Virus record (IMG/VR): IMGVR_UViG_3300029286_000115
Location: 1-38,934 of that record
Strand: one strand, 5' to 3'
Length of the DNA stretch: 38,934 bases
Source: a virus
The position numbers and the translations under genes were made by a program. Position 1 is the first letter of the stretch. Each line of letters opens with the position of its first letter. This document shows positions 1-38,934 of the stretch, piece by piece. Under the pieces are notes generated by a model. It was not told where the DNA came from. It was given only the letters and a program-made list of their open reading frames with translations, and searched no databases.

Positions 1-126
1 TGGATCAAGCGCTTCGTAAACTGTATAATTTCTATAATCAATGTTAAAAGGTTTGACTACGTGGATATTGCGTGAAAACTGTTTAAACCTCAAACCAATC
101 AAGTGCTGGAATTTTCCGTATATTCT
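1..126. repeat. Direct terminal repeat, left copy
   Basis: These bases are identical to 38807-38932 in the same orientation. Base 127 is C here but G in the right copy, so the match stops two bases before the window end. The repeat lies inside the large terminase gene, whose frame continues from one copy into the other. The length is close to a typical maximum assembly k-mer, so it most likely marks circularisation of a contig; a genuine short terminal repeat or a circularly permuted genome cannot be excluded. Confidence 0.95.
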
Positions 127-960
127 CGCCTGCTTTTCGTCCTCTGAATACTCCCCAATCATTCTTTGTATATCGTCGTGTTCAAGGTGTCCCCTTATGC
201 CGTGCTGTATGCAAGCGGCCTCAACTCCGGCTTCAATGTAAACACGCTGTCCTTTGTTGGCAAGCTCGGTGTCTGGGTTAGCTATTATATGGTCATAAAG
301 CCACGCCGCATACAACGGCGTTTCCGAAATGAAGATTATACCACCTTTTCTCATACGCGACACTGTGGCCTTAAATATCGCCTCTGTTGGTGGTTCGTCA
401 AACCACGCCCAGCCCAACGTCGCGCTCTCAAACTCTTTGGCGTCCTGCTCGTAAGACATAATGTCAAATTCAAACCCTGTGTCTGTTGTCCAGTGGCTAT
501 CGTATTGCTTGCCGGCTTTCTTGGCTACATATCTGCCTTTTGGAAAATACTCTTTGAGCGTAGGGATTAAGTTAATTTTCAAGTTCTCTGGGTCTGAAAC
601 TATCCTGCCCTTTTTAGGAAACGGAAAATCTTTGAATAATGGCATATCAAAATACTCGTTTGTGCTGTCTTTTCCCCAGAGAATATGTGCGACAATGTTG
701 GCTGACACGCACGTCTTTCCAACGCCGTTTGCCGCAGAAAATAACACAATGAAGTTGTGCTGTCCATTCTCATTTGGCTGTCCAACCTTCTTAATAAACT
801 CCTCGCATTTCCCATTCGGCTTGTAAAACATAAACTTGCGGTTCTGAAATCGCTTGACTTTATTTTGCTTGACCTTGCGCAGAAACTTTATGCTTTCCTC
901 TCGGTCGCCGGTGTCCAGCAAATCGTTTAACTCTTTTTCTAATTCTTGAAACTTTGCCAT
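1..960 (-). CDS. terL: Terminase large subunit, N-terminal ATPase part (gene continues at 38806)
   Basis: This is the motor that pumps phage DNA into the procapsid. The frame is open from the ATG at 958-960 through base 1 (320 codons) and continues without a break at 38806, giving 517 residues in all. Walker A is AANGVGKT (residues 76-83) and Walker B is GWAWFDEP (183-190, with D188 and E189). The last residues here, EALDP, provide the first acidic residue (D319) of the RNase-H-like nuclease domain encoded by the other part. The start has no Shine-Dalgarno sequence. The gene follows the 962-1420 ORF by one base, so it belongs to the same operon. The split is due to where the circular sequence was opened and is not a mutation. 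Confidence 0.93.
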   Translation of the reverse strand, partial: MAKFQELEKELNDLLDTGDREESIKFLRKVKQNKVKRFQNRKFMFYKPNGKCEEFIKKVGQPNENGQHNFIVLFSAANGVGKTCVSANIVAHILWGKDSTNEYFDMPLFKDFPFPKKGRIVSDPENLKINLIPTLKEYFPKGRYVAKKAGKQYDSHWTTDTGFEFDIMSYEQDAKEFESATLGWAWFDEPPTEAIFKATVSRMRKGGIIFISETPLYAAWLYDHIIANPDTELANKGQRVYIEAGVEAACIQHGIRGHLEHDDIQRMIGEYSEDEKQARIYGKFQHLIGLRFKQFSRNIHVVKPFNIDYRNYTVYEALDP

Positions 961-961
961 A

Positions 962-1420
962 TTATTTTAAATACTTTTTTAAAATCTGCTCAAACTCACC
1001 CCACGCCACGTCCCTTTCGTGTTTCCTTTGCTCCTCTGAAAGTTCGCAAGGAAATCCGGTTAATGGCTCAATACCAAATTTCATTTTTATTTCCAAAAAC
1101 TCACAAAATGCTTTATAAACCAAATTAACAATTGGATTTCCGCCCTCAACCTCGCTCCTTATGATCGTTTGTGCAATATGCAGTTCGCCAACCTTCTCGC
1201 CCAATTTGAAAAATTTATACACTTGGTTTAATCCTCCACCCTCAATCAAAACCTTGCAGTCAAACATTTTTGCATACCACCTCCACATAAATTTATTTCT
1301 AACCAACCACATAGGGACTTTAAAAACCTTCAACGTGTAGGCGTCAATTTGCACCCTCACTTGGCTTGCAAGCAATTGTGCGGTGTCGTCTAATTTTGTT
1401 TTTAGAAAATCTTGTAACAT
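962..1420 (-). CDS. Hypothetical protein, 152 aa, upstream of terL
   Basis: I do not recognise this protein. It is soluble-looking, moderately basic and rich in aromatic residues, with an amphipathic N-terminus (MLQDFLKTKLDD) and a charged C-terminus (SEEQRKHERD...KKYLK). It sits one base before the terminase start and one base after the CxxCxxxCC protein stop, so it is translated from the same late messenger. A packaging or virion-assembly role is suggested only by position. Confidence 0.7.
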   Translation of the reverse strand: MLQDFLKTKLDDTAQLLASQVRVQIDAYTLKVFKVPMWLVRNKFMWRWYAKMFDCKVLIEGGGLNQVYKFFKLGEKVGELHIAQTIIRSEVEGGNPIVNLVYKAFCEFLEIKMKFGIEPLTGFPCELSEEQRKHERDVAWGEFEQILKKYLK

Positions 1421-1421
1421 T

Positions 1422-1790
1422 TTATCTTTGCCTTGATTTTATAAACCTGTCCATAAATTTTGAAATGTCGCGTTCAATTGCCCTACGCTCCTGCCTGCTT
1501 CTCATTCTGCCGTTCTTGTCCTGCCATTGGCACGTTAGATTGATTTGCCCTTCGTTGCCATACAACCTGCACACTTCCGGTCTGTCTTTATAAATTGTGC
1601 AGTGATAATCCTCGCCCAGATAAGGGCAAACCATTCCCTTTGTTTCTAAAACAACCGTGTCGTGTCCGACGTCAATCTCTTTAATAACTTCTCTGACTGG
1701 ATTGTGCTTTGCAATAAACTTTCTTTCAAAAGGTATCACTCCACAACAACCGGCTTTGCATTTGTTTAGACACTTTGAGCAATCAATCAT
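1422..1790 (-). CDS. YkgJ-like CxxCxxxCC cysteine-cluster protein
   Basis: This 122-residue protein has the pattern of the YkgJ-type zinc/iron-chelating family. It starts with a C-x2-C-x3-C-x3-CC cluster (CSKCLNKCKAGCCG, residues 4-17), followed by VCPYLGEDYHCTIY and RPEVCRLYG, which supply the remaining conserved cysteines. I chose the ATG at 1788-1790 because it directly follows the upstream stop in the arrangement TAA-A-ATG used at many junctions here; an upstream TTG at 1808 would overlap the deformylase-like gene. The C-terminus is strongly basic (RSRQERRAIERD). Family members are thought to bind metal, but their biochemical role is poorly defined. Its pairing with a degenerate deformylase-like gene, itself a metalloenzyme family, is notable. 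Confidence 0.75.
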   Translation of the reverse strand: MIDCSKCLNKCKAGCCGVIPFERKFIAKHNPVREVIKEIDVGHDTVVLETKGMVCPYLGEDYHCTIYKDRPEVCRLYGNEGQINLTCQWQDKNGRMRSRQERRAIERDISKFMDRFIKSRQR

Positions 1791-1791
1791 T

Positions 1792-2475
1792 TTATGTTTC
1801 GTTGTCAATTATTGTTTTATCTGGGTTGCTGACTTTTTCCTTTGCCCTTTCCCAGCCCAACCCTTCCGGTGCGTCAAGCGACGTGCCACCTTTGGACTTG
1901 TCCTTGCCGATTAACTCCCACCATTTGACCGGAGTTTCGCTTTCAAAATAAATGTTCTTGCCTTGTGTATGATCGTAACCGTGCTGAAAAATCTGGCTGG
2001 CTATGCCCTGCAAATCTGCCTCAATGGTTTTCATTCCAAAAAAACTTCTTATCTGATATTTTACTTTAATCTTGTTGTAACGCGTAATCCTTTTTGGCGC
2101 TCTGTATGGAAACGACAAGCACGGCTCTTGATATTCAATGCCATTCGGAATTTTAAAGACGTTGCCCTTCATTGTTTCTGGCGAACCTTTAATCTCTGCA
2201 CCTTTCAACTCCATATATGTTTGGCTCTCAACAATTTCTGGGTTGATTATCACGTCGTCTGCAAACATTTTTTCTTTGACGACCTCTGGTGCAACTACGA
2301 AAAAGCTCATTGGTGTTTCGCAAACTTGCGCGTGTGCTAAAACAAACGCTTTGTTGTAATAACCTTTGAGCTGACCTTTGACGATAAAGCGCCTCAACGC
2401 TTCGGCGTCCTCTGCAATTTCCTTGTAATTGGAAACTGGCTTTGAAATCTTGTAATGAATTGGTATAAGTTGCAT
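1792..2475 (-). CDS. Peptide-deformylase-like protein with a degenerate active site
   Basis: This 227-residue protein follows the deformylase plan: a motif-1-like stretch near YYNKAFVLAHAQV, motif 2 as EPCLSFP (family EGCLS, with the metal-binding Cys kept) and motif 3 as QHGYDHTQG (family HExDH). Both metal-binding His residues and the Asp are present, but the catalytic Glu is replaced by Gly (codons CAC GGT TAC GAT CAT), so hydrolysis as known for the family is unlikely. Active deformylases remove the N-formyl group from new proteins, and several phages carry active ones. About 50 extra C-terminal residues follow the fold. It could be a metal-binding structural or decoy protein, or act on another substrate. 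Confidence 0.65.
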   Translation of the reverse strand: MQLIPIHYKISKPVSNYKEIAEDAEALRRFIVKGQLKGYYNKAFVLAHAQVCETPMSFFVVAPEVVKEKMFADDVIINPEIVESQTYMELKGAEIKGSPETMKGNVFKIPNGIEYQEPCLSFPYRAPKRITRYNKIKVKYQIRSFFGMKTIEADLQGIASQIFQHGYDHTQGKNIYFESETPVKWWELIGKDKSKGGTSLDAPEGLGWERAKEKVSNPDKTIIDNET

Positions 2476-2665
2476 AAGCGTAAGTTATGGGGTATATCCC
2501 CTGTTAATAATTAAATTAAGCTGGCTGGTTAATTCCCTCACACACCCACTTGCGTTTCACTCCGGTTTAGTTTTTGGCAAGCCGTCAAAGCGCTGGCAGT
2601 GGCCAAACACGTGTTGGCATTGCCGGGCGAGGCCGTAGTGAAAACCAGTTGTCAAGATTATTAAA
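2476..2665 (-). ncRNA. Non-coding, hairpin-containing intergenic region (candidate structured RNA or leader)
   Basis: There is no credible ORF in these 190 bases, although neighbouring genes are spaced by 0-5 bases. On the transcribed minus strand it can form a hairpin with arms GCCAA/TTGGC (2602-2606 with 2614-2618, loop CACGTGT), extended by GGCA/TGCC (2595-2598 with 2621-2624). A second hairpin, GGGG/CCCC with a five-base loop (2489-2501), ends 13 bases before the start of the deformylase-like gene. The region is visibly more GC-rich than its surroundings. I see no T-run after the hairpins, so a terminator is unlikely. A 5' leader or small RNA is possible. Confidence 0.4.
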
Positions 2666-2908
2666 TTACTCTTTCCACGTAATCACCTTGACCGCCCACA
2701 TTTGAGCTGTCTGTAATTCGCGTATGGCAAACTCTTTCATATCCGCTCCCATAGTTTCTTGCTCAAAAGGAATTGCAATCAATAAATCAATCAACTCTGC
2801 ACAAAGTTTTTTTGCTTTATCTACATTTGGATTATTTCCCGGATTGAACGTTAAACCGACTGACTTTTCACCGAGCATTAATTCCCTATCTGCTGTATTG
2901 TTTTCCAT
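2666..2908 (-). CDS. Probable Acb2/Tad1-hairpin-type anti-CBASS protein
   Basis: This 80-residue all-helical protein resembles the phage family related to Acb2, which sequesters cyclic oligonucleotide messengers and thereby blocks CBASS (and in some cases Thoeris-type) signalling. The evidence is the N-terminal GEKSVGLTFNPGNNP block followed by a helix (VDKAKKLCAELIDLLIAI), and the C-terminal helix RELQTAQMWAVKVIT, whose A-MWAVKA-like core is typical of the group as I know it. It lies two bases downstream of a membrane peptide gene in the packaging cluster. The assignment rests on remembered family patterns and not on a search; a small unrelated helical protein is the alternative. Confidence 0.5.
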   Translation of the reverse strand: MENNTADRELMLGEKSVGLTFNPGNNPNVDKAKKLCAELIDLLIAIPFEQETMGADMKEFAIRELQTAQMWAVKVITWKE

Positions 2909-2909
2909 T

Positions 2910-3005
2910 TTACTTATCTTTGGGCGTCCATTTGCGCAAGGAAACTCCCCAAAGAGTGCCTAACGCGAAACAGATTAACCCTGTTAAAATATAATAACCT
3001 ATCAC
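2910..3005 (-). CDS. 31-aa single-span membrane peptide, GTG start
   Basis: The frame starts with GTG at 3003-3005, overlapping the terminase small subunit stop as GTGA, and ends one base before the next ATG (TAA-A-ATG). The product (start MIGYYILTGLICFALG, end KWTPKDK) is a hydrophobic helix of about 20 residues with a basic, hydrophilic C-terminus, so one membrane span is likely. The exact fit between its neighbours is the main support. The function is unknown. Confidence 0.6.
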   Translation of the reverse strand: MIGYYILTGLICFALGTLWGVSLRKWTPKDK

Positions 3006-3634
3006 TTTTTTTTCTTTTTTCTGTTGGTTAAGCCCTCAATGCACTTTCTTTCAAGCTCTGCTAACTCGGCATTGCTCAACTCGTCCAACGGATCAACTAT
3101 CGCGACCTTTTCGGCGGCATAATATCCTTTGAGCTTGTAGGCCAAATCCATTGCGTCCTTTCGGCTCTTGTTATCCGGTGCTTCGTAGAAAGCCCACGCT
3201 CCCATAAAATCACGCCTAACATAAATCAAACGACAACCCGGCACGCTTTCAACAATCAATTTTATTTCCTCGTTGGTTAGTTCCTGCTTTTCAATTTTAG
3301 TCGTAGCTTTTTTCTTTTTCCTTTTTAACGATCCTCCGTTTGGTTGTGGCTCTTGTTCCTCCACCACTTCAACCTTGTCCTGCAATTTTGGAAAAATGTA
3401 ATGTTGAATTTCCCCTGCGAGAAGTAAATCGTTGTGCGTTTGCGTCATTAAGTCGTCTGAAACGCGCTCGGCTAAAAGTTCTTGAAACTTTTTTGTGCTG
3501 GTAAATTTCTGTGGATTATGTGCGTATTTAGGCGAAAAACCGTAAGCCCTCATTGTGGCGCTCACGCTTCCCCCATTTTTTCCTCCATTTTCAACCATTT
3601 CCTCTACAACTTTTTGTGTTCTACTTTTTGCCAT
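3002..3634 (-). CDS. terS: Probable terminase small subunit
   Basis: This 210-residue protein has an N-terminal helix-turn-helix-like region with the small-terminase pattern AYGFSPKYAHNPQKFTSTKKFQELL (about residues 29-53), used to recognise phage DNA for packaging. A central basic/coiled segment follows, and the C-terminus is highly charged and ends in a run of lysines. It is the first gene after the late promoter at 3674-3702 and lies upstream of terL. Its ATG is in the CTATG context common among late genes. Position and the N-terminal pattern support the call; I see no other candidate for this function. Confidence 0.7.
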   Translation of the reverse strand: MAKSRTQKVVEEMVENGGKNGGSVSATMRAYGFSPKYAHNPQKFTSTKKFQELLAERVSDDLMTQTHNDLLLAGEIQHYIFPKLQDKVEVVEEQEPQPNGGSLKRKKKKATTKIEKQELTNEEIKLIVESVPGCRLIYVRRDFMGAWAFYEAPDNKSRKDAMDLAYKLKGYYAAEKVAIVDPLDELSNAELAELERKCIEGLTNRKKKKK

Positions 3635-3673
3635 AGCGATTGATTTTTGCGATTTGCCTTGACTTATTATTTA

Positions 3674-3702
3674 ATTATACATCTAAATTCTTTTTGCAAC
3701 AA
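3674..3702 (-). promoter_or_regulatory. Sigma70-like late promoter
   Basis: On the minus strand, TTGTTG (3697-3702) is followed by a 17-base spacer and a perfect TATAAT (3674-3679), about 40 bases before the start of the terminase small subunit. It is the only convincing promoter between the early genes and the packaging/virion block, so it probably drives the long late transcript. Confidence 0.6.
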
Positions 3703-3709
3703 CAAGCAG

Positions 3710-3787
3710 TTATTCACTGTCGTCGTCCAAACCAATATCGTCGCTATCCTCGTCGTCGCCTATATCGTCATCAACATTTAATTTTAT
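3710..3787 (-). other. Acidic reading frame without its own start, reachable by -1 frameshift
   Basis: After the stop of the 3784-3996 gene, the -1 frame encodes IKLNV followed by a strongly acidic tail (DDDIGDDEDSDDIG, then LDDDSE and a stop at 3710-3712). No ATG, GTG or TTG start fits in this frame. A one-base backward slip at the AAA codon before the TAA stop, within an A-rich run (GTAAAATAAAATTAAA), would join it to the preceding protein. The dense acidic coding looks non-random, but the frameshift is inferred and the alternative is a decayed gene end. Confidence 0.35.
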
Positions 3788-3996
3788 TTTACTTCTCTAA
3801 CTTGTTTAATAATACTTTCAGCAAATCCCTTTAATGCTTTTTTGTAGGCAATTCGGTTTTTACAACCCAGACCTCTAAAAAAATGAATATCCCACATTAT
3901 TTTTCCTGTTAAATTTCTTTTGAAACTTTTTGCGGAAAAAACAAACATTGGTTCGTGATTGCCGACTGTATATTCGTTGTCAAATTTTTTTGCCAT
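3784..3996 (-). CDS. Hypothetical basic protein, 70 aa
   Basis: I do not recognise this protein (start MAKKFDNEYTVGNHEPMFVF, end IIKQVREVK). I chose the ATG at 3994-3996, just after the stop of the methyltransferase gene, over the one at 4011, which would overlap that gene. It is rich in Lys, Phe and aromatic residues and has no membrane segment. It is the last gene of the early block before the late promoter. A possible acidic -1 frameshift extension lies at 3710-3787. Confidence 0.65.
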   Translation of the reverse strand: MAKKFDNEYTVGNHEPMFVFSAKSFKRNLTGKIMWDIHFFRGLGCKNRIAYKKALKGFAESIIKQVREVK

Positions 3997-3997
3997 A

Positions 3998-4597
3998 TTA
4001 TTTTTTTGCAAACAATGTTAAACCTCTTGGCGTGTTAAAATATACGTGCGACAAGCCGACCAGATTTGCCACAGAAATTGAAACTCCGTTTATTTGTGGG
4101 TGTTGCGGTGCTGTATCGTGCAAAGCAAACATTTTCAACGGCCTCAAAGTTTTCAACAACTCTTTGATTTCCTCCCCTCTGACTTTGCCTTCTGGTGAGC
4201 TATCAATAAAAGCAAAATCAATTACTGCACCACATTGCTTGATTAAATTAAGCCCTGTGCAATTCAATACAATTGCAATTGGCTCTTTGCCTTCGCTTGT
4301 GTCTTGCAGTCCTGCTTCAATCAAACGCTTGTTTACGTAATCTGTTCTGTCTTTCTCTGTTTCGCAACTTATTATTCTACCTCTGCCATTTTCTTTGAGG
4401 GCTTTGGCAATTTGCATTGTGCCGTCGCCCAGATATGCTCCGGTTTCCACCACGAATTGCGGTTTGATTAACCGGATCAACGCGTAAAGAAAATCGTTGA
4501 CTTCGTCCTCGCTTGACTGCTCGTCGCGTGTAGTCCACAGTTCGTCATTTGGACAAAGTGGGTTTACGCCGTTTGAAAAATCGTGTTCGTTTGACAT
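3998..4597 (-). CDS. Class I SAM-dependent methyltransferase
   Basis: This 199-residue Rossmann-fold methyltransferase resembles the Methyltransf_24 / O-methyltransferase group. The SAM-binding motif I is VVETGAYLGDGT (about residues 49-60), preceded by an N-terminal cap helix. SCETEKD (about 77-83) gives the acidic residue expected to bind the ribose hydroxyls. IDFAFIDSSPEGKVRGEEI is the motif IV/catalytic region, and FALHDTAP follows. It is not a DNA methylase type, having neither DPPY nor PCQ. Likely substrates are sugars or small molecules, perhaps for modifying virion or host surface glycans alongside the phage glycosyltransferase, but the target cannot be read from sequence. Confidence 0.75.
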   Translation of the reverse strand: MSNEHDFSNGVNPLCPNDELWTTRDEQSSEDEVNDFLYALIRLIKPQFVVETGAYLGDGTMQIAKALKENGRGRIISCETEKDRTDYVNKRLIEAGLQDTSEGKEPIAIVLNCTGLNLIKQCGAVIDFAFIDSSPEGKVRGEEIKELLKTLRPLKMFALHDTAPQHPQINGVSISVANLVGLSHVYFNTPRGLTLFAKK

Positions 4598-4605
4598 AAA
4601 TTTAT

Positions 4606-4869
4606 TTAAAACTTAATTATATTTTGTTCTGCTTCATTAACCATTAAATGAAAACCGTGATTTTGTTTTTCACCCCAATAACAATCCTCGTTTGCACCCA
4701 TTGCCAAAGCTCTTATCTTCCCGGCGTTTATTAAAGTTGATTGATATGCGCCCTTTCCCTCCACAATTTCTTTTGAAATTTCAATAATTCTTTTGGCGAC
4801 GCCTTCTCTGCCTAAATTTTTACAATAGGCACGTAGTTTTTTTGAATTTTCTATTGCTTCAATTGCCAT
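4606..4869 (-). CDS. Hypothetical protein, 87 aa
   Basis: I do not recognise this protein. The N-terminal half is helical and basic (IENSKKLRAYCKNLGREGVAKRIIEISKEIVEG); the C-terminal half contains GANEDCYWGEKQNHGFHLMV. It begins one base after the stop of the 42-residue membrane peptide gene (TAA-A-ATG), which supports both frames. There are no membrane segments. Confidence 0.65.
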   Translation of the reverse strand: MAIEAIENSKKLRAYCKNLGREGVAKRIIEISKEIVEGKGAYQSTLINAGKIRALAMGANEDCYWGEKQNHGFHLMVNEAEQNIIKF

Positions 4870-4870
4870 T

Positions 4871-4999
4871 TTAAATTGTGTTTGTTAATTTTATTAACTC
4901 AACAACTTGTGTTGCTGTCCAGCCGACATACCAGACAAACAATGCTGTTGCTAAAACCACCAACGAATAGATAAACCTTTTTGTTTGTGTTTTTTCCAT
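4871..4999 (-). CDS. 42-aa single-span membrane peptide
   Basis: The start is MEKTQTKRFIYSLVVLATA, with one hydrophobic helix (about residues 10-31) and a short polar C-terminus. The basic residues before the helix suggest an N-in orientation. The frame fills the gap between the C5 methyltransferase start region and the next gene exactly, with TAA-A-ATG at the downstream junction. The function is unknown. Confidence 0.65.
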   Translation of the reverse strand: MEKTQTKRFIYSLVVLATALFVWYVGWTATQVVELIKLTNTI

Positions 5000-5003
5000 A
5001 ATT

Positions 5004-6482
5004 TTATTTTATATTTTTTAATATGTGGGAAATGACCTCGCAATTAAATGCGTTCCCTAAACATTTGTATCTCTGCGAATTGCTAATTGATTTTATATTT
5101 TCCTTTTTCAAATCCAATAATTCCACTTCTAAACAATTCCCCAGCAATTCTTTCAAGTTCGCTATGTAATAATGCGTGTTTTGATTTTGAGCAGAGAAAT
5201 AGATTTTTAATTCTGTTATCAGTTTTGTTAAGATTAACGTGATGGACGATTTCAAATCTTGATAATTTTCTCCCAAGATGTTTTTCCATAATATCTCGGT
5301 GTTCATCTCGGTTAACAACGCCTCGTTTATATCCGTATCTTGTAAGAGTTCTTTTTGTTTTTTCTCTAATTTTATCTGTATATTGTGGGTCTTTGTGTCT
5401 TTGCCAATTTTGATAATGTTTATTACACAATCCCCTTGCGATTGATTTTCTATCGCAATAATTACATTTTTTAACAACTCTTTTTGGCAAATTAAAAGAT
5501 TGATATCTTTTATATCTTTTATAGTGTTTGAGGCAAGCACCAATCTTTGTGGCTGATAATCTTTCGCAATTTTTAACACAACATTTTTGTTCCATACCTT
5601 AACATTACCAAATAACTTATCCAATGTCAATGTATCCGTATAAAATGCTGTGTAATTGTCCGGCAAGCATTGCAACCTCTCGCACTCCACCGGCGTTAAT
5701 TTCCTCACTTCGTCTTTGTCAAAAATCTTTATCTTTGACTGCGTGCCGTTTGAAGGAAGCGTGGCCATTTTGTTGTTTGTAAAATATACCCTCTGATCCT
5801 GTGAATTGTGTCCTTTGCCGTTTATATCCATTTGGATATATCCTTTGTTTATCATTTGGCCGTTGGCTTTTAAAAAATAATCTCTGGCGTTTTTCTTGTA
5901 ATAGGTGCTTGTCAAACAATATGCTTTTAAATCTGTTGTGCTTCCGTCCTCCAAAATATCTTTTAGTAAAATACCTTTGTCGTCAGGCAATTTGACGCCC
6001 GGTATGTTTGTCCAAAAATATCTTTTACGGTTTTGGGCTGACACTAACGCCGCATTTATCATTATCGGTTCAACCCCCAGCGTCTTTGAAATTGTGTCTT
6101 TGGCTTCCTTTGGCATACTGGCCACGTTTTCCAACACGAAATACTTTGGTTTGATTACTTGCAAAATTTTCACATACTCCCAGAATAGGCCACTACGCCC
6201 CCCCCCTAACCCTTCCCGATTGTGTTTTGCGATTGATAAATCTTGGCAAGGGCTTCCACCTATAAGCAAATCAATTCCGTTGCCAAAACTCTCATTCAAG
6301 TCAAACCTCTCGTTTATTGTTTTAATGTCGCCCAACTGCACGGTTTCCGGGTAATTTCTTTGTGCAATAGCGATTGCCGTTTTATCAATCTCGCTGGCAA
6401 AATATACTGTTACCGTAAGGCCTGCCCTGTCCAAAGCAACCCTCGCGCACGAAATTCCGTCAAATAAAGATAAGATTTTCAT
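5004..6482 (-). CDS. C5-cytosine DNA methyltransferase interrupted by a nested HNH gene
   Basis: This protein transfers a methyl group to C5 of cytosine in DNA, probably to protect phage DNA from restriction. The motifs occur in order: I FDGISCARVALDRAG (7-21), IV SPCQDLS with catalytic C79, VI ENV (118-120), VIII QNRKRYFW (150-157), IX RKLTPVECERLQCLPDNY (260-277) and X SNSQRYKCLGNAF (about 467-479). At 492 residues it is about 180 longer than comparable phage enzymes, and the excess lies between IX and X. That segment (about 285-466) is Lys/Ile/Asn-rich, matches no methylase region and coincides with the HNH ORF read in another frame. The start overlaps the upstream stop as ATGA. Whether the long product is active is unknown. 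Confidence 0.88.
   Translation of the reverse strand: MKILSLFDGISCARVALDRAGLTVTVYFASEIDKTAIAIAQRNYPETVQLGDIKTINERFDLNESFGNGIDLLIGGSPCQDLSIAKHNREGLGGGRSGLFWEYVKILQVIKPKYFVLENVASMPKEAKDTISKTLGVEPIMINAALVSAQNRKRYFWTNIPGVKLPDDKGILLKDILEDGSTTDLKAYCLTSTYYKKNARDYFLKANGQMINKGYIQMDINGKGHNSQDQRVYFTNNKMATLPSNGTQSKIKIFDKDEVRKLTPVECERLQCLPDNYTAFYTDTLTLDKLFGNVKVWNKNVVLKIAKDYQPQRLVLASNTIKDIKDINLLICQKELLKNVIIAIENQSQGDCVINIIKIGKDTKTHNIQIKLEKKQKELLQDTDINEALLTEMNTEILWKNILGENYQDLKSSITLILTKLITELKIYFSAQNQNTHYYIANLKELLGNCLEVELLDLKKENIKSISNSQRYKCLGNAFNCEVISHILKNIK
5083..5595 (-). CDS. HNH homing-type endonuclease nested in the cytosine methyltransferase gene
   Basis: This 170-residue protein lies in a different frame from the methyltransferase that contains it. 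Its N-terminal half has paired Cys/His zinc-finger-like motifs (CCVKNC, CLKHY, CNYCDR, CNKHY). The C-terminal half is a typical phage HNH domain: GRKLSRFEIVHHVNLNKTDNRIKNLFL, then SKHALLHSELER. Such proteins nick or cut DNA and promote their own spread by gene conversion. The stop falls where methyltransferase motif X resumes, so the gene looks like a compact insertion. Unusually, the host frame stays open through the whole insert. Confidence 0.85.
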   Translation of the reverse strand: MEQKCCVKNCERLSATKIGACLKHYKRYKRYQSFNLPKRVVKKCNYCDRKSIARGLCNKHYQNWQRHKDPQYTDKIREKTKRTLTRYGYKRGVVNRDEHRDIMEKHLGRKLSRFEIVHHVNLNKTDNRIKNLFLCSKSKHALLHSELERIAGELFRSGIIGFEKGKYKIN

Positions 6483-6670
6483 TTTATTCTTTCGCCTGTT
6501 TCTGGGTCAAACATTGAGTAATCAATGTAATTCCTTTCAATTTGGCAATTATTTACTTTCTTTATTAAGCCGGACATCTCTGCAAATTTTACCAAACCTG
6601 CGACCCATATTACACACCAGACGCAGATAAGCAACCACAGACCTAAAATTTTTATATTTTCCCAGTTCAT
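6479..6670 (-). CDS. Small membrane protein, 63 aa
   Basis: One strongly hydrophobic helix (ILGLWLLICVWCVIWVAGLV, about residues 8-27) is followed by a polar, probably cytoplasmic tail ending in YSMFDPETGERIK. Its stop overlaps the methyltransferase start (ATGA), indicating coupled translation. No family is recognised. Confidence 0.65.
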   Translation of the reverse strand: MNWENIKILGLWLLICVWCVIWVAGLVKFAEMSGLIKKVNNCQIERNYIDYSMFDPETGERIK

Positions 6671-6671
6671 T

Positions 6672-6764
6672 TTATTTTGTGGCCTTTGGTTCGCGCGCCC
6701 GGCACGCTTTGCAAAGTCCTTTGTTAGTTTTTCTGTGCCTTTTGCACTTTATACATTTTTGCAT
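6672..6764 (-). CDS. 30-aa zinc-ribbon mini-protein
   Basis: The frame begins at the ATG at 6762-6764, inside the 3' end of the 6724-7014 gene but in another frame, and ends one base before the ATG of the next gene. It has two CxxC knuckles (CIKC at 4-7 and CKAC at 18-21) surrounded by Lys/Arg, the layout of a tiny treble-clef or ribbon zinc finger. It fills an otherwise empty 53-base gap. The spacing of the cysteines and the TAA-A-ATG-like junction support a real gene. A nucleic-acid or protein-binding role is inferred. Confidence 0.55.
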   Translation of the reverse strand: MQKCIKCKRHRKTNKGLCKACRAREPKATK

Positions 6765-7014
6765 TTACTTTTTTATTTGATAAATAATATAACTGGCTTG
6801 GATAAAAATTACCATTCTCTCTAACGTATTTTTCCAGTTCCTTCCACCTTCTCGGAAAAATACAGTATGTTTGGTTGGTATATTTTAACCAAATCCCAAA
6901 GTATTTTCTGTAACTCCGGTATTGCCAATACTCAACCATTGCCGGGAAAGAAAATTTTTTTTCTGTTAAAACCCACTTTACCCTTTTAAATTTTAAACAA
7001 TCGCCAACCTTCAT
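6724..7014 (-). CDS. Hypothetical basic protein, 96 aa
   Basis: I do not recognise this protein. It is rich in Tyr, Trp, Lys and Arg (for example VEYWQYRSYRKYFGIWLKY) and has no membrane segment. Its start overlaps the previous stop by four bases (ATGA-type coupling), and its own end overlaps the zinc-ribbon ORF. The composition would suit nucleic-acid binding, but nothing specific is visible. Confidence 0.65.
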   Translation of the reverse strand: MKVGDCLKFKRVKWVLTEKKFSFPAMVEYWQYRSYRKYFGIWLKYTNQTYCIFPRRWKELEKYVRENGNFYPSQLYYLSNKKVNAKMYKVQKAQKN

Positions 7015-7337
7015 ATTTTTTGGTAAAAATTAAAGTGTGCTTTTTCCTCGTCCGACAACGAGTTGTATTTCTTTGTGATCAAGTATTTTTTCAACTCTTT
7101 ACCTTTAAGGTGTTTTACTGGACTGTCCGCGTCAACGGTCATTTTATCTTTCAAAATCAACCCGGAAAGCATATTGCCGACCTTCAATAGCTTTTCCCAG
7201 TTTTTAAAGTTCCTATACCCTCTCACAAGGTCTGTTTTATACCACTTTTTACCTTCGTCTTGAAATTCAACCCGGATATATGAGCTTTCTGTGTGGCTTG
7301 CCGTTTCCCCTAAAATTTTAATTATTGTTGCAATCAT
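7011..7337 (-). CDS. Hypothetical protein, 108 aa
   Basis: The N-terminal half looks like a small beta domain (MIATIIKILGETASHTESSYIRVEFQ...), and a charged helical C-terminus follows (KGKELKKYLITKKYNSLSDEEKAH). No family is recognised. It is two bases downstream of the 7340-7591 gene and overlaps the next gene, so it belongs to the early operon. Confidence 0.65.
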   Translation of the reverse strand: MIATIIKILGETASHTESSYIRVEFQDEGKKWYKTDLVRGYRNFKNWEKLLKVGNMLSGLILKDKMTVDADSPVKHLKGKELKKYLITKKYNSLSDEEKAHFNFYQKI

Positions 7338-7339
7338 AA

Positions 7340-7591
7340 TTATTTTAGTCCGAAATAATTTCTTATAAACTGACCAAATTCAAGACCTTTTATTTTACCT
7401 CTGGCTTTGCTCTTTCTGTCGTAAAACTTTTTATTAGCCGGAAAAATATCAAGGCAATCATTAAATCTGTAACAAAATCTGTCAATTTGGACAACAGTAA
7501 ACCCTAAATTCCGAAACTCGTAAACAACCTTATCAAAAATGTGCCTGCGGTCAAAGTGTTTCTGTTGCGTTGTTTTATGTTGTTGATCCAT
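7340..7591 (-). CDS. Hypothetical protein, 83 aa
   Basis: A small, basic, soluble protein (start MDQQHKTTQQKHFDRRHIFD, end GQFIRNYFGLK) with a central FTVVQIDRFCYRFNDCLDIFP segment. I do not recognise it. It follows the 52-residue gene with the TAA-A-ATG junction common in this operon. Confidence 0.65.
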   Translation of the reverse strand: MDQQHKTTQQKHFDRRHIFDKVVYEFRNLGFTVVQIDRFCYRFNDCLDIFPANKKFYDRKSKARGKIKGLEFGQFIRNYFGLK

Positions 7592-7592
7592 T

Positions 7593-7751
7593 TTAGTTTG
7601 TTTTCAACTCCTCAATAATTTCGTCAACCGCCCATTTTAGGGCTAAAACGACCAACTCGTAATCTCTTTTGGACACGAGTGCGCCCTTAAACATAAAGTG
7701 ATTGATTAACTCGGTTGCTTTTCCCTCAATTTTTTTATCTATGTTTGCCAT
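7593..7751 (-). CDS. Hypothetical helical protein, 52 aa
   Basis: The start is MANIDKKIEGKATELINHFM and the end is AVDEIIEELKTN. It appears all-helical and amphipathic, with no membrane segment. The frame occupies the gap between the replication initiator stop (7756) and the next ATG (7591). Its spacing, codon usage and start agree with its neighbours. Confidence 0.65.
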   Translation of the reverse strand: MANIDKKIEGKATELINHFMFKGALVSKRDYELVVLALKWAVDEIIEELKTN

Positions 7752-7755
7752 AAAT

Positions 7756-8451
7756 TTAAAAATAAAAACGTTTAATAATTGTTTCCAAACTCCAATCTAA
7801 TTTATTTTTAGAAGCCCACGAGTGTATTTTATCTACGTGTTTTTTAGCTTCCTCTAAATTATCGTTACAAAGACCTAAAACTTGTTTTGATATTTTACAC
7901 AGACGATTGTATGGACTGGTGCTTTGATTATTTTTCTTTTCCAAATAATAATCTGATAAAATCTCTATGGCGTTTTTTTTATGAAAAACGCTATTCTTTG
8001 TTTCCCTTTGTTTCTCTTTCTTTTGTGGGTGCAATAATTGCCCCTGTTTTGGTGCATTTTTTGCACTACTTCTGGTGCAAATTCTGCACTGGTGCAATTT
8101 TTGCACTACCTTGTCAACGTCCATTGAAAGGTTAATGCGGTAATAATTTCCTCTGTTATCTGTAACAGTGTTAATTGCACCTGCCTTGTATAAATTCTTT
8201 AATGCCTCTGCAACAGAGCGCCTTGATAATCCAGTCCCCAAATCCAACACCTTGCCTTCGCGTGAGCGTATTCCATTCACAAACTGGCTAAAACTTATCT
8301 GATCCTCGTCTTTGTGAAAGCCATACGTCCTTCTGCAAATATACAATATACACTCTCTTTCTGCCTCTGAAAGTTGAGGACGTAGAAAATCCAGTATAAG
8401 ATTTGGAATTTGCGTTGAGTTCGGTATTAACTTTTGATTATCTTTGGACAT
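7756..8451 (-). CDS. Replication initiator, lambda O-like (Phage_rep_O N-terminal domain)
   Basis: This 231-residue protein has the winged-helix N-terminus of phage O-type initiators: PNLILDFLRPQLSEAERECI, ICRRTYGFHKDEDQISFSQF, then GLSRRSVAEALKNLYKAGAI (about residues 16-95). The middle (about 110-150) is a low-complexity linker rich in Gln, Lys, His and Cys. The C-terminal helical part (IEILSDYYLEKK... to WSLETIIKRFYF) would recruit the helicase machinery. The linker coding contains four GTGCA-N5-TGCAC iterons (8029-8106), as in lambda where the origin lies inside O. I recognise no helicase, loader or polymerase gene in the window, so host replication proteins are probably recruited. Confidence 0.8.
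   Translation of the reverse strand: MSKDNQKLIPNSTQIPNLILDFLRPQLSEAERECILYICRRTYGFHKDEDQISFSQFVNGIRSREGKVLDLGTGLSRRSVAEALKNLYKAGAINTVTDNRGNYYRINLSMDVDKVVQKLHQCRICTRSSAKNAPKQGQLLHPQKKEKQRETKNSVFHKKNAIEILSDYYLEKKNNQSTSPYNRLCKISKQVLGLCNDNLEEAKKHVDKIHSWASKNKLDWSLETIIKRFYF
7970..7991. promoter_or_regulatory. Hairpin beside the AT-rich flank of the candidate origin
   Basis: GCGTTTTT (7970-7977) and AAAAACGC (7984-7991) form a perfect 8-bp inverted repeat with a six-base loop. It lies in an AT-rich stretch about 40 bases from the iterons and inside the initiator coding region. It could assist strand opening or act as a priming structure; this is inference from position. Confidence 0.4.
8029..8106. 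other. Candidate replication origin: four iterons GTGCA-N5-TGCAC
   Basis: Four 15-base inverted-repeat units lie at 8029-8043 (degenerate right arm), 8052-8066, 8075-8089 and 8092-8106, with start-to-start spacings of 23, 23 and 17 bases. All are inside the linker part of the O-like gene, and AT-rich DNA flanks them on the lower-coordinate side. This matches the lambdoid arrangement of initiator-binding iterons plus an AT-rich unwinding zone. The repeats are read directly; origin function is inferred. Confidence 0.72.
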
Positions 8452-9130
8452 TGTGTTGTTTTTCGTCTTTTACAAATTCGCCCATTTTGCATATTCCCTC
8501 CCACGCTGGCTTTATGCGTTTCTCGGCGAAAACTATTATATCAGACAATTTTATTTTGACCTCAAACGTATCTCCCCCACCTGTTAATTTTAAATTACCC
8601 TCCAAATCCTCTGCTGTTTCCGCCCAGTGAAGGAAAATATGCTCTGGGAGTTTGTGGTATTTTAGCCAGACAAGCAGTGCATAAAATTTTAGCTGTCCGT
8701 GCTGGTTCGCCATTGATTGCGTCCATTTTTTGCCTGTTTTATACTCCCCGATCGTCATTGTTGCTTCATTCCAGCCGTCCAATTTACCGACGAGTGGTAT
8801 TCCTGCATAATCTGCTTTTAAATCAAACTCTTTTTTAGGATAGCTCGGCAAATACATAATTAAATGCTCAAACATAGGGTCGCGCTCGCAGTCAAATCCA
8901 TTTTCCAATCCGTCTGCCATTCGCTTACCCAGCTCCAAAAATTTGCTTCTGAATTGGTCTAACCCTTCCCAATAAACTTGATAGTATAGGTTAGGGTCTT
9001 TTTCCCACATATTGAGTTGCGACCAGCTCAAATATCCGCGTGGAGTAAAAGGTTTAGAGGAGCTTACCTTGCAACTTTTTTCTTTGGTCGGCGATTGCTT
9101 GGACAATAATTTTTTTCTGGTTTGCGTCAT
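8438..9130 (-). CDS. PD-(D/E)XK (RecB/Cas4-like) nuclease
   Basis: This 230-residue protein carries the RecB-family signature: LSWSQLNMWEKDP near the N-terminus (34-46), VGKLDGW with D118, IGEYKTGK with E129 and K131, and QLKFYALL (146-153). These fit the D...ExK catalytic core plus the Q-xxx-Y motif. It lies directly after the Rad52-like gene, so the pair probably forms a two-component recombination system in which the nuclease resects ends for the annealing protein. The ATG at 9130 makes it overlap the Rad52-like gene by 77 bases; a shorter non-ATG start cannot be excluded. Confidence 0.82.
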   Translation of the reverse strand: MTQTRKKLLSKQSPTKEKSCKVSSSKPFTPRGYLSWSQLNMWEKDPNLYYQVYWEGLDQFRSKFLELGKRMADGLENGFDCERDPMFEHLIMYLPSYPKKEFDLKADYAGIPLVGKLDGWNEATMTIGEYKTGKKWTQSMANQHGQLKFYALLVWLKYHKLPEHIFLHWAETAEDLEGNLKLTGGGDTFEVKIKLSDIIVFAEKRIKPAWEGICKMGEFVKDEKQHNVQR

Positions 9131-9761
9131 ACAGTTTTGATGTTGTCGTTATTTGGTAATAACGCGACAAAATTGCTTCGTCTGTTTCGGCCTTTACTTT
9201 GTCTATTGCTATTTTTGTTGCTTGATCACGACTAACAGTTGAGTTTTTACCCATAATCTTTTGGGCTGGCGCTCCTTGTGGTGGAGGCACGACAACTTCT
9301 TGCTTCTTTCCTGTCAACTTGGTTTCGTCTAACTGTTGCCAATATACGTCCAAAGCAACACCTAAAAGAGAGGCGCATTTTTTCAAGCAATCTGTTGCCG
9401 CCGCTTTCATTGTGTCGCCCAACGGCACACCTGCGTTTCTGTCGCGTGTTCCGTATTGTGTCTTTGTAACTTTGTAGCCGGTTCTAAAATCTTTAACGAT
9501 TAAAACACCTCTGACAATAACTTCATTCGGCTCAACTCTTTCGTTTATGATTTTAAAATCCCAGCAATTTTTAAACATCTGGTTAAGGCGTGCAATAACA
9601 TATCCGCCCTCAACATAAGTGAAATTTCTATTGCCTTTACCCGGACGGGTTTTTACAAACTCTTGCGGAGTGGCAATCTGTATTAACTTTCTGACGGCCG
9701 GTGAAAAAGACGCCGGACGTATGATTAACGATTTGCTTGTATTTGGCGATTGATTTTCCAT
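9054..9761 (-). CDS. Rad52-like single-strand annealing protein
   Basis: This 235-residue protein shows the Rad52-family core: YVEGGYVIARLNQMF, then WDFKIINERVEPNEVIVRGVL, then TKTQYGTRDRNAG...GDTMKAAATDCLKKCASLLGVALDVY (about residues 84-128). The last block is the conserved helix following the beta sheet that forms the DNA-binding ring. It anneals complementary strands in phage recombination. The C-terminal third is a less conserved helical tail. It has its own candidate promoter upstream and is followed by the RecB-like nuclease. Confidence 0.82.
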   Translation of the reverse strand: MENQSPNTSKSLIIRPASFSPAVRKLIQIATPQEFVKTRPGKGNRNFTYVEGGYVIARLNQMFKNCWDFKIINERVEPNEVIVRGVLIVKDFRTGYKVTKTQYGTRDRNAGVPLGDTMKAAATDCLKKCASLLGVALDVYWQQLDETKLTGKKQEVVVPPPQGAPAQKIMGKNSTVSRDQATKIAIDKVKAETDEAILSRYYQITTTSKLYDANQKKIIVQAIADQRKKLQGKLL

Positions 9762-9781
9762 AAAAATTAAATTATATTTTT

Positions 9782-9810
9782 ATTATATTGCTAACCTGTA
9801 AACTATGCAA
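9782..9810 (-). promoter_or_regulatory. Sigma70-like promoter before the Rad52-like gene
   Basis: On the minus strand, TTGCAT (9805-9810), a 17-base spacer and TATAAT (9782-9787) lie about 20 bases before the Rad52-like start. The short remaining leader would be AT-only and would lack a Shine-Dalgarno site. Confidence 0.5.
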
Positions 9811-9836
9811 CTACTTGCTTATCCACAGGTTGCTCA

Positions 9837-10433
9837 CTACCTAACAACTCCTGCAATTATCTGTTTATCCACAACTTTTACACCTGCGATTTCCACACCA
9901 GCGAGAGCGACTTTTCTAATCTTGACCATATCCGGCACAAGATATTCTCGTGGCAATTTGCTTTCGTCCTCCAAAATAACTTCTTTGATCGTCCTATATT
10001 GCACCTGCCCTGTTTTTGTTTCCACTGTTTTTTTAGGAGTTACGGCTTCAATCTTTTCGGCCGCTTTCTCAAAATTCATTTTACCGGCTTCAACTTTCGC
10101 TTCAATTTTAGCAGTTTCTTTGAGGGCTTTTAAATCCTGTGCCATTTTGTATTCAACCAGTTTTGCATTAACGATCTGCTCTGCTCTGATATATTTATCC
10201 TCCAAAGGTGCAAAGAAGTTTCTCGCGTTCCTCAATGCTTCATTCAACGGTTTGGTTATTTTTTCCTTTGCTTCTTTGATTTGTTTTCCGACTGACCTTA
10301 TTTTCAAAAGCATTTCAGAGGCCTTTGTGTTGTCCTCGTCTGTTTTAATAACGAGTGCTGTTGCGGCCAATTCTGCTTTTGATATGTTTGCCTCAATAGG
10401 CGCGAGTTCTTTTTTTAAATTTGGCGTTTCCAT
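9837..10433 (-). CDS. Coiled-coil early protein next to the recombination genes
   Basis: This 198-residue protein is mostly helical and Lys/Glu/Ala-rich, with long predicted coiled-coil stretches (residues about 30-135: KASEMLLKIRSVGKQIKEAKEK..., AKIEAKVEAGKMNFEKAAEK). A short beta-like C-terminus follows (VRYRTIKE-type segment, VPDMVKIRKVALAGVEIAGVKV). Phages often place a protein of this kind beside annealing proteins, but its role is not established and I assign none. It lies about 75 bases upstream of the Rad52-like gene. Confidence 0.7.
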   Translation of the reverse strand: METPNLKKELAPIEANISKAELAATALVIKTDEDNTKASEMLLKIRSVGKQIKEAKEKITKPLNEALRNARNFFAPLEDKYIRAEQIVNAKLVEYKMAQDLKALKETAKIEAKVEAGKMNFEKAAEKIEAVTPKKTVETKTGQVQYRTIKEVILEDESKLPREYLVPDMVKIRKVALAGVEIAGVKVVDKQIIAGVVR

Positions 10434-10441
10434 TTGATTTT

Positions 10442-10618
10442 TTATTTGCCGGTCTTTTTAGTTTTTGCTTTGACCGTTTTCTTGGACTTGGCCTCAAACC
10501 TTTCCCAGCGTTTGTTGGCCATAGCTTTGAAATGCTTTTTGCCGTGCTTTTTTAGCGTGGCAACCCCACCTTTTTTGGCGATAATTTTGGTGGCTTCTGA
10601 CAATGTTTTTTTATCCAT
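10442..10618 (-). CDS. 58-aa basic KGG-motif protein
   Basis: The start is MDKKTLSEATKIIAKKGGVA and the end is VKAKTKKTGK. The middle, KKGGVATLKKHGKKHFKAMANKRW, resembles the short KGG repeats found in small bacterial stress-type proteins and phage proteins. A very basic tail follows, so nucleic-acid binding is plausible. The frame fits the gap between its neighbours, with TAA shortly before the next ATG. Confidence 0.65.
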   Translation of the reverse strand: MDKKTLSEATKIIAKKGGVATLKKHGKKHFKAMANKRWERFEAKSKKTVKAKTKKTGK

Positions 10619-10621
10619 TTT

Positions 10622-10813
10622 TTATTTTCCTACGATTAACCCGATTAAGGGTGCATATACAACTCTCACGGTTTGCGTCATTAAGTCGCTCCCACATTGA
10701 GTTTCGTCGTGTTGCAAGCAACCGACAAACATCATTCCCCAAAAGAGGAAAATACCCAAATAAATTGCGAGAGCTGTGCCAACAACGTTACCGATAAGTT
10801 TTAGAATTTGCAT
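10622..10813 (-). CDS. Small membrane protein, 63 aa
   Basis: A hydrophobic helix (VVGTALAIYLGIFLFWGMMFVGCL, about residues 9-32) is followed by a polar loop with Cys and a second weak hydrophobic stretch (VVYAPLIGLIVGK). It is the first gene behind the strongest promoter in the window, so it is probably expressed early and abundantly. The function is unknown; membrane exclusion or host-takeover roles are only guesses. Confidence 0.6.
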   Translation of the reverse strand: MQILKLIGNVVGTALAIYLGIFLFWGMMFVGCLQHDETQCGSDLMTQTVRVVYAPLIGLIVGK

Positions 10814-10858
10814 AATTTATTTTAGTTAATTTTTACTCTGGCGACCTTTGTTAATTGT

Positions 10859-10887
10859 ATTTTAGCAAAAGCAAGCAGTCGTGTCAA
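10859..10887 (-). promoter_or_regulatory. Strong early promoter, TTGACA-17-TAAAAT
   Basis: On the minus strand, a perfect TTGACA (10882-10887), a 17-base spacer and TAAAAT (10859-10864) precede the early gene block. The predicted start of transcription is about 40 bases before the first ATG (10813). Immediately downstream is CAATTAACAAAGGTCG, a sequence shared with the promoter regions at 13210-13240 and 21316-21344. Confidence 0.7.
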
Positions 10888-10942
10888 TGCTTCCTGTTGC
10901 ATTTGCAATTTCCCCTCGTAAAACACAAAGTTATTCACACCC

Positions 10943-10972
10943 TTATCGTTGGCGTCAACAAAATGGTATAAT
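10943..10972 (+). promoter_or_regulatory. Extended -10 promoter for the VRR-NUC gene
   Basis: TGGTATAAT (TATAAT at 10967-10972) on the plus strand is an extended -10 element about 50 bases before the only rightward gene. The -35 region is poor (TTATCG with an 18-base spacer). It lies back to back with the strong leftward promoter at 10859-10887. Confidence 0.5.
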
Positions 10973-11021
10973 GAAAAAAGTATATTACACCGAAGCAACT
11001 CCTTGCGTGTAATAAAAAGAA

Positions 11022-11366
11022 ATGAAAACAAAACTTCCTCCAACAAAAGAAAGTTGCATACAAACAACGATTGAAAAATATCTTATGCTTTTAGAAAACA
11101 CCGGACGCATTGTTTACATAAAAAATAATTCTGGTGCATTTATTTCAAAGACCAATCACTTTTTCAGATTTGGAAAAGCCGGAAGCCCGGACTTCTTTGT
11201 TTTTGTTAAAAACGGCACGTGCATACATCTTGAAATTAAAAACGAGGTAGGCAAGCAAAACGAAAATCAAATTGAGTTCCAGCGTAAAATTGAGCTTTTA
11301 GGCCACATATACAGAGTGGCACGCAACTTAACCGACGTGGAAAGCATTTTGAAGCCCTATATTTAG
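11022..11366 (+). CDS. VRR-NUC nuclease
   Basis: This 114-residue protein has the VRR-NUC core of the PD-(D/E)XK superfamily: GSPDFFVF (Asp in the first catalytic position), HLEIKNEVGKQNENQIEFQ (the ExK pair followed by the conserved Gln helix), and GHIYRVARNLTDVE. Stand-alone phage versions are thought to cut branched DNA and may resolve recombination or packaging intermediates. It is the only gene on the plus strand. It has a private promoter and ends at a bidirectional terminator, so it is regulated apart from both neighbouring blocks and may have been acquired as a unit. Confidence 0.85.
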   Translation: MKTKLPPTKESCIQTTIEKYLMLLENTGRIVYIKNNSGAFISKTNHFFRFGKAGSPDFFVFVKNGTCIHLEIKNEVGKQNENQIEFQRKIELLGHIYRVARNLTDVESILKPYI

Positions 11367-11398
11367 CATTATTCAAGGTAGCCCTGCGACTTTAAACG

Positions 11399-11424
11399 AA
11401 AAGACGACCCAGAGGTCGCCTTTT
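11399..11424. terminator. Bidirectional intrinsic terminator
   Basis: An AAAAG...CTTTT inverted repeat (11399-11409 paired with 11414-11424, one mismatch, four-base loop CAGA) has a GC-rich core GACC/GGTC and provides a T-run on both strands. It lies between the convergent VRR-NUC gene and the peptidase gene and would stop both transcripts. Confidence 0.85.
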
Positions 11425-11447
11425 GCGTTGTATCTTTAATGTTTGCC

Positions 11448-12521
11448 CTAAACGAAATCAGAATTTAACGCTACAATCGTTTGCTGATCCACATTACCGG
11501 TTACTGGCAGAGCTTTCATTGTTTGGTATCTTTTGACTGCGTTCCTTGTAATTCCTCCGTAGTAGCCGGTTGGTTCTTGTGCAAGTGGAAAGAGAAAGCC
11601 CTGTGCGTCTTTTAGATAACCCAGACAACGTTGCAATTGTGCGACGTCGTTTCCAATCATTCCCAAAGAGAGCCAGCGTTTAAAAACATATTTTGGCTTT
11701 TGCAAAGTTTCATTCAAGACCGCAATGTTGCTCAAATTCTCAAACCAGATTGACGACGTTACCCTGTTTTTTATAAACCAGTCCTCTGTTATAATCCTGC
11801 GTCCGCGCAAGCCGGTGTCCACTCCCCAGCTATCTTGTATCATTATTGCCTTTTTACCTTTATACATAAAGAAAGCGTTAGGCAAAGCACAAATTCCGTG
11901 TCCGTATGGCGTTGGTATTCCGTCATTAACGACTGGGACTTGTTGCGCCCATTCGCCATTTCCAAACAAAACAGTAATAATCGCCGCCTTGTTTTTTGCC
12001 AGAATTGAAGCCACTGCGTCAACGTTTCTGTCTATCCACAAATAATTTTTAGCTTTGTAAATTTTAGCCAGCACTTCATAAGAAGGCAAGAAATCTTTTA
12101 AGTCATTCATTCCGGCTTCGTCTTTTCCTTCTGACGGCAACAATGCCTCAAAGACAACTCCCCTGTTGCAAATTATGTTTCCCAAATCGTCTGACCACAT
12201 ACCCAAAGCCGGATTGTTTCTGCGGAAAGGATAAATTGAGCGCGCTGACATTCTTTTATAAATCTTTTCCTCACTCCAATTATCTATGGCTTCGGCAAGA
12301 GAGCCGGCGTTTGCCATACAAGAATACGAGTTGGCTTGATTTTGGACTTCCAAAACTTCCAGCATTTTTATATTCTCTGGCTGTAATTTCCATTGCTCGT
12401 AATCTAACCAAACTAAATCTGCCGGCGCTCCGTAAAGTTCACCGGTTAAAAAATCTTTTGCTTTTTCGTCGGCTGGGCGAGTGTCCAGTAAAGCACCGTT
12501 GGCGAGTTGTTGATAGTCCAT
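11448..12521 (-). CDS. Papain-like (C1-type) peptidase with C-terminal peptidoglycan-binding domain: probable endolysin
   Basis: In this 357-residue protein, residues about 35-265 look like a papain-fold peptidase: ANSYSCMANA with C68 as nucleophile, YGHGICAL with H208, and IMIQDSWG with D230 in the position usually held by Asn (NSWG). Residues about 280-355 form a PG_binding_1-like helical domain (LGMIGNDVAQLQRCLGYL, YYGGITRNAVKRYQ). The likely role is to cut peptide cross-links in the host wall. There is no signal peptide, so it would need the holin or release with the virion. It is the last gene of the lysis block, just before the terminator. Confidence 0.75.
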   Translation of the reverse strand: MDYQQLANGALLDTRPADEKAKDFLTGELYGAPADLVWLDYEQWKLQPENIKMLEVLEVQNQANSYSCMANAGSLAEAIDNWSEEKIYKRMSARSIYPFRRNNPALGMWSDDLGNIICNRGVVFEALLPSEGKDEAGMNDLKDFLPSYEVLAKIYKAKNYLWIDRNVDAVASILAKNKAAIITVLFGNGEWAQQVPVVNDGIPTPYGHGICALPNAFFMYKGKKAIMIQDSWGVDTGLRGRRIITEDWFIKNRVTSSIWFENLSNIAVLNETLQKPKYVFKRWLSLGMIGNDVAQLQRCLGYLKDAQGFLFPLAQEPTGYYGGITRNAVKRYQTMKALPVTGNVDQQTIVALNSDFV

Positions 12522-12541
12522 ATTTTTTTATTTAATTTTAA

Positions 12542-12979
12542 TTATATTTTTTTAGACCAATTGTCTTTTGACCAATTCCACGGTTCAGTTCCTTCCTTTT
12601 TATAAAGCCAGACACAGAATTTTAAATTACCCTCTACCGTGTAAATATCCAGTCCTAATTTTTCGGCTTCCGATAAATGCCAAAACTCATTGATCTGGCA
12701 TAGGCCAATATCTTTGTCGTTTATTTTTCCTTTTAAAACAACACCCGGAAATTCAAATTGTCGCCACTGGCTCTCTGCTTGTATTATGGCAGACAAAATT
12801 TCAAAGTCCCTTTGGGAAAGACCTTGTTTCGCGATTTCTATTTTCAAAAACTGCTTCGGCGTCGGCTTTATGGCTGTTAATTCCTCTTGCTCCGGCTCAT
12901 TGCTTAATTCGGTTACGTATTGCACAGGGGGCAGAGCCAGAAACAAAACGATCAACAGAATATAAATGAAGTTTCTCAT
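12542..12979 (-). CDS. Membrane-anchored lytic-transglycosylase-like protein
   Basis: I start this 145-residue protein at the ATG at 12977-12979; an upstream TTG at 13000 would place the hairpin at 12984-12998 inside the gene. The N-terminal helix FIYILLIVLFLALPPV (about 3-18) is a signal anchor. The domain that follows has the transglycosylase pattern: FEILSAIIQAESQWRQFEF (catalytic-type Glu in AESQW), then DIGLCQINEFW (the family's G-LMQI motif), then LKFCVWLYKKEG and PWNWSKDNW. It would cleave glycan strands of peptidoglycan from the outer face of the membrane. The gene sits between the holin-like and papain-like genes, forming a lysis cassette. Confidence 0.72.
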   Translation of the reverse strand: MRNFIYILLIVLFLALPPVQYVTELSNEPEQEELTAIKPTPKQFLKIEIAKQGLSQRDFEILSAIIQAESQWRQFEFPGVVLKGKINDKDIGLCQINEFWHLSEAEKLGLDIYTVEGNLKFCVWLYKKEGTEPWNWSKDNWSKKI

Positions 12980-12983
12980 TTGC

Positions 12984-12998
12984 GCGGTCAAAGACCGC
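12984..12998 (-). promoter_or_regulatory. Hairpin just upstream of the transglycosylase start
   Basis: GCGGTC/GACCGC is a perfect 6-bp stem with a three-base loop, located between the holin-like stop (13007) and the ATG (12979). There is no T-run on the transcribed side, so it is not a terminator. It could modulate translation of the transglycosylase gene. Confidence 0.45.
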
Positions 12999-13006
12999 AA
13001 AAATGT

Positions 13007-13186
13007 TTACTTGCCTCCGTATGGCTGGGACACGTCCCCTTTGGACGCAAAATAATATCCAAAAGCCATAGAAGCTAAAACCATAAAGTCCTTTGCGTCA
13101 ACTTTGCCGATAAACATTCCGGCTATTGTTGCGACCGCCATTAAAATAAAAACGATTTTTGACGCTGACGAAAAAATTGAGTTCAT
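13007..13186 (-). CDS. Holin-like small membrane protein, 59 aa
   Basis: The start is MNSIFSSASKIVFILMAVAT and the end is KGDVSQPYGGK. It has two hydrophobic segments, about residues 11-27 (IVFILMAVATIAGMFIG) and about 35-47 (FMVLASMAFGYYF), separated by the short KVDAKD turn, giving a class II holin-like hairpin. The motif G-K-x-D-x-K-DFM resembles small phage holin-type proteins. It is immediately upstream of the transglycosylase gene. Holin function is inferred from topology and context. Confidence 0.62.
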   Translation of the reverse strand: MNSIFSSASKIVFILMAVATIAGMFIGKVDAKDFMVLASMAFGYYFASKGDVSQPYGGK

Positions 13187-13231
13187 AATTGTTTTTGGGG
13201 TAGCTTTTTAAACCGTGCATACCCTTTGTTA

Positions 13232-13260
13232 ATTATACCAAATTTCGGCTAAAACAGTAA
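13232..13260 (-). promoter_or_regulatory. Candidate promoter for the lysis genes
   Basis: On the minus strand, TTACTG (13255-13260), a 17-base spacer ending in TGG, and TATAAT (13232-13237) form an extended -10 type promoter about 45 bases before the holin-like gene. It overlaps the end of the 46-residue gene. CCTTTGTTAATT, repeated near two other promoters, lies at its downstream edge. Confidence 0.5.
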
Positions 13261-13389
13261 GAAGTTATGCACAGGCAGACATAAAAGATAAATCTTCTCT
13301 CTGATTTTAGCTTTCTGCTTCTTGGTCGGCCGGATCGCCCTCAAAGCACGTATCTGCTTAATAATTTTTTTAACATTTTCTTTTTCCAT
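13249..13389 (-). CDS. Small basic protein, 46 aa
   Basis: The start is MEKENVKKIIKQIRALRAIR and the end is VHNFLLF. It is very rich in Lys, Arg and Ile and looks like an amphipathic basic helix with a hydrophobic C-terminus. It is the first ORF behind the promoter at 13419-13447. The function is unknown, and the coding status is less certain than for its neighbours. Confidence 0.5.
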   Translation of the reverse strand: MEKENVKKIIKQIRALRAIRPTKKQKAKIREKIYLLCLPVHNFLLF

Positions 13390-13418
13390 ATTTCCGGCGA
13401 TTTTTAAGTGCTTGTTTC

Positions 13419-13447
13419 ATTATAATAAAAAAACAGATTATTGACAA
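13419..13447 (-). promoter_or_regulatory. Sigma70-like promoter, TTGTCA-17-TATAAT
   Basis: On the minus strand, TTGTCA (13442-13447), a 17-base spacer and TATAAT (13419-13424) lie about 30 bases before the 46-residue gene. The -35 box lies within the terminator hairpin of the preceding operon, so the end of one transcript and the start of the next share DNA. Confidence 0.65.
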
Positions 13448-13452
13448 ATCTG
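13427..13452 (-). terminator. Intrinsic terminator of the late virion operon
   Basis: On the minus strand, CAGATT/AATCTG (13447-13452 with 13434-13439) forms a 6-bp stem with a seven-base loop followed by seven Ts (13427-13433). It lies 19 bases after the stop of the 662-residue virion protein and closes the late block. Confidence 0.75.
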
Positions 13453-13470
13453 CTCTTTTAATTTACAACT

Positions 13471-15459
13471 TTATCTTTTAGAAGGAAGCCGGTATTTGAA
13501 TTGGTAATTTTTAAAAACTTGCTCTTTTATTTTTGCTTTTTGTTCAGTTAGATATTCTTTCTTTTTGTCGCCTTCCAAAGATTTGTATTTTTCAGAATTT
13601 ATCAAATCGTTCACTCTTTTATTATATGAAGTGTTGGCGTCTTTAAATCTTTGTTCGCCCACTCTGTCCTTGAATTGTTGCAACTCTTTTCCAATATCAA
13701 CATTCCAATCGTCCTCAAAAGAATATGTATTTGTTGAAATTCCTAAACCGTCTGCGATCAAGGCCAAAAGTAATCCGGCAGACCTATCGTTTGTTGCCGC
13801 CTCATACGCGGTTGAAGCAATCATTGGCACAGTTAGATTTTTTAGTTCCCCTAAAATGGTAGGTTTCCTACCCATAAAATCTTTTTGGTTTACTAAATCT
13901 TTTATAACCGTGAATATAGGAGAAAATTTGTTTTCTGTGAAATTCCAAAGTGCCTCCATTCCACTTTGAGAACCGTAACCTTCACCGAAACGGCTAATCG
14001 TTCCACCTGTTGAGCTTTTAGAGGATTGTCGCGCAATTCTAAAAGCGAGAGTAACCAAAGGCGATAATCCTCCTGTAATATCAAAGCGAGTGTCCCCTAT
14101 TCTTATCTTTCCAAAATTTGAGCTACGAGGGTCAAATTCAACACTGTCTGGGTCAATAGCTTTTGCAATGCTCAAAATAACCCCTATCGTTGAAGCAGTC
14201 ATTAAAAGATTTGTGGCCGCTTGCTTTCTGGCAAAGGCAGACATATCAGAGCCAGCGTGCAAAGTTAAAAAATCTAAATTTGATTTGAAAAATTTTGCAG
14301 AGAAAAACGCTTTGTTTAAAACTTTTCCTATATTTTCGTTTCTGCCTAAACTTCCCCTTCCTGTTAAAGAGTTGGTCAATTCGTTTATACTCCCGACCTC
14401 TCTTTTATCGGCCAAATCTACGCCGGTTTTTTCAGCTAATTTATAAAGTTGATCGGCAATGTCTGCTCTTAATCTCATTGCTCCCAATTCATAGGCAACT
14501 TCCGAAGCCCTAAAAACTCTACCAAAAATAGGTATCTTTGAAGGTTGAGATGTTGGAAATGCCTCCTCACCGGTTGTTAAATCTAATTTTTTGCCTAATT
14601 GGTATCGTCCGTTGCGATAATTCTCTCTTGAATAAATGTTGGCTTTTGTAGCGTCCACAAGAGCGTCGGCAGATTTGTTACCTCCCTTTAAAACAGTCCC
14701 AATATCAATGAAAGATTTTAAGAAATTTCTCGCCCAAATTTTTGAGTATTTTGGATTGAATAAAACTTTAATTCCCTGCCTTCCCCAAAAAGAGTTGTCC
14801 CAAGACGCTTTTAAAGCTCTTGAATTTTCAGCAATAAAATTGGCGGAAATTCTGGCGTTTTCTAACGTTCCAATCAATTTTTCTTTAATACCTTGTTCTT
14901 TAAAAATGTTTATCAGTGGACGCTTGTTGGCTTCTAATTTTAAAGCTCCGATATAATTTTCCAAAGCAACTTTGGCCACACCGTCGTCAATTGATTTGTC
15001 TGTTAAATTTTCACCGACTTTATCTTTGGCTTCTTTTAAGTTTTGAGCCAGCTCTGTAATTGTCTGTGCCTCGTCCAAAGAAACTTCTGTTTTATATTTT
15101 TTTGAGTATGTATCGGCTGTAATCTCGTTTAAAAAATTCTCATTCTCTTTTGGATCGTATAATCTTTTATTTTTATCAGCAAACGTCTGCTTTATTTTTT
15201 CCAACGTTTTTGCTTTGTCTGCTTTTGACATTCCGGTAATTTCTCTCGCCCAGTCATACATTGCCTTCTCTTGATTTTTAAGTAATAATTTCTGCTCAAA
15301 CAAAAGGTTCACTGGTTGGGCGTTTTCTTTACCAATAATGGTTTCCAAAAAATCCCTTCTCTGTTGAGAGGTCATATCATTCAGTTTTTCTGGGCTTAAA
15401 GTTCCTCTTCTTATGGCTTCTTTAAGTTGTTCAACAAATTTTCCTGTTAAGCAAAACAT
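13471..15459 (-). CDS. Internal virion protein, 662 aa
   Basis: The N-terminus (CLTGKFVEQLKEAIRRG, MTSQQRRDFLE, LFEQKLLLKNQ) resembles a recurrent phage protein type that precedes long helical regions. Residues about 60-420 are helical and Lys/Glu-rich. Hydrophobic patches follow (NLLMTASTIGVILSIAKAI, FDITGGLSPLVTLAFRIA, and ILGELKNLTVPMIASTAYEAAT to about 590), with a charged C-terminus. The size, the alternating helical/hydrophobic make-up and the position after the polyvalent protein suggest an ejected internal protein that helps move DNA across the host envelope. No enzymatic motif is recognised. The start is in the CTATG context, and a terminator follows. Confidence 0.65.
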   Translation of the reverse strand: MFCLTGKFVEQLKEAIRRGTLSPEKLNDMTSQQRRDFLETIIGKENAQPVNLLFEQKLLLKNQEKAMYDWAREITGMSKADKAKTLEKIKQTFADKNKRLYDPKENENFLNEITADTYSKKYKTEVSLDEAQTITELAQNLKEAKDKVGENLTDKSIDDGVAKVALENYIGALKLEANKRPLINIFKEQGIKEKLIGTLENARISANFIAENSRALKASWDNSFWGRQGIKVLFNPKYSKIWARNFLKSFIDIGTVLKGGNKSADALVDATKANIYSRENYRNGRYQLGKKLDLTTGEEAFPTSQPSKIPIFGRVFRASEVAYELGAMRLRADIADQLYKLAEKTGVDLADKREVGSINELTNSLTGRGSLGRNENIGKVLNKAFFSAKFFKSNLDFLTLHAGSDMSAFARKQAATNLLMTASTIGVILSIAKAIDPDSVEFDPRSSNFGKIRIGDTRFDITGGLSPLVTLAFRIARQSSKSSTGGTISRFGEGYGSQSGMEALWNFTENKFSPIFTVIKDLVNQKDFMGRKPTILGELKNLTVPMIASTAYEAATNDRSAGLLLALIADGLGISTNTYSFEDDWNVDIGKELQQFKDRVGEQRFKDANTSYNKRVNDLINSEKYKSLEGDKKKEYLTEQKAKIKEQVFKNYQFKYRLPSKR

Positions 15460-15539
15460 AGGGATAAAATAACCATAATTGCAATCAAAGGCAATATGTA
15501 GTCATATTCCTCGTATTTTGTAATTTGGCTGGTTAGCAT
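15447..15539 (-). CDS. 30-aa membrane peptide bridging two virion genes
   Basis: The ATG at 15537-15539 overlaps the end of the 1315-residue gene, and the stop (15447-15449) overlaps the start of the 662-residue gene. The product (MLTSQITKYEEYDY followed by ILPLIAIMVILSLCFA) has one C-terminal hydrophobic helix. Filling the gap with overlaps at both ends supports a real, translationally coupled gene. The function is unknown. Confidence 0.5.
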   Translation of the reverse strand: MLTSQITKYEEYDYILPLIAIMVILSLCFA

Positions 15540-18500
15540 TTTATTTCTTCCAAAAACTTTTCCCACGACGCCTTTGTAGGTTTTTGGCTTTTAATTTTTT
15601 CCGTTAGACCTTTTTTTATTTCGCTTTCAACTTGTGTTTTATTTCTACCTCGCAATTTTTTTTCTGCAACGGTTTCTCTCTCTTTTGCTATCTCTCTTAT
15701 TTTTGCTGTGGCACTATCCGGTTCTCTTTCTGCGGCCAACCTCATTGTCTGCCCAGATTTTGATATTTCAGTTACCAAAGGCGAATTTGCAAGTTGTTGC
15801 GCGAGTTGACCGTTCCTTGTTTCCATAGCATAATCCTCTAACGCCTTTACAACTGCCGCACCCTTTAAACCCTCTGGCAATGCTTCTTGACCTAACGCAA
15901 TTCTTTTTGCTCGTTCAATATCTTTACTCATTATATCAGAAATCATTTTGGCTTGCTCTTTTATAACAATCGGCGTATATTCTGCTAAATCGGAAAACCC
16001 TTTGGATAATCCTTGCTCAATGGCCTTTGCCTCAATAGATTTTGCCACTCCTGACACTCTGCCCACTTCTTTGCCTTCCGGCTCGGTGGCGACCCCTTTC
16101 TGTGCTTCTATGGTTGGTTTAGCAACTGGTTCACTCTTGATAGGGATATTACCATTCAAGATTTGATAAGTTTTACCAATTTTTCCACCTGCATATTCAT
16201 TAAAAGCAATCCCACGCATTTTACTTTGGTCAACTACTTTTTGCACGAGTTCTGGGTATTGAGAAACAGAAGCAAAATCTGCTTTTCCTTGTGGAAACAT
16301 CAAATCAAAATCCTCTTTACTAAATTTTATTTTTTCTCCGTCAAAAGTCGTGTATTCTTTTCCGATTTCATTTTTAAATAAATCAATACCTATTTTCTCG
16401 GTTAAATCAACAACTTGTTTTTTTATTTCCGCACCTATTTCGTAAACCTTTCCATTAAAAGCAAAAACATTTGCCACATCTTTATTGTCTGTCAAAAATA
16501 TCCCTCCACTATCTTTTCCTTTTTTCATTCCGTATGTTAGCTCCTTTCCCTTAATTTCTTGTGGAGTTCCGTGATATAAAGTTTTTGTTTGAGTAGGTTC
16601 GGTTATTTTTTGAGTAGGTTGCTTTTTTATTTTTGCAAATCTTGGCTGTTTTTTCAGTGGCAACTTATATTTTTCAATTGATTTTTTAAATTTATCAACT
16701 CCAATATCGTCAATTACAAATTTTGCTTTGGCAATTACCCCCTCCTTGCTTCTGCTATCGGCAATATATCGTCCAGTTGACGCTTCGCTAACAATCCAAC
16801 CTCCGTCGCCTTCGTGTAAAAAGGTTTCTACGCCTTTGACAATTTCAACCGGAGTTCCTTCAACCATTTTAATTTTGCCACCTTCGTGAATCGTTGGATA
16901 TTTTTTTGACGCCTCCTCAACACGAGGTTTAATAAATTCCTCAACTGCTTTTTCCGATTTTTCAATTGCGATTGCTTGTCGTCCGGCTTTAACTGCTTCT
17001 GCTGGGACAACCCCAGAGCCGGCAAACGGATCAAGCACCACGTCGCCCTCTTTGGTTGACATCTCAACCATTTTACGAGCCATTTCAGCCGGCTTCTCGG
17101 TTTGATAGCCCTTTGGTCGTATAAGTTTAAAATTCAAATCTGGGTTTTTGAAATCAGCACTTCCCGATTTTGTAAATAAAATAATTCCTTCTGGGTAATC
17201 GGGAGTTCCACGCATATTTCTTGTCCTTGTTACTCCGTCTTTCTGCAATTTTGTATATTCCCCTCTGGCTACTGGTTTAAATCCGGCCGAAGTCATAACG
17301 TCTGTATATTTTTGCATTTCCTTAATCCCAGACGGAGCTTGTGAAAACATATAAAAAATAGGGGAGTTGTCGCCTCTTGCAATCTTTTTTACTGCTTCAA
17401 CTACATTTTTAAATTGCTCAACTGTAATAAATTCAAACTTCGCTCCTCTATTTCCACCGGAAACTGCCGGTGTCTTATATGGTATGTCTAAAAACACCAT
17501 ATCAGCTTTTACCCCCTCTTTTGCTAATCGTGGCAAAACGTCCACTGCGTCGCCAGTTTCTACATAGGCAACTTCTTTGCCATTGTTTTTTAAAATATAA
17601 ACTCCTTTGTCAACGCGCTCAAAAGTTCCTTCCTTTGCACCGACGCCTAAAATGCGTCTGACATTCGGTTCAAGTATTTTTGTCTGTTCTGCAATTTGCT
17701 GAATTGTTTTAGTTTCCACTTGAACGGCTTGTTTTACAATTTCTGTTTGTGTTTTTGGTTGTTTGGTTGAAAGTAAAACCTCTTTTTCAACTCCACCAAT
17801 AACATATTTAATATCCTCTGGCTTAACTTTTATTTCTTGTATCGGTTGTTTGTTAGCTTCTGAAAATTGCTCGGCAAAAGATTTGTCGTAGGTCGTAGAA
17901 TACAACTCATTTTTGTTTCCAATTTTTCCCACCCTATAAAGAATAATATCGCCGTTTTCGTCCGGTTTAATATCGCCTTTTGATATTGCTTGTTCAACTG
18001 ATTTTTCTGCAATCTGTTGGCCATTGGCGGTTTTCAATTGCGTGGCTAAATCTCTCAAATAGGCATTTGGTGCTTCTTTTCCGGCCGTAAATCCTCCAAA
18101 AGTTTGATAACCGCGCACAGTTTCTTGTATCTTTTGCATAGTTTCGGCCTCATTTGCATAGAATTTACTCGCCTGTTCCCTTAATTGTTCTGTGGCTTGT
18201 TGATCATTTATGCGCCCAAATTTTAAATCGTCCATAATTGCCCTCGCTTCTGCTCCTGCTCTGTCCTGTTCTGGCGTTGTTTCAATCAAATCAGAAACTT
18301 TTTTAGCGGTGAATTTGTCTAAATCAATGTTTCCAGCGCTTATTTCTTTATCAATCCTTTCTGGCAATTGCTTTTTTACTTCGTCAACTATCTTTTTAAC
18401 CTCCTCTTTTGTAATCTCAATTTTTTTAGCTTCCCTTTCTGCAATTTTTGTCATAATCATTCCATTAGCCATATTAAAAGCCGTGCTAAAAGGTTGCATT

Positions 18501-19480
18501 GCAATTCCAGCTCCGACTTTGGCGGTGGTTTCAATTCCTTGCTTTGCTTCTTTGGAAATTGGTAATTTTTCAACAATTTTTGAACCTCCTGTTTCTATTA
18601 CAGAGTGAACCATTTTAATACCGACAAGTTGTGCTACAAAAGCACCCAATTCCTCTGCAAGAGGTCTGATCGTATCTTTAACTTCTTTTGAAACAGGCAA
18701 AAAATCAACACCTTTATCGGAAGTCCAAACTCCGGCCTTACCTAATTGCTGAAATCCCCAATCAATACCTTTGGCTGGCAAAGATAAAACTCCCGGTAAT
18801 TCTTTTGCCGCACTCAATTCAGCCATAACCTTTGCAAAAGCCAAACTCCCAATTTTTAGAGAACCTTCGCCCAATAAAACAAATTTTTGCAAATTAGAAA
18901 GCTCTTTTGATTTTAAATAATCTTTCTGGGCTTGAACCTCTTTTAAATAATTTGGATTTTCCGTTCCGTCTGAATTATATTTTGACCAACCGGGTTGTGT
19001 ATCATAATCAGATAATTTTGTTCCGGCAGAAGCGTCTATGATTTGACCCAACCCTTCTGCCGCACTTGTTATACTGCCTTTGGCGCTTTCGTAACCGGAT
19101 TTTACAACTTTTCTTAACCAATCAAAACCTTTTGGTAATTGACCTTCATTTAAAATAACATCAATAACTGCTCCGGCTTTGTCGGCATAAGTAGTTGTTG
19201 GAGTTTTAATCGCCAAATCCAAATCTGTTTTAAAATCTTGTTTCTCATTTCCTGTTGGAGCTTTTATCTCACCGCCTCCGACAGTTACGGTTTTCGTTAC
19301 AAATTGACCGTTTTCCATTACGCCTTGTTGGTATGTTTTAGGCACATTGGTTTTAGGTTGAGTTTGTATCTGGGACTTTATAGGTAAAAACTTATTCAAA
19401 TCAATTGAATTTTTTTTTGCATTGCCAGAGCTATCCTCTGCATTTTGCGAAGGTAGAAATTTGCTGAAATCAATTGACAT
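15533..19480 (-). CDS. Polyvalent internal virion protein with ART-like domains and a DNA methyltransferase domain
   Basis: This 1315-residue protein is probably packaged and injected with the DNA. Residues 1-95 are low-complexity with two copies of S/N-IDxxKFLP. Residues 100-400 are helical with hydrophobic patches. About 512-573 (LYRVG, then LYSTTYDKSFAEQF) look like a compact ADP-ribosyltransferase-type fold. About 585-630 look like a winged helix (IQQIAEQTKILEPNVRRILG). About 636-855 are an N4/N6-type DNA methyltransferase: LDIPY (664-668, for DPPY), EKPAEMARKM, and VLDPFAGSG (815-823). About 965-1115 form a second ART-like domain (LYHGTP, GGIFLTDNKDVANVFA). The remainder is helical. Such mosaics match the known class of phage polyvalent proteins that act on the host immediately after entry. 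Enzymatic activity is inferred. Confidence 0.72.
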   Translation of the reverse strand: MSIDFSKFLPSQNAEDSSGNAKKNSIDLNKFLPIKSQIQTQPKTNVPKTYQQGVMENGQFVTKTVTVGGGEIKAPTGNEKQDFKTDLDLAIKTPTTTYADKAGAVIDVILNEGQLPKGFDWLRKVVKSGYESAKGSITSAAEGLGQIIDASAGTKLSDYDTQPGWSKYNSDGTENPNYLKEVQAQKDYLKSKELSNLQKFVLLGEGSLKIGSLAFAKVMAELSAAKELPGVLSLPAKGIDWGFQQLGKAGVWTSDKGVDFLPVSKEVKDTIRPLAEELGAFVAQLVGIKMVHSVIETGGSKIVEKLPISKEAKQGIETTAKVGAGIAMQPFSTAFNMANGMIMTKIAEREAKKIEITKEEVKKIVDEVKKQLPERIDKEISAGNIDLDKFTAKKVSDLIETTPEQDRAGAEARAIMDDLKFGRINDQQATEQLREQASKFYANEAETMQKIQETVRGYQTFGGFTAGKEAPNAYLRDLATQLKTANGQQIAEKSVEQAISKGDIKPDENGDIILYRVGKIGNKNELYSTTYDKSFAEQFSEANKQPIQEIKVKPEDIKYVIGGVEKEVLLSTKQPKTQTEIVKQAVQVETKTIQQIAEQTKILEPNVRRILGVGAKEGTFERVDKGVYILKNNGKEVAYVETGDAVDVLPRLAKEGVKADMVFLDIPYKTPAVSGGNRGAKFEFITVEQFKNVVEAVKKIARGDNSPIFYMFSQAPSGIKEMQKYTDVMTSAGFKPVARGEYTKLQKDGVTRTRNMRGTPDYPEGIILFTKSGSADFKNPDLNFKLIRPKGYQTEKPAEMARKMVEMSTKEGDVVLDPFAGSGVVPAEAVKAGRQAIAIEKSEKAVEEFIKPRVEEASKKYPTIHEGGKIKMVEGTPVEIVKGVETFLHEGDGGWIVSEASTGRYIADSRSKEGVIAKAKFVIDDIGVDKFKKSIEKYKLPLKKQPRFAKIKKQPTQKITEPTQTKTLYHGTPQEIKGKELTYGMKKGKDSGGIFLTDNKDVANVFAFNGKVYEIGAEIKKQVVDLTEKIGIDLFKNEIGKEYTTFDGEKIKFSKEDFDLMFPQGKADFASVSQYPELVQKVVDQSKMRGIAFNEYAGGKIGKTYQILNGNIPIKSEPVAKPTIEAQKGVATEPEGKEVGRVSGVAKSIEAKAIEQGLSKGFSDLAEYTPIVIKEQAKMISDIMSKDIERAKRIALGQEALPEGLKGAAVVKALEDYAMETRNGQLAQQLANSPLVTEISKSGQTMRLAAEREPDSATAKIREIAKERETVAEKKLRGRNKTQVESEIKKGLTEKIKSQKPTKASWEKFLEEIKC

Positions 19481-19488
19481 TTTGTTTA

Positions 19489-21075
19489 TTATTCTGCTTT
19501 ATAATACTTTGATTTGTTCAAAATAATATCCAGTAAAGTTTCGTCTGTCCCAACAATCCCTCCGGCATTTAAGATTTCGTCTGACGATAATTTTCTAACT
19601 AAATCTGGGTTTGTCCTTCCATAAATTCCAGCCAAAGTATAGTATGCAGAAGCCCACGATCCGCCTTCGGCAAGATTAGAAATCTGTTTTGAAATGTCGT
19701 CATTAAATTTCTTTTCCTCTGATGTCATATCGTTTTCTGTGGTGCTGGTTTTTTTAGCAGTTCCCAATCTTATATTATTTGTTTTTATCTCGCCAGTAGT
19801 AGGGTCTTTTGTCAATACGCTTGCATATTCTGTATTATCAGAGGAAGTCCAATTGTAAGTAGCAACAATTTCTGCTTTTGGATTTTTATTTTGCAATGTC
19901 TGATAAAAACCGATAGGCAAACCAGATTGTGCCTCTAATTTTGTAACCATAACTTTTTGGTCGTCTGTCAAGTCGCTTATATTCTGCCCTCCGTTAGTAA
20001 TTGAATTATAAACAATTTGCAAAGACGAACGTGCGTCGTCAACGGCTTTTTCCTCGTCTGATTTCTGATCCTCTGAAACTCCCTTTAAGATATTAAACAT
20101 TGAGATATTATTCGTCATTTGCTGGTTGTAACTTTGAGAGGCATTGTCGTAATCTTTTTCAGTCAAGTTCATTAACGTATTCACAACATTATATTTTGTT
20201 GTCAACTGGTCTGAAATTGATTTTATTTGAGTTTGGACTTCCGCCAAAGCGTCATTGGCTTGCTGTGCTTCCTCTGAAATTCTGCCTTCAATAACGTTCA
20301 TTGCAACGGTCTTTCCTTTTTCTTTTGTCGCCAGTGCTTTTTGGTCTGCTAAAATTTGTGCCTGCTTTGAGGACAAATCATTTAAAGAAGTTTCCAAAGT
20401 ATCAATACCATATTGGGTTCTGTAATTTTGATAAGTTGAAACTAAATTTGGAGCTTCCGGCTTTGCTGTTTCTGGCGTAATAGCAGATTTTGCGTTTTCT
20501 GCGGCAGATTTTGTTATGTCAACTTTATCTGTGCCTAAAATTTCGGCTAAAACGTCATTTGTAGTTTTTCTTGTTGGTGGTTCAGAAGTAGTGGTGGCAG
20601 ACGCCTTATCTGCTTGTTGGTTTTCGTTTATAGCTTTATTCGCTTCTGCCATTGAATTGACAGTTGAATAATCTGTCTGTCCTGCTCCAAAACCAGAGTT
20701 TTGAGGTATGTTCAATGTTTGCCCAGAATAAATTAAATTAGGATTTTTGATATTTGGGTTTAACCTCATTAACTCTGAAATGCTTGTGCCTTGCGCTTTG
20801 GCAATAGCCGAAAGCGTGTCGCCGGATTTTATATTATAAGCGGCCGAGCCTGTTGCTCCGGCTGGCGCTGGTGTCGGCGAAGGTGTTGGAGTTGGTGTTG
20901 CCGGTGCAGGCGAGGACACTGGCACGGTTGGTAAATTAAGGGACGCCCCAGCTATAATTAAGTTAGGGTTTGTGATATTAGGATTGGCTCTCAATAATGC
21001 GTCAACGGTTGTGCCGTTGGATTTTGCCAACCCGGACAAAGTGTCCCCAGATTTTATTTTAATTGTTGTAGGCAT
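19489..21075 (-). CDS. Virion-associated LysM protein, 528 aa
   Basis: There are two LysM repeats, at residues about 3-49 ([20 protein letters not shown]) and about 80-126 ([20 protein letters not shown]), each ending in the NPNLI-x-G-x-xLN(L/I)P pattern. They are joined by a Pro/Ala/Thr-rich linker. LysM binds N-acetylglucosamine polymers such as peptidoglycan. The remaining 400 residues are Asn/Gln/Thr-rich and helical with coiled-coil stretches (about 230-330) and no recognised catalytic domain. The gene lies between the tail proteins and the internal virion proteins, so a structural or DNA-delivery component that grips the cell wall is likely; alternatively a catalytic domain is too diverged to see. 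Confidence 0.75.
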
Positions 21076-21077
21076 AA

Positions 21078-21299
21078 TTACTTTTTAACTGTTTCGCCAA
21101 ATTGAATATCCAATATCCCTCCTTGTTTTGCGACTATCCACAAGGCCAGTTTACTTAACAACGGTGGATTTCTGCGTTTTGCAAAATTGACAACCAACCG
21201 AAATGTCAATTTATATTTGCGCAATAATCCCTCGTTTTCTTTTAAATAGCTTTCTGCTTTTTTTGCAATGCTATTTTTTTGATAATTTTGAGTTTGCAT
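21078..21299 (-). CDS. Hypothetical basic protein, 73 aa
   Basis: A Lys/Arg-rich helical protein (start [20 protein letters not shown]) with a central [24 protein letters not shown] segment and a moderately hydrophobic [16 protein letters not shown]. It has its own promoter (21316-21344), the CTATG start context, and ends two bases before the LysM gene. No family is recognised. Confidence 0.65.
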
Positions 21300-21315
21300 A
21301 GTTTTAAATTATTAT

Positions 21316-21344
21316 ATTATACCACATTCGCCGACCTTTGTTAA
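21316..21344 (-). promoter_or_regulatory. Internal late promoter, TTAACA-17-TATAAT
   Basis: On the minus strand, TTAACA (21339-21344), a 17-base spacer ending in TGTGG, and TATAAT (21316-21321) form an extended -10 promoter before the 73-residue and LysM genes. The TGTGGTATAATATAATAAT block is identical to the one at 37642-37659, and the -35 region contains CGACCTTTGTTAATT (plus strand), shared with the early promoter region. Confidence 0.65.
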
Positions 21345-23227
21345 TTTGACTTATCCACTTGTTTAAGTGTTTCAATTTTATTGTCCAATTCTTTGATTGC
21401 TCCGAGCATAATTGAAATCAAAGCTGTTGTTTCTGCTCCGTCCTCTGCCATAACTTTTACCGTTTTTATTTTTTTACCTTCAACGACTTCCTCCATTGCA
21501 TAGGGTTTATCGTCTTTGTCGCGCTTCAAAAGTTTTCCGTCGTGGTCTGCGGCCGGTTTATAAACAACTTTTGGCATTGTCTTGTAATCCAATTTTGGCT
21601 TTCCGTAAATTGTTAAATCGGTCGGGTGTTTTTTTATGGATTTTATAGCTTCTAAATCAGTAACAACTCTGCCGTCCTGCAACTCAACTCCTTCGTCAAA
21701 CCAACCCAAGCAACCTCTGTCTGTTAAAGTTTTATAACTGACGTCATTCCAATATCTTGTTGCACCTCCCAAGTTATAAGTTCCTGCTCCGTATGGATCA
21801 AAGTGTGCTTGCCAAATTGTATATGTGTTATAAAAATCGCAAATCACTGTTGACCCCCAAATAATTTGTCCATAAGTTGAATTAAATCTGATATAGTCAA
21901 CATATAAATTACTCCAATAATATGTTGAAGTTCCCAAGTCGTAAGAGTTAGCGGCCGAAGGTCTGACAACCCCTCCGCAAACAACCGAAGCCGGAGTGAT
22001 GTTTAATCCATTTGATGTTGAGCTATGGTGTGCTGACGCGTCCCCAACGTGGCTGTCATAAGAGTTTTTAAAAGTTGCAACGTCAACTCCGTCAACGTTT
22101 CCGGTTACAATTATATTTCCTGCAAAATATCCGTCTTTCCACGCCTTGCCGGAAGCACCGAAATCGTATGCGTTGTTTGCGTATGGTATTAACTCTGCGT
22201 CAATTGGCAAATCTGCTGTTACTCCTCCAATTGTTGAAAGCAAAGATAATCTGATTGTAGTTGGATCGTTGGCGTCCCACGTTACGGTTATCCCTCCGTC
22301 ATTATCTGCGTTGCCAGAAGCCCCCAAACTTGCAAAACCCATACTACCCTTTCCACTCAAACTCAAATATGTGCCTCCCCCTGCCGCCATTCCAACTCCC
22401 GACATTAAGTTTAAAGGGTTATAATCTGTAAAAATTGTAGCAGAAACGTCGCCGTCCTCATTCCAAAATTCAATATCATTGTTTGCACCACTTATAACCA
22501 CCCTATCAACAGTCAACAATGCAGATGTTTGTATTGTTCCACCGGTAACAGTAACTCCGTTAATTTCCCCTGCGTTTAAAATAAAAGCTGTAATTGCCCC
22601 AGTCGTTCCGTCCACTGCAATGGTTGTAATGCCGGCTGAATTTCTGGCCAGCAAACCATTAGGCGAAATTCGTATATCGCCAGAAACTCCGTTGACATAA
22701 CTGCCAATTTGTATTGCTCCCGAAGCCCCGAAAGTGAAAGCTCCCAAAATTGTTTTTGCCGAAGTATTAAAATTAGCGTCTGAAAAGTGTCCTGCACTAT
22801 CTATTGCCGAAGCCAAGATTGCTGTTGAGCGCCCAGAAACCGTGCCGATTAAATCCAAAGCTCCTGTGGCTATGGTATATTTTAATTTTGTTGCGTCTGA
22901 AATTGAACCGAAATATAAACCCTCTGACCCGATATAATATCCGTCGTGGGTTGTGTCTGTAAAAGATGTTTTGCCAAATCTAACCGTGCCACCTGTAATT
23001 ATAATTGAGCTGGCTGTTACCACTCCTGCCATTGTTACTTTAAATGGAGCTGTGGCAAAAGTTTTCCCTCCCAAAAATATACCGTCCTCGTCGGCTCTGA
23101 AAACGTTTGTGCCTCCGTCCCCGATATTAAGTTCTCTTAAATTAGACAAAAACGTCGCCCCTTGATCGGCAATGGACTGGTCTGCTAACGCGATATTTGT
23201 AAATGGCTCAATGATTTTGTCTGACAT
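21341..23227 (-). CDS. Tail fibre / appendage protein, 628 aa
   Basis: I start it at the ATG at 23225-23227 (MSDKIIEPF), just after the upstream stop; an upstream TTG would overlap that gene. The sequence is Gly/Ser/Thr/Asn-rich with repeated short beta motifs. Examples are AELIPYANNAYDFGASGKAWKD, AANSYDLGTSTYYWSNLY and AGTYNLGGATRYWNDV, three copies of a fibre repeat of the form D/NLG-(x)-YW-(x). The C-terminus (LLSIMLGAIKELDNK-like, with KTVKVMAEDGAE) resembles the end of an intramolecular chaperone (S74-type) domain, but the catalytic region is not clearly visible. It probably forms a trimeric receptor-binding fibre. Confidence 0.75.
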   Translation of the reverse strand: MSDKIIEPFTNIALADQSIADQGATFLSNLRELNIGDGGTNVFRADEDGIFLGGKTFATAPFKVTMAGVVTASSIIITGGTVRFGKTSFTDTTHDGYYIGSEGLYFGSISDATKLKYTIATGALDLIGTVSGRSTAILASAIDSAGHFSDANFNTSAKTILGAFTFGASGAIQIGSYVNGVSGDIRISPNGLLARNSAGITTIAVDGTTGAITAFILNAGEINGVTVTGGTIQTSALLTVDRVVISGANNDIEFWNEDGDVSATIFTDYNPLNLMSGVGMAAGGGTYLSLSGKGSMGFASLGASGNADNDGGITVTWDANDPTTIRLSLLSTIGGVTADLPIDAELIPYANNAYDFGASGKAWKDGYFAGNIIVTGNVDGVDVATFKNSYDSHVGDASAHHSSTSNGLNITPASVVCGGVVRPSAANSYDLGTSTYYWSNLYVDYIRFNSTYGQIIWGSTVICDFYNTYTIWQAHFDPYGAGTYNLGGATRYWNDVSYKTLTDRGCLGWFDEGVELQDGRVVTDLEAIKSIKKHPTDLTIYGKPKLDYKTMPKVVYKPAADHDGKLLKRDKDDKPYAMEEVVEGKKIKTVKVMAEDGAETTALISIMLGAIKELDNKIETLKQVDKSN

Positions 23228-23231
23228 AATT

Positions 23232-24902
23232 TTATGCAAAGTTAAACTCTGCAATTTCTATTTCGGGAGCGTTGTTTATGTTTGCCCCTGTTGCCGCATT
23301 GCTCTCAACCTTAATTTCAATTGCATTGGCTTCCGGTAATGCTTCTTTTAAATAAACTGTTTTTCTTATTGCGTCCACAACCGTTGTGGCTTCTGTCCAA
23401 GTTGTTGCGTAATTTGCTTTATAATAGATTTTAATTGAGCTGTCGTTTGGCAAAGACCTATAACCGACATAACCGGAAAGTGCTTTGCTGTCGTTTCTGG
23501 CCACGTTGACAACCCTCGTGGAAAAATATGCCGAAGTTACTTTGGCTGTTGTGTCTAATTTATCAACTCCATAATTAGCGCAAGTGTGAACGCCTGATTG
23601 CGTCCCAGACGTTACCACGCGCCCTGTGGTGCTGACTGTATCTATGGCGTGGGCATATGTGTCGTATAGGTGAAAAGTGTTTGCGTCAACCACTCTTAAA
23701 TAATAATAAGTGGAGGCCGTAACCCCTGTTGGTAAAGCTCCTGTGGTTGTAAACATAATCGGCGTGCCGTTTGTCTGTCCGTGAGCTGTCCAAGTAACAA
23801 CACCCGGATTGGCGATTGTCATTGTAATTGTGTCGCTGTTTTTCCAGCCAACCAGCAAAGTCGTGCCAACCATTTCAACAGAGCCAATATCAACGCCGAC
23901 AACTCTGCCTGTTGAAATCAACCACTCTAAATTTATAACTTTTGGATAATTTCTGTCGTAACCTCCAATTGAATAAATACCCTGCTTTGTTGGATTTCCC
24001 GAAACGTTTGAAACTCCAAAGAGAGGAAGCCCAAACATATTGACTGACGCGTTCGGATAAATTGTCGCTTCGCCTGCACCTGTCCAGTCGCCCGGTATTC
24101 TTTTATAATTTTCCAGTTGAGAACCATTGTATAAATATAAATTGCCTTTTGTGCCGGCTGACACCAAAGCAAAGTTGTCTGTCTTTAAAAAGCAATTGAT
24201 CCCAATTTCCGGTATTTCGTCTGACACAGAAAAAGAACCAGACCACGTATTCCAGCGTAAAATTTCTGTGGCAACTTGATAGACGGTTACGAAAGTCCCC
24301 AGTAAAATATCTGTCAAAATCTTTCCCAGTGATTTTATTCTTAAAGGTGTGGCAATATCCAAAGCCGAAGCCGAGTAAACCCCAGCGTCAACCTGTGCTA
24401 AATCTTTGCCGTCGCCTACGTATAAAACTTGATTGACTTCTTTAAAAGGGTGAAATTCTGTGTCTGTGTTAGCGAAAGTTTGCCAGTTGTCGTCCCTTGT
24501 TGACCAGTCCGTCGGAGCGGCCACTGCCACGCGTCCTAAACGGCTTTGCATTGAGTAATAAATGTAACCTTGATATTCCCACGCGTCTATTATTCCGGCT
24601 GTTCCGGCGGCTGGCGCGGCTGTCTGCAAAAGCGAATAAGCTCCGGCTGATGTTCTTTTCCAAATCTTGCCGGTTACTGATCCGAATAAATATGTGTTTC
24701 CGTCCGAGCAAGGCAAAATCCTTTTGACGAGTTCTGTAATTACAACACCACTTTCTTTGGAAAGTTTTTGATTGTTTTTTAAAATGCCCGGCTCGCTGTG
24801 AATATCAAACCCGACAAGCTCTGCAACAGAGTTTGCTTGACCTTGATATTTGCTGTCGGCAATACCTCCCAAATTGAAATCTTTTTGTTGTATTATAACC
24901 AT
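23232..24902 (-). CDS. Tail-tip beta-propeller-like protein with an inserted beta domain, 556 aa
   Basis: Residues about 50-340 contain repeated aromatic beta strands of propeller type (NTYLFGSVTGKIWKR, GYIYYSMQSRLGRV, NQVLYVGDGKDLAQV, GNLYLYNGSQLENYKR, QGIYSIGGYDRNY). Residues about 355-440 (TITMTIANPGVVTWTAHGQ, NGTPIMFTTTGALPTG, YYYLRVVDANTFHLYDT) match a mobile beta domain seen inside many phage tail proteins. It looks inserted, because the propeller-type sequence resumes after it. The C-terminal about 90 residues resemble a jelly-roll ending. It lies next to the fibre gene, so a host-contact or tail-tip role is likely. The start is in the CTATG context. Confidence 0.65.
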   Translation of the reverse strand: MVIIQQKDFNLGGIADSKYQGQANSVAELVGFDIHSEPGILKNNQKLSKESGVVITELVKRILPCSDGNTYLFGSVTGKIWKRTSAGAYSLLQTAAPAAGTAGIIDAWEYQGYIYYSMQSRLGRVAVAAPTDWSTRDDNWQTFANTDTEFHPFKEVNQVLYVGDGKDLAQVDAGVYSASALDIATPLRIKSLGKILTDILLGTFVTVYQVATEILRWNTWSGSFSVSDEIPEIGINCFLKTDNFALVSAGTKGNLYLYNGSQLENYKRIPGDWTGAGEATIYPNASVNMFGLPLFGVSNVSGNPTKQGIYSIGGYDRNYPKVINLEWLISTGRVVGVDIGSVEMVGTTLLVGWKNSDTITMTIANPGVVTWTAHGQTNGTPIMFTTTGALPTGVTASTYYYLRVVDANTFHLYDTYAHAIDTVSTTGRVVTSGTQSGVHTCANYGVDKLDTTAKVTSAYFSTRVVNVARNDSKALSGYVGYRSLPNDSSIKIYYKANYATTWTEATTVVDAIRKTVYLKEALPEANAIEIKVESNAATGANINNAPEIEIAEFNFA

Positions 24903-24910
24903 AGTTTTAT

Positions 24911-25237
24911 TTATTTAATAAACACGTGTGCGACAATTGCAATGGCTTCGGCCACAATTCCCATAAGCACTCCGCGCACTCCCCATTTGAGCCAAGCAAT
25001 ATCCGACTTGCTTTCAGTGTCCCTCTTGATGTTGGTTTCTGGGTCAAAGAATTTTTTAAGCCAACCGACGTCATTATTCAGACAACCGTAACTTTTATCT
25101 ATCGTATTTAATTTGTCTGTTAAGTGAGCAACGTGATTGGTCAAATTAACCTTGATGTTTTCAATATCTTTTTTTATAGGGTCTAATTTCTCGTCCAACG
25201 CGTCCCTTATCATTTGTTTTATTTCGGCGTTTTCCAT
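24911..25237 (-). CDS. Coiled-coil protein with C-terminal membrane helix (holin- or XhlA-like), 108 aa
   Basis: I start it at ATG 25235-25237, directly after the stop of the 1199-residue gene. An N-terminal coiled coil (MIRDALDEKLDPIKKDIENI, then LTNHVAHLTDKLNTIDKSYG) is followed by a linker (WLKKFFDPETNIKRD) and a C-terminal hydrophobic helix (VLMGIVAEAIAIVAHVFI). This topology matches XhlA-type lysis or holin-associated proteins. Because the lysis cassette is 12 kb away, a tail-associated membrane component is an alternative. Confidence 0.55.
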   Translation of the reverse strand: MENAEIKQMIRDALDEKLDPIKKDIENIKVNLTNHVAHLTDKLNTIDKSYGCLNNDVGWLKKFFDPETNIKRDTESKSDIAWLKWGVRGVLMGIVAEAIAIVAHVFIK

Positions 25238-25238
25238 T

Positions 25239-28200
25239 TTAGTTGTCATTTCTACTTATTTTTTTCCACACTCCGTTGGTTACTCTGGCGACCTTTTTCC
25301 AAAGCCCAACTTGTATGCCGTTTAATACAAATTTTGTTTTATCCCAGCGAGCAATCACTCTCTGCGTAAAAATCCTGCCGGTTAATTTTGCAATTAAAGG
25401 ATTGATAACATTCAAAACTTCTGTGAAAATCCTGCCTGTCTGGTATGTTGATCGTCCGACTATAATCATAAACTCTGTCAAAATCCTCGTCATTGCCACG
25501 TTGAATTTGAAAGCAACCGCGACCACTTCAATAAGAACCTTTGAGATAGTCCCCAAAATAAATGTTCCGGTTACGTTGACGACTTCTGTAAATATCTTGC
25601 CTGCTTGATTAAAGGCATTGCCGGCGACCCCCACAATCTCTGTAAAAGTTCTGCTCAATTCCCAAACTTTTGTATATTCTGCAACAATGTTGACTGTTTC
25701 CAATAAGAGTTTTGAAATCGTCCCAAGCACAAACTCCCCAACGACTGCAATTGTTTCAACAAAGATTTTTATGTTTTGGTTTACTAAATTTACGGACACA
25801 CTGACTACTTCTGAAAACACTCTGGCCGGCAGAGATTTGTTGACCTTCTCAACGATATTTATTGTTTCAGTTAAGAGTTTTGAAATCGTGCCTAAAACAA
25901 ACGTGCTGACAACCTCAATTGTTTCTGTAAAAGTTTTCCCAGCTTGATTGAAAGCGTTACCGGTAACTGCCAGCATTTCTGAAAGCACCCTGCTTAAAGT
26001 CCACGCCTTTGAATAATCCGGCATTACAATAACTCTTTGGACGATAACCTTGCCAATAGCCCAGCTTCCAAGAGCTGAAACGGCCGCAATAGCTTCTGCA
26101 AACGTCTTGCCTGCCATTTTATAGGCCTGCCCTGCGAATTTTACGCTGTCGGCGAGTATTCTATGCTGTGTCTTTTTAAACAGTGTTGTAGCCCCTGCTA
26201 CGACGCGCTGGCTGAATACTCTGGCCATAGCGTTGCCTGCCATTGCTCCAATTGCATTGATAACTTCTGAAAATATCTTTGCCGTTTGTAAAACCATATT
26301 TGAGGCAACCTGTATTGTTTCTGTGAAAATGGTGTTTCTGCCTTCATTAAAAATTAAATGCACCGGCACAAGCTCCCTTAATAATTTACCGATTGCAAAC
26401 GATCCGAAAGCCAAAACAATTTTTATTGTTTCTGTAAATTCGTATGCCCTTGCGATTAAGAAGTTGACACCCATTGCCACGTTCTCTAAAAATACCCTTG
26501 CCAAAGCGTATGTGAATAATGGCAAAACTCTGATTGTCTGCACAAAAGTTTTGCTGGAAGTTTTTACAAAGCTCACTGTTGCCGTTAAATTTTCAGTGAG
26601 TTCTACAAACTGCGTCTTTGCAAACAACCACGAAGTCGCTCCGGTTAAAACTTCAACAAAAGTTTTTCCGGCTTTTTTCGCCAACAAAGGCGTAACCCTC
26701 AATGTCTGTCTGAATAACCGGCTTATACTTGTTAATTTTGAAAATGAAACACTGACAACTTCTGAAATTGTTTTATAGGCAACCAACCCCATTAAAAGCG
26801 ACGAAACAACCTCAATTGATTGCGTAATAATTTTTGCCCTCATTACTGTCCTTGTGCTGGAAACAATCAATCTGCTCGTGAGTGTAATCATTTGAGCGAA
26901 TATGCCTGTTGGTATAGCAACAACTCTCTCTGTTAAAACTCGTGCCATTGAGAATATGTTTTGTGAAGCGACCACAATGGATTGCGAGAAAGAGCGACCG
27001 ATTGATTTTACTACTGACGACGAAACTGATATTGTTTCGCTGATTATTCTCAAAGCACTTAAAACCCTTGTTGTCGCTGGGCTAATTATATTTATAATTT
27101 CCGTGTATGTTTCTAAAATAACCTTGTAGGACACAAAAACCGAAGCGACCACAATGGATTGCACGAGAGTTTTTGCTGTTGTAAATAAGACCGTTGACGC
27201 AATAGACAATGCGTTCGTAAAAGTTTTATATGTAATTTTAGCAAGGTTTGTTGCTACCGAAACCAAAGACGTTAAAGCCCTTGAAAGAAAAAAGTGAAAT
27301 TCGTCGTTATAAACAGTTACAATCACATCATCTAAATCAAACGAGTTTGCAGAACCTCCTACGAAAATAAGTTGTGTTGATAACGCCGTCCCGACAATTT
27401 CATATCTGCCATTGCCAGACACCTGCCCTTTATTTTGAGTTAGTATGCCGGCTTTAATTCCACACGTCCCAGTTCCCGAAAAACTTTGCACTGTAAAACA
27501 AATTCTGTATCTGCGCCTAACTGTAAATACGTTTTCCTGTTTTAAATCCTCAACCCCTCCGGCAGTCCAGTGAGCCAAGCTATTGCTAAAAGTCCACGGC
27601 GAGTTAAATTCCCAATTGGCTGTTGTGTCAAAGTGTCCATTTAAAATTGTGCTGGGCTTCATATTCACTCCAACCCTTGAAATAAAAGTTTTCGCCGTTG
27701 ATAAAAGTTTTGACGACAGAGCAACAATCCTTGCAGTGAAAGTTTTGCTGGTTAATAAAATCTTTGTTGAAGTAGCAACTACCCTCAAAATAAATGCTCT
27801 TGTTGTTAATTTTAACAAAATATGGTTAGGTATTACTCTTTCTGTCAAAGTTTTTAATGTTATTGCTATTTCTGCACCAATTGTTACCAAAGTATTGTTA
27901 AAAGAATTATAATTTGCTTTAATCCAAGCGGCACTACGGTTTGTATCAGATATTCTCCAATTTTCAATTTTACCATTAAAAGGCATTAGAGTTTCAGCAC
28001 TTTCATAACCACCACAATCTTGTTGAACCGTATTATCCTGCGAAGGTGTATAATTATCACTATCTACTTCTGCCCCGTCTATATACATCTTTTTAGAATT
28101 TCCTGCATAATTTGCTACCAAAACAACGTAATGCCACCCATTTGTGATTGCCGCCTCTAAAGAAACAGTGGTATCGTAGTAAGTATTAAATCTTAATAAA

Positions 28201-28838
28201 CTGTTAAAAATATCCAATCCACCAAACCCACCTTGACCGTAAAATATGTTTTGTGTTTTTGTTGCTTCTGCAACATTGTCTGAATTAACCCAAGCGTCAA
28301 AGGTATAAGCAGACCTTGTCGCAATGGTATTGGTCGTATCTATGTAGTCGTTAGTTCCGTCAAAATCTTGACATTTAGATATTTTACCGTCTGCTTGCGC
28401 CGGTTCTGCGTTCCCCCTTTTTGTTCCGTTGTTTCCCTTTATAGCAATCACAATTGTATCTGAATTATCGTCATTTAATGGTAAAACTGCTGTAAAATTT
28501 GCGTCATAAGCATTTGCCGCGTCTGATCCGTCGGAAGCACCAGAGTTTCCATAATACATATAAAAAACAGTATCAACAGAACCAGATACGCTTGGTATTT
28601 TAACTATATATTCTGCTAAATCATTTGTATCGTCGTGCCTCCTTCTCTCATACTTTAAAAGAGTTGTCCCGTCAGAAGCAGTAAATCTTATATCGTTTCC
28701 GGTAGTTAATGCTTTTGAAAAATCAAAATTTGCTGATGTTAATTTTACTAAAACCGTCAAATCAGTTAAATCTGCATCAATTTTTGTTTGGTCTATCGTT
28801 ATTGATTTTTTATATAACCAACCGTTTAAAAAAGCCAT
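25239..28838 (-). CDS. Giant repeat-rich adhesin: DUF2341, LamG-like, carbohydrate-binding-like and about 35 short repeats
   Basis: In this 1199-residue protein, residues 1-120 match the DUF2341 type (WLYKKSITID, FYMYYGNSGASDGSDA). About 125-325 form a concanavalin/LamG-like lectin (CQDFDGTNDYIDT, AYTFDAWVNS, KMYIDGAEVDS). About 395-510 look like a CBM4/9-like jelly roll (ILNGHFDTTANWEF, SFDLDDVIVTV). The rest is a string of roughly 19-residue repeats of the form (K/R)-x-F-x-E-x-(I/V)-x-V, for example KIFTEVVNVTGTFILGTIS. They begin before the jelly roll and continue to about residue 1170. The lectin modules imply binding to surface glycans, and the repeats probably form a long stalk. The stop is followed at once by the coiled-coil gene. 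Confidence 0.78.
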   Translation of the reverse strand: MAFLNGWLYKKSITIDQTKIDADLTDLTVLVKLTSANFDFSKALTTGNDIRFTASDGTTLLKYERRRHDDTNDLAEYIVKIPSVSGSVDTVFYMYYGNSGASDGSDAANAYDANFTAVLPLNDDNSDTIVIAIKGNNGTKRGNAEPAQADGKISKCQDFDGTNDYIDTTNTIATRSAYTFDAWVNSDNVAEATKTQNIFYGQGGFGGLDIFNSLLRFNTYYDTTVSLEAAITNGWHYVVLVANYAGNSKKMYIDGAEVDSDNYTPSQDNTVQQDCGGYESAETLMPFNGKIENWRISDTNRSAAWIKANYNSFNNTLVTIGAEIAITLKTLTERVIPNHILLKLTTRAFILRVVATSTKILLTSKTFTARIVALSSKLLSTAKTFISRVGVNMKPSTILNGHFDTTANWEFNSPWTFSNSLAHWTAGGVEDLKQENVFTVRRRYRICFTVQSFSGTGTCGIKAGILTQNKGQVSGNGRYEIVGTALSTQLIFVGGSANSFDLDDVIVTVYNDEFHFFLSRALTSLVSVATNLAKITYKTFTNALSIASTVLFTTAKTLVQSIVVASVFVSYKVILETYTEIINIISPATTRVLSALRIISETISVSSSVVKSIGRSFSQSIVVASQNIFSMARVLTERVVAIPTGIFAQMITLTSRLIVSSTRTVMRAKIITQSIEVVSSLLMGLVAYKTISEVVSVSFSKLTSISRLFRQTLRVTPLLAKKAGKTFVEVLTGATSWLFAKTQFVELTENLTATVSFVKTSSKTFVQTIRVLPLFTYALARVFLENVAMGVNFLIARAYEFTETIKIVLAFGSFAIGKLLRELVPVHLIFNEGRNTIFTETIQVASNMVLQTAKIFSEVINAIGAMAGNAMARVFSQRVVAGATTLFKKTQHRILADSVKFAGQAYKMAGKTFAEAIAAVSALGSWAIGKVIVQRVIVMPDYSKAWTLSRVLSEMLAVTGNAFNQAGKTFTETIEVVSTFVLGTISKLLTETINIVEKVNKSLPARVFSEVVSVSVNLVNQNIKIFVETIAVVGEFVLGTISKLLLETVNIVAEYTKVWELSRTFTEIVGVAGNAFNQAGKIFTEVVNVTGTFILGTISKVLIEVVAVAFKFNVAMTRILTEFMIIVGRSTYQTGRIFTEVLNVINPLIAKLTGRIFTQRVIARWDKTKFVLNGIQVGLWKKVARVTNGVWKKISRNDN

Positions 28839-28844
28839 TGTTTT

Positions 28845-29603
28845 TTATTTACCTTTTAAGTTTTCTGAAAGCGTGATTGCTCCTCTCAACGGCTCGTTGA
28901 GTGCCGGCAATTCCTCGCCCTCTTGCTCAAAGCGCACGAATTTTGGCTTGCCTAAATGCACAGGTCTTATTCTTGCGTCAACAAAGATTTCAAATCCTTC
29001 TGCCTTTGCCCTTTCTGAAAAGCACATATCCTCTGAAACATTGCGCAAAGTAACTCCGTGTTCTTTTGTAATATGCGTTTCGTGTATAAATTCAAATGGA
29101 GTGCCATTGTGCTTTGCGAATAACGCCTCAAAGCATTGCCTCTTGATCAACATACAAGCCCCACCGATTGCGTCCACTGATATTAAGTGTCCTTTGGAAA
29201 CGTCCAGCTCTTTTTTGCTTCTGTATTTGTTGACCGTCCTTCCGTCCCCGATATAAAAGTCATATTTATCAAACACGCAAAGCGAGTGTTGTCCGTTTTC
29301 CCTGACGTTCCTTGTGAGCATAGGCGCGCCCACAATATCTTTGTCGTCCTCTAAAAGTTTAACCAGAGTGTCCGGCGGCAATACTCCGTCGTCGTCTGCA
29401 AAGAATAAATAATCAACCTGCAACCTCACGGCCATTTCAACAAGATAATTTCTGGCCGCGTCAACTGCCTGCCTTTCAACTATCAAAAGCGAAGTCGGGC
29501 AAGGTCTTGTCATTTTATAAAGTCCGTCAACCGTGTAGGCCGACAAATATCCCGACGCACAAGGTATTCCGATTAAAACTTTTTTTTGTTGTAGATTTTC
29601 CAT
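28845..29603 (-). CDS. GT-A-type glycosyltransferase
   Basis: This 252-residue GT-A fold protein has an N-terminal nucleotide-sugar region (KVLIGIPCASGYLS), then YLFFADDDGVLPPDTL with the metal-binding DxD motif (about residues 85-100). IVGAPMLTR, GGACMLIKR and SEDMCFSERAKAEGFEIFVDARI follow, as in family-2-like enzymes. It probably transfers a sugar, perhaps to virion proteins or host surface glycans. It is encoded inside the virion gene block, directly before the lectin-bearing adhesin. Its ATG lies in AATCGCCACTATGG, sharing the motif seen at the portal start. Confidence 0.8.
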   Translation of the reverse strand: MENLQQKKVLIGIPCASGYLSAYTVDGLYKMTRPCPTSLLIVERQAVDAARNYLVEMAVRLQVDYLFFADDDGVLPPDTLVKLLEDDKDIVGAPMLTRNVRENGQHSLCVFDKYDFYIGDGRTVNKYRSKKELDVSKGHLISVDAIGGACMLIKRQCFEALFAKHNGTPFEFIHETHITKEHGVTLRNVSEDMCFSERAKAEGFEIFVDARIRPVHLGKPKFVRFEQEGEELPALNEPLRGAITLSENLKGK

Positions 29604-29605
29604 AG

Positions 29606-29771
29606 TGGCGATTTTTATTTAATTTTATAAAAAGGGGGGTAGTCGGAAGCCCTTTTTGTTTCAATGTCCCGAAGGACTGATTTGCACAAAGTGCGTGGCT
29701 GGGCTACCCCATAACGGCGAGTTGCTGACTTTGCAACCCTATCCTTGCCCTTATATGTGAAGGGCAAAGGA
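29606..29771 (-). ncRNA. Candidate structured RNA between tail gene and glycosyltransferase
   Basis: No credible ORF is present. On the minus strand, GGGGTAG (29704-29710) pairs perfectly with CTACCCC (29636-29642), which is followed by CCTTTTT as in an intrinsic terminator. Inside lie GTCC-UUCG-GGAC (29666-29677, an extra-stable C(UUCG)G loop) and GCAC-UUU-GUGC (29684-29694). Upstream are GTTGC/GCAAC with a seven-base loop (29721-29737) and TTGCCCTT/AAGGGCAA (29745-29767). Five ordered hairpins in about 140 bases suggest a functional RNA or attenuator before the glycosyltransferase gene. It is not a tRNA: I find no T-loop and no U33 in any seven-base loop. Confidence 0.55.
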
Positions 29772-29780
29772 GGGCAACAA

Positions 29781-30365
29781 TTAAGCGGCTGTGTCCACGT
29801 CAAATTTCCAAGTAACTTGCAAACTGTCGCCGGAGGCAACGTTAATTGCAGAGAATACTTGTCGTGCTAACAAAGTGCCTGTTGAGGCCGCGTTCAAAAC
29901 TCCGCTTTCAGTAATGGCAAATGTGCCACCGTCTGTAAAGTTGAAGGTGTTTTGAAGTTGAGCTGTGTCGCCTGCTGTGTCTGTTGTAACAACAGAAACG
30001 GAAGCGGAAGCTCTGCCTCCACCAGAGGTTGTGATTTCACTGGCGAGTTGTGTATCGGCGTCTGCGGCGGCGGCTGTTCCGACACCGAGAGCGATATATG
30101 TAAAAGCGGCCGGTGTTCCCGATCCGTTTATACGAGCGGCAATTCCAGCTACTCCAACAGTTGTTATCAAGTTACTGATAACCAACTTTGTTGAGAAGCG
30201 GCCGAATAAAGGTGAAGTCAAGTTTGGGGAAACTAAACCTCTTTTTAACAACCACATATAAAACTTATTTGGTTGGAAAAGTTGTTTTAAATTTCCTTCG
30301 CTATCTCTCAACTTGTATTCAACGTTTTCGTTCAAGCCGAATTTGGCTTTTGGTAGAAAGTTCAT
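29781..30365 (-). CDS. Structural beta-rich tail/head protein, 194 aa
   Basis: The N-terminal 40 residues are charged and helical (MNFLPKAKFGLNENVEYKLRDSE...). The rest is an Ala/Gly/Ser/Thr-rich beta domain (AFTYIALGVGTAAAA, TQLASEITTSGGGRASASV, NTFNFTDGGTFAITESGVLNA). This make-up is common in small phage head- or tail-associated proteins of unknown detail. The position after the head-completion genes fits a connector, decoration or tail component. The CTATG start context is used. Confidence 0.6.
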   Translation of the reverse strand: MNFLPKAKFGLNENVEYKLRDSEGNLKQLFQPNKFYMWLLKRGLVSPNLTSPLFGRFSTKLVISNLITTVGVAGIAARINGSGTPAAFTYIALGVGTAAAADADTQLASEITTSGGGRASASVSVVTTDTAGDTAQLQNTFNFTDGGTFAITESGVLNAASTGTLLARQVFSAINVASGDSLQVTWKFDVDTAA

Positions 30366-30385
30366 AGTTGAATTTTTTTTAGTTT

Positions 30386-30721
30386 TTATTTTACTTCTTT
30401 TTGTTTGAGGCCTTGCAACACGCTTTCTGCTTCGGCTTCTTGTTCCGACCTTTTGGCGGCTTCGGCCGCAAGTGCGTGATCGTTCTCAAACATTCCGCAG
30501 TATTTCTTAACTTCGGCGGTGATAGCTTCTTCCGTTGTTCCCATAGGGAAAGCCAACCGGCGTTCAGCTACTACCTCGCCGTTAAGCAATATGTTGAATT
30601 TGACGTCCATATAAGAGCTGTTGTCTGGCAACGAATACTCCTTTTTGGCGTCCACGATAATTGCAGAGTAAACCATTTCGGTTGCTTCTGCTTTCTCGGT
30701 TGTGTTTGCTTTTTTAGGCAT
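30386..30721 (-). CDS. Hypothetical virion-block protein, 111 aa
   Basis: An Ala/Glu/Lys-rich N-terminus (MPKKANTTEKAEATEMVYSA) precedes a small beta segment (YMDVKFNILLNGEVVAERRLAFP). A helical, acidic C-terminus follows (ALAAEAAKRSEQEAEAESVL). No family is recognised. It starts in the CTATG context and lies between the adaptor-like protein and a beta-rich structural protein. Confidence 0.65.
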   Translation of the reverse strand: MPKKANTTEKAEATEMVYSAIIVDAKKEYSLPDNSSYMDVKFNILLNGEVVAERRLAFPMGTTEEAITAEVKKYCGMFENDHALAAEAAKRSEQEAEAESVLQGLKQKEVK

Positions 30722-30753
30722 AGGGGTTGGTAATTATATTATCAACGGAAGGG

Positions 30754-31464
30754 TTAATATGAGCTTCCGTCGTCGTAGGGCGCTTCTGGCGCAGTTGACC
30801 TGTCCAAATTTGCGTCCTTCATTGTGTTGATAGCCAGTGCCAAATCGCCTTCATACACTTTTTCTTTTTCAGAAAGAGGTATTGGACGATCCTTACTGGA
30901 CTTGAAAGCTATTGATATTCGCCTTGCAAGCAACTCGTGAAACTGGCGTGGGAAACCGTGAGTATAATCGTCCGGGTTAGTGGACATATCCTCTGTGCTT
31001 GTTAAGTCGGTGAAATCAGAGGGGAATACTATCGCCCATAATTTCAAGCCGTCTGTAACGTCAATTATGGCGCTATCAGAGAGAATAAAAATGCCGTTGT
31101 CCCACAAATCAAATTGTGGCTCAATGTCGGCATAGCGCGACACTATGGTCGCCTCGTCTAATGTTCCGCCGTATTCTGACAAATCAGTTTCCGTCAACCT
31201 TTTCCAATCTGTGCCGTTTAACTTCGCGTTGAGATATTTCATACGCGACATTAACTCGGCTGGCAAATCGTATTCACGTTGTCCGGCTATCAAATCGCGC
31301 TCAAAGCGCAATCCGAAATAATCCTCGCCGACTTCCTTTGCAATTAAACCTGCAATGTCGTCTTTGAAAATGTTTGCTAAAACCAAAATGTCCGCGTCCG
31401 TAAACGTGGTTGAATTGGTTTTTGTATAGTATCGGATTAACGTTGCGAATTTAGTGAATATCAT
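30754..31464 (-). CDS. Probable head-tail adaptor protein, 236 aa
   Basis: The helical N-terminus (FATLIRYYTKTNSTTFTDADIL), the central beta part (FGLRFERDLIAGQREYDLP) and the helical C-terminus (FPRQFHELLARRISIAFKSSKDRP) resemble adaptors that sit under the portal in short-tailed phages. The position, three genes after the capsid protein, supports this. There is no enzymatic motif. The identification rests on fold impression and order, so a related head-completion role is possible. Confidence 0.6.
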   Translation of the reverse strand: MIFTKFATLIRYYTKTNSTTFTDADILVLANIFKDDIAGLIAKEVGEDYFGLRFERDLIAGQREYDLPAELMSRMKYLNAKLNGTDWKRLTETDLSEYGGTLDEATIVSRYADIEPQFDLWDNGIFILSDSAIIDVTDGLKLWAIVFPSDFTDLTSTEDMSTNPDDYTHGFPRQFHELLARRISIAFKSSKDRPIPLSEKEKVYEGDLALAINTMKDANLDRSTAPEAPYDDGSSY

Positions 31465-31486
31465 AGCTTTGTTTTGCGTTTCCTAA

Positions 31487-31966
31487 TTAAAGACCATTGA
31501 CAACATTGTCAAAGTAGCGTGCTACCACGCCAGTTGCGTCCAATGCTGTTGATCCCGGTGTAAAGACGTTTGTAGAGTTTGTGATTAAAACAAATCCTAC
31601 AACTGCCTTATGTGTGTCGTCGTCTTGTCCGTTCCCAAAATTGACATCACTCATTTTTGGTGCGCGTGTAGCGACGAAATCTGCACCTACTGCCAACGTG
31701 AAGGCAACCGCGCCTGTTGTAGCATTTACAGAGGCCAAAAGCGTGTAAATTCTGCAATATCCGACTGCCAAAGTTGTTGGTGTAGTGCCGTCAACCGCCT
31801 CTGCCGTAGTCAACGCCGGAGCGTCGGCTGTGGTAGTGTCGTCCGAGATAATACCGTTTGCTTTAACGGCAAAGGTATTTCCGTATTTGAAAGTGTATTT
31901 TGACCCACCTCCAATTGCTAATCCCGGAGCGGTTAGACAACCATTTTCTTGATAATTTTTTTCCAT
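31487..31966 (-). CDS. Capsid decoration-like protein, 159 aa
   Basis: A beta-rich, Ala/Thr/Val/Gly-rich protein (KYTFKYGNTFAVKANG, CRIYTLLASVNATTGAVAFT, HKAVVGFVLITNSTNVF) with few charged residues. Small beta proteins of this type encoded after the capsid gene commonly decorate or cement the head. It starts in the CTATG context. Confidence 0.6.
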   Translation of the reverse strand: MEKNYQENGCLTAPGLAIGGGSKYTFKYGNTFAVKANGIISDDTTTADAPALTTAEAVDGTTPTTLAVGYCRIYTLLASVNATTGAVAFTLAVGADFVATRAPKMSDVNFGNGQDDDTHKAVVGFVLITNSTNVFTPGSTALDATGVVARYFDNVVNGL

Positions 31967-32000
31967 AGCTGTTTAACTTTTTTAGTTTATAATTGACCTT

Positions 32001-32429
32001 TTAAGACAATGCTTCGGACACGTCGGCCTTGCGGTCAATCCTCTTATCTGCACCGGCCTCCAAGTTTATGCGGTATTTTTCGGCAATGATACTGGCAACC
32101 TGCACTGGTATTGAAACCATTACATTTTTCTTAATGGTTAGCTTGTAACCGTTAATTGTTACCTCCTCAATCCCGATTTCACCTTCAAGGAGTGGCACGA
32201 TAAAGTTGACGTGTTCTGAATTGTCAAGGATATATTTCGTTTGTGCGATTATATCCTTTGGAAATTTTGCAATTGCGTCGGCTTTGACTTGCTGTTTCTT
32301 TGAAGTTATCGCTGGTGCAGTAGCTCCGGCTGTTGCTTTTGCTTTTTTCCCTTCCGGTTTTGAGCTGACACCGGCGTCCTCGCCTGCGTCGTCGCCCAAG
32401 AGCGGATCGTTTTTGATTTTTTCAACCAT
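32001..32429 (-). CDS. Hypothetical head-region protein, 142 aa
   Basis: Residues 1-50 are disordered, Ala/Lys/Asp-rich (GDDAGEDAGVSSKPEGKKAK). Residues 50-142 form a compact domain (IIAQTKYILDNSEHVNFIVP, EEVTINGYKLTIKKNVMVSI) that looks like a small alpha/beta fold found next to capsid genes in related phages. The function is unknown; head completion is inferred from position. Confidence 0.65.
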   Translation of the reverse strand: MVEKIKNDPLLGDDAGEDAGVSSKPEGKKAKATAGATAPAITSKKQQVKADAIAKFPKDIIAQTKYILDNSEHVNFIVPLLEGEIGIEEVTINGYKLTIKKNVMVSIPVQVASIIAEKYRINLEAGADKRIDRKADVSEALS

Positions 32430-32505
32430 AATTTTGGTTTTATTTCCTTTTAATTATATTTTAATTACGGGCTTTGGCGTGCGACTTCCCAAAAAGCGTT
32501 TAAGG

Positions 32506-33480
32506 TTAGACCTTCGCGCTTTCAATCCTTTGGATAAAGTTCTCGTTTAGAATTTTAGCCACAAAGGTTGCCTTCCAACCGGAAGTTGCGCGTTGCTCTA
32601 ATGGGTCGTTTGTTCCGCCTGAACCCAACGGCTTGACGATATTCTTTAATGCTTCGCCGGAAACTCTTGTAATTCCGTAAGCGTTAGCTCCGAAAACCAA
32701 TGTGCAGTAAACGTCAATGTTGCTTGTGCCTTCACCTGTTTTTACTTTTGCATTGTTTGTTTCAACAAAACGAATATCCTCGTATGCTCCGATTTCGCCT
32801 TCCATTACTCCGGCTTGTGAAGCATATTTTTCAACTGATGTCCACTGGCTTGAAGCAACTGCCAATGTTCTAATTTTCACCGCAATTGAAGGGTGAACGA
32901 TAGAAATGAAAGCGGCTTTAATTGGGCTGGTGGCATATCCTGTTGAAGCGTTGATTTGCCTTGTAATCTTTCTGGCATTATTGGCCTTTAAGGTTGCAAT
33001 AACACTGTCAAGATTTGCGAGGGTAATTACGTCGCCAGAGGCAACGTCTGCTGTGGCTGTGTTTCCACTGCCAGAGTAAACTGCGCCTGTTCCGGCGTTC
33101 ATTACATCTCTGCAAAGTTGGTCAATGGTATCACCGTTTTGGTCGCCCAAAATTTCGGCGGCTTCCATTAACACTGCGTCCTCACTTTCGTAAGTTACTA
33201 CATCTGAAACAGTTACGTAATCGCCGTATTGAGCGACGGTTGCTGTAATGTCTGTAACAGATAGCTGACTACCGGCAGGGGTTACACCCTCTGTCAATGG
33301 GGTAGTAGCGGCGGTAAGGTTACCGTAGCGTCGGAATTTTATAACTTTTGTTCCGGCGTTTTTAGGTAAATCCCTAACCTGCGCCCAGCGTGTGTGCAAC
33401 ATCAATGGCATTGCTCTTTCTAAAAGAGTTCTGTCATAAAAATTGTTGACCTCTGCTGGGATATTTGTCCTGTTATTCAT
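32506..33480 (-). CDS. Major capsid protein, N4-gp56 family
   Basis: This 324-residue protein matches the N4-gp56 major capsid family, an HK97-type fold. The N-terminal PAEVNNFYDRTLLERAMP is followed by GTKVIKFRRYGNLTAATTPL and TEGVTPAGSQLSVTDI, the strands of the E-loop region. The P-domain helix EAAEILGDQNGDTIDQLCRD and the C-terminal FGANAYGITRVSGEALKNIV come next. The expected order portal - scaffold - capsid is kept. The start is in the CTATG context. The 3' gap (32430-32505) holds no obvious terminator. Confidence 0.85.
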   Translation of the reverse strand: MNNRTNIPAEVNNFYDRTLLERAMPLMLHTRWAQVRDLPKNAGTKVIKFRRYGNLTAATTPLTEGVTPAGSQLSVTDITATVAQYGDYVTVSDVVTYESEDAVLMEAAEILGDQNGDTIDQLCRDVMNAGTGAVYSGSGNTATADVASGDVITLANLDSVIATLKANNARKITRQINASTGYATSPIKAAFISIVHPSIAVKIRTLAVASSQWTSVEKYASQAGVMEGEIGAYEDIRFVETNNAKVKTGEGTSNIDVYCTLVFGANAYGITRVSGEALKNIVKPLGSGGTNDPLEQRATSGWKATFVAKILNENFIQRIESAKV

Positions 33481-33544
33481 AGGGGCATTTTTATATTTAG
33501 TTTATAATTTTAACGATTAAATAAGAGAGGTTTTGACTGGTTTG

Positions 33545-34330
33545 TTAGCCGTGTCTTATTTTCTCTTGTTTGGCTTCAAAGTCGTCCTTTGGCAAATCCC
33601 ACACGGTCTTTGATCCTTCGCCGGCTCTATTTGAGCCGCCTCCGGTCTGCGTGTCTTTGGCCTTTTTATCGGCCTCTTTTGCGCGGTTTGCACCAATTTG
33701 TAGCAATTTCTTGCCGGCTACCTCAAAAAAGATAGCTTCAACTGGCAATGCCCTCCTTGAAGGGTGTTGCATATAGCGCCTTGCTTTGGCTTCAAACGGC
33801 TTGAAGTCGGGATTTTCTTTTAGAAAATTCTGCACTTCTTTGTCGTCGTCGTCCGCAAGTGATTTGTCAATGATTGGAGCGAATTTTTTGGCGACAATGC
33901 TGGTAACAAGTTCAACGTCCTCTGGCGCAAATTCCTCGTCCTCGTCGGTGTCCTTATTTACTTTGCCCTCGCCTTCCCCTTCGCCGTCGGCTTTCGCCGC
34001 TTTTGAAAGTTTTTTGCGTTGGCGTCCGATAATAAAGTCCTGCGTGGACAATCGTTTGCGTTGAGCTGGCTCTGAACCGTCGTCAACGTCGTCGTCTTTT
34101 TGAGAACCTTCGGGGGCTTTGGCGTCCTTTTTGGTTTTACCGTCGCCGGCATTTTCGCCGTCGTCGGTTTTGTCGGCCTTTGCTCCCTCGTCTGTGCCTT
34201 CGCCTGCACCGTTCTCGCCGGTGTCGGTTGAGTTGTCTTTTTGGTCGTCAACTTGACCCTCGCCTGCGCCTGCGCCTTTGTCGTCGTCGCCTTCGCCTGC
34301 GGCTGGAATTATTTTATTTTCCTCTGGCAT
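33545..34330 (-). CDS. Capsid scaffolding protein
   Basis: This 261-residue protein has an extremely acidic, low-complexity N-terminal half (Asp/Glu/Gly/Lys-rich, for example GEGDDDKGAGAGEGQVDDQ). A helical region follows (EEFAPEDVELVTSIVAKKFAP, EVQNFLKENPDFKPFEAKAR), and then a basic C-terminus (KTVWDLPKDDFEAKQEKIRHG) of the kind scaffolds use to contact capsid subunits. Size, composition and position directly before the capsid gene support the call. Confidence 0.78.
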   Translation of the reverse strand: MPEENKIIPAAGEGDDDKGAGAGEGQVDDQKDNSTDTGENGAGEGTDEGAKADKTDDGENAGDGKTKKDAKAPEGSQKDDDVDDGSEPAQRKRLSTQDFIIGRQRKKLSKAAKADGEGEGEGKVNKDTDEDEEFAPEDVELVTSIVAKKFAPIIDKSLADDDDKEVQNFLKENPDFKPFEAKARRYMQHPSRRALPVEAIFFEVAGKKLLQIGANRAKEADKKAKDTQTGGGSNRAGEGSKTVWDLPKDDFEAKQEKIRHG

Positions 34331-34341
34331 AATTTTTTACA

Positions 34342-34513
34342 CACCAATTTTTTTAAGGGAAATGCCGTGTCCCTAATTGGTGGCTACACGCTTGCGCGTG
34401 CCTCGTCGGGCGACTAACCCGACGGCAGAGCTTGTTACGAAGCTCAATTGAACCGCCTACTTCACGAGTAGGAAATCGCCAAAGCCCCTCATTGATAAGC
34501 AGTTCAAGTGAAC
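34342..34513 (-). ncRNA. Candidate structured RNA before the scaffold and capsid genes
   Basis: The 257-base gap 34331-34587 has no convincing ORF but six hairpins on the minus strand. They are GTTC/GAAC (34502-34513), CCTAC/GTAGG (34456-34472, seven-base loop), GAGCTT/AAGCTC (34428-34445) and GTCGGG/CCCGAC (34405-34423). CACGC-GCAA-GCGTG follows with a GNRA tetraloop (34387-34400), and a CACCAATT/AATTGGTG stem (34342-34349 with 34375-34382) encloses AGGGA/TCCCT. The last stem ends about 11 bases before the scaffold start codon. The density and the tetraloop suggest a functional leader or RNA, possibly tuning capsid and scaffold expression. I found no tRNA features (no T-loop, no U33). Confidence 0.6.
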
Positions 34514-34587
34514 CTCGTAAAAATACACTGCACGATTTTATATGAATAACTGGACGTTCACACTTAATTTTCAAAGAGCTTTCCTGC

Positions 34588-34992
34588 CTATCCTCTGTCG
34601 TCAACTGGTTGTGCTGACTTGGCCTTTCTCACCTCACTCATTGTTTTAAAATATGGGTCAAATTCCTCCGGCACTTCCCCTGTGTCCTTTACCTGCTTTG
34701 AGTAATTTGTCGGTGTTTCTCGTAAGTCAATCGTCAAACTTCTTTTCAACCTTGCCTCCTCCACTTCCTTGTCGGTCAATGCCTCTTTGCTCAACGGATC
34801 AATCTTGTTGATTATGGCTTGCTCTAAATAAGCGATATTTTCGTTTAGGATTTTTACTATCAAAGCCCAACCGGTGCTGGCCTGCAAAGAAGCCAAAGCA
34901 CCAACTACGTTTTCAATAGCGCTGGGTGCTTCCACTTTTGGAAGCTGGACTGTCATAATCTTTTTGATTTTTTTTGGTGTTTTTTTTGCCAT
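34588..34992 (-). CDS. Hypothetical virion-block protein, 134 aa
   Basis: A basic N-terminus (MAKKTPKKIKKIMTVQLPKV) precedes helices (LASLQASTGWALIVKILNEN, IAYLEQAIINKIDP) and a charged, probably flexible C-terminus. It starts four bases after the portal stop, and analogous small helical proteins often follow portals. The function is unknown. Confidence 0.65.
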   Translation of the reverse strand: MAKKTPKKIKKIMTVQLPKVEAPSAIENVVGALASLQASTGWALIVKILNENIAYLEQAIINKIDPLSKEALTDKEVEEARLKRSLTIDLRETPTNYSKQVKDTGEVPEEFDPYFKTMSEVRKAKSAQPVDDRG

Positions 34993-34996
34993 AACT

Positions 34997-36934
34997 TTAT
35001 TGTGCTACCGGCAAAGCTCTCGGCTGTGTCGGTTTAAATTCTACTCCCGGAGCTTTGACATTCTCTGTGCCTGTTGGATTTTCTGGTCTGTTGCGTGCCA
35101 TATCAAACTCTGGCTTGACCCTCTTTAACATCATTGATTTTTTGTGGGCGTTAATGTGAGCTTTCTTTGCCGGAGTATCGCTGGCCTTGTTGTGCATTTC
35201 CATATGCACGAAGTCGTCGTCGTAAATCATTACCTCAACCAAATCGTCTTTGTCCAAAGTTTCGTTCTCGGTTTCGGCGTTCATTTCGTCAATTGAAGGT
35301 GGCAATATCTGCTCCACTTCCTCTTTGGTAAAGCCGGACAAGCGCCCGATTTTCCTCAAAGCAAATCTGACGTTAGCTTCCTGCGGAGCAGTGGCCATAA
35401 CGTCTTTGATAAACAATCTGTATTTTTGCAGTTCGTTGAATTTTATCGCGTCGGAAATTATTTTGCTCTCAATCTTGACGTCTGGGTCTTGATTGCCAAT
35501 TATGTTTTCCCTTGTGAGTGGTCGCCACTTTGCGCCCATTGCCCCGACAATTCTGATAACCTTCTCGTCAATATCCGCTTCAAAATGCTCTTTGTATAGG
35601 GCATACCATTGTTTCCAAAATCTCTTTTCAGACCAGCCGAAAATTTTTGCCGATAAAGAATATCTGGTGTCAACTTTTGCTGACTGCAAGTTCAATTCTG
35701 TGGCTGTTCTCTTTTCGTCTGACGTTGCTCCTTGTTGAATATCCGGCGTGGCTGTGGCTTTCTGTGCGGCTGTGTCTAAAATTTCCATAATCCAATTAAC
35801 CTCCTGCTTGACTGCCTGTCTTTGGACTTCCTGCACTGCTCCTGTTGGATTTCCGTCAACCGGAATATGCTTGTTGAAATCAACGTTTAATTGCCCTCTG
35901 TTCTTGATTAAATTGGTATTGTATAGGTAAGTTGGGTGCAGACCGAGTTTAATGCCTTTAAGCCCCAAATTTTGCACTACGGCACGCGCTCTTTGCTTAT
36001 CCTCAACCAAATCCGGTATGCTCACGCCGTCCCAGTCGTGTGCGATAGGATAAAGCGGTCTGTCGTTAATCGGCCACAACTTGCTTTTTAGTTCTGTGTA
36101 TCTGACAACTCTTTTTCGGTTGTCTGCCAAAGTAACCAAAACCTTTTTACCTTTCCAATTTGTAAACCATTCTAAACACCTGTAATCGGCATTGTCGCCA
36201 ACCAGCTTTGTAAATTTCGTCATATCTTGAAGTCCCTGTGCTTCTGCCCTTGCTTGCACGTTAGCGTCAATTAAAGACCTCAAATCACCGCTATCCGGTT
36301 TTAAATTCTCATAATTAAAATAAATGCCGGCGTCGTCCATATCTGTTTTAGACAACCGGATTTCTCTGCCTCCAAATTTCATTGCACCCCTGCCTTTCCT
36401 GTCGCCATTGACTGACGAAGCTCTTGGATCGCGCAACCACGTCATAGGGTCAATTACTTCTGGCGTCGGGCATTTCAAAGCCCTGTCAAACTCAAAGTTC
36501 ATTAAAAGACCTCTGCCAAAAAACGAAGCGTCCCAATCCCACTCGTAATCCAAAATATCCTTTTCCATATCGTCATAATCAAAAGTCGCGAGAGCGTTTA
36601 AGTTCTCGGCAGTTTCCTCGTCGCCTTCCTCTCTACCTGAAAAATCCACCCCCAGTCGGTCGCTGTAAAGCGAAGCCAATACTGTTTGGTGGATAGTAAA
36701 CATCAGTGGATCACCCACTGCTTCTTTATCCCTCTTTTGGTTATTGTAAAGTTTAAGCCGAAGCGCCCACTCGTCCATTTTCGGCTTCATAAACCACCAC
36801 GAGAGTTGATATTCCGCTTCTATCTGGTCAATCAGACCTTTGTAATCGGTCTTTTTGACATCTTTATTTTCTGGCTCAACACCATTTTCAAGTTCCTGTG
36901 TTGGTTCAGTTTTTTGCTTTGGTTTCTTTGCCAT
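34997..36934 (-). CDS. Portal protein
   Basis: This 645-residue protein, in size and layout, is a large portal of the type found in short-tailed phages: a charged N-terminus, the YQLSWWFMKPKMDEWALRLKLYNN region (about 40-65), TPEVIDPMTWLRDPRAS (about 155-170), IAHDWDGVSIPDLVEDKQR, then VRALNLGLKG-like helices and EVEQILPPSIDEMNA near the C-terminal crown. It forms the ring through which DNA enters and leaves. It follows two small genes after terL and precedes the scaffold. Its ATG is buried in a 13-bp hairpin (36931-36962), which may limit its translation, in keeping with the low copy number of portals. Confidence 0.75.
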   Translation of the reverse strand: MAKKPKQKTEPTQELENGVEPENKDVKKTDYKGLIDQIEAEYQLSWWFMKPKMDEWALRLKLYNNQKRDKEAVGDPLMFTIHQTVLASLYSDRLGVDFSGREEGDEETAENLNALATFDYDDMEKDILDYEWDWDASFFGRGLLMNFEFDRALKCPTPEVIDPMTWLRDPRASSVNGDRKGRGAMKFGGREIRLSKTDMDDAGIYFNYENLKPDSGDLRSLIDANVQARAEAQGLQDMTKFTKLVGDNADYRCLEWFTNWKGKKVLVTLADNRKRVVRYTELKSKLWPINDRPLYPIAHDWDGVSIPDLVEDKQRARAVVQNLGLKGIKLGLHPTYLYNTNLIKNRGQLNVDFNKHIPVDGNPTGAVQEVQRQAVKQEVNWIMEILDTAAQKATATPDIQQGATSDEKRTATELNLQSAKVDTRYSLSAKIFGWSEKRFWKQWYALYKEHFEADIDEKVIRIVGAMGAKWRPLTRENIIGNQDPDVKIESKIISDAIKFNELQKYRLFIKDVMATAPQEANVRFALRKIGRLSGFTKEEVEQILPPSIDEMNAETENETLDKDDLVEVMIYDDDFVHMEMHNKASDTPAKKAHINAHKKSMMLKRVKPEFDMARNRPENPTGTENVKAPGVEFKPTQPRALPVAQ

Positions 36935-36962
36935 AGTGAGAAATTGGCGATTTCCACTATGG
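36931..36962 (-). promoter_or_regulatory. Hairpin containing the portal start codon
   Basis: On the minus strand, CCATAGTG pairs with CACTATGG (36955-36962 with 36931-36938) and GAAAT with ATTTC (36950-36954 with 36940-36944). One base bulges and the loop is CGCCA, so there are 13 bp in all. The ATG of the portal gene lies in the 3' arm. The apical part GGAAATCGCCAA is complementary to intergenic sequence at 37335-37346 and 34471-34482 of the same transcript. This looks like a translational control element. Confidence 0.6.
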
Positions 36963-36978
36963 GTTTTTAGTATTAAAA

Positions 36979-37278
36979 TTATTTACCTCTTTTTCTGGCG
37001 TATTCGTTCTCGTATGTTTCTTTGTTTTCAATAGGTTCAATTGCTTTTATTTGAAATCTTGCGTTCATTGTCTTTTTCCCGTCTGTGGAAGTTTCCCATT
37101 CATACTGCCCTTTTGCTAAACTGGTCTGCTCAACTTTAATTTTTAAAAAATAAACGCCCCCAACTTTCCAGTCCTTTAATTCTGGTAAGTCGTCGGACGT
37201 TAAAGAAAACGACGGTAAAATCCTCTGTGGCTTTGTTGGCATATCTGCCCCAACTTTTGCACCTTTTATATTTTCCAT
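36979..37278 (-). CDS. Hypothetical protein, 99 aa
   Basis: The start is MENIKGAKVGADMPTKPQRI and the body has a compact beta pattern (FSLTSDDLPELKDWKVGGVY, FLKIKVEQTSLAKGQYEW). The C-terminus is charged and ends in Lys/Arg. No family is recognised. It starts in the CTATG context between the 90-residue gene and the portal. Confidence 0.65.
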   Translation of the reverse strand: MENIKGAKVGADMPTKPQRILPSFSLTSDDLPELKDWKVGGVYFLKIKVEQTSLAKGQYEWETSTDGKKTMNARFQIKAIEPIENKETYENEYARKRGK

Positions 37279-37326
37279 AGTTTTATAGTATTAAATTTTA
37301 ATGCTTGTGGTAGTATAAATAATTTT

Positions 37327-37357
37327 AGAAAAGAGGAAATCGCCAAAATCCTTTTCT
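37327..37357 (-). promoter_or_regulatory. Hairpin at the end of the 90-aa gene, loop carries a shared motif
   Basis: AGAAAAG (37351-37357 on the minus strand) pairs with CTTTTCT (37327-37333). The 17-base loop contains TTTTGGCGATTTCC, whose core TTGGCGATTTCC is the exact complement of GGAAATCGCCAA in the portal-start hairpin. No T-run follows, so a terminator is unlikely. It could form a loop-loop contact with the portal hairpin 390 bases downstream. Confidence 0.45.
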
Positions 37358-37628
37358 ACTTTTTTTCTTTATCTAATACAAAGTCAATTGTTGTTTGTGC
37401 AAGCCGTTGCAACTGCGTTAATATAACCTTCAATTGCTGTTGGCTGTATGGCAACTTTTCAATTCCGACCCAGTAAATCAAATTTGTGAGCAGAGCCGGA
37501 TTGACTGTTAAGTGTGCCGTGTAGAGTTGCCCTTCAACAACAGTTAAATACTCAAAATGGTGGTAAAAATTCCTGTAATACACTGGACAACCACGATAAG
37601 TTTCTGTTTTAAATGTTGTTATTTGCAT
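37356..37628 (-). CDS. Hypothetical protein, 90 aa
   Basis: A beta-rich N-terminus (FKTETYRGCPVYYRNFYHHFE) and a helical, Gln/Leu-rich C-terminus (LPYSQQQLKVILTQLQRLAQ). No family is recognised. It has a nearby extended -10 promoter (37649-37654) and a CTATG start, and lies between the HNH gene and the portal genes. Confidence 0.65.
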   Translation of the reverse strand: MQITTFKTETYRGCPVYYRNFYHHFEYLTVVEGQLYTAHLTVNPALLTNLIYWVGIEKLPYSQQQLKVILTQLQRLAQTTIDFVLDKEKK

Positions 37629-37648
37629 AGGCGTTTTCAGATTATTAT

Positions 37649-37659
37649 ATTATACCACA
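37649..37659 (-). promoter_or_regulatory. Extended -10 promoter within the late block
   Basis: On the minus strand, TGTGGTATAAT (TATAAT at 37649-37654) repeats exactly the extended -10 block of the 21316-21344 promoter, including the downstream ATAATAAT. No good -35 is present. Just upstream is a perfect 10-base palindrome ACAACGTTGT and paired TTGACA/TGTCAA sequences that could be an operator. Confidence 0.5.
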
Positions 37660-37707
37660 GTTTGACAAAAAAGAATACAACGTTGTCAACAGTGGATAAC
37701 TTTTTAA

Positions 37708-38232
37708 TTAAAATTTGTGAAAATGCTCCTTGTTGTGCATTGCTTTTGATAGAGTAATACCATTGTTTAAATTCCATAATTCCTCGCAGTCAATTGCCTG
37801 TTGAAAAGTTGTAATCTTATTTTCTTTTAAGATTTGTGAAAAAGGTTTTATATGGTGTGCGTTTAAATATCCACCTTTTATGTGGCTTTTTTGACAAGTG
37901 AAATCGTCCCTTGTAAAAACATCTGATTTCCATTGCCTATATTTAAAAGAGTTTCTGATTTGTTTTTCAAGTTTGGTAATTCCTCCCTTCCACAAGTGAT
38001 TTTTTCTTTCTATCATTGTTTGACTTATTTTTTCACGTGCCTCTTTTGTGTGTTTTATACCTAAATGAGATTGACTTGATTTCAATAAAACTTCCGGCCG
38101 CTTCATTACGTTTTTAGCCCCTACTTTTCCCATTGCCATTTTAAAAACAATCGGTGAAGTTTCTTTGGTCAATCCCTTATTCCACGACGTGCCTCCTTTT
38201 TTAAAACCTTTTTTACCTATCATATGGGTCAT
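37708..38232 (-). CDS. NUMOD3/HNH homing-type endonuclease after terL
   Basis: This 174-residue protein has N-terminal NUMOD3-like DNA-binding segments (KGGTSWNKGLTKE, HLGIKHTKEAREKISQT). The HNH region runs WKSDVFTRDDFTCQ..., then LNAHHIKPFSQIL, then LWNLNNGITLSKAMHNKEH. The active-site HH and N-H residues are kept, but three of the four structural zinc cysteines of the usual CxxC...CxxC frame are missing, so stability or activity may differ. It overlaps the terL stop by 20 bases and uses the CTATG start. Such genes often invade near terminases and spread by homing. Confidence 0.8.
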   Translation of the reverse strand: MTHMIGKKGFKKGGTSWNKGLTKETSPIVFKMAMGKVGAKNVMKRPEVLLKSSQSHLGIKHTKEAREKISQTMIERKNHLWKGGITKLEKQIRNSFKYRQWKSDVFTRDDFTCQKSHIKGGYLNAHHIKPFSQILKENKITTFQQAIDCEELWNLNNGITLSKAMHNKEHFHKF

Positions 38233-38934
38233 AGTTTAAATCCTCGTTAGTTTGATTATTGTTTTGAGGAATTTCTAAAAATTGAGGTTCTTGTATCAAC
38301 AATCTGCCTATGTTCTCTATCGTATGATCATCACGGTCAATTGTTTTTTCTTTCTGGTCTTTTTTCTCTGCCTGCTTTCCAGACCACTCGTCCCAGCGTA
38401 AATGTTCAAACTCAAAAATTGTTCTTTTGCAATTGTCAAAAATATAAAGCTCCGGCGCTTTTATAAATTCCTCTTGACCGTTCAAATTTATTTTCTGATA
38501 AGTTAAAGCGTCCTCAATTCTTTTGTCTGACATTGTTCTGGTTTTAGAGGCCTCTTGATAATTCAAGCCGTAACCTTGCAACTTTACTCCCAAAGACGTG
38601 TGCGGTATGTCTGCGTGCTGATCCTCGTTAAAAGCCGAAGGGTCAATCACCCTGCGCTCAACTCTGTATTGCTGGGCTATCTTTTTAATCCTTTGAGCCA
38701 GTTCCTCTGTTCCGCCTTGACACTTCAACCACAATTCGTCAACGATATATTTTCTGCCCTTCCGGTCAACGGCTAACCAATTGCAAGTGTCCGGCGTTCT
38801 GTCGTGTGGATCAAGCGCTTCGTAAACTGTATAATTTCTATAATCAATGTTAAAAGGTTTGACTACGTGGATATTGCGTGAAAACTGTTTAAACCTCAAA
38901 CCAATCAAGTGCTGGAATTTTCCGTATATTCTGG
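38213..38934 (-). CDS. terL: Terminase large subunit, C-terminal nuclease part (continues from base 1)
   Basis: This is the remainder of the terL gene that starts at 960. Codons at 38807-38932 duplicate 1-126. The unique part (38806 to 38213) encodes 197 residues and a TAA stop: HDRTPDTCNWLAVDRKGRKY, LKCQGGTEELAQRIKK, VIDPSAFNEDQ, and at the end DRDDHTIENIGRLL with the late acidic residues of the RNase-H-like nuclease that cuts concatemers. The protein totals 517 residues. The HNH gene begins inside its last codons. Confidence 0.92.
   Translation of the reverse strand, partial: RIYGKFQHLIGLRFKQFSRNIHVVKPFNIDYRNYTVYEALDPHDRTPDTCNWLAVDRKGRKYIVDELWLKCQGGTEELAQRIKKIAQQYRVERRVIDPSAFNEDQHADIPHTSLGVKLQGYGLNYQEASKTRTMSDKRIEDALTYQKINLNGQEEFIKAPELYIFDNCKRTIFEFEHLRWDEWSGKQAEKKDQKEKTIDRDDHTIENIGRLLIQEPQFLEIPQNNNQTNEDLNYDPYDR
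38807..38932. repeat. Direct terminal repeat, right copy
   Basis: Identical to bases 1-126. The following two bases are GG here and CG at 127-128. See the left copy for interpretation; the unique circle would be 38806 bases. Confidence 0.95.

Follow-up and report, generated by a model that had tools for sequence, protein, structure and literature searches.

Giant multidomain proteins of the kind analysed here were named polyvalent proteins by Iyer et al. 2017 (PMC5512222). According to the main-text sections of that survey, the DNA methyltransferases (MTases) they carry are mostly gamma-class enzymes with an NPP(Y/F) motif that are tied to an SNF2 helicase, with DarB as the archetype. In P1 DarB, the N-terminal 30 residues mediate packaging (PMC9024508). 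The protein described in the present work, P0001, differs from this typical arrangement in that its MTase is of the beta class and linked to a winged helix. The polyvalent class is known, and the cassette of a winged helix and a beta-class MTase is a variant that does not figure in sections of the survey's main text.

The window, i.e. the whole stretch of DNA analysed, comprises 38,934 nucleotides (IMG/VR record IMGVR_UViG_3300029286_000115). Its capsid protein was assigned to PHROG 1357 (E 1.5e-73) and shares 35% identity with its counterpart in the Bacillus phage Page group, whose members are podophages; by homology, the phage is a podovirus and a distant relative of this group. Pieces of a terminase gene at both window ends have 42 residues in common, so that the map is probably circular, and no exact terminal repeat of the window was found. 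P0001 is encoded by an open reading frame of 1,315 residues with an ATG start (positions 15533..19480), which lies on the minus strand, a point left unstated in the original prediction. It sits in the late/virion block, with homologues of LysM, tail, capsid and portal proteins on the same strand, and profile searches placed a separate C5-MTase gene elsewhere in the genome. Directly upstream is a protein with two LysM domains (19489..21075, minus strand; E 2.3e-29), as had been proposed. The downstream neighbour, a 662-residue protein (13471..15459, minus strand), had been called an internal virion protein, which is unproven, since no significant family match was obtained with Pfam or PHROG profiles. 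LPD38 was likewise undetectable in this reading frame (hhalign probability 0.3%). A direct search of IMG/VR with the whole of P0001 returned one weak MTase match and nothing more; relatives were reached via the capsid protein and alignment of the cassette.

Among the relatives read, a giant protein (2,943, 2,400, 2,547, 1,277 and 1,900 residues) is encoded by the gene that immediately follows that of the LysM protein, a conserved upstream neighbour of this slot. In relative G019 the slot is split into proteins of 1,155 and 756 residues, like the 1,315 and 662 residues of the window. The 1,155-residue protein shares with P0001 a helical C-terminal region (residues 1150–1300; 15581..16033, minus strand; BLAST E 6e-5), and the 756-residue protein is related to the N-terminus of the 662-residue neighbour. 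Palmer has a 1,678-residue LPD38 protein in its late block, and no homologue of the LysM protein of the window was detected there. Most of the giant slot proteins of relatives carry "large polyvalent protein" domains. Their Pfam matches comprise LPD38, LPD1, a beta-clamp domain of DNA polymerase III and the same MTase in two of them, with LPD14, DnaJ and ART-PolyVal below the cut-off. ADP-ribosyltransferase-like (ART) domains above the cut-off are present in relatives G017, G050 and G059. Four loci bearing the cassette (L069, L073, L074 and L076, the last being the G015 contig already counted among the relatives) adjoin the same LysM neighbour. P0001 thus resembles the polyvalent proteins of the survey (PMC5512222, as far as its main text describes them) in being a large multidomain protein of the virion block with syntenic relatives that carry LPD38, LPD1, ART-PolyVal, metallopeptidase motifs and the MTase. 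It differs from them in being short and in lacking, by Pfam and motif search, both an LPD domain and an HExxH peptidase. Polyvalent proteins unite at least two domains with differing activities in one chain; of those of P0001, the MTase and the winged helix are certain and the ART-like domain is sub-threshold. The synteny with giant proteins carrying LPD38, LPD1, ART and MTase domains bears out the proposed class, and these sequence comparisons lend good support to the assignment of P0001 as a polyvalent protein of the virion block.

The MTase occupies residues 641–862 (16895..17560, minus strand) and forms the second half of the cassette. It matched Pfam N6_N4_Mtase (E 1.3e-17; 64.9 bits, above the cut-off of 26.7) and phrog_67 DNA methyltransferase (E 2.6e-19 over residues 643–859). 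The AlphaFold2 model had pLDDT values mostly above 85 across the domain, and its fold matched M1.HpyAVI (E 9e-12; TM-score of 0.80 on the target), followed by CcrM and a rotifer N4-cytosine enzyme. Since N6-adenine and N4-cytosine enzymes are both among these matches, no single target base is indicated. GANTC, hinted at by the CcrM match, is an unlikely protected target, as the genome avoids it (1 seen against ~99 expected). The motifs DIPY (residue 665), TEKP (794) and DPFAGSG (817) follow in the order IV, X, I, and the position of motif IV ahead of motif I places the enzyme in the beta class. As in M1.HpyAVI, CcrM and RsrI, motif IV precedes motif I, D-x-x-Y, TEKP and DPFAGSG are found, and the fold agrees at an E-value of ~1e-11, whereas P0001 differs from these enzymes in its fused winged helix, in DIPY as against DPPY or SPPY, and in an identity below 20%. 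Motif IV had been read as a possible sign of changed base specificity. Across the cassette family, its D and Y are invariant while the middle is IP, VP, PP, PA or AP, and DIPY is the commonest form rather than a private change, so that it does not reveal the base. The first half of the cassette is a winged helix (residues 584–640, with the helix proper at ~584–632; 17561..17731, minus strand), which showed a helix-helix-helix-hairpin topology in the model, is strongly conserved and precedes the MTase in all 22 aligned sequences. The original prediction had placed the winged helix at residues 585–630 and an amino-DNA MTase at 636–855, and both were confirmed by these analyses; its residue numbering was also accurate, with YRVG at 515, EKEV at 565 and YHGT at 969.

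Compared with P1 DarB, P0001 likewise has an MTase within a giant protein that is probably particle-borne, and an N-terminal signal, shown in DarB (PMC9024508), is suspected in P0001. The two MTases, however, have no detectable relation by BLAST, and the motif order is reversed in P0001. The DarB dyad further includes an SNF2 helicase on its C-terminal side, whereas Pfam found no helicase in P0001; a relative, L071, does have one, as it combines the cassette, an Eco57I-type MTase, an SNF2-type helicase and LPD1 in one reading-frame fragment of 4,311 residues.

Of the enzymes of P0001, the MTase is, from its residues, the only one with a full motif set. A second ART-like domain had been proposed at residues 965–1115, and what remains of it is a doubtful C-terminal domain spanning residues 962–1115, or reaching only to ~1063 (16136..16597, minus strand). 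It matched ART-PolyVal (PF18760, Tox-ART-HYD2 clade) with E 2.4e-4 and 22.3 bits in the Pfam search and with 26.8 bits in the genome search, both under the curated cut-off of 31.2. It shares with that family an LYHGT start that retains the active-site histidine of strand 1 (His 970), the spacing to the second strand and the polyvalent-protein setting. The conserved tyrosine of strand 2, in contrast, is replaced by phenylalanine (GIFLT against GIYFT or GSYLT of other ARTs in the alignments made), and the aspartate of strand 5 depends on the alignment, being kept if EYTTFD is strand 5 and lost if it is YQILNG. The best PDB matches of a low-confidence model (pLDDT 50) were ARTs (best E 0.014, none below 0.001), which is to be taken as a hint, given that the model was built from a small family alignment that itself contains ARTs. 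Direct scans yielded no homologues of this domain. Lacking the conserved tyrosine, it may be weak or inactive.

The first ART-like segment of the original prediction (residues 512–575; 17756..17947, minus strand) is unsupported. Neither Pfam, the PDB nor relative proteins provided a match for residues 512–573, phage matches were at chance level, and the best fold matches of a model containing the segment were MTases only. Its resemblance to the R-S-E pattern of ARTs consists of the letters R, STT and EKE alone, and the segment matched no ART by profile or structure. Residues 34–505 (17966..19381, minus strand), which are moderately hydrophobic at ~200–220 and 273–298, gave no family match in the Pfam profile search.

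The genome carries a clear record of restriction. TCGA, GTAC, CATG and CTAG do not occur at all, against 80, 54, 43 and 27 expected, respectively, and CCWGG, GCWGC, GGNCC, CTNAG and GTSAC are also absent. Among six-base palindromes, 34 of 64 are missing, compared with 2.2 in simulations. Other sets of sites are missing from several relatives. Site avoidance is described as a known phage strategy (PMC6286503), and its extreme extent here indicates heavy restriction pressure. As the genome avoids these sites, its MTases evidently protect them too poorly, and the lost sites are presumably those without adequate protection by any phage enzyme.

The steps from packaging and ejection to methylation and protection, like any ART activity, are inferred as follows. 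P0001 would be built into the particle, docked perhaps by a doubled N-terminal motif (see below), and would leave it together with the DNA. Once in the cell, the MTase would be tethered by the winged helix to the phage DNA as it enters and would methylate its target at adenine N6 or cytosine N4, with SAM as the donor; the methylated sites would block host restriction enzymes before cutting. Provided that it is active, the ART-like domain would use NAD to modify a host target. We give about an even chance to this reading of a particle-borne polyvalent protein that is ejected with the DNA and whose winged helix holds the MTase on it to block restriction, and protection of entering DNA is the most likely use of the cassette. 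It draws on the motifs and fold of the MTase, the winged helix in every aligned homologue, the slot in the virion block, the exchange of the cassette between giant proteins and the avoidance of restriction sites. It also has a precedent in P1 DarB, an MTase-helicase with an anti-restriction function that is packaged and carries a capsid-targeting sequence at its N-terminus (main-text sections of PMC5512222; PMC9024508). Set against this reading are the absence of LPD and HExxH from P0001, the avoidance of sites despite the MTases, and the slot of relative G003, which is devoid of an MTase.

The distribution of the cassette bears on a reading in which the particle contains the protein, yet the MTase methylates progeny DNA in the producing cell, ahead of packaging or in its course, so that its function needs no injection. 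Alignment searches found the cassette in 22 IMG/VR viral contigs, some of them near-duplicates, and in two ~40-kb contigs of an Omnitrophota bin. Small versions occur outside giant proteins (L094, L097 and L098; the L097 contig is a fragment), and such free-standing winged-helix MTases suit methylation during growth, as does the location of the gene in the late block; a mark set before packaging would protect equally in the next host. We nevertheless consider this unlikely, as it leaves unexplained why, in 19 of the 22 contigs, the cassette lies within a reading frame of more than 1,000 residues, as part of a giant virion-block protein, and since the separate C5-MTase gene is already available for methylation during growth.

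In a further reading, the domains would be relics or mainly structural, with a protein that serves the particle or the ejection channel and enzymes that matter little. This is consistent with the C-terminal ART lacking its tyrosine and with the unrecognisable N-terminal ART-like segment, and also with the lack of an MTase in G003, which among relatives with a sequenced slot is the nearest (capsid protein 83% identical). Comparison with the giant protein of G021 points the other way. The cassette DNA is 74.6% identical between the two over residues 575–859, where the best local DNA alignment ends, with nothing outside, and the MTases are 71% identical, above the 57% of the capsid proteins of the same pair. 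Identity confined to the cassette, together with its absence from G003, indicates that the winged helix and the MTase move as one unit. Moreover, the MTase is full length, with the D, the Y and motif I invariant and TEKP near-invariant across the aligned family, so that we regard a mere relic as quite improbable. That an injected MTase would act through the winged helix on the host chromosome, changing host expression or marking host DNA, is in keeping with the host modification originally proposed and with winged helices often binding specific DNA sites, but is very improbable, as the record of avoided sites indicates that restriction is the dominant pressure.

For the preferred reading, in which the protein is loaded into the particle and ejected with the DNA, a candidate docking or packaging signal was found at the N-terminus of P0001. 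SIDFSKFLP (residues 2–10; 19451..19477, minus strand) recurs as SIDLNKFLP (residues 25–33; 19382..19408, minus strand), 23 residues apart, a doubling with p 0.002 against shuffles. In a set of 12 slot proteins taken by position, as the reading frame after the LysM homologue, 7 had a doubled motif at p < 0.05, compared with 4 of 35 control windows taken from them, and the combined Fisher p was 2e-10; seven of these proteins were the ones in which the motif had initially been spotted by eye, which means that the positional and discovery sets overlap. Among the 5 of 12 outside that first look (L069, L073, L074, L018 and L015), only L018 was significant alone. When the set was widened to proteins selected for the cassette or the slot, the doubling was present in 13 of 23 proteins, against 12 of 103 other proteins. 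The motif varies between phages and is doubled within each (for example NYFNIP/NYFKVP, LNSFIQEK/LNNFIAEK and LDNIFAN/LDDIFAN). A second carrier in the same phage was sought with 14 motif copies; the best hits were mostly within shuffled controls and none was convincing. A literature search for a doubled packaging motif gave nothing relevant, and the N-terminus of P1 DarB is not visibly doubled, unlike that of P0001. Since DarB is packaged via its N-terminus, a packaging role is plausible for the doubled motif. Tentatively, and as a possibility we rate well short of even, the giant injected proteins of this phage group may load via a phage-specific two-copy N-terminal docking motif, behind which cassettes are swapped freely.

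These findings bear on how polyvalent proteins enter virions and on whether their MTases act on entering DNA. The family provides a compact cassette of ~285 residues and, in the first 33 residues, a candidate signal for loading, and its genomes bear clear traces of restriction pressure. If true, the proposed docking would mean that polyvalent proteins follow a general loading rule, and the cassette would be a second, DarB-independent way to methylate phage DNA on entry.

The slot, that is, the gene directly following that of the LysM protein, encodes in the relative G010 a protein of 2,547 residues (L061:2674-10317) in which the 'large polyvalent protein' domain LPD38 is accompanied by a beta-clamp domain of DNA polymerase III (E 1.5e-9, above the cut-off). 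Its counterpart in a second relative, G021 (2,943 residues; L054:4914-13745), comprises a DnaJ-like stretch, detected as a sub-threshold match, the same winged-helix methyltransferase cassette as in P0001, the slot protein of the window, along with LPD1, LPD38 and two HExxH motifs. A short motif was present twice at the N-terminus of slot proteins, with the copies 18-34 residues apart, both in P0001 (window 19382-19477, minus strand) and in the proteins of loci L054, L057, L058, L061, L065, L067 and L018. This motif, whose sequence varies from phage to phage while the two copies remain similar inside each protein, is a candidate virion-loading signal.

Restriction-site avoidance was extreme across the whole window (1-38934), in which TCGA, GTAC, CATG and CTAG did not occur, GANTC was found once against ~99 expected, and 9 of the 32 five-base W/S palindromes and 34 of the 64 six-base palindromes were missing. 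Different sets of sites were missing from the genomes of several relatives. The window also encodes a C5-cytosine DNA methyltransferase of 492 residues (5004-6482, minus strand; Pfam E 3.8e-45), in which a long unlike stretch precedes the C-terminal motif SQRYKCLGNAFN, and a 1,199-residue protein (25239-28838, minus strand) that contains an extended array of degenerate KxFxExVxV repeats and is related to repetitive proteins of differing size in relatives.

In another relative, a 4,311-residue ORF fragment (L071:7850-20782) joined the cassette to a set resembling that of DarB, the packaged anti-restriction protein of phage P1, namely an Eco57I-type methyltransferase, an SNF2-type helicase and LPD1. 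The cassette was further found inside 2.7-kaa ORFs on two ~40-kb contigs, L080 and L081, from one Omnitrophota MAG. These contigs are probably viral, and their origin possibly hints at hosts.
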